Assembly: GCF_900143535.1 (NCBI RefSeq)
Contig: NZ_FRFA01000003.1
Span: forward strand, 186,001-250,000
Length of the DNA stretch: 64,000 nt
Direction: 5' to 3'
Origin: Tateyamaria sp. Alg231-49
GTDB lineage: Bacteria > Pseudomonadota > Alphaproteobacteria > Rhodobacterales > Rhodobacteraceae
Every line of letters starts with the position of its first letter. Position 1 is the first letter of the stretch. The position numbers were made by a program, and so were the translations under genes. Below the pieces are notes generated by a model. That model searched no databases, was not told the origin of the DNA, and worked only from the letters and a program-made list of their open reading frames with translations. Below, in pieces: positions 1-64,000 of the stretch.

Positions 1-255
1 GCCCATGTCCTGACCTTCGTCGGTTTGAGCCGGGCCTTCTATATCCGTCAGAATGCGTCCGTTGGTGTCGATCACAATGACGCTGACGCCATTTTCAGCC
101 GCTGCGGCCATCACCGCGTCAATATCAGACGGAGTTTCGGTCTCGGTCGCCGACAGCAAACTGCTCAGCCCTTGGGCGGCCGCGGGCATTGGAAACAGGC
201 TGGCAACCCAAACAAAGGCAAGCGCCACCACCATCGAGATCACATTGGTTTTCAT
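1..255 (-). CDS. N-terminal part of an exported protein, truncated by the window edge
   Basis: An open frame of 85 codons starts with ATG at 255 and runs off the left edge. It begins with a clear signal peptide: a Lys near the start, a hydrophobic stretch to about residue 22, then a likely cleavage site after PAAAQG. The following segment is rich in Thr, Glu and Ala, then has a short strand-like stretch (VSVIVIDTNGRIL). The product is therefore periplasmic or membrane-inserted, but too little is present to name a family. It is transcribed away from the glycosyltransferase operon, with 283 bases of shared upstream DNA. Confidence 0.6.
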   Translation of the reverse strand, partial: MKTNVISMVVALAFVWVASLFPMPAAAQGLSSLLSATETETPSDIDAVMAAAAENGVSVIVIDTNGRILTDIEGPAQTDEGQDMG

Positions 256-538
256 CGCAAGCCTATCCTATCCACAGCAGACAGCACGCTAGTGTTGCAC
301 ACCGGCAAAAACAATTCCCCATCGGCGTTTTGTGACGCCGCTTGTTTTGCAATAGGGATATTTCCATGCCATAGCACTACATCGGGACATCTCTGTCGGG
401 TGGCAGGATTGTGGCTCGCGCGTTGGGTGAGAATACGCAACAGCTTGAAACGGCTGGGCTGCTTGCCTACCAGAGGGAACAAGGGGTCTGATCAGCGCGT
501 ACGTGCTGGCAGAACAGTACGGCAAAAAGAAGAGCACG

Positions 539-1762
539 ATGGTCACTTCGAAACCTGAAACGCTGACCCAGCCCGGTTCACGCCCCCGACGTGTGATTTT
601 TTATAGTCATGACACTTTTGGCCTTGGGCATCTGCGACGCAGCCGGGCGCTGGCCTCGGCGCTGACCCAGTCCGGCACTGCCGGTTCCGCAATCATCCTC
701 ACCGGTAGCCCGGTGGCAGGGCGATTTACCTTTCCGCGCGCCGTGGATCACGTGCGCCTGCCGGGGGTCAAGAAGCTGGCCGATGGCAGCTATGTCAGCC
801 AGAACTCGGGCATGGACCTTGAAGCCACAACTTCACTGCGCGAAGGGCTGATCAATTCCACCATCGCACAGTACGACCCGGACCTGCTGATCGTGGATAA
901 GGAGCCGACCGGCTTTCGCGGTGAGTTGTTGCCCACGCTCGAAACACTGACCAACTCTGGGCGCACCCGCATCGTGCTGGGGCTGCGCGACGTTCTGGAC
1001 GAACCCGAAGTCCTCGCCTCTGAATGGGAGCGCAAGGGCGCGTTGGATGCCGCCGAAGCGTATTACGACGAATTCTGGGTCTATGGACCCAAGTCCGTCT
1101 ATGACCCGACCAAGGGCCTGCCCCTGTCAGACTCAGTGCGTGCGCGGACCCATTGGACAGGCTATTTGCGCCGGTCCGTGATTGATCCCGCCGAAGTGCC
1201 GGAAACACCCTACATCCTCGTCACGCCCGGGGGTGGCGGCGATGGTGAGGCAATGGTCGATCTGGTTCTGCAAGCCTACGAGCAGGACCCCGATCTGGCC
1301 CCTCATGCGGTGCTGGTCTATGGGCCGTTCCTGTCCGGTGATCGACGCGAGGCATTCGAATCCCGCGTCGCAGCCCTTGATGGGCGGGTGACAACGACCG
1401 GGTTCGACAGCCGCATTGAATCCCTCTTTGCCAATGCTGAAGGCGTGATCTGCATGGGCGGGTACAATACCTTCTGCGAGGTTCTGTCATTTGACCAACG
1501 CGCGGTCATCGTACCGCGCACCAAACCCCGGCTTGAACAGTGGATCCGGGCCAACCGGGCCGAGGAGCTTGGGCTTGTCCGCAACCTGGATGAATTCCGC
1601 GATGGCCTCACCACCGCCTCCATGATCTCGGCCATCCGCGGATTGCCCCACCAACAACGCCCGTCCAAGGCCGGGGCCGACGGTTTGCTGGATGGTCTGG
1701 ATAGGGTGATCGAACGCGCCAGTGCATTGATGCGCTCGACAATGGTCGACGCAGCCGAATGA
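539..1762 (+). CDS. MurG/GT28-like glycosyltransferase
   Basis: This 407-residue cytosolic protein is a predicted GT-B-fold glycosyltransferase. The N-terminal strand and loop FYSHDTFGLGHLRRS (about residues 21–35) resembles the acceptor-side GxGH region of MurG-type enzymes. A glycine-rich loop (PGGGGDGEA, about 230–238) and CMGGYNTFCEVL (about 305–316) match the C-terminal nucleotide-sugar half. ATG at 539 was preferred because a purine-rich AAGAAGAG lies just upstream; a GTG at 503 would add 12 residues but has no well-placed ribosome site. It is the first gene of a seven-gene operon and overlaps the next by ATGA. Donor and acceptor cannot be read from the sequence. Confidence 0.8.
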   Translation: MVTSKPETLTQPGSRPRRVIFYSHDTFGLGHLRRSRALASALTQSGTAGSAIILTGSPVAGRFTFPRAVDHVRLPGVKKLADGSYVSQNSGMDLEATTSLREGLINSTIAQYDPDLLIVDKEPTGFRGELLPTLETLTNSGRTRIVLGLRDVLDEPEVLASEWERKGALDAAEAYYDEFWVYGPKSVYDPTKGLPLSDSVRARTHWTGYLRRSVIDPAEVPETPYILVTPGGGGDGEAMVDLVLQAYEQDPDLAPHAVLVYGPFLSGDRREAFESRVAALDGRVTTTGFDSRIESLFANAEGVICMGGYNTFCEVLSFDQRAVIVPRTKPRLEQWIRANRAEELGLVRNLDEFRDGLTTASMISAIRGLPHQQRPSKAGADGLLDGLDRVIERASALMRSTMVDAAE

Positions 1763-2997
1763 GCGATGCCAAGCCGCGTCTTGCCGTCGCCGTCAAGGGC
1801 TGGCCGCGCCTCTCAGAAACGTTCATCGCGCAAGAGCTGTTGGCGCTGGAGCGCGCCGGGATTGATTTCGAAATCTGGTCGCTGCGCCACCCGACAGACA
1901 CCAAAACGCATCCCTTGCATGACCAGTTGCGCGCTTCCGTCCACTACTTGCCCGAATACCTGCATGATGAACCTTTGCGAGTGCTGCGCGGCCTGTTTGC
2001 GGCCCTGCTACGCCCGGGCTTTTGGCGCACCAGTGCGCAGTTCCTGCGCGATTTTCGGCGGGACGTCACCCGTAACCGCGTGCGCCGGTTCGGACAGGCC
2101 TGCGTGATGGCGCGCGAATTGCCGCGCGACACGCAAGCGATTTACGCCCACTTTTTGCACACTCCCTCGTCAGTGGCCCGCTACACAGCCGGTTTGCGCG
2201 GACTGCCATGGGCGTTCTCAGCGCATGCCAAGGATATCTGGACCTCCCCCGAATGGGAGTTGCGGGAAAAGCTGGCCAAGGACACAAACGGCGCTGGCTT
2301 TGGGGCGACCTGCACAGCGTTTGGCGCCGATCACCTGAATGCGTTGGCGGCCACAACCCCGGTCGATCTGGTGTATCACGGCCTCGATCTGGTGCGTTTT
2401 CCAGACGCGCCGACGCGGACACAGCGGACACCGGACGCGCCCTTTGGCATGCTGTCCGTTGGACGGTTGGTCGAGAAAAAGGGGTTTGACCGCCTGATAG
2501 ACGCCCTTGCCCTGCTGCCTGAAAACATCAGCTGGCACTGGACCCATATCGGCGGCGGCACGCTGGATGCAGATATGCGCGCGCGCGCTGACGCCCACGG
2601 GATCAGCGCCCGGATCACATGGTGCGGCGCTTGCGACCAGCCCGAGGTCATCGCCGCGATGCGCGCCGCCGACCTCTTTGTCCTGCCCAGCCGTATCGCC
2701 AAGGACGGGGACCGCGACGGCCTGCCCAACGTGCTGATGGAGGCGGCCAGCCAAAAGCTACCCATTCTGTCGACCCCTGTCTCTGCCATCCCTGAATTCA
2801 TCGACACGGGCGTACACGGGATCCTCTGCGCGGACGATCCCGCAACCCTCGCCAACGAAATGACACGGCTGGCCGAAACCCCCAACCTCGGCCCCAAACT
2901 GGCCGAGGCCGCCCACGCACGGCTGCATGCCGAGTTCACTATGCAACCGGGCATCGACCACCTTGCCAAGCGGTTGCGAACGCTGATGCACCCATGA
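1759..2997 (+). CDS. Glycosyltransferase family 4 protein
   Basis: A 412-residue GT4-type glycosyltransferase. The N-terminal motif KGWPRLSETFIAQEL resembles colanic-acid and exopolysaccharide transferases. The C-terminal half has the donor-site pattern: SVGRLVEKKGFDRLIDAL (about 233–250), then FVLPSR and GLPNVLMEAASQKLPILST (about 300–335), where the Glu of VLMEA is the usual retaining-GT4 acidic residue. It overlaps both neighbours by four bases (ATGA), so translation is probably coupled. The sugar substrate is unknown. Confidence 0.85.
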   Translation: MSDAKPRLAVAVKGWPRLSETFIAQELLALERAGIDFEIWSLRHPTDTKTHPLHDQLRASVHYLPEYLHDEPLRVLRGLFAALLRPGFWRTSAQFLRDFRRDVTRNRVRRFGQACVMARELPRDTQAIYAHFLHTPSSVARYTAGLRGLPWAFSAHAKDIWTSPEWELREKLAKDTNGAGFGATCTAFGADHLNALAATTPVDLVYHGLDLVRFPDAPTRTQRTPDAPFGMLSVGRLVEKKGFDRLIDALALLPENISWHWTHIGGGTLDADMRARADAHGISARITWCGACDQPEVIAAMRAADLFVLPSRIAKDGDRDGLPNVLMEAASQKLPILSTPVSAIPEFIDTGVHGILCADDPATLANEMTRLAETPNLGPKLAEAAHARLHAEFTMQPGIDHLAKRLRTLMHP

Positions 2998-4061
2998 ATA
3001 TCGCCTTCTTCGCCCCCCTCAAACCGCCAACCCACCCAGTCCCCTCAGGTGATCGGGCGATGGCGCGGGCGTTGATGGCCGCTCTTGAGGCGGGCGGGCA
3101 GACCGTGACGCTGACCTCTGAACTGAGACTGTTTGACGGGCGCGGCGACACCGCTCAACAAGACAGGTTTTTCGAATTAGCCCGCCAGGAAACCGCACGG
3201 ATATTGGCCAGCCCTACTGCAAAGGATTGGCGCGTCTGGCTGACCTATCACAACTACTACAAGGCCCCCGACCTGATCGGCCCCGTCGTTGCGCGCGCCT
3301 TGGACATTCCCTACATCCTCATCGAAAGCAGTCGGGCGCGCAAACGCCTCATTGGGCCTTGGGCGCGCTTTGCAGAGCAAGCCGAAGCGGCCAGCGACGC
3401 AGCGCACACCATTTTCTATATGACCATGCGCGATTCCGAAGCTCTGATCCGGGACGCGCCAAAGGCGCAGGCCCTGCGCCACCTGCCCCCATTTCTGGCC
3501 CGCCCGGATCTGCCGCCCGCCAGCAGCCTGACCGGCCCCATGCTCAGCGTCGGCATGATGCGACCGGGCGACAAACTCGCCTCCTACACGTTGATCGCGC
3601 AAGCCCTTGCCGACCTACCCACAACGACGGATTGGCGCATGGACATCGCAGGCGATGGACCAGAACGGGCCGAAGTTGCAGAGATGATGGCCCCGTTCGG
3701 GGACCGCGTGCGCCTGCACGGGCTACTGGATACCGACGCCCTCTCAGATCTTTACACGCAAGCCAGCCTGCTCGTGTGGCCCGGCGTGAACGAAGCGTTC
3801 GGCATCAACTATCTAGAGGCGCAGGCGGCGGGCATACCTGTCGTTGCACAGGACCGCCCGGGCGTGCGCGACGTCGTATTTGCGCCGATGTGCCGGGTCG
3901 ACGCGGGACCCGCCGCATTGGCCGACGCAATGCAGAATTTCATCACTGATCCTGATGCACGCCGCAGCATCGGCACCCGCGGACGCATACGCATCGGCAC
4001 GCATCATCTGCTGGGAGCCGCCACAGAAACCCTGCTGGATACGATTGAGGGACTAACATGA
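2994..4061 (+). CDS. Glycosyltransferase family 4 protein, second copy type
   Basis: A 355-residue GT4-like protein. It starts with NIAFFAPLKPPTHPVPSGDRAMARAL, a common start for alphaproteobacterial GT4 enzymes. The C-terminal half contains SVGMMRPGDKLASYTLIAQAL, LLVWPGVNEAFGINYLEAQAAG and PVVAQDRPGVRDV, with the E-x7-E-like donor motif (NEAFGINYLE). It is only distantly similar to the preceding GT4, so the two probably transfer different sugars. It is coupled to both neighbours by four-base overlaps. Confidence 0.82.
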   Translation: MNIAFFAPLKPPTHPVPSGDRAMARALMAALEAGGQTVTLTSELRLFDGRGDTAQQDRFFELARQETARILASPTAKDWRVWLTYHNYYKAPDLIGPVVARALDIPYILIESSRARKRLIGPWARFAEQAEAASDAAHTIFYMTMRDSEALIRDAPKAQALRHLPPFLARPDLPPASSLTGPMLSVGMMRPGDKLASYTLIAQALADLPTTTDWRMDIAGDGPERAEVAEMMAPFGDRVRLHGLLDTDALSDLYTQASLLVWPGVNEAFGINYLEAQAAGIPVVAQDRPGVRDVVFAPMCRVDAGPAALADAMQNFITDPDARRSIGTRGRIRIGTHHLLGAATETLLDTIEGLT

Positions 4062-4642
4062 TCCGACTTGCCCTTTTGCGCCACGGACACACAGCGTGGA
4101 ACCGCGCCGGACGCATTCAGGGGCGCACCGACATCCCACTGGACGACGAAGCGCGCGACCACCTGCGTGCGTTTAGCTTGCCGCAGGGATGGGCAGACGC
4201 AGACATTGTTGCCAGCCCCCTGTCCCGCGCCATGGACACAGGCGAACTGGTCACCGGGCACACTCCCCACGCCGAACCGGCCTTGATGGAGATGAACTGG
4301 GGCGACTGGGAAGGGGGCCAAGGGGCCCTGCTCAAAGCCGACCCGACATCCGGGTTTCGCGATATCAAAGACTGGGGCTGGGACTACTGCCCGCCGGGTG
4401 GTGAAGCGCCCGGCGATCTGCGCGCGCGGCTTGAACCATGGGCGATGAGCCTCACTCGCGATACCGTCGCCATCTGCCATATCGGGGTGATGCGGGTGCT
4501 GATGGCGATGGCCACAGGCTGGAACTTTGACGGACCCGCGCCTTTTGCGATCAAACGGGACCGGCTGTTTGTAATCACCATCGACGGCACCAACTGGACC
4601 GCTGCGCCCACCCCCGAACGGCTGATCAAGGCCACCTCATGA
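4058..4642 (+). CDS. Histidine phosphatase family protein (phosphoglycerate mutase-like)
   Basis: A 194-residue branch-1 histidine phosphatase. The catalytic RHG motif is in LALLRHGHTAWNRAGRIQG (residues 4–22), and a second conserved His lies in AICHIGVMRVL near residue 145. Inside a glycosyltransferase operon the likely role is removing a phosphate from a sugar-phosphate or glycosyl-phosphoglycerate intermediate, as GpgP does in glucosylglycerate synthesis; that analogy is inference. It is coupled to the neighbouring genes by ATGA overlaps. Confidence 0.82.
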   Translation: MIRLALLRHGHTAWNRAGRIQGRTDIPLDDEARDHLRAFSLPQGWADADIVASPLSRAMDTGELVTGHTPHAEPALMEMNWGDWEGGQGALLKADPTSGFRDIKDWGWDYCPPGGEAPGDLRARLEPWAMSLTRDTVAICHIGVMRVLMAMATGWNFDGPAPFAIKRDRLFVITIDGTNWTAAPTPERLIKATS

Positions 4643-5772
4643 AGGTCATGATCGTCGTTACCCACTTGCTAGGCACCGGGCATCTGGCGCGCGCCCTGAC
4701 CCTTGGGCGGGCCTTTCAGTCCAAAGGGGATCATGTCACCGTACTCAGCGGAGGGCGGCCTGTACCGCATTTCAACGCGCAAGGTATGCGCCTGATCCAA
4801 CTACCACCGGTACATTCCAACGGGACCGATTTTACCACGTTACTGGGCAAAGACGGTGCACCCGTCGATCCTGCCTATATGGATGCACGGCGTGATATGC
4901 TGCTGAACGCACTGGCAGAGGGTGCTCCTGACATTCTGATCACCGAGTTGTTCCCATTTGGCCGCCGCATCCTGCGCGATGAGTTCGGAGTGTTACTTGA
5001 GGCAGCCAGGGACATGGAAGCACCGCCTCTGGTCCTGTCATCGATCCGCGACATCCTTGCGCCGCCCAGCAAGCCAGCCAAAGCGGTATTTGCAGACGAA
5101 CAGGTGACCGCCTTCTATGACGGCGTGCTGGTGCACTCTGATCCCGATCTTGTGACGCTTGGGCACAGCTGGCCCGTGTCCGACACTCTGGCACCCTCGT
5201 TGCACTACACCGGCTTTGTTGCCCCTGCACCACCGAATGCCAACACGAATGATCACGGCAGCATCCTCGTCAGCGCGGGCGGAGGCGACGTGGGCGAACG
5301 TATTTTCGAGGCCGCACTTGATGCCGCCTCTCTGATGCCTCAGGTGCACTGGTTGTTCCTTATTGGGGGGACAGACGCGCGGCGCGAACGGTTCATCTGC
5401 ACTGCCCCACCTCACGTCGATATCCAAGCACCGCGCCCGGATTTCCGGACACTGCTGGCGGGGGCAGCCGCGTCTGTGTCCATGTGCGGCTACAACACGG
5501 CAATGGATGTCCTGCAAACAGGAGTGCCTGCCGTGCTGGTCCCCTTTGATGACGGGGGTGAGGTGGAACAGGGATTGCGCTCCGAAGCATTGAGCCACCT
5601 CGACGGGATCACGGTACTGCTGCAAGCGGGGTTGAATGGCCCGGCCCTTGCCACGGCCTTAGAAGACGTGCGCAACGCGCCGGTCCGACCACCGCGCCAG
5701 ACGAACATGAACGGTGCCGCGCGCAGCGTCGAGATTGCCCACGATTTGCGGGGCAGGCAGGTGTCGCAATGA
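4639..5772 (+). CDS. MurG/GT28-like glycosyltransferase, second
   Basis: A 377-residue GT-B-type protein with the same general plan as the first gene of the operon: an N-terminal THLLGTGHLARALTLGRAF (GxGH loop, about 8–26) and a C-terminal SMCGYNTAMDVLQTGVPAVLVP (about 283–304). The central loop VSAGGGDVGERIF matches the glycine-rich donor loop of GT28 enzymes. Sharing this CGYNT motif with the first gene suggests an old duplication. It overlaps both neighbours by four bases. Confidence 0.78.
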   Translation: MKVMIVVTHLLGTGHLARALTLGRAFQSKGDHVTVLSGGRPVPHFNAQGMRLIQLPPVHSNGTDFTTLLGKDGAPVDPAYMDARRDMLLNALAEGAPDILITELFPFGRRILRDEFGVLLEAARDMEAPPLVLSSIRDILAPPSKPAKAVFADEQVTAFYDGVLVHSDPDLVTLGHSWPVSDTLAPSLHYTGFVAPAPPNANTNDHGSILVSAGGGDVGERIFEAALDAASLMPQVHWLFLIGGTDARRERFICTAPPHVDIQAPRPDFRTLLAGAAASVSMCGYNTAMDVLQTGVPAVLVPFDDGGEVEQGLRSEALSHLDGITVLLQAGLNGPALATALEDVRNAPVRPPRQTNMNGAARSVEIAHDLRGRQVSQ

Positions 5773-6515
5773 ACGCTGACTGGACTCCATTGCGTGATGC
5801 CTTGCGCGCGTTTCGACGCGACGGGATCGCCCTGCCGATCTGGTGGCGCGACGATGATGCCGTGTCGGCAACGCCTGCGCTTGATCGGTTATCGGACCTC
5901 AGCACCGACCTTAAACTGCCGGTTCATCTGGCCGTCATCCCGGCGCACCTTGACGAAACACTGGTCAATTTCATCGTAAACGCGCCGCTTATCCCCGTCG
6001 TTCACGGCTGGGCGCACACGGACCACAGCGCCGGGGTCGGCAAGAAAAACGAATTCCTGACACCGCGCACCGACGCGAGCGATGAGACGGCCGAGGCGAT
6101 GAAACGGATGCGCGCCCGTTTTGGCGCAGCACTCGTGCCCATGTTTGTTCCCCCTTGGAACAGGATCAGTCCACAAGTGGTGCAGGCGTTGCCCTCGCAA
6201 GGCTACACTGCGCTGTCCACCTTTGGCCCACGCACGTCACCCGAGGCCGCCCCCGGCCTTGTCCAGATCAATACGCATGTCGACCCGATCTGGTGGAAAG
6301 GGACGCGGGATCTGGTAGACCCTGCCCAACTGATCGCGCAAGCCTGCCAGCATCTGGAGGCACGGCGTTTGGGGAACGATGATAGACGCGAACCCTTTGG
6401 CCTTTTGACCCACCACCTGGTCCACACAGAGGCCATCTGGACCTTTACCGCCGCCTTCCTGCGCGAACTGCTGGACGGCGGTGCAACACCATGGACGATG
6501 GAGAGCACGACATGA
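5769..6515 (+). CDS. Polysaccharide deacetylase family protein (NodB-like), cytosolic
   Basis: A 248-residue protein without a signal peptide. It carries a degenerate NodB fold: WWRDDDA (motif 1, metal and base aspartates), HGWAHTDHS (motif 2, metal histidines) and PPWNRISPQVV (motif 3). These point to metal-dependent removal of an acetyl group from an N-acetylated sugar. Most family members that act on polymers are exported; this one appears cytosolic, so a small glycoside or lipid-linked intermediate is a more likely substrate (inference). It overlaps both neighbours by four bases. Confidence 0.75.
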   Translation: MNADWTPLRDALRAFRRDGIALPIWWRDDDAVSATPALDRLSDLSTDLKLPVHLAVIPAHLDETLVNFIVNAPLIPVVHGWAHTDHSAGVGKKNEFLTPRTDASDETAEAMKRMRARFGAALVPMFVPPWNRISPQVVQALPSQGYTALSTFGPRTSPEAAPGLVQINTHVDPIWWKGTRDLVDPAQLIAQACQHLEARRLGNDDRREPFGLLTHHLVHTEAIWTFTAAFLRELLDGGATPWTMESTT

Positions 6516-6997
6516 GCAGACTGGAATCCATGCGCCGCCGCCTGAGCGCACAGATCGACGGAATCAACTGGGCCGCAGCGCTGATCAGCGACACACCGGG
6601 CGACGTGCTGGAAATGGGGCTTGGGAATGGACGGACCTACGACCACTTGCGGCAAGAGATTCCAAACCGGCGGATCTGGGTGATCGACCGCGTACTGGAA
6701 CCCCACCCCAGTTGCGTGCCACCTGCGGAAGACTTCCTACGCGGCGAAGCGGACGACATGCTGCGGCAGCTGGCCGAACAGGGACATAAGATGGCACTCG
6801 CGCATTACGACTTCGGCCACGGGGTCAAAGACCTCGACGTAGCAGAAGGCGGCGCACTCAGCCCGCTGATCGCCGCCGTGATGGCACCGCGCGGTCTGGT
6901 GCTGTCACAACAGCCGCTGATCGGGTTCGAACAAATCGCGGGGCCGGACACGATTGATCCGGAACGCTACCTCTTTTACCGCGCACCGGCGGCGTAG
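6512..6997 (+). CDS. Class I SAM-dependent methyltransferase-like protein
   Basis: A 161-residue protein with the SAM-binding motif VLEMGLGNGRTYDHL (about 28–42) followed by an acidic-strand region (WVIDRVLEPHP). It is short for a methyltransferase and has no obvious acceptor domain. ATG at 6512 was chosen because it makes the same ATGA overlap with the deacetylase stop seen at every other junction of this operon; an upstream ATG at 6491 would overlap by 25 bases. It is the last gene of the glycan operon. Confidence 0.72.
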   Translation: MSRLESMRRRLSAQIDGINWAAALISDTPGDVLEMGLGNGRTYDHLRQEIPNRRIWVIDRVLEPHPSCVPPAEDFLRGEADDMLRQLAEQGHKMALAHYDFGHGVKDLDVAEGGALSPLIAAVMAPRGLVLSQQPLIGFEQIAGPDTIDPERYLFYRAPAA

Positions 6998-7020
6998 CGT
7001 TCACAATAATGCTGGACAAC

Positions 7021-7050
7021 TTGTCATTCTGGCAGGCTACGCTCTAGACT
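7021..7050 (+). promoter_or_regulatory. Candidate sigma-70 promoter for the PA14-like gene
   Basis: TTGTCA (7021–7026), an 18-base spacer, and TAGACT (7045–7050). It lies about 50 bases before the ATG at 7102, in the gap after the glycan operon, so the PA14-like gene may be transcribed separately. Confidence 0.45.
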
Positions 7051-7101
7051 ACTGGCCATTCAAAGCCCCACCAAAGCGGGCGACCAACGGGAGTAAACGG
7101 A

Positions 7102-7668
7102 ATGAAGATGTTGAAGACAGCCGCGCTGGCAGCAGCGGCAATTCTGGTGGCGGGGGCCGCCTTCGCCGCACCGGTCAAGCTCAAACCCGCCAACCCACAG
7201 CCCAGTGGGCTCAAATCGGGGCTTTCGGTGAAATACACCTACCCGCTGGACGTCAAAAACCTCTCTCAAGCCAAACGCTATCTCAAAGAGGCCAAAGCAG
7301 GCCCAGCGCTCAAAGGGCTCGACTACCGCGACACGGCACCCGGTGAAAAAGCGCTGACTTCCAAACAGGTCGAACACGTGGTTGCCGGAATCACCGGTTA
7401 CGTAAAATTCGACAGCCCCGGAACCTATACGATCGACTTTCTGACGAATGACGGGTTGGACGCACGGATCGGCGGGCAAGAGGTTGGCTATTTCGATGGA
7501 CGGCAAACCTGTCAGGAAACACGCGCGGTCCAGGTCGAAGTGCCTCAGGCAGGCTGGTACCCGGTCGACATCCTTTACTTCCAGCGCGTGGGCACATCCT
7601 GCCTGCTGATGCGGGCGGGCAAAGGCGCGCCAGACTGGATGCCCGATTCTGCCTTCGGGTATAAGTAA
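7102..7668 (+). CDS. Exported PA14-domain-like protein
   Basis: A 188-residue protein with a strong Sec signal peptide (cleavage near AAFAAP, residue 24). The region from about 95 to 180 has the PA14 layout of a sugar-binding beta-barrel: GYVKFDSPGTYTIDFLTNDGLDARIGG, then PQAGWYPVDILYFQR. The DGLD segment corresponds to the PA14 DDG loop. Two Cys residues (QTCQET and TSCLLM) could form a disulfide. A carbohydrate-binding periplasmic role would fit the upstream glycan operon, but this is inference; the genes do not overlap. Confidence 0.65.
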   Translation: MKMLKTAALAAAAILVAGAAFAAPVKLKPANPQPSGLKSGLSVKYTYPLDVKNLSQAKRYLKEAKAGPALKGLDYRDTAPGEKALTSKQVEHVVAGITGYVKFDSPGTYTIDFLTNDGLDARIGGQEVGYFDGRQTCQETRAVQVEVPQAGWYPVDILYFQRVGTSCLLMRAGKGAPDWMPDSAFGYK

Positions 7669-7725
7669 GGGATCGCATGCGGGCTCTGACCTGGCAGCGA
7701 ATACCCATCCAAAGAACACAGCAAG

Positions 7726-7760
7726 CGGCCCCGATCACCAGATGCGGGGCCGTTGTCTAT
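7726..7760 (+). terminator. Hairpin downstream of the PA14-like gene
   Basis: Perfect eight-base stem CGGCCCCG (7726–7733) and CGGGGCCG (7745–7752) with an 11-base loop, followed by a T-rich TTGTCTATTT. It is a plausible rho-independent terminator between convergent genes. Confidence 0.6.
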
Positions 7761-7795
7761 TTAGCACAAGGCCAAAGCCTCACAGCAATTCGGTC

Positions 7796-8110
7796 TTAAA
7801 CAGCACATCGCTTGCAGAACGGCGTGGCCGGCAACAACTCAAGACGGGCTTCTGAGATGGGTTCACCGCATTTGACGCAAAGGCCATAGGTACCTGCATC
7901 GACCCGCTGCAATGCTGCGTCGATACGCTTTACCTCGTCCAGATCGACCCGGCCCAGCGCCTCCAACACCTCATCACCCTGCCGCTCTGATGATCGATCC
8001 TCGACATCCTTGGTCGCGGGGGCGTCCAACTGGTGTTCGATCTCGGTCATATCACCGACCAGCTTGGCGCGACGGTTCAATAGGGTCTGTTTCTGGGTTG
8101 CGATGTCCAT
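7796..8110 (-). CDS. DksA/TraR family C4 zinc-finger protein
   Basis: A 104-residue protein with an N-terminal coiled-coil-like half and a C-terminal four-cysteine zinc finger (Cys78-x2-Cys81 … Cys99-x2-Cys102). Family members bind the RNA polymerase secondary channel and modulate transcription, often with ppGpp. The start at 8110 is set by a perfect AGGAGGT eight bases upstream; longer in-frame starts lack one. It is shorter than E. coli DksA (151) and closer to the short TraR-like proteins. An FNR-type box upstream suggests control by oxygen. Confidence 0.85.
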   Translation of the reverse strand: MDIATQKQTLLNRRAKLVGDMTEIEHQLDAPATKDVEDRSSERQGDEVLEALGRVDLDEVKRIDAALQRVDAGTYGLCVKCGEPISEARLELLPATPFCKRCAV

Positions 8111-8164
8111 GGGCACCTCCTGTTGTGATGGAGGCCAGCATGAAACAAAGGACATGAGGCCGCC

Positions 8165-8178
8165 TTGACCCACATCAA
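8165..8178. promoter_or_regulatory. FNR/FnrL box upstream of the DksA-like gene
   Basis: TTGACCCACATCAA fits the Fnr/FnrL consensus TTGAY-N4-RTCAA. Its centre is about 61 bases before the ATG at 8110, so a class II activator position (-41.5) would put the transcription start about 20 bases upstream of the gene. This is a motif match only. Confidence 0.6.
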
Positions 8179-8786
8179 CAAGGGCCTCACCCGGAAACGG
8201 TCCCTGAAAAAGCGAAAGGCGCCAGGGGAGTGGACCGAGGTCCTCACCAACCTGACGCCTTCTTGAACCTATCATCCCCCCAGAGGGCGATTTGGGCCCA
8301 GCTTGCTCGGGGTGTTACCACCCGTCACCGAGACTGCTTGCCTTGCGACCTGCACTCCCCCGCTCCAACCCTGCAACTTCACCCTTTCACGTACCGTTTC
8401 CGATCCACGATCTGGCTCATGTCCTCTTGGCTTCCACTCGACGCACCTGATCCTGGAGACCTATTGCGTTTTGCTTACCACCCTGAGGGGCCTTTGCGTC
8501 CACCGCGTTGTTCGAAGAACTCTGCGCCGGTGAATTCAGACTGCGGTTTCAGAGCGAGTCGCGCAACAGAAATTTGGCGGTTTTGCGAAATTTCTTGGGG
8601 ATAAGTTGTTGATTTCACATGTGTATTTCTTGTGGATAAGCTGGGGGTAAGTCAGAATTATCGTGTCGATTGGCCTGTTTGGCATGGGTCAGAAACGGTG
8701 TCGTATACGGGTTTCCCTGACTTGATCGATTGCTGCATTGCGGCGACGCTGGTGGCATCGATTTCAGCACAACAGGAGATTCGCCC
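8179..8786. other. Long intergenic stretch without a supported gene
   Basis: About 600 bases between the divergent DksA-like gene and the small ORF at 8787. Frames exist but lack ribosome sites and read as low-complexity Pro/Arg/Leu text typical of non-coding GC-rich DNA. The last part is more AT-rich (8580–8660, with TTTCTTGGGGATAAG-like runs) and may hold the promoter of the gene at 8787, but no clear -35/-10 pair was found. Confidence 0.5.
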
Positions 8787-9131
8787 ATGTTCCCATTCAC
8801 CTTCGCCCCGCATTTCGAATACCCGCTGTCCGGCAACATCACCCAAGCCATCACCCCCAACTTTGGCGAGATCGAAGGGGTGCCGGAGGTCGAGCACGAG
8901 GTGATCACGTCCGTGGCCAGCTATGGCAAGCAGTTGGGCAAACTGACCGAGGCGTTGCTGCTGGTGGCGGACAAGATGGGGGTCGAAGGGAAAGAGATCG
9001 ACGACCTGCGCGAGATTGCGGTTGGGGTGAAAGAGGCGAAGGGGCGCGCGTTGGACGCGGTGAAGGCGCGGGCGGAGAAGGTGAGGGATAGGGTGGAGGT
9101 TTTGGAAGAAGGCCAGAAATTGCAGGAGTGA
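8787..9131 (+). CDS. Conserved-type small cytosolic protein with coiled coil
   Basis: A 114-residue protein beginning MFPFTFAPHFEYPLSGNI, with an AGGAGA ribosome site eight bases before ATG 8787. There is no signal peptide or membrane segment. The C-terminal two thirds (LGKLTEALLLVADKMGVEG to the end) are helical with heptad-like Leu/Val and charged residues, suggesting a coiled coil and oligomerisation. No function can be named. It stands alone. Confidence 0.65.
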   Translation: MFPFTFAPHFEYPLSGNITQAITPNFGEIEGVPEVEHEVITSVASYGKQLGKLTEALLLVADKMGVEGKEIDDLREIAVGVKEAKGRALDAVKARAEKVRDRVEVLEEGQKLQE

Positions 9132-9318
9132 ACTCATGGGTCGGGCTTCGGACCCAGCCCACCCTTGATAGCATGGTCGGCTAACCCAAAATGTTTGAGA
9201 CACCCCTGCAAACTATTGATTATGACATAATATGCATATGGCGAAAGCTGGATCGCCTCCACATGAACCGAGTGCCGCTGCGCGATACGACTTTCGCGCA
9301 CTGGCATTCCTAAGCGCC

Positions 9319-9347
9319 CAAAATGGACGGATTAGCTGTCCATTTTG
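9319..9347 (-). terminator. Hairpin overlapping the lepA stop codon
   Basis: A perfect ten-base stem, CAAAATGGAC (9319–9328) with GTCCATTTTG (9338–9347), nine-base loop. On the minus strand the left arm encodes the last sense codons of lepA, the stop TAA (9332–9334) sits in the loop, and the right arm ends in TTTT. A terminating ribosome would cover one arm, so termination may be tied to translation. Confidence 0.6.
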
Positions 9348-11128
9348 AGTGCGCTTATGAATGCCTCCTGCGGGATATCCACTTTCCCGAACTGGCGCAT
9401 CTTCTTCTTGCCGGCCTTCTGTTTGTCCAGCAATTTCCGTTTCCGGGTGGCGTCCCCCCCGTAACACTTGGCGGTCACATCTTTCCGCATCGCTGACAGG
9501 GTCTCGCGAGCGATCACCTTGCCCCCAATCGCCGCCTGAATCGGAATCTTGAACATGTGGCGCGGGATCAAGTCCTTGAGCTTTTCCACCATCGCCCGCC
9601 CCCGCATCTCTGCCCGGTCGCGGTGCACCATCATCGACAGCGCGTCCACGGGTTCATCGTTCACGAGGATCGACATCTTGACCAGATTGTCTTCGCGGTA
9701 ACCCGTCAGTTGGTAGTCAAAGGACGCATAGCCCTTGGTCACCGATTTCAGTCGGTCATAGAAATCAAACACCACCTCGTTCAGCGGCAGGTCATAGACC
9801 GTCATCGCCCGGGACCCCGCATAGGTCAGGTCCATCTGGATGCCGCGCCGTTCCTGACACAGCTTGAGCACGTCACCGAGGTATTCGTCGGGCACAAGGA
9901 TCGTCGCCTTGATCCGGGGTTCTTCCACGTGGTCGATCGTGCTCGGGTCAGGCATGTCGGCGGGGTTGTGCAGTTCGGTCATCGACCCGTCACGCTCGTA
10001 GACATGATAGATCACCGACGGTGCAGTCGTGATCAGTTCGATGTCATATTCCCGCTCAATCCGGTCGCGGATCACTTCGAGGTGCAAGAGCCCAAGGAAC
10101 CCGCAGCGGAAGCCAAAGCCCAAGGCGGCGGAGGTTTCCATTTCAAAGCTGAAGGAGGCGTCATTCAGCGCCAGTTTGTCGATAGCGTCGCGCAAGTCTT
10201 CGAATTCGTTGCTGTCCACGGGGAACAGCCCACAGAAAACCACAGGTTGCGCAGGCTTAAAGCCGGGCAGCGGTTCCACGTTTTGACGTTCGTGCGTGAT
10301 CGTATCGCCCACGCGTGTGTCGCGCACCTGTTTGATCGACGCCGTCAGGAATCCGATTTCACCGGGCCCAAGGCTGTCCACCACCTGCATTTCGGGGCGG
10401 AACACGCCGATGCGGTCCACGTGGTGCACGGTGTTGTTGGAAAGGAACTTGACCTTCTCGCCCTTTTTCAGCCGCCCATCGATGATGCGCACCAGAACGA
10501 TGACGCCCAGATAGCTGTCATACCATGAATCCACCAGCATCGCCTTGAGCGGCGCATCGGGGTCGCCCTTGGGCGCGGGCAAGTGTTCGACGATGGCCTC
10601 AAGGGTTTCGGTGATCCCCTGCCCGGTCTTGGCCGACACCTGAATGGCGCCAGAGGCATCGATCCCGATCACGTCTTCGATCTGTTCGGCCACGCGATCA
10701 CAATCAGCGGCAGGCAGGTCGATCTTGTTGAGAATAGGGACAATTTCGTGATCCGCATCGATGGCGTGATAGACATTGGCCAGCGTCTGCGCCTCAACCC
10801 CCTGAGACGCATCAACAACCAGCAAAGACCCCTCGACCGCGCGCATCGAACGGCTGACCTCATAGGCAAAGTCCACGTGGCCGGGCGTGTCGATCAGGTT
10901 CAGCACATAGGCCTCGCCGTTTGCGGCGGTGTAGTCGATGCGCACCGTGTTGGCCTTGATCGTGATCCCGCGCTCCCGCTCGATGTCCATACTGTCGAGC
11001 AGTTGCGCCTTCATATCCCGTTCCGAGACCGTGTTGGTCGACTGGATCAAGCGGTCAGCGAGCGTGGATTTCCCGTGGTCGATATGGGCGACGATGGAGA
11101 AATTGCGGATATGTGAAAGCGGTATCAT
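9332..11128 (-). CDS. lepA: Elongation factor 4 (LepA), ribosome back-translocase GTPase
   Basis: A 598-residue protein, the usual LepA length. The GTPase motifs are in order: AHIDHGKST (P-loop, 14–22), RGITI (switch I), DTPGH (G3) and NKID (G4). The C-terminal region has the LepA-specific ending ([31 protein letters not shown]). LepA acts on stalled or mispositioned ribosomes and in subunit biogenesis. ATG 11128 gives the family-typical start [18 protein letters not shown]; a longer in-frame start at 11185 would add 19 unlikely residues. Confidence 0.97.
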
Positions 11129-11260
11129 GGGATGGGATATGTCGCGGAACGCCGGGTTGGTCAATGGCCCGGAGGGTCGCGGCACGCAACGGACCGTGGG
11201 GTGCTTTCGACGGACAGCGCAAATCGAGGGTTAACGCCCATATTTTATGGAGAATCGGAC

Positions 11261-11304
11261 ATGCACAGGGCGTGCACAAGGTGTGCACCGGCTGTGCACG
11301 GTTT
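11261..11304. repeat. Four tandem 11-base repeats, RTGCACNNNNN
   Basis: Units start at 11261 (ATGCACAGGGC), 11272 (GTGCACAAGGT), 11283 (GTGCACCGGCT) and 11294 (GTGCACGGTTT). The self-complementary GTGCAC core recurs every 11 bases, one helical turn, so all copies face the same side of the DNA. It lies in the 485-base gap between lepA and the Hint gene. Confidence 0.6.
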
Positions 11305-11335
11305 GGTGGGTTAACAGGGAGTGCGGTGGGGTTTG

Positions 11336-11350
11336 TTAAGGAGGGGTTAA
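11336..11350. promoter_or_regulatory. CtrA-type box TTAA-N7-TTAA
   Basis: TTAA (11336–11339), seven bases, TTAA (11347–11350): the full CtrA half-site spacing of alphaproteobacteria. It is 264 bases before the Hint-domain gene and 208 bases before lepA. In GC-rich DNA a chance match somewhere in 64 kb is possible, so this is a candidate only. The rest of the 11129–11613 gap holds several isolated TTAA tetramers and no gene. Confidence 0.4.
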
Positions 11351-11613
11351 GCGGTTTGCCGCACGGCGGCAGCCAACACCTTAACCTCGGACACTTCTGA
11401 GATCGTTAAGCAGTTTTGTTGTGGGGGCGCACATCGTACGGTCTTTTTCGCACTCACTCCGCCTGGGCATTGGCTGTGCTCAATTTCAGCCCGTACACGC
11501 GATCAAGCTGCTGTTAAAAAATCACCCCGCGTTCAGAAAAATCACCTTTCTGCCCAAGTCTCGACACGACAAACCGGCATAGGTCGTTGAAAAAGACGTA
11601 TTGAGCGCAAGGC

Positions 11614-12645
11614 ATGGCCGATTATGACATCTATGTTCTTGATGAAAGCGACATCACGCTCAGTGATGGCGCCATTCTGGATGGTGTCAATCAGGGCGAT
11701 GGTAGCCATCTGCTAGGGATTGAGATCACGCTCAACGACAACGCGTGGCGCCCGATTTCGATCACGGATGATGACGACAATTTTCAGGACAGTGACAGTT
11801 CGCAGCGGCTGGACGGAGCACAGACGGTGGACGGGGTCACATATGACTCGGGCACAACTGTAGAAGCCGAATTTTCCTTTGTTGTGACAGACGGCACCAA
11901 CTCTTGGACGCTGGTGGCGTTCAACGTCAACAATTCCAACCCTGCCTATGGGACGGTCGAGGGGCTCGCCTTTGTCGGTGACCCGGGGAACTTTCCACCC
12001 GTCGGTGTGACCCTGACTGTCACCAGCACACTGGAAGGGCCCAGTTTTGACTCCGGTGACTACACCACCCCTATCTGTTTTGCAGAGGGTACGCTGATCG
12101 ACACGCCGGATGGCCCATGCCCCATTGAGACGATTGCTGCAGGCGATCTGGTGACCACCGCATCCGGTGTCGCAATGCCGGTGCGCTGGCGCGGGGCGCG
12201 CCGGGTCGCACGCAAAGGCCCTTTTGCCTCGGTTGTTTTTGCACCCGACGCCATCGGCAATACGGATCCCCTTGAAACCTCTCAACAGCATCGGGTGTTG
12301 GTCACCGGCTGGAAGGCTGAATTGTTGTTTGGTGTGCCTGAGGTTTTGGTTGCCGCGGTCCATCTGGTCAACGATCACAGCGTGCGCCTGCGTCATGGCG
12401 GCTGTGTAAGCTATCATCACCTACTCCTTGATAGCCATCAGTTGGTTTGTGCCGGTGGTGCATGGACGGAAACCTTGCTGCCCGGACCCGAAGCGTTGCA
12501 CAGCATGACACCTAAGGCCCGCAAAGAGGTGCTGAGCCTCTTTCCTGAACTGGCCGAGAAATTTCAGCGGGTTGATCAGAAGAATTGCGCTCAAAGCATT
12601 CTGCCCGTGCTTAAATCCCATGAAGTTCGTTCCTTTTTGCCCTGA
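11614..12645 (+). CDS. Hint-domain (Hedgehog/intein-type) protein
   Basis: A 343-residue protein. The N-terminal 150 residues are Asp/Ser/Thr-rich and strand-like (ITLSDGAILDG, SDSSQRLDG), resembling extracellular RTX-like or beta-sandwich regions. From about 153 it has a Hint_2-type module: CFAEGTLIDTPDGPCPIETI with the nucleophilic Cys, GDLVTT, and LETSQQHRVLVTG with the conserved His. Such modules self-process or ligate; many Roseobacter copies are at the end of secreted proteins. No signal peptide is visible, so export, if any, would be type I. The ATG has only a weak ribosome site (GCAAGG). Confidence 0.8.
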   Translation: MADYDIYVLDESDITLSDGAILDGVNQGDGSHLLGIEITLNDNAWRPISITDDDDNFQDSDSSQRLDGAQTVDGVTYDSGTTVEAEFSFVVTDGTNSWTLVAFNVNNSNPAYGTVEGLAFVGDPGNFPPVGVTLTVTSTLEGPSFDSGDYTTPICFAEGTLIDTPDGPCPIETIAAGDLVTTASGVAMPVRWRGARRVARKGPFASVVFAPDAIGNTDPLETSQQHRVLVTGWKAELLFGVPEVLVAAVHLVNDHSVRLRHGGCVSYHHLLLDSHQLVCAGGAWTETLLPGPEALHSMTPKARKEVLSLFPELAEKFQRVDQKNCAQSILPVLKSHEVRSFLP

Positions 12646-12745
12646 TTTGGCGCAAAATGGGAACGTGAATTGCCCCCGCCTCCGAAATTCGACATACTCT
12701 GTTCCATTCAGAGCGGCAGAACCCGCCAGAGCAGAGGTGACATTT

Positions 12746-13108
12746 ATGAACCAGAACACGTGTCTGATCGCTGCGATTTGCGCTATCGCGCTTGTGGGCT
12801 GTTCGAGCAGCGGTTCACGCTCGTCTGCCGTCAATCCAACGATCGCCCCTGCGGTGATGTTTTCCACTGGCCCCATCTACAGCGCATGCCGCAAGGCAGA
12901 CCGGAAGCAGGCCAGTCGTTCTCAGTGCGGATGTGTGCAGGCGGTGGCCAACCAGTCGCTTGATCCATCCGATCAGCGCCGGGGGGCTGGCTTTTTCACT
13001 GATCCGCAAAAGGCGCAGGATGTGCGCACTTCTGAGCGCTCTATAGACGAACGGTTCTGGCTGCGTTGGAAGGCTTATGGGGACAAGGCCGCGCAGATTT
13101 GCGCGTAA
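12746..13108 (+). CDS. Small lipoprotein of unknown function
   Basis: A 120-residue protein with a lipoprotein signal: hydrophobic core IAAICAIALVG followed by the lipobox LVGC (Cys19). The mature part includes GPIYSACRKADRKQASRSQCGCVQAVANQ in pieces and has four further Cys residues. GAGGTGA sits eight bases before ATG 12746. I recall similar Roseobacter proteins being labelled 'arginine transporter' in databases, without evidence in the sequence for transport. It follows the Hint gene by 100 bases. Confidence 0.7.
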   Translation: MNQNTCLIAAICAIALVGCSSSGSRSSAVNPTIAPAVMFSTGPIYSACRKADRKQASRSQCGCVQAVANQSLDPSDQRRGAGFFTDPQKAQDVRTSERSIDERFWLRWKAYGDKAAQICA

Positions 13109-13115
13109 CCCCGAC

Positions 13116-13697
13116 TTACAGATCGCGCATCCACATTTGCAGCGGCTTGGCCGTCTCGGCCGTCTGATCCACATCTTGCCATTTAAAATGTGCGACCACC
13201 CCGGGCAGGCGCGCATAACCGCGTTTTTTCCAAAACGGTTCAAGCGCACGGTAAGCGGGCGGTTTCAGAGGATGATCCGGCGGACGCACAACGCCGGCAA
13301 AGCAGATTTTCTCAAACCCCATGCCCCGCGCATAATCCTCGCGCGCATCAAAGAATTGGTGCCCGATACCACGTCCCCGATAGCGCGGTAATAGGACACT
13401 TTCCCCACAATAAAATATAGTGTCGATGTCAAATGGTGTGCCATCAAATGCTTCGGCAAAGTCTTCGGCATGTTCCGACAACGGCGCCCCTGTCGACGCT
13501 CCGATCAACCAGTCACCGTCATAGACAGCCAGCGCAATTGCTTTCTCGGATATCTCATAGGCTTGCAGGTAGGTCCGCTCGTACTCCATCGTGCCTTGGT
13601 AAAGGTAGGGCCAGTCGCGGAAGACTGCGATGCGCAGGCAGGCAATGTCATCAAGGGCATCTGACAGTGCTGATCCGGTCAGCATCTCGACCTTCAT
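13116..13697 (-). CDS. GNAT family N-acetyltransferase
   Basis: A 193-residue acetyltransferase. The acetyl-CoA loop is LLPRYRGRGIGHQFFDARED (R/Q-x-x-G-x-G/A, RGRGIG), preceded by the strand IFYCGESVL. ATG 13697 gives the ATGA overlap with the upstream NTF2-like gene, so it is preferred over an ATG 21 bases upstream. The substrate is unknown. It is the last gene of the minus-strand run from the UPF0262 gene. Confidence 0.8.
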   Translation of the reverse strand: MKVEMLTGSALSDALDDIACLRIAVFRDWPYLYQGTMEYERTYLQAYEISEKAIALAVYDGDWLIGASTGAPLSEHAEDFAEAFDGTPFDIDTIFYCGESVLLPRYRGRGIGHQFFDAREDYARGMGFEKICFAGVVRPPDHPLKPPAYRALEPFWKKRGYARLPGVVAHFKWQDVDQTAETAKPLQMWMRDL

Positions 13698-14086
13698 GTG
13701 CTGACCTGCCGCATCCAATCTGCGAGGTTGTAATAAGTGGTCACCCGAGAAATGCGCCCGCCAGCCAGGTCAAAAAACGACCCTGCAGGCAAGGTATAGG
13801 TTTGGCCGTGCGCCTCTGGCAGGCCTGTGTCGCTCGCGAGATAGGTGCCATTCACGACGTATTCCGCAGCTGCGCGACTGCCGGACGGATCTGTCAGGAT
13901 CACCATGTCACTCAGGTGCTCATCATAGCATCGCGACATATGCTCACAAAACGCGGCAAAAGCGGCCTTGCCCGTCCGCACCTGCCCCTCATTGACGTGA
14001 TGGGCCAAATCCTCGGTCAGGCAGGCCAGCATCGCGTCGGTGTCACCCGCGTTAAAGGCCTCGAAATAGCGCGCGACGACCTCCAT
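13694..14086 (-). CDS. NTF2-like / ketosteroid-isomerase-related protein
   Basis: A 130-residue cone-fold protein (VARYFEAFNAGDTDAMLACLTEDLAHHV at the N-terminus; GGRISRVTTYYNLADWM at the C-terminus), the usual SnoaL/NTF2 length. ATG 14086 overlaps the phosphatase stop as TGATG; a GTG three bases earlier is equally coupled. The partner or substrate is unknown. Confidence 0.78.
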   Translation of the reverse strand: MEVVARYFEAFNAGDTDAMLACLTEDLAHHVNEGQVRTGKAAFAAFCEHMSRCYDEHLSDMVILTDPSGSRAAAEYVVNGTYLASDTGLPEAHGQTYTLPAGSFFDLAGGRISRVTTYYNLADWMRQVST

Positions 14087-14547
14087 CACGCCCCCGCCTG
14101 TGCCGGGCCCCAGCGGTCCGTCAAACGCGTGATGATCTGATCGCGGGCAGAACGATAACTCTCAAGCTTGGCTTCGCGCGTCTCACCAAGGCCAGTGGGG
14201 TCAAGGATCGGCCAGTATTCGACTTCGAGGTGGTAATACCGCGTCAACTCCAGTGCGCGGCGTTGGCTGGCCGGGGACAGCGCCACCACAAGATCAAAGG
14301 AAGACAGGTCATCCCCCCACTCTTCCATTTCGTCGAAACTGCGAGAGCGATGGCGGCTGAGTTCCACACCCAGCTCCTGACAGACGGCAATGGAAAACCC
14401 GTCGATCTCCATGTCATTCTTGACCCCCACGGACTGCACATAAGTGCCTTGCCCGTAGTATTTCTTCATGATCCCCTCGGCCATGGGGGACCGGACCGCA
14501 TTGTGATCACAGCAAAAGAGCACGGATTGCGGTAGGGTTTCAGTCAT
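14086..14547 (-). CDS. Low-molecular-weight protein tyrosine phosphatase-like protein
   Basis: A 153-residue protein with the CX5R(S) P-loop FCCDHNAVRSPMAEG (Cys13, Arg19) near the N-terminus and a DPTG motif (about residue 115) at the position of the general-acid Asp of LMW-PTPases. The first part of the loop is unusual (CCDHNAVRS instead of CxGNxCRS), seen in alphaproteobacterial members next to UPF0262. It begins directly after the UPF0262 stop codon with no gap. A phosphotyrosine or arsenate-reductase-type role is possible. Confidence 0.82.
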   Translation of the reverse strand: MTETLPQSVLFCCDHNAVRSPMAEGIMKKYYGQGTYVQSVGVKNDMEIDGFSIAVCQELGVELSRHRSRSFDEMEEWGDDLSSFDLVVALSPASQRRALELTRYYHLEVEYWPILDPTGLGETREAKLESYRSARDQIITRLTDRWGPAQAGA

Positions 14548-15027
14548 TTATCCACCAAAGTGCAGGACACAAATCAGGGTGAACAGGCGGCGGGCCGTGT
14601 CTGTGTCGACCTCGGCTTTGCCTTCCAGACGCTCTTGAAGAACGCGACTGCCTTCGTTGTGAATCCCGCGCCGGGCCATGTCGATGGTTTCGATCTGCGA
14701 AGGAGGCAGTTTTTTCACCGCCTCAAAGTAGCTTTCGCAGATCTGAAAGTAGTCTTTGACCACTTGCCGGAACGGCCCGAGGGACAGGTGAAACTCCGCC
14801 GCCTTTTCTGCGCTTTGCGTCTCCACATCAAAGACAAGGCGCTTATCGCGGATCGACAAACCCACCACGTACGGGCCTTCGGGAACGGCACGTCCGTCGC
14901 GAGCGGGTAGAACAAAAGTGTTGTCTTCCAGCAAGTCGAAGATGGCCACTTTCCGCTCCTGCTCGATCTCGGGCGTCGGCGGCGGCAGGTTGGCGTCATC
15001 AAGGGTTATCTGGGCGATACGAGTCAT
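14548..15027 (-). CDS. UPF0262 family protein
   Basis: A 159-residue cytosolic protein matching the alphaproteobacterial UPF0262 family: start TRIAQITLDD, central RLVFDVETQS and FHLSLGPFRQVVKDYF, and the C-terminal RRLFTLICVLHFGG. Function is unknown. The gene order hisD–UPF0262–LMW phosphatase is the usual one in Rhodobacterales, which supports the call. Confidence 0.88.
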   Translation of the reverse strand: MTRIAQITLDDANLPPPTPEIEQERKVAIFDLLEDNTFVLPARDGRAVPEGPYVVGLSIRDKRLVFDVETQSAEKAAEFHLSLGPFRQVVKDYFQICESYFEAVKKLPPSQIETIDMARRGIHNEGSRVLQERLEGKAEVDTDTARRLFTLICVLHFGG

Positions 15028-15130
15028 GAAAAAACAGCGGTCAGGTTACAAAGGGTCAGAAGCAAAGGCTTACGCAAGCACTCGCCGCAACACAATGGCG
15101 GAGTGCACGATTGCCTGCCTCACCGCGTCC

Positions 15131-15192
15131 CTCTTCTCTGATTTGAAAAAATCCCGGGGGACGCGCCGTAAGGCGAGGGGGGCTGGCCCCCT
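15131..15192 (-). repeat. Intergenic hairpin repeat after hisD (copy 1 of 3)
   Basis: Read on the minus strand, directly after the hisD stop: a hairpin GGGGGCCAGCCCCC, a GC-rich spacer, CCCCCGGGATTTTTTCA and AATCAGAGAAGA. The same design (GGGGG/CCCCC hairpin, then a GTATTTT-like run and an A/G-rich tail) occurs at 25015–25063 and, inverted, at 33310–33355. It can act as a transcription terminator or attenuator between hisD and the UPF0262 gene. Confidence 0.6.
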
Positions 15193-16500
15193 CTATTCGT
15201 TCAGCTTGCGCAACCGCGCCGTGACCGACAACCCATGCGCCTCAAGGCTTTCAGAGGCCGCAAGCCGCTCGGCCCCCGGCCCAATGGCGCGCAGGGCCTC
15301 GGGGCTCATCTGAGCAAGCGTGGTGCGTTTGACAAAGTCCATCACCGACAGACCGGAAGAAAAGCGCGCCGAGCGCGCGGTGGGCAAAACGTGATTGGGT
15401 CCGCCGATGTAGTCGCCGATGGCTTCAGGCGTCCACTGGCCAAGGAATATAGCGCCGGCATGGGTGATCTGTGCCGAGAGAGCCTCGGGGTCAGCCACAC
15501 ACAGTTCCAGATGCTCGGGCGCAATCCGGTCAGACAAGTCAGCGGCCACATCCAATGATGGCACCGTTACGATGGCCCCGAAATCCCGCCAGCTGGCCCC
15601 GGCAATCGCGCGCCGTTCCAGTGTTTCGAGACGTTTGTTCACCGCATCTGCTACCGCACGGCCAAATCCGGCATCCGTTGTGATCAGAAGCGATTGAGCG
15701 CTTTCGTCATGTTCGGCCTGACTGAGCAGATCGAGGGCGATCCAGTCCGGGTCGTTGTCTGCATCCGCAATCACCAGAATTTCGGAGGGGCCGGCAATCA
15801 TGTCGATGCCCACCTTGCCAAAGACCCGCCGCTTGGCGGCCGCGACAAAGGCATTGCCCGGCCCGGTGATCTTGTCCACGGGCGCAATGGTGTCCGTTCC
15901 ATAGGCCAGCGCTGCAATCGCCTGTGCCCCGCCAATGCGGTAAATCTCGTCCACGCCTGCAATCTGTGCGGCAAGCAGAACAAGTGGGTTCAGCACCCCG
16001 TCTGGTGTCGGCACTGTGATGGCAAGGCGCCCAACACCTGCGACTTTGGCAGGGATCGCATTCATCAAAACCGAGGACGGATAGCTCGCCAAACCGCCCG
16101 GAACATAAAGCCCAGCCGCCGATACAGGCGTCCAGCGCCAACCCAATGTGGCCCCCGCCTCATCTGTCCACTGGGCATCTTCCGGCATCTGGCGCGCGTG
16201 GTAGGCACGGATGCGTGTCGCAGCCAGTTCAAGGGCTGCGCGATCCGCGTCATCCACCTGCGCCGTTGCCACCGCAACCTCTTGAGGCGTGATCCGGAGG
16301 GTGTCAGGGGTCAGCGCAATCCGATCAAACCGTTCGGTCAGCGCAATCACCGCCGCATCCCCGCGCGCGCGCACATCCGCAATGATGTCTGCCACCACGG
16401 CATCCACATCCGGGCTGTCCTCGCGCTTGGCGTTCAGCAGCGCGGTAAAGCGGGCCTCGAAATCGGCATCACGATAGTCAAGAAACTGGGGCATTGGCAT
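15193..16500 (-). CDS. hisD: Histidinol dehydrogenase
   Basis: A 435-residue enzyme of full family length that performs the last two oxidations of histidine synthesis (L-histidinol to L-histidine, NAD+, Zn2+). Family motifs are present: YVPGGLASYPSSVLMNAIPAKVAG in pieces, IDMIAGPSEILVIAD, QAEHDESAQSLLITT (Zn/catalytic His and Gln), IAPEHLEL, and GPNHVLPTARSARFSSGLSV in pieces. No other his gene is nearby. It sits in the conserved murA–DUF2948–hisD block, here interrupted by a GNAT gene. Confidence 0.97.
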   Translation of the reverse strand: MPMPQFLDYRDADFEARFTALLNAKREDSPDVDAVVADIIADVRARGDAAVIALTERFDRIALTPDTLRITPQEVAVATAQVDDADRAALELAATRIRAYHARQMPEDAQWTDEAGATLGWRWTPVSAAGLYVPGGLASYPSSVLMNAIPAKVAGVGRLAITVPTPDGVLNPLVLLAAQIAGVDEIYRIGGAQAIAALAYGTDTIAPVDKITGPGNAFVAAAKRRVFGKVGIDMIAGPSEILVIADADNDPDWIALDLLSQAEHDESAQSLLITTDAGFGRAVADAVNKRLETLERRAIAGASWRDFGAIVTVPSLDVAADLSDRIAPEHLELCVADPEALSAQITHAGAIFLGQWTPEAIGDYIGGPNHVLPTARSARFSSGLSVMDFVKRTTLAQMSPEALRAIGPGAERLAASESLEAHGLSVTARLRKLNE

Positions 16501-16588
16501 TTCTCCGTCTCTTGGGGGACATAGCGGGCCGACGGGGTGGTCTCAAGATGGTGATATGAAAGGCGCAGCGTTCGTGCGCCACCCCGGG

Positions 16589-17095
16589 TCAGGGTCTTGC
16601 AAGGATGCGGATCATGATCAGGTCATCCTCGAACCCGTCCGCACCCGCAATCGCGTTGGGGATCTTGCCCGCCAGCTCAAATCCGTGACGCTCATAAAGC
16701 GCGATTGCGGCTGCATTTTCTACATAGACTGACAGCTCAAGCTGCCACACGCCCATACTCAGTGCGGCGTCAATCGTGGCCATCAACAACCCATCAGCAA
16801 CGCCTTGCCCACGGGCGTCCGGCACCACGTAGAGCGGGCCGATTTCGCCGCGATGCGCCGCGCGGGGCATTCCATGACGGTTGAGGCCGATCAGGCCAAC
16901 CGGAACCGTGTCCAAATAGGCCAGAAACCGATCGCCCTGCGAAAGCCGCGCCTTATCCTCGTCAACCGGAACGGCCGCTGCCTCTTCTGCTGTGACAATA
17001 AAGGCCTGCGGGTGGCGCTCGATTCCATCCATTCGCAATGCCCGCCACACATCCACGTCATCCGGCGTTGCCGCGCGGATCACGAGGTCAGTCAT
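16589..17095 (-). CDS. GNAT family N-acetyltransferase (RimI/YhbS-like)
   Basis: A 168-residue acetyltransferase with the acetyl-CoA motif LYVVPDARGQGVADGLL (R/Q-x2-G-x-A/G) and the C-terminal ENAAAIALYERHGFE typical of RimI/YncA relatives. ATG 17095 overlaps the DUF2948 stop by eight bases. It is an extra gene between DUF2948 and hisD, which are usually adjacent in this order, so it was probably gained here (inference). The substrate is unknown. Confidence 0.85.
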   Translation of the reverse strand: MTDLVIRAATPDDVDVWRALRMDGIERHPQAFIVTAEEAAAVPVDEDKARLSQGDRFLAYLDTVPVGLIGLNRHGMPRAAHRGEIGPLYVVPDARGQGVADGLLMATIDAALSMGVWQLELSVYVENAAAIALYERHGFELAGKIPNAIAGADGFEDDLIMIRILARP

Positions 17096-17555
17096 CGTGT
17101 TCGGGCACAGATTTCGATGGCGCTGCATAGGGTCGGGTCACATCCTTCAGCGTCGCCTCAATCGCCTCGACCTGCAGCCTGATCGCGCCATCCCCGGCAA
17201 GGGTCAGCAGGATATGTCCCGCGCCGTCGGTCTCTTCCTCAAAGCTGATCGAAAGCAGGGACAGGATCAGGTCCTTGTCGCTGCGGTCGATGCCTTGGCT
17301 CGACACCGACAGCACCGTGTCAAAGGCCAGCACCGATTGCACCCGTTCGGGTGCGTGCCGACCGGCCCCTTGGTCTTCCCAGCGGAACCGGTTGATCAGC
17401 AGGGCAAAACGCCCTTGGCTGCGCGCATAGGTCATCTCGGTGATTGGGAATACGGCGTCTTGGGCAAGGGACGAGACCACTTGCAAATCGTCGCCGTCCA
17501 GCGCGCCGAGGTTCAGCGGGGCTTCGCGCCCATCTTCAAACCGTGCATCCGTCAT
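17088..17555 (-). CDS. DUF2948 family protein
   Basis: A 155-residue cytosolic protein of the DUF2948 family: [22 protein letters not shown], then [14 protein letters not shown], and [23 protein letters not shown] at the C-terminus. Function is unknown, but the family is almost always found directly after murA in Rhodobacterales. It overlaps murA by four bases, suggesting coupled expression. Confidence 0.88.
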
Positions 17556-18823
17556 TCGCCGTGCACCCTTTCGATCTGTGCGCCCACACCGGACAGCTTA
17601 CGCACCACCTGCTCGTAACCACGATCAAGGTGATAAACCCGCCCCACCCGCGTTTCCCCTTCGGCAGCAAGGCCCGCAAGGATCAGGCTGACAGAGGCAC
17701 GCAGGTCCGTGGCCATCACGGGTGCACCTTTCAGCTTGTCCACACCGGTGACTGTGGCGGTCCCGCCGTGCACTTCGATGTTGGCGCCCATGCGGGTCAG
17801 TTCAGGCGCATGCATGAACCGGTTTTCAAAGATTTTCTCTTCCAGAACGGACGTCCCTTCGGCCGTGCACAGCAGTGCCATCATCTGCGCCTGCAAGTCT
17901 GTGGGGAAGCCCGGGAAAGGTTCGGTCACCACATCCACAGCCCGGATGCGCCCGTTTTTGCGGTGCACTTTGAGGCCTTTTTCGGTCTCTTCGACGCTGA
18001 TCCCGGCGGCGTCCAGCTTTTCACAGAATGCGCCAACCAGATCGATACGTCCGCCCAGCAGTTCAACCTCTCCGCCGCAAATGGCGGGGGCGAGCATGTA
18101 TGTGCCCAATTCAATCCGGTCTGTCACGACCCGGTGCGTGGCCCCGTGCAGACGATCCACCCCTTGAATGGTGATGGTCGATGTCCCGTCGCCGTCAATC
18201 TGCGCGCCCATGGCCCGCAGGCAAGTGGCAAGGTCCACGATCTCGGGTTCACGTGCCGCGTTGTTGATCACGGTCGTGCCTTTGGCCAGAGTGGCTGCCA
18301 TCAGGATGTTTTCGGTCGCCCCGACAGAGGCGAAAGGAAAGTCGATCACCGCGCCCTTCAGCTTGCCGCCATCGGCCTTGGCATGCAGGTAGCCATCGCG
18401 CAGGTCGATTTCTGCCCCCATCTTGGCCAACCCGTCCGTGTGAATGTCCATAGGCCGCGCACCAATGGCACAGCCCCCGGGCAGCGAAACCTCGGCACGC
18501 CCTTCACGGGCCAAAAGCGGTCCCAGCACAAGGTTCGAGGCCCGCATCTTGCGCACGATGTCATATTCAGCCCGCGTATTGATCGCCCCATGACAGGACA
18601 TCGCCTGCACCTGGCCATCCTGCATCGACGTGACCTCGGCTCCCAGCGACTGAAGCAGTTGGGTCATGGTGGCAATATCGCTCAGGCGCGGCGCATTGGT
18701 GAGCGTCAAAGGCTCATCACTCAGAAGCGTCGCTGGCATCAAAGCCAGACAGGCGTTCTTGGCCCCCGCAATTGGAATCTGCCCATTGAGCGGCCCATTG
18801 CCGCGCACCACAATACTATCCAT
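17552..18823 (-). CDS. murA: UDP-N-acetylglucosamine 1-carboxyvinyltransferase
   Basis: A 423-residue enzyme for the first committed step of peptidoglycan synthesis (enolpyruvyl transfer from PEP to UDP-GlcNAc, cytosol). The start [23 protein letters not shown] in pieces is typical, with the substrate Lys–Asn pair in AGAKNA. The loop [10 protein letters not shown] carries the catalytic Cys (residue 118, the fosfomycin target). ATG 18823 gives the normal length; longer in-frame starts run through the small gene upstream. Confidence 0.97.
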
Positions 18824-18977
18824 CGTCCTGCTCCTTGCCTGCCTGATCCGCTTTGTCCGTATCCGTTCGCGCCTTGGCTTGTGCCTTGCGCCGGCCCAGA
18901 TTCGCTTTGAGGGCTGCCTTGAGGCGGGCCTCGCGATCATCCTTGGCCTTGGAATTGGGTGCGGTTTTATCTGCCAT
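18816..18977 (-). CDS. Small Lys/Arg/Ala-rich protein upstream of murA
   Basis: A 53-residue, highly charged protein ([20 protein letters not shown] at the start, ending QAGKEQDDG). Its stop overlaps the murA start by eight bases, so the two are probably co-translated. It has no membrane segment or known domain and looks largely helical or disordered. Similar short basic proteins precede murA in related genomes as far as I recall. Its small size limits confidence. Confidence 0.55.
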
Positions 18978-19061
18978 AGAGCCTCTCTAGCGCAGGGGTG
19001 CGGGGCCGTCCAGAATGGGGTTGCGCGGGGGGTCGTTTGAGGCTAGTCACCCGCCCACGGC

Positions 19062-19136
19062 GCTGTGGTAGCTCAGTGGTAGAGCACACCCTTGGTAAGG
19101 GTGAGGTCGAGAGTTCAATCCTCTCTCACAGCACCA
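19062..19136 (+). tRNA. tRNA-Thr (anticodon GGT)
   Basis: A 75-base cloverleaf: acceptor GCTGTGG/TCACAGC, D arm GCTCAGTGGTAGAGC, anticodon stem ACCC/GGGT with loop TTGGTAA (anticodon GGT, reads ACC and ACU), T loop TTCAATC, and an encoded CCA end. Confidence 0.95.
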
Positions 19137-19335
19137 GACCTTCCAATTCCCGAATGACACGGCGTTCCCAGTCATATGTCTGGTCTCGACTTACGCGCAT
19201 CCCAGCGGGCTACGCTAAGTGCGAGAGTTCAATCCTCTCTCACAGCACCATCTTTCTCACCCCAATGACACGGCGCTCGCAGTCTTGCGGTGGGGTCTCG
19301 ACTTACGCACATCCCCACGAACGATACGGGCCACC
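19108..19335 (+). repeat. 114-base tandem duplication containing the tRNA-Thr 3' end
   Basis: Unit 1 starts at 19108 inside the tRNA (CGAGAGTTCAATCCTC), and unit 2 at 19222 repeats the last 29 bases of the tRNA exactly, including CCA. The sequence after each (ATGACACGGCG…, GTCTCGACTTACGC) is also repeated with changes. The second tRNA piece lacks the 5' half and is not functional. The period is 114 bases. No gene lies in 19137–19435. Confidence 0.75.
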
Positions 19336-19435
19336 TCGCGGTAAGCTAACACATCCCAACTTTGCCCAGTTTACGTCTTACTTAAGAACCATGTGTATCT
19401 CTTTGGTCATCACCAAACCTAACGGAGAGATGATC

Positions 19436-19645
19436 ATGGCTTTGGGCGCTTCATTGATGGCATTTGTGTTTGCCTGCGCGGCAGCGGGGGTGACGCTTTT
19501 CCTTGGTTTTTCGGTCGTGATCGCGGTTCTGGCCTATTCCAGCGTCGGCGCAGTCAGTCTGCTTCTGGCCGTCTGGATAGCGGATATGTTTACCAAGGAC
19601 GCGGCGCACGTTTCACAAGTGTCGAGTCACAGGGTGACCAGCTAA
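19436..19645 (+). CDS. Small inner-membrane protein, two predicted helices
   Basis: A 69-residue protein with two hydrophobic segments: ASLMAFVFACAAAGVTLFLG (about 5–24) and VVIAVLAYSSVGAVSLLLAV (about 27–46), and a short polar tail. GGAGA lies seven bases before ATG 19436; an ATG six bases earlier would touch it. No family is recognised. Confidence 0.6.
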   Translation: MALGASLMAFVFACAAAGVTLFLGFSVVIAVLAYSSVGAVSLLLAVWIADMFTKDAAHVSQVSSHRVTS

Positions 19646-19849
19646 GGTCCCGATCCCTCTGAATAACCGGGTTTGAAAACCGCACAGGCCATCGTAGTGC
19701 CATGTGCTGGCTTTCGCCAACGCACCGGTCATGCGCGATAAAGTGACCGAAAAATGCGGCATCTACTCGGCACGAACACTGGGCTGTTTCCTGACTTGCC
19801 CATCTGTTGACGCCGCTTGCGTCGCTGAACCGGTCAGCCCTAGTTTTGC

Positions 19850-20560
19850 TTAGCCCTGATCCAGCGTCAACGTCACCCGGTCTCCGGCAAACCAACTGCG
19901 TCCGTATTCCACCGGGCGGCCTTCTCCATCCACATTGACGCCCACACTGCGCAGGATCGGAGCGCCTTCGGCGATGCGCAGGTGCAGGGCCTGTGTTGCC
20001 GTCGCCGCCTTGGCCGTCAGCCGCGTTGACGTACGGGTATAGTCTACGACGCCGCCGGTTCGTAGCGCGTCCGTCACCGATGCCGACGACTGCAGAGCGC
20101 GGGGCAGTTCCGGAAACCGCGCCGCGGGAAAAACGGATCGAAACAGCGCGATCGGTTGTCCGTCAGCAAGGCTGAGCCCCTCGTAAACATGCACCAATGC
20201 GCCCGCCTCAATATCCAGCGCTTCGCGTTCGGCGCTGCTGGGCAGGCGGGTCTCGACCGACAGCACCTCTTTGGCTGGGATACGCCCGGCGGCGGCGACA
20301 TTCTGGTGAAAGCGCACACGTTTGCCGATGGGATAATCCGTGGGTGTCTGTGCCACAAACGCCCCCGCCCCGCGTCGCGTATGCACGATGCCTTGATCGA
20401 CAAGATGGCTCAACGCGTGGCGCACTGTGTGACGGTTCACGCCAAACCGGGTGGCAAGCTGTGCCTCGGTCGGGAGTTTGTCACCGGGCATATAAAGCCC
20501 ACCGCTGATTTCGCCCGAAAGCGTTGCTGCGATGGATTTCCAGATCGGCGTGCGTGCCAT
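19850..20560 (-). CDS. phnF: PhnF-type GntR/HutC transcriptional regulator of phosphonate metabolism
   Basis: A 236-residue repressor-type protein. It has an N-terminal winged helix (PTEAQLATRFGVNRHTVRHAL, about 32–52, then a wing TRRGAGAFV) and a C-terminal UTRA/HutC ligand domain. It is divergent from phnG with 102 bases between, the normal place for PhnF. The ligand is expected to be a phosphonate intermediate or phosphate, but this is not shown. ATG 20560 gives the usual N-terminus (ARTPIWKSIAATL). Confidence 0.92.
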   Translation of the reverse strand: MARTPIWKSIAATLSGEISGGLYMPGDKLPTEAQLATRFGVNRHTVRHALSHLVDQGIVHTRRGAGAFVAQTPTDYPIGKRVRFHQNVAAAGRIPAKEVLSVETRLPSSAEREALDIEAGALVHVYEGLSLADGQPIALFRSVFPAARFPELPRALQSSASVTDALRTGGVVDYTRTSTRLTAKAATATQALHLRIAEGAPILRSVGVNVDGEGRPVEYGRSWFAGDRVTLTLDQG

Positions 20561-20617
20561 GGGTCGCAAAACTTTCACATGAATTGGGTGGACGGGCGCG
20601 GCGCGCGGGTCTATGAT

Positions 20618-20662
20618 TTGTCTAGTTGTATAGTGATCTCGACAACTTCGCAAGGTGTATAG
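20618..20662. promoter_or_regulatory. phnF: Candidate PhnF operators between phnF and phnG
   Basis: Two adjacent octamers TTGTCTAG (20618–20625) and TTGTATAG (20626–20633), and a third, GTGTATAG (20655–20662), directly against the phnG ATG. HutC-type regulators usually bind GT-x-TA-x-AC-like sites, and known PhnF sites contain TATAGAC; the match is partial. The position fits repression of phnG and autoregulation. Confidence 0.4.
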
Positions 20663-21118
20663 ATGGACGGAACTCTGGATCCCAATGCTGCCCGCAAGGC
20701 GTGGCTGTCAGTTCTGGCCAAGGCCGATGCGGATGCGGTCGGCGCCCTATGGGCTGAAACGGGCCTTGCCCCCGAACACAGCGTGTTGCGCGCGCCAGAA
20801 ATTGGCGCGGTGATGGTGCGCGGGCGTGCAGGGGCGGTGGGCGCTCCGTTCAACATGGGTGAAATGACGGTGACCCGGGCGTCTGTCCGACTGGCCACGG
20901 GCGAGGTCGGCCATGGCTATGTGCAGGGGCGCGGCAAGGATCACGCGCGCACGGCTGCGTTGGTCGATGCTCTGATGCAAACTGATCAGGCGGGTGTTGT
21001 CGAGGCCGGTGTGCTGACCCCGCTGCGCGATGCGGCCAGCACCCGCAGGGCAACCCGTGCGGCCAAAGCCGCCGCCACCAAGGTCGACTTTTTCACCATC
21101 GCACGCGGAGAAGACTGA
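20663..21118 (+). CDS. phnG: C–P lyase subunit PhnG
   Basis: A 151-residue subunit of the PhnGHIJ core that links methylphosphonate-type compounds to ATP ribose. The pattern NAARKAWLSVLAKADADAV, RAPEIGAVMVRGRAGAVGAPFNMGEMTVTR in pieces and GHGYVQGRGKDHA are family hallmarks. It starts right after the third candidate operator and overlaps phnH by one base (TGATG). Confidence 0.95.
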   Translation: MDGTLDPNAARKAWLSVLAKADADAVGALWAETGLAPEHSVLRAPEIGAVMVRGRAGAVGAPFNMGEMTVTRASVRLATGEVGHGYVQGRGKDHARTAALVDALMQTDQAGVVEAGVLTPLRDAASTRRATRAAKAAATKVDFFTIARGED

Positions 21119-21678
21119 TGGATCACGCCAGCCTTGCCGGAGGGTTCACCAACCCGCCGCATCAATCTGCAAACGCTTTTCGCGCTGTGATGCAGGCCAT
21201 GGCGCGCCCCGGTACGATTCACGACTTGGACGGCGCGGTCCCGCCCGCGCCTTTGTCAGTGGCAGCGGGCACCGTCATCATGACACTGTGTGATCCGGAA
21301 ACAGGCGTACATCTGGCCGGGCAGTATGACGTGCCCGAAGTCCGCGACTGGATCACCTTTCACACCGGCGCCCCGCTGGTCAACGCGAACGCAGCCAGTT
21401 TTGTGGTGGGCACGTGGGATGCGATCCCCATAGATATCCTCGCCCTTGGTACGCCGGAATACCCGGACCGGTCCGCCACAGTAATTGTGGAAACGCCCGA
21501 AATCATGACGTCCGGGGCCACCCTGCGCGGGCCGGGGATCAAGGGCACCGCAGCGCTGAACCTGCCAGAGATAAAGGCGTTCCAACGTAACGCGCTCCTG
21601 TTCCCGCTGGGCCTTGATTTCATGTTCACCAGCGGGGCGCAGATCGCCGCCCTGCCTCGCAGCACAAAGGTGTCCTGA
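21118..21678 (+). CDS. phnH: C–P lyase subunit PhnH
   Basis: A 186-residue protein with the PhnH pattern: GGFTNPPHQSANAFRAVMQA at the N-terminus and the APLSVAAGTVIMTLCDPETG region. PhnH is part of the PhnG2H2I2J2 core and has a fold related to PLP-dependent transferases without the cofactor. It is translationally coupled to phnG and followed by phnI after two bases. Confidence 0.95.
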   Translation: MDHASLAGGFTNPPHQSANAFRAVMQAMARPGTIHDLDGAVPPAPLSVAAGTVIMTLCDPETGVHLAGQYDVPEVRDWITFHTGAPLVNANAASFVVGTWDAIPIDILALGTPEYPDRSATVIVETPEIMTSGATLRGPGIKGTAALNLPEIKAFQRNALLFPLGLDFMFTSGAQIAALPRSTKVS

Positions 21679-21680
21679 CC

Positions 21681-22772
21681 ATGTATGTAGCCGTCAAAGG
21701 GGGCGAAAAAGCCATTGATGCCGCCCACGCGTGGCTTGCCGAAGAACGGCGCGGGCCTGAGGATGTCGCTGAGCTAAGCGTCGATCAGATCAAGGAACAG
21801 TTGAAACTGGCCGTAAACCGGGTGATGGCCGAAGGCTCACTTTATGACCCTGACCTCGCAGCACTCGCCATCAAACAGGCGCGCGGGGACATGATCGAAG
21901 CGATCTTTCTGATCCGCGCCTATCGCACCACCCTGCCCCGCTTTGGCGGCTCTGAACCGGTAGACACGGACGCTATGGCCTGCGACCGGCGGGTGTCGGC
22001 CACGTTCAAGGACGCGCCCGGTGGGCAGGTGCTGGGGCCAACATTTGACTACACGCACCGTTTGCTGGATTTCAAACTGGCAGCAGACGGCGAGACGCCC
22101 AAGGCGGCGGAGCGGGCAGAAGAACCGGCGCCCAAACCGCACATCATGTCCTTTCTCGACCGCGAAGACTTGATTCAACCCGAACCAGAAGGGGCGGACA
22201 CCCCGCCCGATCTCACCCGCGAACCGCTGGAACTGCCTGCCGCGCGCGCTCTGCGCCTTCAGTCGCTGACGCGCGGGGATGAGGGGTTCGTATTGGGCAT
22301 GGCCTACTCGACCCAACGCGGCTACGCGCGCAACCACGCCTTTGTGGCCGAGCTGCGGATTGGCACATGCGCGGTTGAAATGGACATCCCAGAACTGGGT
22401 TTTGCGATTGAGATCGGCGAAGTCGAGTTGACCGAATGCGAAACGGTGAACCAGTTTCAGGGCTCCAAAACCCAGCCACCCCAGTTCACGCGCGGCTACG
22501 GGCTGGTGTTCGGGATGTCAGAACGCAAGGCGATTTCGATGGCTTTGGTGGACCGCGCGCTGCGCTGGAAAGAGCTGGGTGAAGACAATGTCGGCGCGCC
22601 TGCGCAGGACGAAGAATTTGTTCTTTATCATGCAGATAACGTTCAGGCGACGGGATTTCTGGAGCATATCAAACTGCCCCACTACGTTGATTTCCAGTCT
22701 GAATTGGAACTAATCCGCAAGCTGCGCCGCGAAGCGATGGACCGCGTGCCCAATCAGGAGGCGGCGGAATGA
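21681..22772 (+). CDS. phnI: C–P lyase subunit PhnI
   Basis: A 363-residue protein that attaches the phosphonate to the C1 of the ATP ribose (with PhnG, H and L). It starts YVAVKGGEKAIDAAHAWL and contains QIKEQLKLAVNRVMAEGSLYD in pieces, LGMAYSTQRGYARNHAFVAEL in pieces and GYGLVFGMSERKAISMALVDRA in pieces, all PhnI signatures. The length is normal for alphaproteobacteria. An extra 212-base segment separates it from phnJ. Confidence 0.95.
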   Translation: MYVAVKGGEKAIDAAHAWLAEERRGPEDVAELSVDQIKEQLKLAVNRVMAEGSLYDPDLAALAIKQARGDMIEAIFLIRAYRTTLPRFGGSEPVDTDAMACDRRVSATFKDAPGGQVLGPTFDYTHRLLDFKLAADGETPKAAERAEEPAPKPHIMSFLDREDLIQPEPEGADTPPDLTREPLELPAARALRLQSLTRGDEGFVLGMAYSTQRGYARNHAFVAELRIGTCAVEMDIPELGFAIEIGEVELTECETVNQFQGSKTQPPQFTRGYGLVFGMSERKAISMALVDRALRWKELGEDNVGAPAQDEEFVLYHADNVQATGFLEHIKLPHYVDFQSELELIRKLRREAMDRVPNQEAAE

Positions 22773-22984
22773 CGAACCTCTGTGAACAATCAAAGGCAGG
22801 CGTCGAAGTGTTCGTCTCAGGTGTGGTCGCGCCGATCACTCGAACCGATCAACTGATCAACGGTCGTTCCCAAAATGATGCCGCCAATGGCAACGCTCAG
22901 CACGATCATCACGATGATTTGCATCTCTCATCCCTCTCAGGCGCCCCGCACACGGAATACGAGCAAATTGAGGCAATAGAATGA
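22769..22984 (+). CDS. Possible small ORF between phnI and phnJ (plus strand)
   Basis: A 71-codon frame with exact four-base ATGA overlaps at both ends: with the phnI stop and with the phnJ start. That geometry fits translational coupling in the operon. The product is hydrophilic with a His/Asp-rich stretch (NAQHDHHDDLHL) and no recognised domain. A competing small frame lies on the opposite strand inside it, and the double overlap could also result from an insertion that copied the junction bases, so this call is weak. Confidence 0.3.
   Translation: MTNLCEQSKAGVEVFVSGVVAPITRTDQLINGRSQNDAANGNAQHDHHDDLHLSSLSGAPHTEYEQIEAIE
22817..22924 (-). CDS. Possible 35-residue single-helix membrane peptide, antisense in the phn operon
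   Basis: The frame reads MQIIVMIVLSVAIGGIILGT and then a short charged tail (RRDHT). One hydrophobic helix spans residues 2–20, and GAGAGGG lies seven bases before the ATG. This looks more like a real small membrane protein than the plus-strand frame it overlaps, but it would be transcribed against the operon. It is too short to be sure. Confidence 0.3.
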   Translation of the reverse strand: MQIIVMIVLSVAIGGIILGTTVDQLIGSSDRRDHT

Positions 22985-23853
22985 CGGATTACAACTTTGC
23001 CTATCTGGACGAGCAGACCAAGCGGATGATCCGTCGCGCGATCCTCAAGGGGCTCGCCGTACCAGGATATCAGGTGCCCTTTGCCAGCCGTGAGATGCCA
23101 ATGCCCTATGGTTGGGGCACCGGCGGGGTGCAGGTATCTGCCGCAGTGATGACCGCACGGGATGTGTTCAAGGTCATCGATCAGGGAGCAGACGATACCA
23201 CCAACGCAGTGTCCATCCGCCGTTTTTTTGAACGCACCGCAGGTGTCGCCACGACCGAGGCGACCAGCGCGGCGAGCGTGATCCAGACCCGCCACCGCAT
23301 TCCCGAAGAGCCGCTGAGCGAAGACCAGATCCTAGTCTATCAGGTGCCGATCCCGGAACCCTTGCGCTTTCTTGAACCTTCCGAGGTGGAGACGCGTAAG
23401 ATGCACAGCCTCGAAGACTACGGGCTGATGCATGTGAAGCTCTATGAGGACATCAGCGCACATGGTGCCATCGCGACCGCTTATGCCTATCCGGTAAAGG
23501 TTGAAGGGCGATACGTGATGGACCCGTCGCCGATCCCAAAGTTCGACAATCCCAAGATGGAAATGTCAGCCATCCAGCTGTTTGGTGCGGGACGCGAGCA
23601 ACGGATTTATGCCCTGCCGCCCTATACCCAAGTCGTCAGCCTCGATTTCGACGACTATCCGTTTGAGGCCAGCAAGGCCGATCATGCCTGCGGGCTTTGT
23701 GGAGCAACAGAAAGCTATCTGGACGAATTGATCGTGGATGACGCGGGCAATCGGATGTTCATGTGTTCAGACACAGATTACTGCGAGGGCCGCCGCCGCG
23801 CCGGCCATGTGGGCGCACAAGGCGTGCCCCTTGAACAAGAGGGAGCGGCATGA
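22981..23853 (+). CDS. phnJ: Carbon–phosphorus lyase PhnJ (radical SAM)
   Basis: A 290-residue radical-SAM enzyme that cleaves the C–P bond of 5-phosphoribosyl 1-phosphonates. It starts DYNFAYLDEQTKRMIRRAIL and contains FASREMPMPYGWGTGGVQVS in pieces. The C-terminal Cys cluster (HACGLCGATESY … MFMCSDTDYC) holds the iron–sulfur and catalytic cysteines of the family. The full length and intact Cys set argue for an active enzyme. It overlaps the VOC gene by four bases. Confidence 0.96.
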   Translation: MTDYNFAYLDEQTKRMIRRAILKGLAVPGYQVPFASREMPMPYGWGTGGVQVSAAVMTARDVFKVIDQGADDTTNAVSIRRFFERTAGVATTEATSAASVIQTRHRIPEEPLSEDQILVYQVPIPEPLRFLEPSEVETRKMHSLEDYGLMHVKLYEDISAHGAIATAYAYPVKVEGRYVMDPSPIPKFDNPKMEMSAIQLFGAGREQRIYALPPYTQVVSLDFDDYPFEASKADHACGLCGATESYLDELIVDDAGNRMFMCSDTDYCEGRRRAGHVGAQGVPLEQEGAA

Positions 23854-24239
23854 GCACGTTTGGAATAGATCATATCGGATTAACCGTCGCGGACCTGACC
23901 GCCTCACGGAATTTCTTTGTAGACTGCCTTGGCTGGACGCAGTTTGGCGGCAATGACGCCTATCCGTCGGCCTATGTGACCGATGGGGTGGCCAAACTGA
24001 CCCTCTGGCAGCAACGTGGTGATACCGGTTTTGACCGTCATGAAACGGTTGGCCTGCACCACACAGCACTGAAGGTCGCCGATCGCGCCACGCTGGATGC
24101 GCTCTTTGAAAAGGTGCGGGACTGGCCCGGCGTCGTGGTCGAATTTGGGCCTGAATTTTCGGGCAAGGGTCCAAAAGTCCATTGCATGTTACGCGAACCG
24201 GGCGGAACCCGATTGGAGCTGTCTTATGACCCAAGATAA
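23850..24239 (+). CDS. VOC (glyoxalase/bleomycin-resistance fold) protein inside the phn operon
   Basis: A 129-residue vicinal-oxygen-chelate protein: FGIDHIGLTVADLTASRNFF (first metal His in DHIGLTV), GLHHTALKVADRATLDALFE in pieces (second His), and REPGGTRLELSYD (terminal metal Glu). It lies between phnJ and phnK, overlapping phnJ by four and phnK by 14 bases, so it is co-expressed with C–P lyase. The role is unknown; detoxification or modification of a phosphonate product is possible. Confidence 0.88.
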   Translation: MSTFGIDHIGLTVADLTASRNFFVDCLGWTQFGGNDAYPSAYVTDGVAKLTLWQQRGDTGFDRHETVGLHHTALKVADRATLDALFEKVRDWPGVVVEFGPEFSGKGPKVHCMLREPGGTRLELSYDPR

Positions 24240-25005
24240 CCCGCTGTTGCAGGTCGAAGGACTGTCCAAATTCTATGGCCACCGGATTGGCTGTGCAGAT
24301 GTTGGCTTTGATCTTTACCCCGGCGAAGTCATGGGTATCGTAGGCGAATCCGGGTCAGGCAAATCGACGTTGCTCAACTGTCTGGCCGGCCATCTGCCCC
24401 CGGATCAGGGACGCGTGATGTTTGACACCCGTGCGGATGGCATGCGCGACACCGTCACCATGTCAGAACCCGAACGCCGTATGCTGGGGCGCACCGACTG
24501 GGCCTTTGTGCACCAGCATGCGCGCGATGGATTGCGCATGAATGTGAGTGCAGGCGGCAATGTGGGCGAACGGCTGATGGCTGTGGGCGCGCGTCACTAT
24601 GGTGACATTCGCGGGACCGCCATCGACTGGCTGGACCGGGTGGAGATTGCCGAGGACCGCATCGATGACCGCCCCCGCCAGTTTTCTGGTGGCATGCAGC
24701 AACGCCTTCAGATCGCGCGCAATCTGGTGACGGGGCCACGTCTGGTGTTCATGGACGAGCCGACCGGTGGTCTGGATGTTTCGGTTCAGGCCCGGCTGCT
24801 TGATCTGTTGCGCGGTTTGGTACGCGAGATGGGTCTGAGCGCGATCATCGTCACCCATGACCTCGCTGTTGTGCGTTTGCTGGCGCACCGGCTGATGGTG
24901 ATGAAGGACGGATATGTCGTTGAAACAGGCCTTACCGATCAGGTGCTGGACGATCCGCAGCATGGGTACACCCAGCTGTTGGTGTCGAGTGTGTTGCAGG
25001 TGTGA
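24226..25005 (+). CDS. phnK: C–P lyase ABC-type ATPase PhnK
   Basis: A 259-residue ATPase with Walker A GESGSGKST (about 40–48), signature FSGGMQQRLQIARNL and Walker B LVFMDEPTGGLDVS. PhnK binds the PhnGHIJ core near PhnJ and is not a transporter despite its ABC fold. ATG 24226 gives the family start TQDNPLLQVEGLSKFYG. It is followed by an intergenic hairpin repeat before phnL. Confidence 0.94.
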   Translation: MTQDNPLLQVEGLSKFYGHRIGCADVGFDLYPGEVMGIVGESGSGKSTLLNCLAGHLPPDQGRVMFDTRADGMRDTVTMSEPERRMLGRTDWAFVHQHARDGLRMNVSAGGNVGERLMAVGARHYGDIRGTAIDWLDRVEIAEDRIDDRPRQFSGGMQQRLQIARNLVTGPRLVFMDEPTGGLDVSVQARLLDLLRGLVREMGLSAIIVTHDLAVVRLLAHRLMVMKDGYVVETGLTDQVLDDPQHGYTQLLVSSVLQV

Positions 25006-25014
25006 GCGCCCATT

Positions 25015-25063
25015 GGGGGGCCAGCCCCCCAAACCCCCCGTGGTATTTTAGGTCAAAAGAAAC
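25015..25063 (+). repeat. Intergenic hairpin repeat between phnK and phnL (copy 2 of 3)
   Basis: A hairpin GGGGGGCCAGCCCCCC followed by CCCCCCGTGGTATTTTA and GGTCAAAAGAAAC, ending at the phnL ATG. It is the direct counterpart of the in-frame element at 33310–33355 and related to the one after hisD. It may attenuate phnLN expression relative to phnGHIJK. Confidence 0.65.
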
Positions 25064-25753
25064 ATGACAATGATCAAAATAGAAAATGTCGCCAAAAGCT
25101 TTGTTCTGCACAATCAGGGCAGTGCGATCATCCCGGTGATGGACGGGGCCGCGCTGTCAGTCGCCGCTGGTGAGTGCGTGGCGCTGGTTGGGGCCTCGGG
25201 GGCGGGCAAATCCACACTGATGCGCATGATCTATGGCAACTACACAGCGCAGGCCGGGCGCATCATGGTCGGGGATGTTGATGTGGCCAGTGCCGCACCG
25301 CGCGAGATACTGGAATTGCGCCGCACGACACTTGGCTATGTGAGCCAGTTTCTGCGTGTGGTCCCCCGTGTCCCCACACTTGAGGTGGTCGCAGAACCCC
25401 TGCGTGCGGTTGGCGTGGACAGCGCTGCAGCCGAAATGCGTGCGCGCGATCTGCTGTCCCGGCTGAACATTCCCGAACGGCTCTGGACGCTTAGCCCGAC
25501 CACCTTTTCGGGGGGCGAACAACAACGTGTGAACATCGCGCGGGGTTTTGCCTTTGAATACCCGGCGATGCTGCTGGATGAACCCACTGCCAGCCTTGAT
25601 GCGACCAATCGGGCCGTGGTGCTGGACCTGATCCTTGCCGCCAAGGCGCGTGGGGCAGCCATTGTTGGCATTTTCCATGATGAAGCTGCGCGGACCGAAG
25701 TGTGTGACCGCGAGGTAGATGTCAGTGTCTTTACCCCCGGGGTCGCGGCATGA
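25064..25753 (+). CDS. phnL: C–P lyase ABC-type ATPase PhnL
   Basis: A 229-residue ATPase with Walker [10 protein letters not shown], signature [15 protein letters not shown] and Walker [13 protein letters not shown]. With PhnG, H and I it forms the ribose-1-phosphonate triphosphate. ATG 25064 or 25070 could start it; both give a normal N-terminus ([16 protein letters not shown]). It overlaps phnN by four bases. Confidence 0.94.
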
Positions 25754-26292
25754 GCGGTCGGCTGATTGCGGTTGTTGGCCCCTCCGGCGTTGGCAAGGAC
25801 ACGGTGATGGAGGCCATGGCGCAGGCTGATCCCCGCCTTGGCCTTGTGCGCCGTGTGATCACCCGGCCCAGCGCAGCGGGCGGAGAGGTGTTTGAGGGCG
25901 TCAATGTGGCCGAGTTCAAAGCGCGGCTTGCCGAGGGCGAGTTTGCATTGCACTGGGGCGCGCATGGGCTGTTTTACGGTGTACCTGCGGATGTCGACGC
26001 CGACCTTGGGGCCGGGCGCGACATGCTGGTGAACCTGTCGCGCGGGGTGCTGGTTGAGGCATCCTTGCGTTTTCCCGGTCTCGTCACCATCGCCCTCACG
26101 GCAACCCCAGAGGTTCTGGCCGCCCGTCTTGCCGCACGTGGGCGCGAGGACGCGGATGAGATCAAACGACGGCTGGCGCGTGCAGGGTCCGGGTTGCCCG
26201 ATGGCGTTCCCGCGATCACAATCGACAACTCCGAGTCGTTAGAAACAACTGTGCAGACTGCCCTCGCAGCACTTTATCCGGTCAGGGCGTAG
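25750..26292 (+). CDS. phnN: Ribose 1,5-bisphosphate phosphokinase PhnN
   Basis: A 180-residue guanylate-kinase-fold enzyme that makes PRPP from ribose 1,5-bisphosphate, the last step of phosphonate use. It has a P-loop GPSGVGKDT (10–18) and the PhnN motif [13 protein letters not shown]. It overlaps phnL by four bases and runs 19 bases into the convergent DUF1045 gene. Confidence 0.93.
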
Positions 26293-26954
26293 CGGTGGAT
26301 TTGATGGAACTTTCCAGCGTCGTCTTCGCCCAGAAGGGTCAGACCGTTGATCCTGTAGGGCGCGAGATCAAGGGCGGACACCGGAGCCGCGAGCGCGCGT
26401 TGAACGCGTTCACAAACGTCGGCCTCCAACTTTCCGCTCAGCGTCAGGTGAAAGCGGAACTGATCGAGCACGTAAGGGTAACCCCAACGCATCAGATGTG
26501 CCTCCTGGGCGGCACTCAGTCGAGAGGCACGGCGCTTGGCCAATTCGGCTTCGTTCGGGGGCGTGCGGAAAGCATCCAATTCTTGGACGGCACGCCCCGC
26601 CAGAGCGCCAAGGGCCGAGGCATCGCCCGAAGGCACCAAAGCCACAAAGCGGCCCAGACGGGCCAGTTCCAACCCTTCCAGCGTGACCAGGGCTGCATCG
26701 GCGCACAATGTGGCCACCGCATCAGCCAGACCTTGGGCTGTCATCCCCTCTGCCAGCCGGAAGGGCGGTTTGATTGTGCCGTGGAACCCATATTTGCGCG
26801 GCGTGGCTGTGATCTGTGCGACGTCCAGTCCGTCCATGCTGGGGTGCGCCTGCGCAGCCCCGGCCGCGCTGTCCCATCCCAGCCATTTTGCCCCGAATTC
26901 GGCCAACGGCGTACCGGGTGCGGGCGTGTAGTAGATGGCGTAGCGCGTAAACAT
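26274..26954 (-). CDS. DUF1045 (2H phosphoesterase-like) phosphonate-associated protein
   Basis: A 226-residue protein with two His-x-Thr/Leu motifs, YGFHGTIKPPF and FRFHLTLSGKL, the pair that defines 2H phosphoesterases. The family is labelled a putative phosphonate metabolism protein because of its constant phn context. A cyclic phosphodiesterase step like that of PhnP, which is absent here, is a reasonable inference. It is convergent with phnN and divergent from phnM, with only 34 bases between the two starts. Confidence 0.88.
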   Translation of the reverse strand: MFTRYAIYYTPAPGTPLAEFGAKWLGWDSAAGAAQAHPSMDGLDVAQITATPRKYGFHGTIKPPFRLAEGMTAQGLADAVATLCADAALVTLEGLELARLGRFVALVPSGDASALGALAGRAVQELDAFRTPPNEAELAKRRASRLSAAQEAHLMRWGYPYVLDQFRFHLTLSGKLEADVCERVQRALAAPVSALDLAPYRINGLTLLGEDDAGKFHQIHRYALTG

Positions 26955-26988
26955 ATTCGATCCCATTCCAGTTTGAGATGACATCCAC

Positions 26989-28131
26989 ATGACACAAGAA
27001 ACGATCCTCGCCAACGCCAAGCTGATCCTTAGGGATGAGGTCGTCACCGGCTGCCTGAAATTAAACGATGGGGCAATCAGCGCGATTGATACAGGAGCGT
27101 CGGTACCCTCAGGTGCGCTCGATTGCGGCGGCGACTATCTGGCCCCCGGGCTGATTGAACTGCACACCGACAATCTTGAACGCCATATCTCGCCCCGCCC
27201 CGGAGTTGCTTGGCCGCACAGCGCCGCAATCCTTGCCCATGACCGCGAAATGGCGGGCTGCGGGATCACCACCGTTTTTGATGCAATGCGCGTGGGGTCT
27301 ATCCCTTCGGCCAAGGCGCGGTACAAGAAATACGCCCGCGAGTTATCTTCTGAAATGCTCGCATTGCGCGCCCGCGGGGCGCTCAAGGTCAGCCACTTCC
27401 TCCACCTGCGGGCCGAGATTTGTTCTGAGACCCTGACCGAGGAGTTGGCTGAGTTCACACCTGACGACCGCGTCGGCATCGTTAGCCTGATGGACCACAC
27501 CCCAGGGCAGCGTCAGTTCCGCGACATCGCCAAGATGAAAGCCTATGTGATGGGCAAAAATAACCTCAGCGCAGATGAATTCGCCGAGCATCTCGCCAAA
27601 CTGCAAGGATTGCAGAAACGGCTTGGGGCCGCACACGAGGCAGCGGCAGTGCAAGAAGGCCTGCGACTGGGGGCCGTTCTGGCCAGCCACGATGACACCA
27701 CAGTCGAACAGGTCGCAACCTCTGCTGTGCACGGCGTGACGATGGCTGAATTTCCCACGACTGTTGAAGCAGCGCAGGCGTGTCGCGACCACGACATTGC
27801 GATCATCATGGGCGCGCCAAACCTTGTGCGGGGTGGTTCACATTCTGGCAATGTGGCCGCCAAGGACTTGGCCGAGCGGGATCTGCTCGACATTGTTTCG
27901 TCTGACTATGTGCCCGCCGCTCTGCTGATGTCAGCGGTGCAGCTGGGTGAAATCTGGGGGGATATGGCGCGCGGGCTCGCTACCGCCACGGCCAATCCCG
28001 CCCGATCTGTGGGTCTAAAGGATCGTGGTGTGTTGGAGATCGGCAAGCGGGCGGATGTGGTCCGCTTTGCGCTGGATGATCATACGCCCGTGGCGCGTCA
28101 GGTCTGGAGCCTTGGCGCACAAGTCGCCTAA
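26989..28131 (+). CDS. phnM: Alpha-D-ribose 1-methylphosphonate 5-triphosphate diphosphatase PhnM
   Basis: A 380-residue amidohydrolase-fold enzyme that removes pyrophosphate from the C–P lyase intermediate before PhnJ acts. It contains the metal-site LAPGLIELHTDNLERH, LMDHTPGQRQF and the late EFPTTVEAAQACRDH and SDYVPAALLMSAVQL motifs. It is on the plus strand after the inverted DUF1045 gene, so it needs its own promoter in the 34-base gap or inside DUF1045. Confidence 0.95.
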   Translation: MTQETILANAKLILRDEVVTGCLKLNDGAISAIDTGASVPSGALDCGGDYLAPGLIELHTDNLERHISPRPGVAWPHSAAILAHDREMAGCGITTVFDAMRVGSIPSAKARYKKYARELSSEMLALRARGALKVSHFLHLRAEICSETLTEELAEFTPDDRVGIVSLMDHTPGQRQFRDIAKMKAYVMGKNNLSADEFAEHLAKLQGLQKRLGAAHEAAAVQEGLRLGAVLASHDDTTVEQVATSAVHGVTMAEFPTTVEAAQACRDHDIAIIMGAPNLVRGGSHSGNVAAKDLAERDLLDIVSSDYVPAALLMSAVQLGEIWGDMARGLATATANPARSVGLKDRGVLEIGKRADVVRFALDDHTPVARQVWSLGAQVA

Positions 28132-28185
28132 AGGCAGAAAGGACCCCCGCACAGACACACTGCGCGAGGGTCAGTCCCGAGTGGA

Positions 28186-28674
28186 TTATGGCAGCAGGAC
28201 GCTGTCGATGACGTGGATCACGCCGTTCGATGCCAGAATGTCGGCTTGGACAACGTTCGCTTTTTCGACTTTGACGCCATTGCGGCCATCAATGTGCAGG
28301 TCCGCGCCGTTCACTGTGGTGACGCCCAGACGTTGACCGGCAAGATCAGTGGACAGCGTTTGACCGGGCACAACGTGATACGTCAGGATCGCAACCAGTT
28401 TGTCTTTGTTTTCAGGCAACAGCAGGCTGTCGACAGTGCCGGCTGGCAGCTTGGCAAAGGCTGCGTCTGTTGGGGCAAAGACAGTGAAGGGGCCCGGGCT
28501 TTTCAGCGTATCAACGAGACCAGCGGCCTGCACAGCAGCCACCAGAGTGGTGAAAGAACCGGCGGCGACAGCTGTATCGACGATATCAGGTTCTGAGCTG
28601 AATTCGGCACAAGCACCGAGAGCTGCGAGGGTGGCACCGGCAACGGTCATTTTCATAAAGCTACGGCGTTTCAT
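28186..28674 (-). CDS. Fasciclin (FAS1) domain lipoprotein with Tat-type signal
   Basis: A 162-residue protein. The N-terminus has KRRSFMKMT, a twin-arginine-like motif, and then a lipobox (ALGAC, Cys21). The rest is a single FAS1 domain: [23 protein letters not shown] in pieces, [11 protein letters not shown] and [18 protein letters not shown]1 proteins mediate adhesion or surface binding. AAGGAG lies nine bases before the ATG. It is divergent from the DUF6502 gene. Confidence 0.92.
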
Positions 28675-28738
28675 ATCTTAGTCTCCTTGGTCAGGTGGGG
28701 CGCGGGCGGCCATCACTCTTGTCGTGTTGCATTTGTGG

Positions 28739-28815
28739 GTGGGAATTTTTCCCACACGAGGCGAAGTGACGCACGATTGAAGAAAATCAAGGAATCTCGT
28801 GGAAAAAAATTCCAC
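28739..28815. promoter_or_regulatory. Two related palindromes in the fasciclin/DUF6502 divergent promoter
   Basis: GTGGGAATTTTTCCCAC (28739–28755) and GTGGAAAAAAATTCCAC (28799–28815, extended by C/G on each side) share the plan GTGGxAA–TTxCCAC and are centred 60 bases apart. Between them TTGAAGAAAATCAA (28777–28790) is close to an FNR box. They look like a pair of operators for one dimeric regulator acting on one or both genes. Confidence 0.5.
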
Positions 28816-28834
28816 GCGCGCTTAATTTAATGTC

Positions 28835-29686
28835 ATGGCAAGCATCGACCCATCCAACGCATCCGACGCATTTGTTCGTGTTCTCAGAGGGTTACTTCGC
28901 CCTCTGGTGCGCACAATGATTGCACGTGGGCTGACGGCGCCAGTAATCTATGCACTGCTCAAACGGGTCTATGTCGAGGTCGCTCAAGAAAGTTTTGGCC
29001 TGGACGGCACCCCGCCAACCGACAGCCGCATCGCAATGTTGACCGGCGTACACCGCAAAGACATCCGCACGATCCGCGCCGAAACCGATGACGGCACGTC
29101 TGAGGCACGGCGCAAAAGTGCACTGCTGGCCACGATCATCGGGCAATGGATGTCGCATCCTGACTTTACCGATGCATCTGGCGCGTCACTGCCCCTGCCC
29201 CGCGCGTCCGACGACGGCGAGAGTTTCGAAACTCTTGTCCGATCGATCAGCAAGGATGTGCGCCCGCGCACTGTGCTGGACGAATTGGAACGCGGCGGTC
29301 TTGTCACGGCAAAAGACGACCTTTTGCACCTGAACGCCGAGGCAATCGTGGGCACCGCCACCGCATCCGACAAAGAGGCGTTCTTTGGCGCCAACGTCGG
29401 TGATCATTTGGCCGCCGCCACAGAAAACCTGCTCGCGGACACACCACCCTTCTTTGAACGCTCGGTTTTCTACAATCAGATGACGCCCAAAGCCGTGGAC
29501 GACATCGAGGACTCTGCCCGCGCACAGGCGCAAGCCATGCTCGAAGAGCTCAACCGCCAAAGCAGCGCCGCCCATCGGCGTGACAAAGGCAAAAGCGGGC
29601 CGCGCCAACGCTACCGTCTGGGGGTTTATTTTTACCGCGAAGACGCGGATACAGACACAGACACACAAGGGCCGGACAAGACGTGA
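28835..29686 (+). CDS. DUF6502 family protein
   Basis: A 283-residue cytosolic protein resembling the DUF6502 family: FVRVLRGLLRPLVRTMIARG, YALLKRVYVEVAQESF, and RIAMLTGVHRKDIRTIRAE, the last with a helix-turn-helix look. The middle has a second HTH-like segment (RTVLDELERGGLVTAKDD). A DNA-binding role is therefore plausible but not shown. It overlaps the DUF5666 gene by four bases (GTGA). Confidence 0.75.
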   Translation: MASIDPSNASDAFVRVLRGLLRPLVRTMIARGLTAPVIYALLKRVYVEVAQESFGLDGTPPTDSRIAMLTGVHRKDIRTIRAETDDGTSEARRKSALLATIIGQWMSHPDFTDASGASLPLPRASDDGESFETLVRSISKDVRPRTVLDELERGGLVTAKDDLLHLNAEAIVGTATASDKEAFFGANVGDHLAAATENLLADTPPFFERSVFYNQMTPKAVDDIEDSARAQAQAMLEELNRQSSAAHRRDKGKSGPRQRYRLGVYFYREDADTDTDTQGPDKT

Positions 29687-30645
29687 CACGCCTCAATCGA
29701 CGCCACATATTGAGCCTGATGGGGGCAACAGCGCTGACAGGGTGTGCCCCGGCCATATCTACGTCACAACTGGGCGATGACCCGTTTGAAGGCGGCATCG
29801 GCGGCACCGGGATCGTGGGACTGATGACAGGCACCGGCAGCGTGCTACTCAACGGCTTGCGAGTCGAAATACCCGGCACCACCCGCATCTTTGCCAATGG
29901 GAGTGCGGCAAGTGACAGCATGCTGGTGCCGGGCACAGCCCTTAGCATGGTGGCCTACGCCCGCCGTGGCCGGTTCGAAGCGCAACAGATCGACATCGAC
30001 GCGCCGCTGATCGGCACGCTCACGCGCACATCGCGCGGTTTTGCGATCAACGGAACGTCCGTGCAGATCGCCCGTGCGGCCGCCTTTGCCGGTCAGCGCG
30101 TGGCAGCGCACGGGCTGTGGCAACCCGATGGGTCCCTGCGCGGCAGCCTTGTTCAGGCCATCCCAAGCGACACAGACAGCGTCGCAGGTGTGGCCGTTGG
30201 CAGCCCAGGCACAGGTTGGAAGATCGGACAAACCCCCGTCGCCTTGCCAGAGGGCGGAATTTTGATTGCGGGCCAGTTCGCCATCGCTGCGGGCAAATTC
30301 GCTGACGGCACCCTCACCGCCACATCGTTGGAACTGGGGCGATTCCGGGGTGGGCAAGCCCTGCGCCAATTGTCCATCGAAGGATACCTTGAACCCATCG
30401 CAGCCGCCCCCGGCTTCCGCATTTCTGGCCTCGGTCACAGCTTTGATCGCCGCCTTGCGCTCAACCCGTTTGCGCAAGCGCGCGCGCTCTATTTTGGCCC
30501 CTATGACGGACGGTTCCGGGCGCGTCGCGCGGTCGTACTGCCCGAAAATCAAGGAACACGTCAGGCCCTGCTGCGCCCTGCCGAGGGTGAAAATTTTGCC
30601 CAAGGACTGACAGGCACAGCCGCCAAACCCATCGACACACAATAA
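29683..30645 (+). CDS. DUF5666 domain lipoprotein
   Basis: A 320-residue protein starting at GTG. NRRHILSLMGATALTGC combines a twin-arginine-like motif with a lipobox (Cys21). The rest is repeated small beta units of the DUF5666 type (GTGIVGLMTGTGSVLLNGLRVEI in pieces; FEAQQIDIDAPLIGTLTR; GFAINGTSVQIAR). Probably an outer or inner membrane lipoprotein facing the periplasm. Coupled to the DUF6502 gene, with which it forms a two-gene unit. Confidence 0.75.
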   Translation: MTRLNRRHILSLMGATALTGCAPAISTSQLGDDPFEGGIGGTGIVGLMTGTGSVLLNGLRVEIPGTTRIFANGSAASDSMLVPGTALSMVAYARRGRFEAQQIDIDAPLIGTLTRTSRGFAINGTSVQIARAAAFAGQRVAAHGLWQPDGSLRGSLVQAIPSDTDSVAGVAVGSPGTGWKIGQTPVALPEGGILIAGQFAIAAGKFADGTLTATSLELGRFRGGQALRQLSIEGYLEPIAAAPGFRISGLGHSFDRRLALNPFAQARALYFGPYDGRFRARRAVVLPENQGTRQALLRPAEGENFAQGLTGTAAKPIDTQ

Positions 30646-30652
30646 GGCCGGA

Positions 30653-31360
30653 TTAGACGGACACAGCCGCCAACAGCGTGTCCCGCTCGATCTCGTCGCT
30701 ACGTCCGCTCAACTTTTCCGCGCCACGTTCCAGAACCAGAAACTGATCGCCTAACTCTCGGGCAAAGTCGAAATACTGTTCGACCAGCACGATGCCCATG
30801 TCACCCCGATCTCGAAGCTGCGCAATCACGCGGCCAATCTGCTGGATAATATTGGGCTGGATGCCCTCGGTTGGCTCGTCCAGCAGCAACAGTTTGGGTC
30901 GGGTCACAAGGGCGCGCGCGATGGCCAACTGTTGTTGCTGACCGCCAGACAAATCGCCCCCGCGCCGGCCAAGGAACTCCTTGAGGATCGGGAACAGGTC
31001 GAAAATCTCTTCTGGCACGGACCGTTCAGACCTTGGCAGGCAGGCAAAGCCAGTTTCGAGGTTCTCTTTCACTGTCAGAAACGGAAAAATCTCGCGCCCT
31101 TGTGGGACATAGGCCACCCCGGCTTGCGCAAGCGTATGTGCCGAGGCGCGGCCAATCTCGACCCCGTCCAACATGTAGGTCCCGCCCAAACGGGGGTGTG
31201 TGCCTGAGATGGCCTTGAGCAGGCTCGTTTTGCCCACGCCATTGGTGCCCATCACGCAAGTGACCTCACCGCGCTTGGCCGTGACGCTGACCCGGTTCAG
31301 GATCTGACTGCCGCCATAATGCAGCGTGAGGTCCGAAATGCTGAGGACGTTATCTGCCAA
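30653..31360 (-). CDS. urtE: Urea ABC transporter ATPase UrtE
   Basis: A 235-residue LivF-type ATPase: Walker A GTNGVGKTS, signature LSGGQQQQLAIARAL and Walker B LLLLDEPTEGIQPNI (the EGIQP ending is typical of UrtE). It powers urea import with UrtD. It overlaps urtD by 11 bases and ends seven bases from the convergent DUF5666 gene with no clear terminator. Confidence 0.94.
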   Translation of the reverse strand: MADNVLSISDLTLHYGGSQILNRVSVTAKRGEVTCVMGTNGVGKTSLLKAISGTHPRLGGTYMLDGVEIGRASAHTLAQAGVAYVPQGREIFPFLTVKENLETGFACLPRSERSVPEEIFDLFPILKEFLGRRGGDLSGGQQQQLAIARALVTRPKLLLLDEPTEGIQPNIIQQIGRVIAQLRDRGDMGIVLVEQYFDFARELGDQFLVLERGAEKLSGRSDEIERDTLLAAVSV

Positions 31361-32090
31361 GATACACCTCGATCACTTTCTCATTTGCGGTGACGTGATC
31401 CAAGCTGCCCTCGGCCAGCACCGATCCTTCGTGCAGCACCGTTACCTTGCAGTTCAGACGACGCACAAACTCCATATCATGCTCGACCACGACCACGGCC
31501 CGGGTCTTGGCCGCCTCCACCAGAATATCTGTCGTATGCTCCCGCTCTGCCGGGGTCATGCCCGCCGCAGGTTCATCAACCAGCAACAGGCGCGGGTCCT
31601 GCGCCAGCAGCATTCCGATCTCAAGCCACTGCTTTTGCCCATGGCTCAACTCACCCGATTTGCGCGGCAGTTGGTCCGTCAGACCAATTTCTTCGGCAAG
31701 CTTTGCCACCGCCTCGTGATCTTCGCGCGCGGGGCGAAAACGTAAGACAGCCCACGGGCTGCGGTCCTTTTTCAGCGCCATCATCAGATTGTCGGCGACG
31801 CTCTGATCCTCGAACACCGTCGGGCGCTGGAATTTGCGGCCAATGCCTGCTTGGGCGATCTGGCTCTCGCTTAGCTTCAGCAGCGAGCGGGATTTTTCAC
31901 CGAACAGCACAGTGCCCTCATCCGGTTTCGTCTTGCCCGTCACGATGTCCATGAAGGTGGTTTTACCCGCCCCATTAGGCCCAATCACGGCACGCATTTC
32001 TGGCTCACCGATCTGAAAGGACAGGTTGTTGATTGCCTTGAACCCGTCAAAGGTTTTGGAGACACCCGAGACTTCGAGAAGTGTGCTCAT
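31350..32090 (-). CDS. urtD: Urea ABC transporter ATPase UrtD
   Basis: A 246-residue LivG-type ATPase: Walker A GPNGAGKTT, LSHGQKQWLEIGMLL (UrtD-type signature with SHGQKQ) and Walker B LLLVDEPAAGMTPAE. It overlaps urtC by four bases and urtE by 11. Confidence 0.94.
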   Translation of the reverse strand: MSTLLEVSGVSKTFDGFKAINNLSFQIGEPEMRAVIGPNGAGKTTFMDIVTGKTKPDEGTVLFGEKSRSLLKLSESQIAQAGIGRKFQRPTVFEDQSVADNLMMALKKDRSPWAVLRFRPAREDHEAVAKLAEEIGLTDQLPRKSGELSHGQKQWLEIGMLLAQDPRLLLVDEPAAGMTPAEREHTTDILVEAAKTRAVVVVEHDMEFVRRLNCKVTVLHEGSVLAEGSLDHVTANEKVIEVYLGR

Positions 32091-33367
32091 TTGTTCGCCT
32101 CACTTTCGCGCAAAGAACCGGCATCAGGCCCAAGGTCTGCACCGTGGCGGTTGGGGCTTGGGATCATGTCGAGCAGCCCCCCGATACCCTTGGGCGCGAA
32201 CAGCGTGACCGCCACAAAAGAGAACCCAAGCAGCACGGTCCACCAGTCCACCCATGAGATCGTGTAAAAGCCAAGGTTGATATCCGGCGCCTGCCCGCCT
32301 GTGAACCAAGTGGAAACAAGCGAGACAAAAGCCGCCCCGATCACCGCGCCATAAAGGCGTCCGCGCCCGCCGATGGCGACCCAGACCGCAAGGTAGATCG
32401 AGGCGATGGGCGCAATCTCTGCCGGGTTGATGATACCGGCTTGTGGGTAATAGAGCGCCCCCGCGACGGCGGCGATCACCGCCGTCAGGGTAAAGATGGT
32501 CAGCTTATATGCCTCGACAGAATAGCCCAGAAAACGCACCCGCGCCTCGTCATCACGGATCGCGCGAATGACTGACCCGAACTTGCCCGACACGATCCAA
32601 GCACACAGCAGATAGGCAAGGCCAAGGCCCAAAGCCGAAGCCCACAGGAACCAGATCGACACCGTGGATTGTGGCACGTCGCCCAATCCGGGCAGGTTTT
32701 GCAGACCGGACAAACCGTTATTGCCACGCAGTCCACTGTCGTTCTGAAACAGATAAAGCGCGAGGGCCAGCGTCATCGCCTGGGTCAGGATCGACAAGTA
32801 CACGCCCGTCACACGGCTGCGGAAGGCAAGCCAGCCAAATACCAGAGCGAGCAGCCCCGGCACAATCACGATGGCCGCCAGTTGCAGCGGCAAGGAATGT
32901 GCAAAGGCCCAGATTGGCGGGAATTCCGAGGCCCCGACCACGCCGAATATCTGCGTCGCAATCCCTTGGGAAATCTCCCCGGCTGTGGGCGGCAAGGGGG
33001 CTGCCGCAAGGCTTTGCACCACAATGATCTCGGTGCGGGCATACATCAGCCACATGCCGATGGCGTAGCCGCCAATGCCGAAGAACGCCATGTGGCCAAG
33101 GCTGAGGATTCCGCAGTAGCCCCAGACCAGATCCATCGCGAGCGCGACCATGCACAGGCACAGGGTCTTGCCCAGAGTTTTGACAAAGCTAGTCGAGATG
33201 ACGCCAATCCCGAACCCTTCGGCAAGGATCGTGACGCTGATGGTGAAAAGCGCGAGGCACGCCATAAAGATCAGAACCGACGGGTGGCGCGCGATGAAGC
33301 TGCGGGACTGGAGGCCCGCCTCCAGACCTCCGTGGTATTTTGGGTCAGAAGAAACTGTATCGGTCAT
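32087..33367 (-). CDS. urtC: Urea ABC transporter permease UrtC
   Basis: A 426-residue LivM-type permease with about eight to ten hydrophobic segments and the family motif WGYCGILSLGHMAFFGIGGYA in pieces. Residues about 5–20 (VSSDPKYHGGLEAGLQ) are encoded by an intergenic hairpin repeat lying in frame, so the native N-terminus probably began further in. It overlaps urtD by four bases and starts one base after the urtB stop. Confidence 0.94.
   Translation of the reverse strand: MTDTVSSDPKYHGGLEAGLQSRSFIARHPSVLIFMACLALFTISVTILAEGFGIGVISTSFVKTLGKTLCLCMVALAMDLVWGYCGILSLGHMAFFGIGGYAIGMWLMYARTEIIVVQSLAAAPLPPTAGEISQGIATQIFGVVGASEFPPIWAFAHSLPLQLAAIVIVPGLLALVFGWLAFRSRVTGVYLSILTQAMTLALALYLFQNDSGLRGNNGLSGLQNLPGLGDVPQSTVSIWFLWASALGLGLAYLLCAWIVSGKFGSVIRAIRDDEARVRFLGYSVEAYKLTIFTLTAVIAAVAGALYYPQAGIINPAEIAPIASIYLAVWVAIGGRGRLYGAVIGAAFVSLVSTWFTGGQAPDINLGFYTISWVDWWTVLLGFSFVAVTLFAPKGIGGLLDMIPSPNRHGADLGPDAGSLRESEANK
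33310..33355 (+). repeat. urtC: Intergenic hairpin repeat fused into the urtC reading frame (copy 3 of 3)
   Basis: The plus strand reads GGAGGCCCGCCTCC, then CCGTGGTATTTTGGGTCA and GAAGAAAC, matching the element at 25015–25063 base for base over most of its length, in the same strand orientation. Here it is inverted relative to the host gene and lies in frame, contributing about 16 residues. Confidence 0.7.
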
Positions 33368-33368
33368 A

Positions 33369-35324
33369 TCAAGCCTCCGCTGCGCGGCCCTTGAGGGCGA
33401 TGATGCCGCGGGGACGGAACTGGATGAACAGGATGATAAAGAGGATCATGTAGGTTTGGGCCGCCAGCGTGTTGGACGGGTTCAGCCATTCGATCCCTTT
33501 TTGCATCGTGCCGACCATGGCGGCCCCCAACAGGGTGCCCCAGATGTTGCCGACGCCACCAACAACCACTGTCATAAAGGATTGGACGATATAGTCGGAC
33601 CCCATCTCGGACGTGACCTTGGCATATAGCCCGATGGCGACCCCGGCGATGCCCGCGATGCCCGACCCGAACCCAAAGGTCAGCATGTTGATCCGATCCG
33701 GGTTGATCCCCATCGACGCCGCCATGCGCGGGTTTTGCGTGACAGCCCGGACCTCAAGCCCAAGGCGCGTGCGGTTCATCACGATCAGGAAGATGGCGAG
33801 GAAGATCAGGGCAAGGATGAAAATCGCGATCCTGATATAGCTGATCGACACGATGTCGTTGATCACCATGGACCCATCGAGCCAGCCGGGAGCTGTAAGC
33901 GGCCGGGCTTGGGTCCCAAAGATGTTCTTGGCCAGCTGTTGCAGCGCGATGGACACACCGAAGGTGGCCAGCAGTGTCTCCAAAGGTCGATGATAAAGCC
34001 AGCGGATCACCAAGCGCTCCATCGCGACCCCAGCCGCAAAAGTCACCATAAAGGCCAGCGGAATGGCCAGCAGGATCGACAATGTGTGATCGGGCACGAA
34101 CAGCTGCACCACATAGCCCGTATAAGCGCCCATCATGATGAATTCGCCATGGGCCATGTTGATCACCCCCATCACGCCAAAGGTGATGGCGAGGCCGATC
34201 GCGGCGAGGAAATAGATCGAGGCAAGCGAGATCGCATCAAGCGCGAGGTCTGCCGTCTGATTCAATGCGACGGACGTCTCAATATCGCTCAGCACCGCTT
34301 GTGCCGCGATTGCAACACCGGGTGGGGCACCGATGAAAACCTCGTAGAACTGATACGCACCAAGGGCCGTGTCGATCTCTTCCGTGGTTGCCGCCGGTTC
34401 TGCGAGGCCCTGTTCTACCAGCGTTGCAAAGGCCGCGTTGCGCGCACTGTCTGTATCAAGGCTTGCGACCTGCACACCGGCGACAGTGTCGCCATCAATA
34501 TTGCGGATCAGTGCTTCGCGTACTTCGTTCGCGGGGATCAATGGTGGGGCAAGATCAGCCCGTACAAGCAGATCGTATGCTTCGGTCTTAGGCAGGGCTT
34601 CATCCCCTGGTGTGACGACGCGGATAACTTCGGGGCCCACTGGCACGGCCTCGCCGACCTCAATCCGGGTGGCAACAAGTGGGTTCAAAGCAGCGCGGGC
34701 ATCCACACCCAGATCGCCCGCGAAGTAGGAAATCGCGTCAATCTTTTCATTGTCATCTGCACCGAACTCGATTGTCAGCAAGCGTTCTAGCCGTGTCATC
34801 TGGTCAGAAAGGGCCGGGTCGGTTTCGCCTTCCATCACGTCGCGCAAGGCAGGTAGGTGGGTCTCGTCCGGATCGCGTGAAATCGCCTCCAGCGCGGTAA
34901 AACGGACAGTTGCATCCGGATCAATCAGCTGGAACTTCACCAGACCGGCGGCAATCAATCCACGCACACCGCTGTTTGGTTTGAGCTGTTTGAAACGATC
35001 GTCCGGGACTTCTCCCAGATCAGTGCCATCGCCAACATCGAAAATGCGGATCGTGTCGCGGTCGATCTCTTCGGCAAAGACGAACAGGCCAGTTTCTTCG
35101 TCCAACCACATCTCTTTGTTTTGCCAACGTTCCAACACCGCTTGAGCGGCAGGCAAACCGCTGTCGATCAGCGCATCGATGGCAACCTGAATGGTTTTGC
35201 GGGACGCTTTGGCCAGCAGGTCTGCATGGGTCTGCATCACTTGCTGAATGGGGGCATCTGCGTTTTGGGCAGAGGCTGGAAATGCGAGGCCAAGGCAAAT
35301 CAAGAAGGCCAGAAATCGTTGCAT
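33369..35324 (-). CDS. urtB: Urea ABC transporter permease UrtB
   Basis: A 651-residue protein. It has a signal peptide (RFLAFLICLGLAFPASAQ), a periplasmic N-terminal domain of about 300 residues with HEAT-like helices (FTALEAISRDPDETHLPALR), and a LivH-type permease domain from about 375 (FGVMGVINMAHGEFIMMGAY). The N-terminal extension is normal for UrtB. ATG 35324 was chosen over one five codons earlier because it begins the signal peptide. Confidence 0.94.
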   Translation of the reverse strand: MQRFLAFLICLGLAFPASAQNADAPIQQVMQTHADLLAKASRKTIQVAIDALIDSGLPAAQAVLERWQNKEMWLDEETGLFVFAEEIDRDTIRIFDVGDGTDLGEVPDDRFKQLKPNSGVRGLIAAGLVKFQLIDPDATVRFTALEAISRDPDETHLPALRDVMEGETDPALSDQMTRLERLLTIEFGADDNEKIDAISYFAGDLGVDARAALNPLVATRIEVGEAVPVGPEVIRVVTPGDEALPKTEAYDLLVRADLAPPLIPANEVREALIRNIDGDTVAGVQVASLDTDSARNAAFATLVEQGLAEPAATTEEIDTALGAYQFYEVFIGAPPGVAIAAQAVLSDIETSVALNQTADLALDAISLASIYFLAAIGLAITFGVMGVINMAHGEFIMMGAYTGYVVQLFVPDHTLSILLAIPLAFMVTFAAGVAMERLVIRWLYHRPLETLLATFGVSIALQQLAKNIFGTQARPLTAPGWLDGSMVINDIVSISYIRIAIFILALIFLAIFLIVMNRTRLGLEVRAVTQNPRMAASMGINPDRINMLTFGFGSGIAGIAGVAIGLYAKVTSEMGSDYIVQSFMTVVVGGVGNIWGTLLGAAMVGTMQKGIEWLNPSNTLAAQTYMILFIILFIQFRPRGIIALKGRAAEA

Positions 35325-35388
35325 GTATACCTGCCCCAAGGTGATCAGAGGGCGGATATTCCGCCCCCCGAAAAGTCTTTAATTCAGA

Positions 35389-36666
35389 TTAGTAGTTGGA
35401 TTCGATCTGCACGCAGGTGCTGGTTTCGGTGTTGTACATACCGCAACCCAGCTCTTTCCAATCCGACTTGAGAACAGCCGACTCGGGCAGGAAGTCTGTC
35501 CATGCATCGCCCGGAACCGGCTCGGTCGCCGAGATGATGTCGAACTGACCGTCCGCCTGGATTTCACCGATCAGAACCGGCTTGGCCAAGTGGTGGTTGG
35601 GCAACATTACAGCGGTGCCGCCTGTGAGGTTCGGGAACTCTTGACCGTACATCGCGGTGCGCACGGCATCGACGTCTGTGGTGCCAGCCGCTGTGGCCGC
35701 GTTCACCCACATGTTAAAGCCGATAAAGTGGGCCTCCATTGGGTCGTTGGTCACACGCTCTTCACCCATACGGGCTTTCCATGCTTCGACCCATGCCTCG
35801 TTGGCATCAGATTCCGCAGACTGGAAGTAGTTCCACGCAGCGAGGTGACCGACCAGATCGGATGTGTCGAGGCCGGACAGTTCTTCTTCACCAACCGAGA
35901 AGGCCACGACTGGGATGTCATCCGCAGAGATACCAGCGGCTGCCAGTTCTTTGTAAAAGCCAATGTTGGCGTCGCCGTTGATGGTCGAAATCACGCCCAC
36001 CTTTTTGCCGTCAGCGCCCAGCGCCACAACGTCTGCAACGATCTTGGACCAGTCAGAGTGACCGAAAGGCGTGTAGTTCACAAAGATGTCTTCGGCAGCG
36101 ATGCCTTTTTCCTGAAGGTAAGCTTCAAGAATGTTGTTCGTTGTGCGGGGATAGACATAGTCGGTGCCCAGCAGCGCGAACTTTTCGACTTCCAGCTCTT
36201 CGAGGAAGTAGTCGGTCGCAGGGATCGCCTGTTGGTTGGGCGCAGCGCCCGTGTAGAACACGTTTTTGGAAGATTCTTCACCTTCGTACTGCACAGGGTA
36301 GAACATCAGGCCGTTCAGTTCTTCAAGAACGGGCAGCGCGGATTTGCGCGACACGGACGTCCACGACCCAAAGATCACGTCTACTTCCTGAACAGTCAGC
36401 AATTCACGCGCTTTTTCAGCGAACAGGGGCCAGTCGGAGGCAGGGTCGACCACAACCGCTTCCAAATCACAGCCCAGCAAACCACCGGCTTCGTTTTGCT
36501 GTTCGACCAGCATTTCCATCGTGTCTTTAAGAGTTGTTTCCGAAATCGCCATCGTGCCGGACAGCGAGTGCAGAACACCCACTTTGATCGGGCAGTCCTG
36601 AGCGACGGCGGGGAGCACGCTGGCCAGCAGTACGGCAGCGGTGGTTCCAAAAAGGGTTTTTGACAT
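35389..36666 (-). CDS. urtA: Urea ABC transporter substrate-binding protein UrtA
   Basis: A 425-residue periplasmic binding protein with a signal peptide (AAVLLASVLPAVAQ) followed by PIKVGVLHSLSGTMAISETT, the UrtA hallmark, and later WTSVSRKSALPVLEELNGLM. It delivers urea to UrtBC. AGAGGAA lies before ATG 36666. It is the first gene of the urt operon. About 295 bases upstream hold no gene and presumably the promoter; no clear sigma-54 site was seen. Confidence 0.95.
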   Translation of the reverse strand: MSKTLFGTTAAVLLASVLPAVAQDCPIKVGVLHSLSGTMAISETTLKDTMEMLVEQQNEAGGLLGCDLEAVVVDPASDWPLFAEKARELLTVQEVDVIFGSWTSVSRKSALPVLEELNGLMFYPVQYEGEESSKNVFYTGAAPNQQAIPATDYFLEELEVEKFALLGTDYVYPRTTNNILEAYLQEKGIAAEDIFVNYTPFGHSDWSKIVADVVALGADGKKVGVISTINGDANIGFYKELAAAGISADDIPVVAFSVGEEELSGLDTSDLVGHLAAWNYFQSAESDANEAWVEAWKARMGEERVTNDPMEAHFIGFNMWVNAATAAGTTDVDAVRTAMYGQEFPNLTGGTAVMLPNHHLAKPVLIGEIQADGQFDIISATEPVPGDAWTDFLPESAVLKSDWKELGCGMYNTETSTCVQIESNY

Positions 36667-36961
36667 TGCGTTTCCTCTTGCGCGGTGCGCGAGGGCATTG
36701 CGAAATGGACCAAACGACCACATATCACCCTTGCGCTTTAAGTTTAGGCGCGTGCGGTGGTGTCCAGGCTTCGAAATCTGACGCCGCCGCACAATTTATC
36801 GGCCCACGATCGGACCGACACCCAGTTAGATACGCGACGGCGTTAGAGCCGAGTCAAACTTGCGCACTTTCTGAGCAGATCAGCGTTTTAGATTAATTAA
36901 TGGGCTATTGTGGTTAAATGTGCCGCGTTTTTAAGCGCATTTTCTGCGCGCAAGCGAATGG

Positions 36962-37345
36962 TCACCCGTCAAGCAAGAGCGTCCGGCACGTCTGCACGTT
37001 CGCTTCCGCGCGCTGTTTGGCCAGTTTTGCCAGTCGCTTATCGCTGCCAAAATGAGCCGTGCTCAACATGGAATAATGCGCCAGCTTCGCCTCGATCCGA
37101 TGGCCAAGTGTTTCGCGGGCCCGCTCATCCGGCATGACGGCATCCAAAAGAGTGACAAAGCGCTGCCGTTGATCCTGCAACGCATCCGAGCGCGCATCGC
37201 TCATCAACCACGCAAACTCCATTTCAGCAGACATACGGCCCGTGCATCCGGCAAATACCAGCACAAGGTCGTCATTTGCGCGCGCCGCACCGCTCAGGCC
37301 TGTCATGATCAGTGCGCTTGCAATCAGCGTTCTTAAACTGCCCAT
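36962..37345 (-). CDS. Small exported protein of unknown function
   Basis: A 127-residue protein with a signal peptide (LIASALIMTGLSGAARA, cleavage near residue 23). Mature part: VFAGCTGRMSAEMEFAWLM, two helical segments and two Cys (GCTG and QTCRTLL) that could pair. The first 38 codons and the upstream DNA exist again at 40201–40375. No family name is known to me. Confidence 0.65.
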   Translation of the reverse strand: MGSLRTLIASALIMTGLSGAARANDDLVLVFAGCTGRMSAEMEFAWLMSDARSDALQDQRQRFVTLLDAVMPDERARETLGHRIEAKLAHYSMLSTAHFGSDKRLAKLAKQRAEANVQTCRTLLLDG

Positions 37346-37405
37346 AAAAGCAGCTTTGCATCTTAAAATACGCCGCGCAAGTGTGCGTTTTGAAAACTTT
37401 CTCAG
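37231..37405. repeat. Left copy of a direct repeat flanking the LuxR–NTF2–MFS cassette
   Basis: This segment (start and promoter of the small exported gene) aligns without gaps to 40201–40375 at a constant offset of 2970 bases. It has long exact blocks such as CCTGTCATGATCAGTGCG and GTGCGTTTTGAAAACTTT. Confidence 0.7.
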
Positions 37406-37618
37406 ACAAGCTGCGCCTAAGCCCCTGAAAACAGGTCCTCATCACTTTAGGGTGGGCCGTCTCAGATGTTTGGCCTGATCAGGCCGCTGTTCCACACCGC
37501 ATTGCGGAACGGCATCCCATTGCACTGTCACAAAGGCCAAGGGTATCTGACCCAAACCGGGTGCGTGGCACGCACTGCGCCACCGGCGAAAGCGCGGACT
37601 AAGTATCGGTTTCAAAGG

Positions 37619-38422
37619 TCACACTGGATGTCCGCTGTTGCCGATAAGACGCGCGTTTTCCAAGGCGATCACGCTTTGCGCGGCGAACATCTGCGCCAAC
37701 CGCAGCGCATCTTCAGAGAATGGGCGAACGGACTGTCGATAGATCGTGAATGCGCCAACCAGTCGGTCGGCGGCAAGCATCGGAATCGCGACAAAGGATC
37801 GGGCCCCACCTAAATCGGCAGTGGCAAAGCGCAACGGGTCGTCCGTGCGGTAGAGCGCTTCGGATTTCACATCCATTATGTTTATCACGGCGCGTTGCGT
37901 TTCCATTCTCCCCAGCCCGGTCTCATCATTCACACTGAACGTGCCACTATCATCCAGCCAGCCCTGAAAGGCCGTCGGGATACCAAGCGTAAAGCTTGCT
38001 TTGAACTTCTTGGTGTCCCTGTATTCAAACAGAATGCCAAACTCGGCATCGCAAAGGTCCAAGGCATGGCGCAGGATCGCGGGCATGACCAAGTTCAGAT
38101 CGCCTTGGGACGCGCCAATGATCCGCAAAACCTCGCTCAATGCCTTTTCGCGGCTCAACGCCTCTTCAAGGCTCAGAGCGAGATCTGAGATAATGGCTGC
38201 GTGGTCCACATGGCTGCGCGGAGCGGCGGCGACCCCACTAAGGCGATTGGCCAGCTCAATCTTGGACGACACCTCAAGTTTGCGGTAGATCGTGGCCAGA
38301 TGGGTTCGCACTGTGGATGGTGCGATGTGCAAATCCGCTGCGATCTCTTGATAACGGCATCCAGCGGCATAGCGTTCAGCAATCTGTTGTTCTCTGGGGC
38401 TGAGGTCGTTTTCGTCGGGCAT
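37619..38422 (-). CDS. Regulator with N-terminal LuxR HTH and C-terminal GAF domain
   Basis: A 267-residue protein. The LuxR-type HTH is at the N-terminus (LSPREQQIAERYAAGCRYQE, then STVRTHLATIYRKL, residues 7–50), which is unusual, as it is normally C-terminal. A short coiled linker follows, and a GAF domain from about 100 (DLNLVMPAILRHALDLCDAEF) to about 255 (MFAAQSVIALENARLI). Related proteins I know continue past ENARLL into a coiled coil and an output domain; this one stops ten residues later, so a C-terminal loss is possible. It is divergent from the NTF2-like gene. Confidence 0.8.
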   Translation of the reverse strand: MPDENDLSPREQQIAERYAAGCRYQEIAADLHIAPSTVRTHLATIYRKLEVSSKIELANRLSGVAAAPRSHVDHAAIISDLALSLEEALSREKALSEVLRIIGASQGDLNLVMPAILRHALDLCDAEFGILFEYRDTKKFKASFTLGIPTAFQGWLDDSGTFSVNDETGLGRMETQRAVINIMDVKSEALYRTDDPLRFATADLGGARSFVAIPMLAADRLVGAFTIYRQSVRPFSEDALRLAQMFAAQSVIALENARLIGNSGHPV

Positions 38423-38601
38423 CTACCGGGGTCCATTGATCGTGCACTTTTGATGCTATCAAAAGCCAACACCCGACCATCCTGCAAATGTTGTAGGCCA
38501 AACATTCAAAATTGTCTCTGAAATTACTGCATCTGCCCGATACGCAGCGCAAAGCCCATCTTGTACGCCGACAGGATAGAAAACGCACAAAGGATGTTCC
38601 C

Positions 38602-39015
38602 ATGACACAATTTGAAACCGCCAACGCTTTCTTTGACGCCTGCGAAACCGGAAAAGGATGGGAGGTCTGCCAAGGCTGGTGCGCGACAGACGCGACCTTC
38701 GCCTGCCAAGCGGACGCGCTCGCCGAGACCAAGACGCTCGCGGAGTATTGCGAATGGATGAAGGGCTTGCTGACCCCGGTGCCGGACGGGCGCTACGTGC
38801 TGACGTCCTTCGCGATGGATGAGGCGCGCAACACCGCCGTGGCGACCGCCGAGTTCCACGGCACACAGACGGGACCCGGCGGGCCAGTGGAACCGACGGG
38901 CAAGGCCGTGGTGTCCGACTACGCCTATGTCATCCGATTTGAGGGTGACAAGATCGTCCATATGACCAAGATCTGGAACGACGTGCAGGCGCTGCGCGGG
39001 CTCGGTTGGGCGTAA
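38602..39015 (+). CDS. SnoaL/NTF2-like protein
   Basis: A 137-residue cone-fold protein (ETANAFFDACETGKGWEVCQ at the start, YAYVIRFEGDKIVHMTKIWN near the end). AAGGA lies before ATG 38602. It overlaps the MFS gene by one base (TAATG), so the two are an operon. Its ligand is unknown; the family includes isomerases, dehydratases and polyketide cyclases. Confidence 0.78.
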   Translation: MTQFETANAFFDACETGKGWEVCQGWCATDATFACQADALAETKTLAEYCEWMKGLLTPVPDGRYVLTSFAMDEARNTAVATAEFHGTQTGPGGPVEPTGKAVVSDYAYVIRFEGDKIVHMTKIWNDVQALRGLGWA

Positions 39016-40193
39016 TGCGCTGGCGCATCCTGGCCTTGCTGTTTTTTGCCCGGATCGGGATGGGGTTTCAGTTCCAAACTCTGGCCTCTGTTGGCGACGG
39101 TCTGATCGTCGCCTTCGGACTGGATTACGCAAGCGTCGGCCTGCTGATTGGACTTTTCATGGCACCGGGGCTGATCCTTGCCCTTCCTGCGGGATATCTT
39201 GGGCGGCTGATTTCCGATCGCGATATGGCAGTTCTGGGGCTTATGGCGCTGGCCGTGGGCGGGCTCGTCTCTGCGCTTGCGGGCGGCAGCGCTGGCATCG
39301 GGGCCGGGCGCGTGATCGCTGGTATCGGGTTTCTCGTGATCAACCTCTACTTCACCAAGATGGTCGCCGACTGGTTCGAAGGCCGCGAGATCGCAACCGC
39401 GATGAGCATCCTTGTTATGTCATGGCCCTTTGGCATCGCGATGGGGCAAGTGGGGCATGCTTGGGTTGCAGACCTTTATGGCTGGCGGGTGCCGTTTCAA
39501 ATCGCATCGGTTTATTGTCTGCTCGCAGCGTCAGCCGTGTTTTTCTTCTATCGTGCGCGCAGCGACCTGCCGGCAGTAAAATCCGGCGGCGCGGGCCGCC
39601 TGACTCGGCAAGAGTGGCTTTTGGTGCTCTGTGCGAGTGGGGCGTGGGGCGTCTTTAATGCGGCCTATGTGACGTACTTGTCCTTCGGCCCAAAAGTTTT
39701 GCAGGACCTTGGACAGACGGCGATTGCGGCTGCGGGCGTCATAAGTGTCGGAAGTTGGCTTATGATCGGCTCTGGTGCGCTTTGTGGTCAGATCGTCGAT
39801 CGGTTTGGCCGCCGCAACCTTGTCCTGACAGTTTGTATGAGCGCTGCTGTGATTGCCCTTTGGTTGCTGAGCCAGCCGGGCGCCGGACTTGCGGCCAGCC
39901 TGCTCTTTGGGCTGGTGGGAATGGCGCCTGCGGGTGTCATCATGGCACTTGCCGGTCTTGCCCTGCGGCCAGAGGTTCGCGCCTTTGGTATGGGGGTCTT
40001 CTTTACGATCTACTACGCCATCATGCTTGCCACGCCTCCCGCAGCCGGAGCGATTCTGGATGCAACGGGACAAGCTCAAGGCCCCATCTGGCTGGCCATG
40101 ATCCTCTTTGCATGTGTGGTTCCGCTCGCGATTGGGTTCAAATACGTCAAAGCAGGATCAGGCATGTTTGCCCAAAAGGCGCGCTCAACATGA
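39015..40193 (+). CDS. Major facilitator superfamily transporter
   Basis: A 392-residue inner-membrane protein with about 12 hydrophobic segments. The first loop has the MFS A-like GYLGRLISDRD, and the second half has CGQIVDRFGRRNLVL. The nearest feel is of anion or nitrate/oxalate-type MFS carriers, but no substrate can be assigned. ATG 39015 overlaps the stop of the NTF2-like gene. Confidence 0.85.
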   Translation: MRWRILALLFFARIGMGFQFQTLASVGDGLIVAFGLDYASVGLLIGLFMAPGLILALPAGYLGRLISDRDMAVLGLMALAVGGLVSALAGGSAGIGAGRVIAGIGFLVINLYFTKMVADWFEGREIATAMSILVMSWPFGIAMGQVGHAWVADLYGWRVPFQIASVYCLLAASAVFFFYRARSDLPAVKSGGAGRLTRQEWLLVLCASGAWGVFNAAYVTYLSFGPKVLQDLGQTAIAAAGVISVGSWLMIGSGALCGQIVDRFGRRNLVLTVCMSAAVIALWLLSQPGAGLAASLLFGLVGMAPAGVIMALAGLALRPEVRAFGMGVFFTIYYAIMLATPPAAGAILDATGQAQGPIWLAMILFACVVPLAIGFKYVKAGSGMFAQKARST

Positions 40194-40199
40194 TTGCAT

Positions 40200-40315
40200 G
40201 AGATGCGGCCAGTGCATCCGGTAAACACCAGCACAAGGTCGTCACATGCGCGGGCGGCTCCACTCAGGCCTGTCATGATCAGTGCGCTTGCTATCGGTGC
40301 TGTCCGACTGCTCAT
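40200..40315 (-). pseudogene. Truncated 5' copy of the small exported gene at 36962–37345
   Basis: From ATG 40315 the frame reads ASALIMTGLSGAARA, then DDLVLVFTGCTGRIS, matching the first 38 codons of the intact gene; the similarity ends at about 40200. Beyond that the frame continues into antisense of the MFS gene. It is the right copy (40201–40375) of the direct repeat around the cassette. Confidence 0.7.
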
Positions 40316-40450
40316 GTCTTCATGCATTGCAGCGTATTTTCCGTCGGGCAAAGTGCGTTTTGAAAACTTTTGCCCAAGCCTTCTGAAACCAGATGCGCCG
40401 CTGCCAGACAGGCAACGGCGCACCCCAATTCGGATAAGGCGAGCTGGCGC

Positions 40451-41161
40451 TCAGGTCTCGACGACCATCACCTTGCAAAACTTCTTGCGCTGCGGAAAAA
40501 TCCGGATGCTCATCATATAGCGTTTGGTCTTGAGATAGCTGCAGATCAACTCGGCCCGCTGTTCCGTAATCACATCGTCAAAGACAAACGTGCATCCTGT
40601 TCCAGCCATCTTGGCCAGCTTGGGCAAGGTACGCTCGATCTCAGCATCGTCGTGGGTCGTGTCGCAAAAGATAAGGCTGTACTTGCGGGCAATCGGACAG
40701 TCGATGAAATCTCCGCGAATGAAGTTGGACACGTAAGGCAACAGACGATTGTCCTTCATGTTCTGGATCAGCACGGCAACCGTGCCTCCGGGGTGATAAA
40801 CCGCATCCGCCACACGGCCATTCTGTTTGCCCAGATCCAGCTCTTCGCCGAACTTCTCCCGCCACTCGCCGGCACTGGTGATGCCAAAATCAATGGTGTC
40901 AAAACTGACCGGCTTGGCCCCGTTGAACTGTCGGTCGCGCAACCCCATGGCCAGCGCCGTGGTCGAGCGGCCAAGCCACGGGCCGACTTCCAGCACATGG
41001 CCCGTGCTGAGATAGGCGGCATTGTAGAGCAGTGTCAGATCGTTAGGGGACATCCAACCATTGGGGTAACCCTTGGGCGTGTCCGGCAGAGGGCGGGCAT
41101 AGTACCGGTCATAGTAATTTTCCGGCACCACCGCGTGATCCAAGTTGGTAGTCTGGTTCAT
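40451..41161 (-). CDS. Class I SAM-dependent methyltransferase-like protein
   Basis: A 236-residue cytosolic protein with HVLEVGPWLGRSTTALAMGL (SAM loop, about 54–73) and a second strand region SLIFCDTTHDDAEI. The pattern resembles small O-methyltransferases and rhamnosyl/macrocin-type methyltransferases. The acceptor is unknown. It stands alone. Confidence 0.75.
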   Translation of the reverse strand: MNQTTNLDHAVVPENYYDRYYARPLPDTPKGYPNGWMSPNDLTLLYNAAYLSTGHVLEVGPWLGRSTTALAMGLRDRQFNGAKPVSFDTIDFGITSAGEWREKFGEELDLGKQNGRVADAVYHPGGTVAVLIQNMKDNRLLPYVSNFIRGDFIDCPIARKYSLIFCDTTHDDAEIERTLPKLAKMAGTGCTFVFDDVITEQRAELICSYLKTKRYMMSIRIFPQRKKFCKVMVVET

Positions 41162-41309
41162 CTGTCATTCCTCAAAAGAGGACCTTTTGGCGGCCCTTAA
41201 TCAATCGTTAGGACAGGCCCGCACGAGCTGACAACGCTTTTCTTGAGGATACGAGCCTGATCTGCAAGCACAGGTATAACCTGTGTCCGGTGAGACATAG
41301 TTCAGACAC

Positions 41310-41386
41310 TGGCGATCCCGGAAGGACTCGAACCCTCAACATCCTGATTAGAAGTCAGGTGCTCTATCCAGTTGAGCTACGGGACC
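41310..41386 (-). tRNA. tRNA-Arg (anticodon TCT)
   Basis: A 77-base cloverleaf on the minus strand: acceptor GGTCCCG/CGGGATC, D arm GCTCAACTGGATAGAGC, anticodon stem CCTGA/TCAGG with loop CTTCTAA (TCT, reads AGA), T loop TTCGAGT and an encoded CCA. Confidence 0.95.
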
Positions 41387-41431
41387 GCGCTGGTCCACTC
41401 ATGCCGCAGCAATCGCGATGGGGCAAGGGCT

Positions 41432-41896
41432 TCAAAGCGTGCGGGTCATGAAAACGCTCAATGGGTCCTCGACATAGCTGCCAAAAGGCGGGCAGTCCTC
41501 AAACCCATGCGCGGCATAAAGCGCGCGGGCCGGGGCAAACATCTCGGCACTCCCGGTTTCAAGGCTGACGCGGGTCAGGCCCTGCGCGCGGGCCTCATCC
41601 AAAAGCGATGCAAGGATAGCGCGGGCCACGCCACGTCCCCGGGCCTCGGCAGCGGTGTGCATGGATTTCAACTCCCCATGCCCCGTGTCGATCTGTGCCA
41701 ACGCCCCAACGCCCAGAACCGCACCGCTGTCGCGCGCGGCAAACAGTGTCACACCGCGCTCCAGCAAGGCACCCGGTTCCATCACATGACAGCTTTCTTC
41801 AGGGGAACTTGCCCGCATGAGATCGAAATGGCGGAGCAGCAGCGCTTGAACGTCCGCGTCCTCAACAGACGCGCGCGACACCTGCATCGCCAACAT
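41432..41896 (-). CDS. GNAT family N-acetyltransferase
   Basis: A 154-residue acetyltransferase with MHTAAEARGRGVARAILASL (acetyl-CoA loop) and ALYAAHGFEDCPPFGSYVED, the ending of the YafP/ElaA-like group. ATG 41896 overlaps the cupin stop as TGATG. It is the last gene of a three-gene operon. The substrate is unknown. Confidence 0.85.
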   Translation of the reverse strand: MLAMQVSRASVEDADVQALLLRHFDLMRASSPEESCHVMEPGALLERGVTLFAARDSGAVLGVGALAQIDTGHGELKSMHTAAEARGRGVARAILASLLDEARAQGLTRVSLETGSAEMFAPARALYAAHGFEDCPPFGSYVEDPLSVFMTRTL

Positions 41897-42342
41897 CACA
41901 AGGGCGGGCCTGCAAACTCAAGGTCGGTTTCCGAAGCGATCTGCACGATCCGAGGCATATCCGTTTCAGGCGATAGCCCTTCGCTTTCAACTTGACGGAA
42001 AAACGCATCCCCCGCGCCGGGTGTCAGAACGATCACCGCGACCGACCCTTCCGGGGCAAGGCCCTTGAATGCATGCACAGTGCCGGGCGGAATCGTCACG
42101 GTATCGCCCGGACCCGCTTCGAATTGAACGCCATCGGCCTCAAACAGCAACCGGCCCGAACGTACTACAAATATTTCTGTGGCTGCGTGGTGAATGTGGC
42201 GCGGCGGCCCAGCGCCGTCCGGTATGTCTTCTTCCCACACGGACGGAGAGGTGTCGTTGCCGGAAACGTGGAACCGGCGCGGCAGACCAAACGCAGTGTT
42301 GGTTTCTCCGGAACCGGACGGTGCGTGGACGGCGCCACCCAT
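41896..42342 (-). CDS. Cupin domain protein
   Basis: A 148-residue single-domain cupin: motif 1 PRHIHHAATEIFVVRSGRLL and motif 2 GDTVTIPPGTVHAFKGL, with the metal-binding His and Glu residues present. ATG 42342 overlaps the upstream stop by one base (TGATG), so it is preferred over a start 12 bases earlier. The reaction is unknown. Confidence 0.85.
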   Translation of the reverse strand: MGGAVHAPSGSGETNTAFGLPRRFHVSGNDTSPSVWEEDIPDGAGPPRHIHHAATEIFVVRSGRLLFEADGVQFEAGPGDTVTIPPGTVHAFKGLAPEGSVAVIVLTPGAGDAFFRQVESEGLSPETDMPRIVQIASETDLEFAGPPL

Positions 42343-42653
42343 CAGTGCGTCCAAGCACCGCGGCGACTGGTCGCGAAATTCTCGCCATATCCGCCGGGCC
42401 TGATGTTGGCCCGCCGTTTGTTGGGTTCCTGCACCGCTGCATCAATCCCGTGATGGGACGCATAATCAAGAGCGGCCTCTTTGGTGTCAAAATTCATGCG
42501 CACCTGTGCCTGCGTGTCATCTGACGATGTCCACCCCATCAAGGGGTCAACTGACCGGGCCGAGGCTGGCGCGAACTCCAATACCCAGTGCTTGGTCTTG
42601 GCCGTGCCCGAGGACATGGCCGTTTTGGCGGGTTGAAAAATGCGTGCGCGCAT
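42342..42653 (-). CDS. NADH dehydrogenase (complex I) accessory subunit, NDUFS4-like
   Basis: A 103-residue protein with the 'ETC complex I subunit conserved region' pattern: [40 protein letters not shown], and the C-terminal [17 protein letters not shown]. It corresponds to mitochondrial NDUFS4 and is found in alphaproteobacteria. It acts on the matrix-side (cytosolic) arm of complex I. No nuo genes are nearby. It leads the operon with the cupin and GNAT genes. Confidence 0.92.
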
Positions 42654-42811
42654 GTGGTAACGCTCCAAGAATAGTGTCACGCCCTTATGGCAAGCTGCTG
42701 CGGATTTGCCAAGCGGGCGTGATGTCTCAACCCCGCCTGCACCGCCGGGATTTACGCATTTTGCCCATGCATGTCTCACGACCCGCACAAAACGGACCGC
42801 GCCGCACCCAA

Positions 42812-43504
42812 TCAGGTCACATGTGCGACCTTGTCGGCATCCTGCAACATCTCTTCTATCGCATCGGGAACGCAAAGGCCCTCGGCCACTTGGGCATCCA
42901 TATCATGTTCAAGTGCGGCCACCGCATCCAACCGGCCAATGATGTGATCCAGCATGTCAAAAGGCACCACGACGACCCCGTCTTTGTCTGCCACGATCAT
43001 GTCCCCAGTTTCGACACTCTGGCCGCCAATCGGCACAGGCAGCCCAACCCGACCCGGCCCTGTTGAATAGGGCGACCCGGGATTCAACCCGGTGCACCAA
43101 CTTGGCAAGCCAACGGCGCGAATGCCATCGAGATCGCGCATCGGCCCATCCGTGACAAAACCCACAGCACCGCAGTTCTTCATCATGCCAGACACACGAT
43201 CCCCCGCCGCCGCACAGCCTTGAAACCCTGCAAAACCGTTCACAACTATATCGCCTTCCTGAATGTACTTAAGGGCACACAACAGCGCCAGAATATCGCT
43301 GGGCCGGTTGTCGACCGTCAGCGCGGGTCCAGCCACCTGCACATCCTGTCCCGGAATGGGCACGATCTGCGTGGCCAGCGATCCAGCCCCAAACATGGCA
43401 TCCACAACGAACCCGGTCGGCACGTTCTGAAAGGCGGCAATCTGTGCCGCAGAGGGTCGCCGCTGCGGCGCCCTGATGGTCAATGTCTTGGGTTCCTCGA
43501 TCAT
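42812..43504 (-). CDS. RraA-like family protein (HMG/CHA aldolase type)
   Basis: A 230-residue protein of the RraA/4-hydroxy-4-methyl-2-oxoglutarate aldolase family: [16 protein letters not shown] at the start, [20 protein letters not shown], and the active-site region [20 protein letters not shown]. The Arg–Asp pair (MRDLDGI) expected for aldolase activity is present. Whether it is an aldolase or an RNase E regulator cannot be decided; aldolase is more likely outside gammaproteobacteria. Confidence 0.85.
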
Positions 43505-43642
43505 ACTGTGCCCTCCGCTTTCTCAACTCAGGCTAGCGGCGACCTGCCACAAAGAAAAGCACGCGCGGCACCCTGTCAGTTTCTGGCAGCATCCACACCG
43601 CGCCCCCCTTGCACCGGCCCGCCCAAGCGCCAAGTTAGGCGC

Positions 43643-45841
<2,199 letters not shown>

Positions 45842-46067
45842 CGCCAGCTCAGAAAACGCGATTTATAGCGGTGTTCCTTTAATGTTCTCACCACATATGG
45901 TACTGATTGAAGATAGTGAATTGGCGATTCGCACTATCGTATTTTAGCAAGAGGCGCTCTGAGATATAGCATTTGGAATTGGGATTGGGATCGGAATAAG
46001 CAAAAAGACAAATGCGGCTACGGCCGCTCCACCCGTTGAAGAACGGTCACACGAACTGTTACTCCCC

Positions 46068-46564
46068 ATGGAACTGTTGGAAGTAGGTTATGAAGTGACC
46101 GATGGAGCGGTAGTAACCGCAATTTCGTATCCGTGGATCGCCATATTCGAACAACTACAGTCCAACCCTGCATTGCTATATGAATTCTCAAAAAACCCCG
46201 CGCATTTGAAGAGTTCATTGCTGCAACATACGACAAAGCAGGTTTCAAAGTGACGCTTACTCCACGGAGCAACGATGGCGGGAAGGACGTTATCGCGGAA
46301 AAGTCTGGGTTTGGAGCAATTCGAATTCTGGACCAATGTAAAGCTTTTTCGCAGGGCCACAAAGTCTCGGCAAATGACGTACGAGCGATGGCTGGCACAT
46401 TGATGTTGAACACAAACGCGTCCAAGGCAGTAATTTCAACAACATCAGTCTTCGCACCGGGCGTTTGGACAGAATGGGAAAGCTACATGCCATTTCGTTT
46501 GGAACTTCGCGAAGGCAAAGACATCTTTGAATGGCTCAGTTCGGTCGAACGACCACAATGCTAG
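46068..46564 (+). pseudogene. Mrr-like restriction endonuclease, frame broken at a slippery A-run
   Basis: Two frames together make one Mrr-type protein. Frame 1 (46068–46253) encodes the N-terminal part, MELLEVGYEVTDGAV … LLYEFSKNP. The next part, RAFEEFIAATYDKAGF, leads in the -1 frame to SNDGGKDVIAEKSG and ILDQCKAF, the D…QxK catalytic pattern of Mrr nucleases, ending at 46564. The shift point is A AAA AAC at 46190–46196, in phase as a -1 slippery heptamer. Either this is programmed frameshifting, a one-base loss, or a sequencing error. The region is AT-rich compared with uvrB, suggesting transfer. A GTG at 46250 could also start the second part. Confidence 0.6.
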
Positions 46565-46593
46565 TGCGGATCGCGGCTTAAGAAAACGTCTCC

Positions 46594-46615
46594 TGCCCGG
46601 CGGCGCAGCCGGGCA
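46594..46615. repeat. GC-rich hairpin in the intergenic stretch after the Mrr-like remnant
   Basis: Perfect eight-base stem TGCCCGGC (46594–46601)/GCCGGGCA (46608–46615), followed by further GC-rich complementary runs. The rest of the 46565–46899 gap has no supported gene; a CCCTCCCCCCGGGAGGG palindrome near 46690 is the only other structure seen. Confidence 0.5.
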
Positions 46616-46899
46616 GCGCCCGCCGGGGCTCCGCCCGTTCAGGCCTGAAACCGTCCACTGGACGCTTTCCAAGACGGCCCTCACCCTCCCCCCGGGAGGG
46701 CGCTATTGGCGATACCTCCAGCAACACTCTCCACATCCACGCTTCAAAGCACCCAAGCAAACCAACCGCACCAAAGCGCCCACCCAGGTCGGCCGCTGCC
46801 CTCAGCACCCACGCCCGCCGGGGCTCCTCCCATCCAACCTTGTCTTCCCTAACGACCTGAGCGAGAATGCCCCCCTAATTCAGCAAATGGAGCCACCTC

Positions 46900-47400
46900 A
46901 TGAAACGTTTCGCCCTCGCTATCGCTGCCACCTGCGTAGCTGCCACAGCCGCCTCTGCTGACACCTTCGAGAAATACGGAGAAATCGAAGGCTGGAAAGT
47001 TTTTGTGGACGTGGAAAAGAAATCCTGCCTGATCGAATCCGTAGATAGCGCCGAAAACGTTGTCCAGATGGGGCTGACCCAAGACCGCAGCGTCGGCTAC
47101 GTCGGCATCTTCACAAAGGCCGAAACTGACATCAAAGCCGGTGAGACAAGCGAAATTGCCATCCTGATCGGCGACAATGTCTATGCTGGCGAGTCCAAAG
47201 GCATGCGCGGCAACATCACCAAAGGGTACTCGGGCGGCTACGTGCTCAGCGACAGCCCCCAATTCGTCGAAGACATCGCACAGCAATACGAGATGCTCAT
47301 CTTTCCGGAAAAAGAGTACTCCTTCATCGTAGATCTGTCGGGCACCAAGAAAGCCATCGAAATGGCGCGTGAGTGCAATCAGAAACAAATCGGCGGGTAA
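46900..47400 (+). CDS. Exported protein of unknown function
   Basis: A 166-residue protein with a Sec signal peptide (FALAIAATCVAATAASAD, cleavage near residue 20). The mature part is strand-rich (WKVFVDVEKKSCLIESVDS; YVGIFTKAETDIKAGE; YSFIVDLSGTKKAIEMA) with two Cys (SCLI and RECNQ) that could form one disulfide. It has a loose resemblance to periplasmic IalB-like proteins, not enough to assign. A strong terminator follows. Confidence 0.7.
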   Translation: MKRFALAIAATCVAATAASADTFEKYGEIEGWKVFVDVEKKSCLIESVDSAENVVQMGLTQDRSVGYVGIFTKAETDIKAGETSEIAILIGDNVYAGESKGMRGNITKGYSGGYVLSDSPQFVEDIAQQYEMLIFPEKEYSFIVDLSGTKKAIEMARECNQKQIGG

Positions 47401-47471
47401 ACCAGTCGCCACAGGGTGAGCGTTCGGCTCACCCCACGGCGCCTGTCACTGCATCCCCAAGACCAACAGCC

Positions 47472-47506
47472 GCAGCGCCCCTTCCATCGGGCGCTGCTTT
47501 TTGTTT
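47472..47506 (+). terminator. Rho-independent terminator
   Basis: A nine-base stem GCAGCGCCC (47472–47480)/GGGCGCTGC (47489–47497), eight-base loop, then TTTTTGTTT. It ends the 46900 gene. A second hairpin, GGGTGAGC/GCTCACCC (47414–47434), precedes it without a T-run. Confidence 0.85.
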
Positions 47507-47543
47507 GGACGGGTCGGGGATGGTCCGATGCATCAAACGGACT

Positions 47544-47975
47544 ATGTTTGACGCCATGCGATACCTGATCCCCCTTCTGCTTCTCACGTCTCCGGCATAT
47601 GCGTGGGAGTTCACCCCAACCCCCATCTGCACCCTCACCCACACCGAGGCGCGCGCAGATATGACCGTCACCTATGATCACGCAACGGGCGTCTACGCCA
47701 TTGCCGTCACCAGCCCGAATAAATGGCCCATAGCGCCTGCCTTCTCCATCCGCTTTGACGGACCGCGCAGCAACATCATCTCGACCCAGCGCCACCAGAC
47801 GGATGGTGCGACCCTCACGGTGAGCGATACGGGGTTTGGCAATGTGCTCGACGGGCTCGAGTTCAACACCACCGCCACCGCCTTCACCCAGACCTCTGCC
47901 GTGACGGTATCGTTGGACGGCGCAGCAGGCCCCGTGCAGCAGTTCCGCGCCTGCGCACAAGCGCCTATCGCCTAA
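47544..47975 (+). CDS. Small exported protein of unknown function
   Basis: A 143-residue protein with a signal peptide (RYLIPLLLLTSPAYAWEF). Starts at 47544 and 47556 are both possible and give the same mature protein. The mature part is strand-rich with two Cys (PICTLTH and RACAQAP). It overlaps the convergent DUF427 remnant by four bases. No domain is recognised. Confidence 0.6.
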   Translation: MFDAMRYLIPLLLLTSPAYAWEFTPTPICTLTHTEARADMTVTYDHATGVYAIAVTSPNKWPIAPAFSIRFDGPRSNIISTQRHQTDGATLTVSDTGFGNVLDGLEFNTTATAFTQTSAVTVSLDGAAGPVQQFRACAQAPIA

Positions 47976-48289
47976 CCTAAAGGCAAAACGCCTAGGCAGC
48001 CCGCCCCCATGCCCCCCGGCTGCGGCATAACCTGAACCGCGCCGACGAAACAGGCGTCGATCTGACCCGCATAAGTCGCCAGATGATCCTTGAGGGCGGC
48101 AAAGCGGGCGGATGGGTTCGGATAGCTCCCGGCGGCGGCCTCCAAGCGCGTCAAATAATAACTGGGCGCATGATGCGTTTCGAGGGTGCGCACAGCGGCT
48201 GTCGTATCGGCAAGAACCTTTTCGCCCAACATGACACGCACACGCTGTGCCACCGGCTCCAACGCAAAAGGACGGGGATAAGACTGCAC
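47972..48289 (-). pseudogene. DUF427 family protein, internally deleted and altered at the C-terminus
   Basis: The 105-residue frame starts like DUF427 (RVRVMLGEKVLADTTAAVRT, LETHHAPSYYLTR) and later has SYPNPSARFAALKDHLATYA and DACFVGAVQVMPQPGG. The central segment expected between (with an EWKG…YFDV-like strand pair, about 40 residues) is missing. After QPGG the usual FYGGW ending is replaced by MGAGCLGVLPLG, as after a frameshift. It is probably a decayed gene. Confidence 0.6.
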
Positions 48290-48291
48290 AT

Positions 48292-48333
48292 TTTAGACGA
48301 TCAATTCCATGCACCACCGTCAAACCGTCTAAA
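48292..48333. promoter_or_regulatory. Inverted repeat between the DUF427 remnant and the beta-barrel gene
   Basis: TTTAGACG (48292–48299) and CGTCTAAA (48326–48333) form an eight-base inverted repeat with a 26-base gap, in the divergent intergenic region. It may be a paired operator or a weak hairpin. Confidence 0.35.
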
Positions 48334-48415
48334 GCGCGGGGCGAGGAGATCATAACCGAATATTAACCAAGATGCGGCCAAGTCAGGTTTGATTAACCAT
48401 TTGGAGCGCACACCA

Positions 48416-49069
48416 ATGCGCCTGACCCTGCTGCTTGCCATCTTGTGCGTTCCGCTGCCCGCCAGTGGCGGAGCATGGATGCGCGATGTGGGCGAAACAT
48501 TTCTGTCCTTTAGCTCAACGATTGATGAAGTCGGGCAAGCCGGCAACTCACTTTATCTCACCCATGGGCTGCGACCCAAATTGACCATTGGGGCAAAGAT
48601 CGACACGGATATGCTGGTCGGGCAGCTGGTAAATGGCACTGGTTTTGTGTTCGCGCGCAAACCGCTTCCGACGGATGATCGTTCTTTCAAACTGGCCTAC
48701 GAAATCGGTATCGGCAGCACGTTAGGCCCGGATCCCTTAGCGTTATTGCGTGCAGGGCTCAGCTATGGGCGTGGCTTTACGCTTTGGGGCAAGTCGGGCT
48801 GGGTGGCTCTGGACAGTGCCGCAGAATGGGAAGTGGAAAACAGTGTGACCACCTACAAACTGGACAGCACCATCGGACTAAGCCTTTCAGCACGGTTCCA
48901 GGTGATGATGCAGGTTTTCCTGACCGAAATAGAAAGCGACCTCTCAACCACCATCGCCCCTTCGGTAATCTGGCGGCCTAAAAAAGACGGGCCAACCCGG
49001 TTTCACATCGGCATGGAAAAAGAAGACGGCACCTTCGCCTTCAAGCTTGGCCTGTGGCGCACGTTTTAA
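48416..49069 (+). CDS. Probable outer-membrane beta-barrel protein
   Basis: A 217-residue protein with a signal peptide (RLTLLLAILCVPLPASGG). The mature part has alternating strands (LYLTHGLRPKLTIGAKIDTD; FKLAYEIGIGSTLG; YKLDSTIGLSLSARFQVMMQ) and ends in FKLGLWRTF. A terminal Phe in an amphipathic last strand is the outer-membrane protein assembly signal. ATG 48416 was chosen because it starts the signal peptide. Function unknown. Confidence 0.72.
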   Translation: MRLTLLLAILCVPLPASGGAWMRDVGETFLSFSSTIDEVGQAGNSLYLTHGLRPKLTIGAKIDTDMLVGQLVNGTGFVFARKPLPTDDRSFKLAYEIGIGSTLGPDPLALLRAGLSYGRGFTLWGKSGWVALDSAAEWEVENSVTTYKLDSTIGLSLSARFQVMMQVFLTEIESDLSTTIAPSVIWRPKKDGPTRFHIGMEKEDGTFAFKLGLWRTF

Positions 49070-49108
49070 AAGGCCGGGCAGGCCAACTGACCTGCCCAGC
49101 GCTTAAGG

Positions 49109-51394
49109 TTACTCTTTGTCCATTCGAACAGTTGCACGGATCAGACCACGGACTTCAGAGGCAAATTCCAAGGTGAATTCATCCTCGTTTGCCCCAATCC
49201 GCCCCCTGCCAACCGGGTTTTCAAACACGCGGGCATTGGCAGTATTGCGGATGTCCCCAACCAGCGCGACGCTGTCCACGAACTGGCAGTAACTTTCGAA
49301 CGGTAACTTTTTGTTCGTGCCAATCGTCCAGATCGTGGAATTGGTGTTCTGTTCGTGTGCCACGACCAGCGGATTGGAGGCTTGTTCGTCGATATTGTGA
49401 TACGAATTACCCTCAAAATACACAGCCCGGTTCTGCTCATGCGAAAGGTCGGCAAAACTTGTATCCACTCGTTCAGCCCGCGTAATGGTTCCGTTGATGG
49501 ACCGGAACCGGTTGCCGCTCACAGACACACCATTCAGGAAGTGGCCACTGCCATGTGGCTTAACCACCAAATAACTGAACCAATCCGCGACATCACTGGC
49601 AAGAAAGACATTGTCCGTCAGGCTGAACGAACTGAACGAAAAGCCAGTTGAGAATTCTGGCGTGGCGTCACGCTCGTTCGTCCACTCGACAAAACAGTTG
49701 TCGATGTAATTGCCACTGATCACGCTGGCGGTAAAGTTGTCCTGTAGCACGATGCCCGCTGTGCGTACGCCGCCAGATATCCCATCTCCCTGAAAGAAAT
49801 GGTTGCCCATGATCAGATGGTTCTGGCCCGCCATGCACATGAAATGGCGGAATTGGGTGGCGCGGCAGTCGCGCACCTTGGCGTCGTTGGAATTTACGTT
49901 CAGCGCGATGGTGGTGCGGTTTTCGACGGTTTCGCTTTCCTCTGAAGACAGGAACTGGCACCGATCAATCAGAATGCCCTGACATCCGCCACCAATCGAA
50001 GTGAGGCCACGATCCTTCGGGCGACTGATAAAGCATTCCTGCAATTCGAATGTCGGACCCGCAGGGGCCAACATGATGCCACTGGTCTTGTCGTTACACT
50101 GGAACTCGATATTGGACATGTTGAACTTGGACAGCTTGGAAAACCCGCTCAGATCAATCAGGTACTTGAAACGGCTGAACGTGTAGGTCTGCGTTCCAAC
50201 CGCGTCAAAAAGCGGGGCGTTCAGCGTGATTTTCTCTGCGGCGGCATTCACCTCAAGCACATAGATTTCGCGGCCGACGCCCACGCCCTCGACATAGGAC
50301 CCGACTTCGATATTGGCGGCGTTTGTCACATTGGTCAGCGTGCGGGCGTCGGATGTGGAATAGGTTGCCTGACTGGTTGTGACCACAGTGTCCCAGTTTA
50401 CATCGCCGGTGGCCTCGATCTGACCATTGCGGATCACGCGCCGGGTGTTGAACTCGTCCCGGTTCGGCACAGCCGCCTGCATATCAATGGGGCCGTCGAC
50501 CTGAACACGACGGCCACACATATCCAGACTGTCGTGATCCGAACTGTTCAGCAGCGCCTGAAAGGCCTTGCGAAAGGCCAGCCCTTCATCCCCGAATGCC
50601 TCGATGTAAGTGGGCAGATCATAGTTCTTGCGCAACAGCAGCATCTTTTCGACGGGCATACTCAGCGTGCCCTCAAACTTCGCCAAGTGATCAAAGGCGA
50701 TATCCGTTTCCAACCGGAACGTCCCGGCAGGCACCAAAATGGTGCGCCCGTCCGCAACCGCATTGGCCGCGTCAAAGGCGTCGCTGTCATCCGTGACCCC
50801 GTCGCCCACAGCACCAAAATCGCGCACGTCCACAGTGGATACGATGTCGCGCAGAAAGACCGAGGTGATGTCTTCGACTTCGATGTCGTCGATGCGCACG
50901 ATGCCGCCGTTGGCGCCCGTCAGGTCCAGCCCCAAATGGCCATAGACCGGCTCCCGCCCCCAAACCAGATCGACGCCACCGCGATTGCCCGCACCGATGA
51001 TGGCAGATACCTCAACGACATCACCATAAGCAGTGAGCGTTGTACTGCTCCCGCTTGTGGTGAGACCCGTCACCTCGGACCCATCTCCGCGCGCGGCATA
51101 CCCTGCGATACGCACCTCCGGAAAGTTCCCGCTGATCGCCTTGATGCGGGCGGTGACGCGCAAATAGCAACCGGGCAATAACGGCGTTTGTCCCATGTAG
51201 CGGACAAACGTGGTGCTCTCGATCTTCTGCAACTCGAGACAGCTGCCAAAGTCCTGATCTGCCACAACAAGGGCTGCGTTGGCCGCATTCAGGTAGGTGT
51301 CCGATCCCGAAGTCCCATCCCCGCTTGACCAAACATCCAATCCATCCGCAAAGGCCGGCGGCATCAGCAGCACGCCATCAGTGATCGCCTTGTT
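49109..51394 (-). CDS. Right-handed beta-helix protein (pectate lyase 3 / GH28-related)
   Basis: A 761-residue protein. The N-terminal 230 residues look like a carbohydrate-binding beta-sandwich (NKAITDGVLLMPPAFADGLD; RVTARIKAISGNFPEVRIAG). Then comes VRDFGAVGDGVTDDSDAFDA, the classic start of a Pectate_lyase_3 beta-helix, followed by helix repeats such as FQCNDKTSGIM and ISGNYIDNC. It has no signal peptide; related proteins occur in exopolysaccharide clusters and phage tail spikes. A role in polysaccharide binding or cleavage is inferred. ATG 51394 is preferred because the upstream in-frame part is low-complexity. Confidence 0.8.
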   Translation of the reverse strand, partial: NKAITDGVLLMPPAFADGLDVWSSGDGTSGSDTYLNAANAALVVADQDFGSCLELQKIESTTFVRYMGQTPLLPGCYLRVTARIKAISGNFPEVRIAGYAARGDGSEVTGLTTSGSSTTLTAYGDVVEVSAIIGAGNRGGVDLVWGREPVYGHLGLDLTGANGGIVRIDDIEVEDITSVFLRDIVSTVDVRDFGAVGDGVTDDSDAFDAANAVADGRTILVPAGTFRLETDIAFDHLAKFEGTLSMPVEKMLLLRKNYDLPTYIEAFGDEGLAFRKAFQALLNSSDHDSLDMCGRRVQVDGPIDMQAAVPNRDEFNTRRVIRNGQIEATGDVNWDTVVTTSQATYSTSDARTLTNVTNAANIEVGSYVEGVGVGREIYVLEVNAAAEKITLNAPLFDAVGTQTYTFSRFKYLIDLSGFSKLSKFNMSNIEFQCNDKTSGIMLAPAGPTFELQECFISRPKDRGLTSIGGGCQGILIDRCQFLSSEESETVENRTTIALNVNSNDAKVRDCRATQFRHFMCMAGQNHLIMGNHFFQGDGISGGVRTAGIVLQDNFTASVISGNYIDNCFVEWTNERDATPEFSTGFSFSSFSLTDNVFLASDVADWFSYLVVKPHGSGHFLNGVSVSGNRFRSINGTITRAERVDTSFADLSHEQNRAVYFEGNSYHNIDEQASNPLVVAHEQNTNSTIWTIGTNKKLPFESYCQFVDSVALVGDIRNTANARVFENPVGRGRIGANEDEFTLEFASEVRGLIRATVRMDKE

Positions 51395-51621
51395 CATCCA
51401 TTTATCCCTTTTTGCAGGGGCCGGGGCTCCGGCCTGTTCGGCATGGGGAAGTATCAATGGATAGTTAACGGCGCGTGGGGGCGGCGTGCGGAGAAGTGGA
51501 TGGAAATGCAACGCAGACGCATACTCACCTGACTGTCGCCAGACCAATGTGCCAGAGCCATCCAAAGGCTGAGCCAATAGAAAGCGACCACCTCAGCCAA
51601 GCCCCCCAAACACGTTTGAGG

Positions 51622-53511
51622 CTACAAGTGAGAATGCACAACCTTGAGCGCATGCCCAAACGAAGCTTCGGCAAACGTGCGGCTTGCCTCAGTTGACGTT
51701 GGCGGCATCAGTGACGCCTTCTTTTCGGAAACGTCGACAGGTTGCACCCGGCCTTCCATGACAGTGCCCCAAACCTTGACGTCCTTAATGGTCATCGGAT
51801 CCACGTTCAGGGGGTTGCTATCAAGAATGGTGAAATTGGCGCGTTTTCCCGTTTCAATACTGCCAATTTCATCCTCAAGTTTAAGCGAGTACGCGGCCTC
51901 AATCGTGACCCCACGCAGGGCGTCTTCAGCGCTCACACGTTGCTCGGGACCGGCCACCCGACCAGACGCAGTCACCCGGTTCACAGCGCTCCACATCAAA
52001 AACAGCGGATCACCGGGGGCCATTGGCATGTCGGAATGCAATGACCATGAAATGCCTGCCCGTGAGACATCACCAATCCTAACCATTGAATCAGCGCGAT
52101 CAGGACCCAACCCAACCTCCGAATATTGATCAGCAAGAGCAGTCACATAGTACGGGTTGGCACTGACAATCGCGCCAAGATCTACAATCCGTTTCACCTG
52201 ATCTTCTGCACTCACCGCAAAGTGGACAAGAACCGTCCGGTGATCATACCGGGGATTGCGGCGCAGGTTCGTCTCAAGCACATCAAGAACACGATCCAGA
52301 CCGGCATCACCGTTCACATGCACATGGATTTGATATCCGGCATCCCAATAAATCCGGAACGCCCGGTCGAAGTCGCTCTTGTCCATCATCCACTCGCCGT
52401 CATGCCCGTCCAAAAACGGATCTCTAACTTGCATCAACAGCGAATAGATTGCGCCATCGGCAAACAGCTTTGCCTGCTTGGGCGCGAGGCTCGTCATACC
52501 GCCATACCAGCTGCTCAGGTTTTCTGTTTCAGCGATCACCTGAACATCGTCTGGGTATGTTTGCACCAGTGTTTTTGCATCCGGCATAAAGGACCAACGG
52601 AACGGCATATCCGGGCTGGAAAAGACTGCATTTATGCCATCCTGCACAGGCTTTGACAGAATGCCGCCGGGTTCGTTTCCAAAGGTAACGCCCTTGGCAT
52701 GCATGTAGTCCCGGGTGAGCTCAAGCCCGGCTTGCAACCGCTCGGGCGAGGCCGCCAGAGGCGCAATATTGGGCAGTACAGCAAACAATCCCTGCTCCCA
52801 AAAACGACCCTCGGCAAAGCTCGATTGCATCTTCTCGGTCTGGGAAAACCCGTCGACCAATTCTTGGGTGACCCCACCGATTTCAAGCGCAGCACTGTTC
52901 AGGATCATCTCATGGCAGGACCGCGCCCACACCAGTATGGGCTGTGTCGCACTGATGGCATCAAGGTCATCGCGGGTAAGCGCGCCATAAAACGCTGGAT
53001 GATACCCCCAGGTCACAACGGGTTCCGTGGGATCTGTTCTTGCTGCGACCGCCTGTGTCAGACGGTCTGTGAAATCCTGTTTGTCCTGAACGGCCGGGAC
53101 GGTTCCAAATGGCAGCGCCCAGTCCTCAATCGAAAGGATCTCCGAAGACATGGTAAGCGCGGCCAAAAGCGGATGGTCATGCTGGGCAATAAAACCCGGC
53201 ACAATCACTTTGTCAGAAAACCTATCGTCAATCTGGTGGCGTTGCCCGCCAAGAGAGGCCAGCACATCTTCAAGACTGCCAGTCAATAGAATGCGCCCAT
53301 CCACCACTGCCACGGCATTTACAACAGGTTTCTCAGGATCAAGCGTGAGTATCTCGCGCGCCGTGTAGACGGTGACAGTGGGAAGCGGGACAACTTTTGT
53401 GCCGATGTCAGAAAGCGAATTGGTTTGCCCAACTGCGGCACTGAACGGCGATAAAATTGCAATAACAGATGCACCGGCGCGCAGCAGGTTTCGACGGCTG
53501 AGTGAACTCAT
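51622..53511 (-). CDS. Tat-exported amidohydrolase (YtcJ-like)
   Basis: A 629-residue protein. Its N-terminus SRRNLLRAGASVIAILS is a twin-arginine signal, so it is exported folded, consistent with a metal enzyme. Metal motifs of the amidohydrolase 3 family are present: GFIAQHDHPLLAA, QIHVHVNGDAGLDRV and SLHSDMPMAPGDPL. YtcJ-like enzymes act on amides, carbamates or hydantoin-like compounds; the substrate is unknown. It is a single gene. Confidence 0.85.
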   Translation of the reverse strand: MSSLSRRNLLRAGASVIAILSPFSAAVGQTNSLSDIGTKVVPLPTVTVYTAREILTLDPEKPVVNAVAVVDGRILLTGSLEDVLASLGGQRHQIDDRFSDKVIVPGFIAQHDHPLLAALTMSSEILSIEDWALPFGTVPAVQDKQDFTDRLTQAVAARTDPTEPVVTWGYHPAFYGALTRDDLDAISATQPILVWARSCHEMILNSAALEIGGVTQELVDGFSQTEKMQSSFAEGRFWEQGLFAVLPNIAPLAASPERLQAGLELTRDYMHAKGVTFGNEPGGILSKPVQDGINAVFSSPDMPFRWSFMPDAKTLVQTYPDDVQVIAETENLSSWYGGMTSLAPKQAKLFADGAIYSLLMQVRDPFLDGHDGEWMMDKSDFDRAFRIYWDAGYQIHVHVNGDAGLDRVLDVLETNLRRNPRYDHRTVLVHFAVSAEDQVKRIVDLGAIVSANPYYVTALADQYSEVGLGPDRADSMVRIGDVSRAGISWSLHSDMPMAPGDPLFLMWSAVNRVTASGRVAGPEQRVSAEDALRGVTIEAAYSLKLEDEIGSIETGKRANFTILDSNPLNVDPMTIKDVKVWGTVMEGRVQPVDVSEKKASLMPPTSTEASRTFAEASFGHALKVVHSHL

Positions 53512-53778
53512 GAATCTCTTCCATTCAAATAGATTTCCCCGAGTGTTCAATCGGCAGGGTTGGAAATCAACCAAAAAGGCAAATGAACTCATGTTGCTAA
53601 GTGTGGCTTGGTCGTAAACAGTGGTCGTTCTAACAGCCGTCCAGCACTGGACCACACCGGCTACAATACTTAATGGCACAGCAGGCTTCGTGGCAAATCC
53701 TGTCATCTATTTGTGGCATCACGCTGGACAGATCGCCCGTTCCCCAACCTTGGGGCATTCAAAGACGCGCCTCGCAGG

Positions 53779-54567
53779 TCAGACGTCAAACGTTGCAAAC
53801 ACCGGCGCATGATCACTGGGTTTTTCCCAACCGCGTACGTCACGCAGGATGCGGCTGCTATGACCTGCATGGGCGATGTCCGAGGTGGCCCAGATATGAT
53901 CAAGGCGACGCCCCTTGTCCGCCGCGCTCCAGTCTTTGGCGCGGTAGGACCACCAGGAGTAAAGCAGCCCGTCAGGAATATCCTGACGGGTGATGTCGAC
54001 CCAACTGCCCGCATCCTGCACCTGAGCAAGGTGGTCGACCTCAATGGGTGTGTGGCTGACGATTTTGAGAAGTTTCTTGTGGCTCCAAACGTCGTCCTCA
54101 CGCGGGGCGATGTTGAGATCACCAACAAGAATCGCCTTGGATGGCGCGTTTGCCGCAAAGTGGGCCCGCATGTCCGTCAGATAATCAAGCTTCTGCCCGA
54201 ACTTTTCGTTCTTTTCGCGGTCAGGAATGTTGCCGCCTGCTGGGACATAGAAATTGTGAATTGTGACGCCGTTTTCGAGCCGCCCGGCGATGTGGCGGGC
54301 GTGGCCCAGATTCGCAAAGTCAAAGGCACCAGCCTCTTCGATGGGCGATTTGGACAGAATCGCGACACCGTTGTAGCCCTTGTCGCCGCGCGCAACCATG
54401 TGTTCGTATCCCAAGGCGGCAAACCCTTCGCGCGGGATCTTGTCCACCGGGCTTTTGCATTCCTGCAAGCACAACACATCCGGCCCCTGCTCTTTCAGCA
54501 GCTTTTGCACGATAGGTTCGCGCAGGCGGACAGAGTTGATGTTCCAGGTGGCAAGGGTAAAGGGCAT
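53779..54567 (-). CDS. xthA: Exodeoxyribonuclease III
   Basis: A 262-residue AP endonuclease/3'-exonuclease. Family motifs: LATWNINSVRLRE, CLQECKSP (catalytic Glu), VGDLNIAPREDDVW (Asp/Asn pair), LYSWWSYRAKDW and KPSDHAPVFATFDV (catalytic Asp–His). It acts in base excision repair in the cytosol. The length is normal. Confidence 0.95.
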   Translation of the reverse strand: MPFTLATWNINSVRLREPIVQKLLKEQGPDVLCLQECKSPVDKIPREGFAALGYEHMVARGDKGYNGVAILSKSPIEEAGAFDFANLGHARHIAGRLENGVTIHNFYVPAGGNIPDREKNEKFGQKLDYLTDMRAHFAANAPSKAILVGDLNIAPREDDVWSHKKLLKIVSHTPIEVDHLAQVQDAGSWVDITRQDIPDGLLYSWWSYRAKDWSAADKGRRLDHIWATSDIAHAGHSSRILRDVRGWEKPSDHAPVFATFDV

Positions 54568-54841
54568 GGGCAGGCTCCGGGCATAGACTGGCGCGCCGAA
54601 CCTAGCTGGGGGCGGAAGTCAGGGCCAGCGGGAAAAGAGTTGTTCACGCGTCGGCTAACAATCGCCGGCAGAACGCACCCTGTGTCTAAACGCTTGCTTT
54701 TATACTGGCGGGAGCGTAAGGGACGCGTGCGACGTTACCTCTATCGGCCTTACTGCTCCTTACGGCACAGTCACTCTCGATCTTGCACTGACTTAGCCGA
54801 CCTGCCGCATCCCGTGGGCAGATTAATTAGGAGTACTGACA

Positions 54842-55048
54842 ATGGCCACAGGCACAGTCAAATGGTTCAACACAACTAAAGGCTTCGGCTTTATCGCACC
54901 CGACGGTGGCAGCAAAGACGTGTTCGTGCACATCTCTGCCGTTGAGCGCGCAGGCCTCACAGGTCTGGCCGACAACCAGAAAGTTACTTTCGACATCGAA
55001 GCAGGCCGTGACGGCCGCGAGTCCGCCGCGAACATCGCACTGGCGTAA
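54842..55048 (+). CDS. Cold-shock-domain protein (CspA family)
   Basis: A 68-residue single OB-fold RNA-binding protein: RNP1 [10 protein letters not shown] and RNP2 [10 protein letters not shown], starting [23 protein letters not shown] lies before the ATG. About 270 bases upstream hold no gene and may be a long 5' leader of the kind used by cold-shock mRNAs. A terminator follows at 55090–55120. A fatty acid desaturase is next. Confidence 0.95.
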
Positions 55049-55089
55049 GCGCAGGGCCCCTTTTAGGGGTTCGCTTTGAGACAGAATTG

Positions 55090-55120
55090 AAAGGCTCGTC
55101 ATGAAATGGCGGGCCTTTTT
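55090..55120 (+). terminator. Rho-independent terminator after the cold-shock gene
   Basis: Stem AAAGGCTCG (55090–55098)/CGGGCCTTT (55110–55118), nine pairs with one G–T, then a run of five T (55116–55120). The rest of the 55049–55356 gap has no supported gene and must hold the desaturase promoter. Confidence 0.7.
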
Positions 55121-55356
55121 CTTGTTGGTGCTGCCATTTGGTAAAAATCTTGGGTCAAAAGCGGCATGGACGTCTCCACCATCACATTCGCCCACACAAA
55201 CGCCCCGATTTCCAAGTCCCCGCCCGCCAATTCGCCAGGTTCTTCGCAACACAGTATCAATTTCGCCAAGAGTTCCTGAGCAGAACACGTGCTTCGTTGG
55301 TTGTATATTTGGCAACTTCGTTTAGCACTGCGCAAAAGGCTAACCGAAGAGAAACA

Positions 55357-56385
55357 ATGACCCACGAAAACGATGCTTCTACCGCTCACACGAAAAACGC
55401 TCGTGACTGGGTCAAAATTCTGTCCGAATACCGTGAACCCGACACTGCCCGCAGCAGCTTTGAACTGGCCGTAACGGTCGGCGGGTTCGTTCTTTTGTGG
55501 GCCTTGGCGTGGTTCTTCATGGCGACCAGCCCACTGCTGACGTTTGTCATATCATTGTGCAATGCCGCCTTCTTGTTGCGGCTGTTCATTATTCAGCACG
55601 ATTGCGGCCACAGCGCTTTCCTCAAGAACCGCGTGTTGAGCGATTGGCTCGGCCGTGCACTCGGCATCGTCACTCTGACGCCTTACGACGTATGGCGGTC
55701 TTCGCACGCCCTGCACCACAGCTCGTCCGGAAACCTTGGGCGCCGCGGCATGGGCGACGTCCATACGCTGACGGTTGAGGAGTATCAGGCAAAAACGCCA
55801 GTACAGCGCCTGTTGTACCGACTTTACCGGCACCCGCTGGTCCTGTTTGGCCTCGGCCCCGGCTACCTGTTCATTTTGCAAAACAGACTGCCTCTGGGAT
55901 TTACCGGCCATGCCAAATACTGGGTAAGCTCAATGGGCACCAACGCGGTGATCTTCATTGCGCTGGCGGTTATGTTCTACTTCGGTGGGGTCATGCCGAT
56001 CCTTCTGATCTTCCTGCCCTCGACCCTGCTCGCGGCAAGCGCCGGGGTATGGCTGTTTTACGTTCAGCATCAGTTTGAAGACACCCATTGGGAAGCCGAG
56101 CAAGACTGGGATTTGCATGATGCCGCGCTGCACGGCAGCTCTCACTATGTCTTGCCATCCGTGCTGCAATGGTTGAGCGGGAACATAGGAATTCACCACG
56201 TACACCACCTGTACAGCCGAATTCCGTTCTACCGCTTGCCCGAAGTGCTTCGAGACCACGATATTCTTGCATCAAGCAACCGCATGACGATCAGGCAAAG
56301 CCTGCAAAGCGCGCGATTGCACCTGTGGGACGAAAACCACAAGAAGCTGGTTTCATTTGGACAGGCCAAAGCACAAGCCGCCTGA
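55357..56385 (+). CDS. Fatty acid desaturase (membrane, diiron)
   Basis: A 342-residue membrane enzyme with the three His boxes of acyl-lipid/acyl-CoA desaturases: QHDCGHSAF, SSHALHHSSS and GIHHVHHL, plus hydrophobic pairs such as FVLLWALAWFFMATSPLLT. It introduces double bases into membrane acyl chains and would keep membranes fluid in the cold, which fits the neighbouring cold-shock gene. ATG 55357 is the first plausible start; a much longer in-frame start would run through the cspA terminator. Confidence 0.9.
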   Translation: MTHENDASTAHTKNARDWVKILSEYREPDTARSSFELAVTVGGFVLLWALAWFFMATSPLLTFVISLCNAAFLLRLFIIQHDCGHSAFLKNRVLSDWLGRALGIVTLTPYDVWRSSHALHHSSSGNLGRRGMGDVHTLTVEEYQAKTPVQRLLYRLYRHPLVLFGLGPGYLFILQNRLPLGFTGHAKYWVSSMGTNAVIFIALAVMFYFGGVMPILLIFLPSTLLAASAGVWLFYVQHQFEDTHWEAEQDWDLHDAALHGSSHYVLPSVLQWLSGNIGIHHVHHLYSRIPFYRLPEVLRDHDILASSNRMTIRQSLQSARLHLWDENHKKLVSFGQAKAQAA

Positions 56386-56714
56386 AAAGGGGCAAGATGC
56401 AATCATGCACGGCACGGGCAAGCGATCCTGACACAGGCGCGCAAACGTCGGACTGGATGGGAGCGCACCGCGATGGGCACAATGGCCGGTGTGGTGCCGA
56501 GGCAAGGGATTGAACACCCTCAAAAAACGGCCAAACCGCGGACCTGACCCCAGTGAGGTCCATGGGGTGGGGGGCAGCGTCACAGGGCCACAACCGCAAG
56601 GCGTGAGGCCCAAACGGCTCTGACAACGACCGCACGGCGCTCACGCACATCACGCAACACCGGCCGAACCTCGGGCATACTGCACCAAACGCAGCAACGC
56701 CAAAGGCCAGACAC
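56386..56714. other. Intergenic stretch without a supported gene
   Basis: About 330 GC-rich bases between the desaturase and the ParB-like gene. Frames on both strands are low-complexity and lack ribosome sites. No hairpin with a T-run or clear promoter was found. Confidence 0.5.
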
Positions 56715-57560
56715 ATGCCCGACCCTCTCCAAACACTACCGATCACCGCCATCGACGCCGACGCACTCCCGCGCGACCGCGACATCCACGACGACGAGGC
56801 ACAAAAAGAACTCGAACACTCCATCTTTACCACGCAACTGCGCCAACCCATCGAAGTCTGGAAATTCAGCGAACCCCATGACGGGTTCCACTACGGGCTG
56901 ATCTCCGGGTTCCGGCGGCTCGCCGCCTGCCGCGCACTGAAACACGACACGATCCCCGCGTTTATCCGGGCACCACGCGACATCCCCGACGCGATCGCGG
57001 CCATGGTCAGCGAAAACGAAATCCGCAGCCAAATCAGCCCCTGGGAAAAGGGGCGACTGATCCTCAACTGCCTGCAAGAAGAACTGTTCAACAACGAAGA
57101 CCACGCCATCGACAGCCTCTTCCCCGCCACCTCCACACGGCAGAAAAAGGCGCGCCTGCGCAGCTACACGCTCGTGGTGCAGGTCTTTGATGGCGCAATC
57201 GCAACCCCCGAACACCTGTCAGTGGCGCGGATCGAACGGCTGGCCGCAGCGGTGCGGGCAAGGTGGGAGGTGCTGCTGACAGACGCCCTGCACAGATCAC
57301 GCAGCGATACGCTGGCCGGACAATGGAGCGCACTGGAACCGGTCATATACGAAGCGCTCAACCCCCAATACGACGAATCCGGCCCCGACAAACCGGGGGC
57401 ACCACGCCGATCCATCAAGTTCAACAACAGACTGCACATCAGACGGGAACTGACAAAATCCGGCTGGATCCTGCGGTTTTCGGGGTCCGAGGCCAAAATC
57501 CCCGGCCTCATGGATGACGTCATGCACGAAATCGAACGGATCTTCGGCCCAGAACCATAG
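56715..57560 (+). CDS. ParB/Spo0J-like N-terminal domain protein (orphan)
   Basis: A 281-residue protein. The ParB/sulfiredoxin-like box is clear: IHDDEAQKELEHSIFTTQLR, QPIEVWKF, then GLISGFRRLAACRAL (the GxRRxxA CTP/nuclease motif) and AMVSENEIRSQISPWEKGRL. The C-terminal half (from about 200) is unlike ParB partners. No parA or parS-like 16-mer was seen beside it, so it is not a normal partition locus. It borders the AT-rich HerA island. Confidence 0.8.
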   Translation: MPDPLQTLPITAIDADALPRDRDIHDDEAQKELEHSIFTTQLRQPIEVWKFSEPHDGFHYGLISGFRRLAACRALKHDTIPAFIRAPRDIPDAIAAMVSENEIRSQISPWEKGRLILNCLQEELFNNEDHAIDSLFPATSTRQKKARLRSYTLVVQVFDGAIATPEHLSVARIERLAAAVRARWEVLLTDALHRSRSDTLAGQWSALEPVIYEALNPQYDESGPDKPGAPRRSIKFNNRLHIRRELTKSGWILRFSGSEAKIPGLMDDVMHEIERIFGPEP

Positions 57561-57699
57561 GGCTGGGCGCACCCCGCCAGCCCAAAGCCGCGCAACGCCA
57601 GTCTCCGCGTCGCGGCATTCCCAAAAGCAGACATCCATCGGGCTAAAAAGTGGATTGTTCACCAAGTTCAGACGCTCACAAAACTCACCATTAGGCGCA

Positions 57700-59475
57700 T
57701 CATTCTTTCCGCCAACGACTTATGACATCCCCAAAAGTGAATTCGCGCCACGGTTCTTGCCATTCTTTGTGAAAGCGAACGCTTTGGGAATGTGGTTCGG
57801 GATTCGGCATCGGCATTTGGACAACTGCCGGCAATAATACAGCATCTCCAACAACGACGCATTCACCAGGAGCAAGATTAGGCAAAATGTCTGTAATGCC
57901 GCTTGAGTTGTCTGGGAATAGCCGCTTCACATAGTTCTGGTCGGTATTGTTGGTCAACCGAAGCGCCAAAAAATTGTTGCATTGCGCGAAGATAGTCTCC
58001 GAGACCTCCGACGGTCGCTGGCTCACAACCATCAAGCTGAGACCGTATTTTCTTCCTTCCTTTGCAATGCGCTCCAGCGATTTTCTAGAGGAACGATATG
58101 CAGCCTCGTCCCTTTGAGGGATGTAGTTATGAGCTTCCTCGCAGACAAGCATGACTGGTACATCATTCAGTACTTCCTGTCCTTGTCGCAGCTTGGAGTA
58201 GTGGAAACAGAAATCAAAGATCAGTCGAGAAACTAGGCTCACCGTAATACTCAACACTTCAAATGGTATGCCACCTAGGTCGACAATGGTGACATTGGAT
58301 CGATTGAGATAGCCAATGAATTGCTTCATGATTTGCTCAAAGTCTTCGGTTTTTAATTCTTCTCCGTCATCTTTCTCGGCTGGCAGCAGAAATCGTAGGC
58401 GCTTGTCGGAGAGCTTGGTTTCAAGACGCGAGAGGAAGCGATTGAATTCTCCATTAAACGGACCGCTGGTCGCTTTTTCCGCTTTGGCCGTGGATGTCGG
58501 GACAAAAGTACATGAACCTCCGAAGTAATGAGATTTTCGATCTTCGATCAGTGTTCCATCAGAAAGCTTGGGTTTGTTCTCGCCTTCCAGTCGACCGATA
58601 ACTTCACGGTTCATGTTGTCGATGTAACATTTTACCTCCTTGATCGAAAAATAGACCGGTGTGTCGTAAGTCATTTCCTTGATTGCCGAATTGTGTTTTT
58701 CCTTGTTCAGGATAACGGCCTGCTTGAACTGGCTGACTTGATTATGTGAATTCTGTTCGTTGCTCTCTATGAACATACTTTCAAGCTCTTCCGAATTCAT
58801 AAGCCAATACGGCAGAGACAAAGAGTCGATGTCTAATCGATTGAGAGTAAATGTCTGCCCTTCAGAAAGCGTGAATGCATCTGTGTACTCGTCGTGGATA
58901 TCGAACATGACAATGTGAGAGTTGTTCTGTTTTTCGAAATTTGCGTTTGCCCCGTCGGAAATGCCCACCACTTCATGGAGAATTCGAGCGACGGCGCATG
59001 ATTTTCCAGATCCAGTAGACCCCACGATTGCTATGTGTTTGCTAAAGAAGCGGTCTCCATGGACTTTCAGGGGTGTTGTTTTGTTGAGCGAGAGCATTCC
59101 CAGAGGGAATTGGTAGTTGCCATCCTCAGCGAATAATTTGTCTAGCATGTCTTTTTCAGCTGGGTAGGCCGGTTCAGTTGGAACCGGTAGAAGGACGCTA
59201 GACCGCTCAAAGGTCTTGCCGTCAATTAGGGTTCCGACGGCCTGGCATTGAATATGGAACTGCCATTTCGTTTTCTCCTCGACATCTTGTCCCAGGACTC
59301 CCCGAACATTGGTTATCGTCGCGACTGTATAGTCACTGTTTCCTTGCGCGATACGCAAGTAACGCCCGACTTGAAGATCCACTTTGTGTTCCTCGAAAAC
59401 CTGTAAGCCGTCAACAAGGACAATGATCGCTTCAGGGGAGCACGATAGGACCTTACCTATGCTATTCGTAGGCAT
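57700..59475 (-). CDS. HerA-like hexameric ATPase of a three-gene nuclease operon
   Basis: A 591-residue ATPase of the HerA/FtsK superfamily (DUF87). It has an N-terminal HAS-barrel (about 5–65), Walker A GSTGSGKS (152–159), an extended middle insert (about 220–400), Walker B VMLVCEEAH (441–449) and the sensor SQRPSE (485–490). HerA proteins pump DNA or assemble with nucleases; in antiphage systems they pair with DUF4297 or SIR2. Here it overlaps the middle gene by 14 bases. Codon use is AT-rich, unlike clpB and the ParB-like gene on either side, which suggests transfer. Confidence 0.88.
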   Translation of the reverse strand: MPTNSIGKVLSCSPEAIIVLVDGLQVFEEHKVDLQVGRYLRIAQGNSDYTVATITNVRGVLGQDVEEKTKWQFHIQCQAVGTLIDGKTFERSSVLLPVPTEPAYPAEKDMLDKLFAEDGNYQFPLGMLSLNKTTPLKVHGDRFFSKHIAIVGSTGSGKSCAVARILHEVVGISDGANANFEKQNNSHIVMFDIHDEYTDAFTLSEGQTFTLNRLDIDSLSLPYWLMNSEELESMFIESNEQNSHNQVSQFKQAVILNKEKHNSAIKEMTYDTPVYFSIKEVKCYIDNMNREVIGRLEGENKPKLSDGTLIEDRKSHYFGGSCTFVPTSTAKAEKATSGPFNGEFNRFLSRLETKLSDKRLRFLLPAEKDDGEELKTEDFEQIMKQFIGYLNRSNVTIVDLGGIPFEVLSITVSLVSRLIFDFCFHYSKLRQGQEVLNDVPVMLVCEEAHNYIPQRDEAAYRSSRKSLERIAKEGRKYGLSLMVVSQRPSEVSETIFAQCNNFLALRLTNNTDQNYVKRLFPDNSSGITDILPNLAPGECVVVGDAVLLPAVVQMPMPNPEPHSQSVRFHKEWQEPWREFTFGDVISRWRKE

Positions 59476-60109
59476 TACTTACTCCCATGACATACTTCAC
59501 TTCCTTCATCGTGGTGCCAGATAACCGTTCGACGTTTATGTCCTCCGTTCCGAGGCCTTCGCAATCCGGTTCGCCAATCATGAAAAGATCATCGCATTTT
59601 CTGTCGTTCAGGATTTCACCGTGGTCATCGTAGCTCAAAATACGGATACTGAACTCTCGACGGATTTCTCCTCCAGCAGTTTTTGAGACCAACGGTTCGC
59701 GAAAGAAGTAGGCTTCTTCGAATTGTGGCCCGACATAACCGTCTGTTGAGACAATACCTTTCGCGTACAAGCGTGCCTCAATGCCCTGGACTTCATCTCT
59801 CGTTGCGCGGAGGCACAGTATGGGTGTGCGGATATGAGCGGCCTTGAAATGATACTTGCCAATGTAGTCGCTTATGAAAAGAACGACTTCAGCCTCATAG
59901 TCTTCTATACTTGAAGGCTCGATCACAAAATAACGAAGACGCGCGTTCTTATCGAGTTGAACTTTAAGCTGTTTGCGTCTGGCCGCTAGGAGCTTTTCTC
60001 GCGTCTTTAGGGCGAGAGTCCAATGGGAGATGGCCGTTGTTCGGATGGTCTTGAGTTTCGAAAGAAATTCATTTTTGGTTATCTTCCGCTCGGCTTGGTC
60101 GTGCTTCAC
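59462..60109 (-). CDS. Unrecognised middle protein of the nuclease–HerA operon
   Basis: A 215-residue cytosolic protein. The N-terminal 55 residues are strongly basic and helical (KITKNEFLSKLKTIRTTAIS; LAARRKQLKVQLDK). The rest alternates strands and helices (ARLRYFVIEPSSIEDYEAEV; IRREFSIRILSYDDHGEIL). No catalytic motif is evident. Four-base ATGA overlap with the nuclease gene and 14-base overlap with herA make a tight operon. It may be the linker that normally forms the C-terminal part of a longer DUF4297 protein. Confidence 0.7.
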   Translation of the reverse strand: MKHDQAERKITKNEFLSKLKTIRTTAISHWTLALKTREKLLAARRKQLKVQLDKNARLRYFVIEPSSIEDYEAEVVLFISDYIGKYHFKAAHIRTPILCLRATRDEVQGIEARLYAKGIVSTDGYVGPQFEEAYFFREPLVSKTAGGEIRREFSIRILSYDDHGEILNDRKCDDLFMIGEPDCEGLGTEDINVERLSGTTMKEVKYVMGVSNAYE

Positions 60110-60660
60110 ACTGAGCGTAGCTGCACTGCGTTTGGGTAGGCGAGGGTTTCGATGTCCATTACGGCGAACCCGTTGTAGCCCAACTCCACACTGACTTCTG
60201 CAACCAGCTCATCATAGCTTGGCCCAAATTCCATCGTGAATTTTGTTTCAAACTCGTCAAGGTCAACTGACGAAGGTATCGACGGAATGTACCTCTGAAG
60301 ATTTTGGTCCTTGGATGCTATGGCAGCCTTAAAGGTGTCTTTTCCAACGGTGGGGTTCGGTGTTTCGACGCCGGCAAAGTGGGCAAAGAGTATATAGCGA
60401 ATGCTCTCTGTTGGATGGTCTGCAAAATGTTTGAGCATTTGGAGCAGAGGCTTATAAACTGCACTCGCCGTAAACGATGTATTCGTCTCGTGATACTTAC
60501 ATTGGATTGCAGTCGTCGCCTCAGGCGACATTACTTCGATATCCTCAACAATTCCTTCGACCGTAATCGTTTGATCGTTTTCCGCAGTTAGGATTTCTTT
60601 GATCGTCTTATTGAACTGGTACAAAAAACCTTGGATTGTGTAGTCAGCCGTTCGTGGCAT
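60106..60660 (-). CDS. PD-(D/E)xK nuclease-like protein (DUF4297/Cap4-type), first gene of the HerA operon
   Basis: A 184-residue protein. It begins with TADYTIQGFLYQFNKTIKEI and then has EGIVEDIEVMSPEATTAIQC followed by KYHE: acidic residues around Glu35–Asp40 and Gln53-x-Lys55 form an E…D…QxK site as in DUF4297/Cap4 dsDNA nucleases. It is shorter than usual family members, so the remaining part seems to be a separate gene. AGAGGAA precedes ATG 60660. A weak TTGGCG-17-TTTGAT promoter-like pair lies upstream. Confidence 0.75.
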   Translation of the reverse strand: MPRTADYTIQGFLYQFNKTIKEILTAENDQTITVEGIVEDIEVMSPEATTAIQCKYHETNTSFTASAVYKPLLQMLKHFADHPTESIRYILFAHFAGVETPNPTVGKDTFKAAIASKDQNLQRYIPSIPSSVDLDEFETKFTMEFGPSYDELVAEVSVELGYNGFAVMDIETLAYPNAVQLRSV

Positions 60661-61060
60661 GAATTGCTTTTTCCTCTTACCGGCAGCCAGCGCTGACTAA
60701 ACCAATCAAAATCAAATTTAATTTCGTCGCCAAAATGAAGGTAACGAATCTTCCTTAGGTTGAAACTTTCCCGTTCTAATTGCAAGATCAATTCAGTTGG
60801 GTTACCGCGCCGGATGAAAGTCCGCTTCGCCCCGATGCTAACTTTCAAGTTTGTGCCCGCAGCGAATGCCCGCATTCCGCGCGAGGTGTTACACTGCCAA
60901 CGTCCGCTTCGGGCTGAGAGCAGCCAAAATAACCCTCCCAAAAATCACCCCAAACCTTAACAAATCCTAAATTCACCTCTGTAACCCATTGAAGTCTATA
61001 GGGGCGGGGGATGTCCCAGCGTGGGACACCCTTTTTCCGCCCCCATCCGGGGCCCTTAAA
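60661..61060. other. AT-rich to GC-rich intergenic stretch upstream of the nuclease operon
   Basis: About 400 bases between the nuclease gene and the clpB stop, both on the minus strand. Composition changes at about 60800. The first part presumably holds the nuclease promoter. No supported gene was found, but a plus-strand terminator hairpin lies at 61008–61036. Confidence 0.5.
61008..61036 (+). terminator. Orphan rho-independent terminator on the plus strand
   Basis: GGG-A-TGTCCCA (61008–61018) pairs with TGGGACACCC (61022–61031), one bulged A, three-base loop, then TTTTT. It points along the plus strand, where no gene precedes it; both neighbouring genes are on the minus strand. Confidence 0.65.
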
Positions 61061-63676
61061 TCAGTGGACGACCGCATCATCCGGCCGGGGCCGATTGGTG
61101 CCAGAAACCCGGTCCCCAATGATCAGACCCTGAGAGCCCGCCGACACCTCGACCACCTCCCCATCCTTGATGTCCCCAGCCAGCAGCATCTCTGCCAGCG
61201 GGTTCTGAAGGGCAGACTGAATGACCCGTTTCAAAGGCCGCGCCCCGAACACCGGATCATAGCCCTCATCCGCCAGCCACTTCAAAGCGCCCTCATCCAA
61301 CTCCAGCGAGATCTTCCGCGCCGCCAGCCGTTTCAAAAGCCGCGCCATCTGGATCGTCACGATCCCCGACATGTCCGCGCGCGCCAGCCGATCAAAGATG
61401 ATCGTCTCATCCAGACGGTTCAGGAACTCAGGCCGGAAGTGTGCACGCACCGCATCCATCACGTCCCGCCGCGCGTCCGAAGCATCCGCCCCGTCCGGCA
61501 ACTGGCTGAGGCTCTGCGCCCCAAGGTTGGACGTCAGGATGATCAGCGTCTGCTTGAAATCCACAGTCCGCCCCTGCCCGTCCGTCAGCACCCCATCGTC
61601 AAGCACCTGCAAGAGCACGTTGAACACGTCTGGATGCGCCTTCTCGACCTCATCAAACAGCACCACCTGATAAGGCCGCCGCCGCACCGCCTCGGTCAAC
61701 ACGCCGCCCTCATCATAGCCGACATAGCCCGGAGGCGCACCGATCAGCCGCGCAACCGCGTGCTTCTCCATGAACTCCGACATGTCGATGCGCACCATCG
61801 CGTTGTCATCGTCGAACAGGAACTCAGCCACCGCTTTGGTCAACTCGGTTTTACCCACGCCGGTGGGGCCAAGGAACAGGAACGATCCCAAAGGACGGTT
61901 CTCGTCGTTCAGCCCGGCACGCGCCCGACGTACCGCGTTGGCCACGGCCCGCACGGCACTGTCTTGCCCGATGACGCGGGCGTGCAGCTGGTCTTCCATC
62001 CGCAGGAGCTTTTCGCGCTCACCTTCCAGCATCTTGGCAACCGGGATGCCGGTCCAACGCTCGACAACAGAGGCGATTTGCTCAGGCCGTACAGCCTCAG
62101 CCACCATCGCGTCACTTTCGGCACCTTCGGCCTCGCCCAGCTTGCGCTCAAGCTCAGGGATCACACCGTAGGACAGCTCACCCGCCTTGCCGAGGTTGCC
62201 CTCGCGTTTGGCGATGTCGAGCGCTGCACGCGCCTGATCCAATTGCTCTTTCAGATCACGAGCACCGGCCAGCTTGTCCCGCTCACCCTGCCACTGCGCG
62301 GTCATTTCGGAACTGCGCTGGGACAGGTCAGCCAGATCTTTTTCGAGTGTCTCGAGCCGATCCTTGGACGCGGTATCATCCTCAAGGCGCAGCGCCTCGA
62401 CTTCGATCTGCATTTGCAGGATCTGACGATCGAGCGCGTCCAGCTCTTCGGGTTTGCTGTCCACTTCCATCCGCAAACGGCTTGCCGCCTCGTCCATCAG
62501 ATCGATGGCCTTGTCGGGCAAGAAACGGTCGGTGATATAGCGGTGGCTGAGCGTGGCCGCAGTCACCAATGCGCTGTCCGAAATCCGCACACCGTGGTGC
62601 AGTTCGTACTTTTCCTTGATGCCGCGCAGGATGCTTACCGTGTCCTCGACCGTCGGTTCTTCGACCAGCACGGGCTGGAACCGACGGGCAAGGGCCGCGT
62701 CTTTTTCGACGTATTTGCGGTACTCGTTCAAGGTGGTCGCACCGACACAGTGCAATTCACCCCGCGCCAGCGCAGGTTTGATCAGGTTGGCCGCGTCCAT
62801 CGCGCCCTCAGAGGCACCTGCCCCAACCAGAGTGTGCATCTCGTCAATGAACAGGATCACTTCACCAGCAGCTTCGGTGACTTCTGTCAGAACAGCCTTG
62901 AGCCGCTCTTCGAACTCGCCGCGATACTTTGCGCCCGCGATCAGTGCACCCATGTCGAGCGCAAGCAAGCGTTTGTTGCGCAAGGATTCAGGCACGTCAC
63001 CATTAACGATACGCAGCGCGAGGCCTTCGGCAATCGCGGTTTTACCGACGCCTGGTTCACCGATCAGCACCGGGTTGTTCTTGGTCCTGCGAGACAACAC
63101 CTGCATGGCACGGCGAATTTCTTCGTCACGACCGATAATCGGGTCAATCTTGCCCGCCTCGGCCCGCTCTGTCAGGTCCATCGCGTACTTTTTAAGGGCG
63201 TCATAGCCATCCTCGGCGCTTGCCGTATCGGCCGTGCGCCCCTTGCGGATGTCGTTGATGGCAGAGTTCAGGGACTGCGGGTTTACCTTGCCCGCCTCCA
63301 AAGCGTCCTTGGCACCGGATTTCACCATGCCAAGCGCCATCAGCACCCGTTCGACAGGTACAAAACTATCGCCTGCCTTTTTGGCAAGCCCTTCGGCCTC
63401 GGCCAGCACTTTGCCCGTAGCCTGATCAAGATAGACCTGCGCCGCATCCCCACTAACTTTGGGCAGTTTTGCCAAAAGTTGATCAACGTGGGTCAGTACG
63501 CGGGCAGGATCACCACCGGCGCGCGTGATCAGGTTGGCCGCGAGGCCCTGATCGTCGTCCATCAGTGCTTTGAGTAGATGTTCGGGGGTCAGCCTTTGGT
63601 GGCTGTCTCGTGTCGCAATTGTCTGCGCAGCCTGCACGAACCCGCGCGACCGCTCCGTGAACTTGCTCAAGTCCAT
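61061..63676 (-). CDS. clpB: ATP-dependent disaggregase chaperone ClpB
   Basis: An 871-residue AAA+ disaggregase that works with DnaK. In order: N-domain ([20 protein letters not shown]), AAA-1 with Walker [16 protein letters not shown], the long coiled-coil middle domain ([20 protein letters not shown] to [20 protein letters not shown]), and AAA-2 with [10 protein letters not shown] and pore loop [12 protein letters not shown] 63676 is preferred over one six bases earlier because AAGGAG is spaced correctly from it. A sigma-32-type promoter lies upstream. Confidence 0.98.
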
Positions 63677-63752
63677 GGTCATTCTCCTTTTACAGCGCCC
63701 ACTTTTTCGCGCCCTCAGATAGGCACGCGAAGGTGTAGGCCTTACGCGTAAA

Positions 63753-63780
63753 AGATGGGTGTGCAGGTGCCCGTTCGCAA
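63753..63780 (-). promoter_or_regulatory. clpB: Sigma-32 (RpoH) type promoter for clpB
   Basis: On the minus strand TTGCGA (63780–63775), a 14-base spacer, then ACCCATCT (63760–63753), close to the heat-shock pattern TTGAAA–13/14–CCCCATnT. It would start transcription about 70 bases before the clpB ATG. The remaining bases to 64000 are AT-rich with no supported gene. Confidence 0.6.
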
Positions 63781-64000
63781 GACCCTCTGCACCTCAATCC
63801 GACCAAAAAACGTGTAGCAGTCGTCACGATACCCGGAAAATCAGGAAACAACCTCGGTCAACTAACCCACAGCCATTTTTTACACCGTATCAAAATGTCA
63901 TGGCGGTTTTCCGCCGAAGATCTCCGGTGTTCAATCGCATTGGATGCAAATGCAAAATTAGATATATTTGTTTAATACCAACCAGTTAATAAAGATCAAG

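Follow-up and report, generated by a model that had tools for sequence, protein, structure and literature searches.

A DUF4297–HerA antiphage operon of Tateyamaria whose effector gene has probably been split by a recent 7-base loss

The window analysed here, a stretch of 64,000 nucleotides from Tateyamaria sp. Alg231-49 (contig NZ_FRFA01000003.1, positions 186,001 to 250,000), contains three consecutive frames on the minus strand, which raise the question of whether they encode a new kind of defence system or a damaged copy of a known one. The first-pass annotation had described them as a small PD-(D/E)xK-like protein, an unrecognised protein and a HerA ATPase, and had proposed a three-component variant of the nuclease–HerA antiphage pairs. 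The layout that it reported is real: the coordinates of the open frames were reproduced, frame A overlaps frame B by 4 bases and frame B overlaps herA by 14 bases, and the setting is indeed AT-rich, with a GC content of 0.475 at 57700–60660 against 0.585 for the whole window (Table 1). No flanking repeats of at least 14 bases were found to bracket the AT-rich island. On the evidence presented below, the locus very probably represents a two-gene antiphage operon of the DUF4297–HerA type that was acquired horizontally and whose effector gene has recently lost 7 bases, the resulting frameshift splitting it in two. This reading would remove a false lead, since what appears to the eye as a three-gene defence system would be a broken member of a known two-gene pair.

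Table 1. Coordinates of the features discussed in the text (positions of the window, unless another locus is named)
Feature	Coordinates	Strand	Remarks
Frame A (N-terminal DUF4297 fragment)	60106–60660	minus	184 aa
Frame B (C-terminal DUF4297 fragment)	59462–60109	minus	215 aa; GTG start overlapping the upstream TGA
herA	57700–59475	minus	591 aa, open frame; HAS barrel by homology, RecA-like motor
Frameshift site	60106–60127	minus	net 7-base loss relative to intact homologues; gap placement varies between alignments
CCCAAAC (pattern X XXY YYZ)	60130–60136	minus	in frame; the TGA stop lies 21 bases downstream
AT-rich interval (likely cargo slot)	57564–60947		between the ParB-like gene and clpB
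Cargo protein (600 aa) encoded in a congener	L148, 532–2331	minus	no Pfam, PADLOC or NCBIfam match at 0.01

Identity of the three frames

Profile searches assigned both small frames to the same family. NF042945 (NCBIfam, 400 positions), a curated model of an antiphage DUF4297 protein with a cut-off of 300 bits that neither half reaches alone, matched frame A with its positions 1–186 (3.9e-32, 111.7 bits) and frame B with its positions 194–338 (5.4e-12, 45.4 bits), and the DUF4297 model of PADLOC did the same (positions 2–178, 4.2e-28, and 197–341, 1.3e-10). Because consecutive segments of both models are matched, frames A and B are the halves of one protein; their lengths (184 + 215 aa) add up to that of an intact DUF4297, about 400 aa. 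Judged by these matches, frame B is the second half of a DUF4297 nuclease-effector and not a third component, and the view of the middle frame as an unrecognised independent gene is not confirmed. Membership of frame B in another family was also considered, as Pfam gave no match and PHROG only one at 0.25, and was rejected, because the DUF4297 profiles account for the frame; a middle protein from a family unrelated to defence, the outcome which the first-pass annotation had held against its own reading, is likewise not what the profiles indicate. Frame A exhibits the features of the N-terminal Cap4-like PD-(D/E)xK nuclease, including the motif residues E35, E39, D40, Q53 and K55, which are invariant across the 42 rows of our alignment, in accord with the initial description of the small protein; its similarity to the Pfam family Cap4_nuclease stays below threshold (0.011). 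What the window lacks is the nuclease and the HerA-binding C-terminal domain in a single polypeptide. No second DUF4297 of this kind was found elsewhere in the genome.

The third frame is a HerA homolog, as annotated originally. It was matched by NF042944 (3.7e-184, 613.7 bits, short of the curated cut-off of 850), by the HerA model of PADLOC (1.9e-171) and by Pfam DUF87 (9.8e-30), and it matches the HerA chains 9c1m chain M (2.6e-225), 8ziq chain M (7.9e-213) and 8xau (2.2e-130) of the PDB. The translation contains the stretches GSTGSGKS and LVCEEAH, which we take to be the intact Walker motifs. Thus, a HerA-type ATPase with a HAS barrel, predicted from full-length homology, adjoins the effector gene, and the assignment of the locus to the DUF4297–HerA antiphage systems finds support in the NCBIfam, PADLOC and PDB matches alike. 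The nearest plasmid homologs of this HerA come from Methylotuvimicrobium (73.9% identity), Pantoea (69.6%), Peribacillus (60.8%), Sphingobium (56.7%) and Agrobacterium (54.9%), and the plasmid relatives of this branch are annotated merely as ATP-binding proteins. HerA is also similar to phrog_7035, a phage family of unassigned function (5e-74), and to proteins of three phage records (27.5–30.4% identity). Despite these matches, an interpretation of the locus as phage genes was rejected, as the neighbours inspected (clpB and the ParB-like gene, within 50–64 kb of the window) look non-phage.

The break compared with intact relatives

The closest relative among the best 80 of 133 loci found, L126 from an uncultured Roseobacter sp., encodes DUF4297 in one open frame of 401 aa, followed by herA with an identical 14-base overlap. 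At the protein level it is 84.5% identical to frame A, 86% to frame B and, over the 459 residues up to the end of its contig, 87% to the window HerA. At the DNA level (blastn) the identity amounts to 81.3% over 2643 aligned bases, and the sole indel in the aligned coding DNA, which excludes the last part of herA because L126 ends inside that gene, falls where frames A and B meet, with 7 bases missing from the window; one further gap, of a single base, lies upstream of the start. In an alignment of five sequences the 7-base gap is unique to the window. Three codons past the loss the reading now meets a TGA, and the GTG that overlaps this stop opens frame B, so that the split can be explained by a single frameshifting loss of 7 bases. 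As a result, translation of DUF4297 would stop after 184 residues, and for the remaining 215 aa to be produced, as a polypeptide of its own, ribosomes would have to reinitiate at the overlapping GTG.

Could this arrangement be a working one? According to such a reading, translation is coupled from stop to start at GTGA and both halves join HerA in a functional complex of three polypeptides. It is consistent with the catalytic residues and Walker motifs being present, with both halves being open and with the four-base overlap of stop and start. However, an overlap of this kind arises easily by accident. When 7-base losses were simulated in eight intact homologs, at 600 positions per homolog, exactly 4 bases of overlap resulted in 0.5, 8.7, 21.3, 28.0, 28.7, 29.8, 36.8 and 57.3% of the cases (about 21% for L126). 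Since random losses often produce it, the overlap is no sign of an evolved operon or of design, and we dropped it as evidence for an operon. Moreover, none of the relatives examined has the same split (see below), and we therefore regard the coupled, three-polypeptide effector as very unlikely.

Another way to retain function would be ribosomal slipping by -1 at CCCAAAC, yielding a low level of full-length DUF4297, two residues shorter than that of L126. The heptamer stands in the right frame, and about 33 open codons precede the GTG in the downstream frame. Yet the identical heptamer is found in the intact L126, so it requires no regulatory reason, and probably it merely represents the codons of the conserved YPN motif. 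A stimulatory structure was sought in the RNA at 60040–60135 and rejected, as this region folds no better than its shuffled versions (z = -0.71; 49 of 200 shuffles at least as good). Slipping at this site must be rated as highly improbable.

Amino-acid replacements were counted on both branches, window versus L126, with five outgroups for the effector and three for HerA. The counts are 5 v 4 for frame A (18 unpolarised), 5 v 12 for frame B (12 unpolarised) and 31 v 10 for herA (19 unpolarised), with two-sided p-values of 0.33 for frames A and B together and 0.0015 for herA. The lack of surplus replacement in either half implies that the loss is very recent, that the halves are still selected, or that the assembly is wrong; the test does not separate these options, of which a very recent loss is the most economical. 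Under the last option the organism would possess a normal, unbroken pair, for which a draft of 39 contigs leaves room. The rating of the genome as 99.98% complete with 0.02% contamination speaks against such an error, as does the gap itself, since base-calling errors do not typically remove 7 bases where no homopolymer is present, even if neither argument is decisive; we consider an error of assembly unlikely.

Within herA, the comparison with L126 revealed a separate peculiarity. Identity is about 82–90% across DUF4297 and the initial ~175 bases of herA, and drops near window position ~59300 to 74–80% of the DNA in the next 1200 bases, though the HerA proteins are 87% identical; the dS values are 0.76, 0.40 and saturated. 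The drop suggests recombination within herA near this position.

A neighbourhood survey addressed whether the split recurs. Scanning of genome contigs with a five-row alignment of plasmid effectors found 133 relatives, the best 80 of which were kept (L060–L139); by their titles they span many phyla. In 78 of these best 80 a single DUF4297 frame runs without a stop over the whole match. The exceptions, L120 (stops near codons 243–262) and L133 (frame change past residue ~108 of its second half), are both interrupted elsewhere and hence repeat no break of the window type, and the three-frame layout of the window occurs in 0 of the 80. It is likewise absent from the 19 plasmid records that match the L126 protein, each of which aligns as one piece spanning the break (in 15 of the 19, 80% or more of the query is covered). 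In the five regions opened around these nearest plasmid homologs, herA is preceded by a single gene of 392–403 aa, annotated as a hypothetical protein, the product of which aligns end to end with frame A and then frame B. Draws of 385 genomes from the class and 398 from the phylum added one and two further matches, respectively, to that of the window's own genome, none with an internal stop (G858, one of these, shares its match coordinates with L071, so that the two are probably a single record). Among the relatives examined, the split is thus seen only in the genome of the window, and as no other relative shares it, a three-component nuclease–middle–HerA system is rejected. Of the split-nuclease reading this much holds: what is normally joined to the nuclease is encoded here as a frame of its own, although not, it seems, by design. 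In the literature searched, by titles and abstract openings and with subscription journals and preprints outside the search, we found no description of a split DUF4297.

Damage in DUF4297–HerA operons is not rare: herA is interrupted, by a frame-or-stop criterion, in 7 of the 74 loci among the best 80 of 133 in which it is present and uncut by the locus end (one of the seven, L105, lies near a contig end). Together with the effector interruptions (2 of these 80), these counts provide a data point on damage in self-killing defence operons, although some of the interruptions in relatives may be assembly errors in MAGs. Two loci with an effector were found in IMG/VR; one (L159) is open and the other (L160) is rearranged. 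In the latter, from position 4001 of its contig, some 79 N-terminal residues of DUF4297 continue without a frame change into HerA at its Walker A region, after which stops follow, and our reading of the sequence is that of a putative internal deletion remnant. As a separate observation, in 3 of the 7 plasmid regions opened (Methylotuvimicrobium, Sphingobium and Pseudosulfitobacter; L033, L036 and L039) the DUF4297–HerA pair adjoins a gene for a DNA repair exonuclease followed by a large gene, annotated as YhaN family, hypothetical or AAA, which in our reading is SbcCD-like.

The genomic slot beside clpB

A DNA search of 19 congeners detected the DUF4297–HerA locus in none of them, which disposes of its explanation as part of the gene core; clpB itself was detected in each of the 20 genomes searched within the genus, including that of the window. 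The ParB-like gene bounds a different interval beside clpB in five of the 19 congener slices (L140, L144, L148, L151 and L153). The remaining 14, which have no ParB-like match, are uninformative, because 11 of the 19 slices contain stretches of N and two reach just 3775 and 484 bases. The contents of the five intervals are an AAA_15 (OLD/AriA-like) ATPase; a NACHT protein (Pfam 4.4e-11, no PADLOC match); a 600-aa protein; an ABC-F gene with an unassigned 519-aa gene; and no ORF above 200 aa. Near its C-terminus the 600-aa protein displays the stretch RERNDIVHSG, which to us recalls the HEPN ribonuclease motif. The differing contents support a horizontal, defence-like cargo at this site. The stretch from the ParB-like gene to clpB is thus likely a defence cargo slot, and such a slot is indicated for this genus.

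Position of the break and relation to known systems

A model of the intact L126 protein was built with AlphaFold2 (42 rows, mean pLDDT 91.3, pTM 0.87). The break falls after about residue 181, inside the predicted helix 167–186. The domain boundary of the E. coli DUF4297, given as G224 in a passage of PMC11291478, maps in our reading of the alignment to about residue 222 of L126, i.e. the break lies some 40 residues ahead of the boundary and not at it. Being in the middle of a helix and before the boundary, it truncates the nuclease-side domain and leaves the last helices of this domain on the HerA-binding fragment.

In intact systems, a HerA hexamer carries twelve DUF4297 subunits, stacked as two layers on its HAS barrels and bound via their C-terminal domains; both the ATPase and the nuclease are switched on by assembly, and the infected cell dies. 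According to passages of PMC11291478 and PMC12198126, DUF4297 touches the HAS domain with its C-terminal domain, ATPase and double-strand DNA nuclease become active upon assembly, members of the family protect against phages with a nuclease that is active only in complex with HerA, and mutations of the interface severely affect complex formation and impair protection. By analogy with these complexes, a nuclease fragment untethered from the HerA-binding domain should escape recruitment to HerA. With the break inside a nuclease-side helix and the two parts no longer covalently joined, the window copy would have lost its defence activity, and we infer that it is inactive; its layout has the appearance of damage rather than of design. 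The position of the break in mid-helix, away from the linker, also speaks against a working split effector. That a natural two-piece DUF4297 still works, its halves assembling on HerA by way of stop-start coupling or slight -1 slipping, is very improbable. If it were true, the nuclease activity would perhaps be weaker and therefore safer, and a gene fission would have been caught at its start.

Comparison of the L126 model with known structures (Foldseek) gave 9c1m and 8ziq as the best PDB matches and retrieved by fold also the Cap4-like 9nxx and 6vm6. Among known systems, SIR2–HerA (Nezha-type) resembles the window pair in combining a HerA motor with a separate effector; no SIR2 family, and hence no SIR2 NADase effector, appeared among the Pfam, PADLOC, NCBIfam and PHROG matches of the window proteins. 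The Lamassu LmuA and Cap4 nucleases have the Cap4-like nuclease in common with it, but the similarity to LmuA (PADLOC, 1.8e-7) is weaker than that to DUF4297, and their partner proteins differ from those of DUF4297–HerA. The E. coli DUF4297–HerA system (An et al. 2024; 8xav, 8zgi), as described in a passage of PMC11291478, has the same two-gene architecture and domains. It is more distant from the window pair, as can be seen from the score of its HerA (8xau, see above), from the match between L126 and its effector (8xav, 2.6e-23) and from the NCBIfam cut-offs that the window proteins do not reach. The nearest solved kin of the window pair are the DUF4297–HerA (HerA-DUF) antiphage complexes 8ziq/8zir/8zit and 9c1m/9c5x, with effector matches to L126 of 1.9e-77 (9c1m) and 2.3e-68 (8ziq). 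The Agrobacterium locus, the effector of which is the 8ziq protein by its letters, exhibits the gene order of the window; in complexes of the 8ziq and 9c1m type the effector is one polypeptide, whereas in the window it is encoded in two frames.
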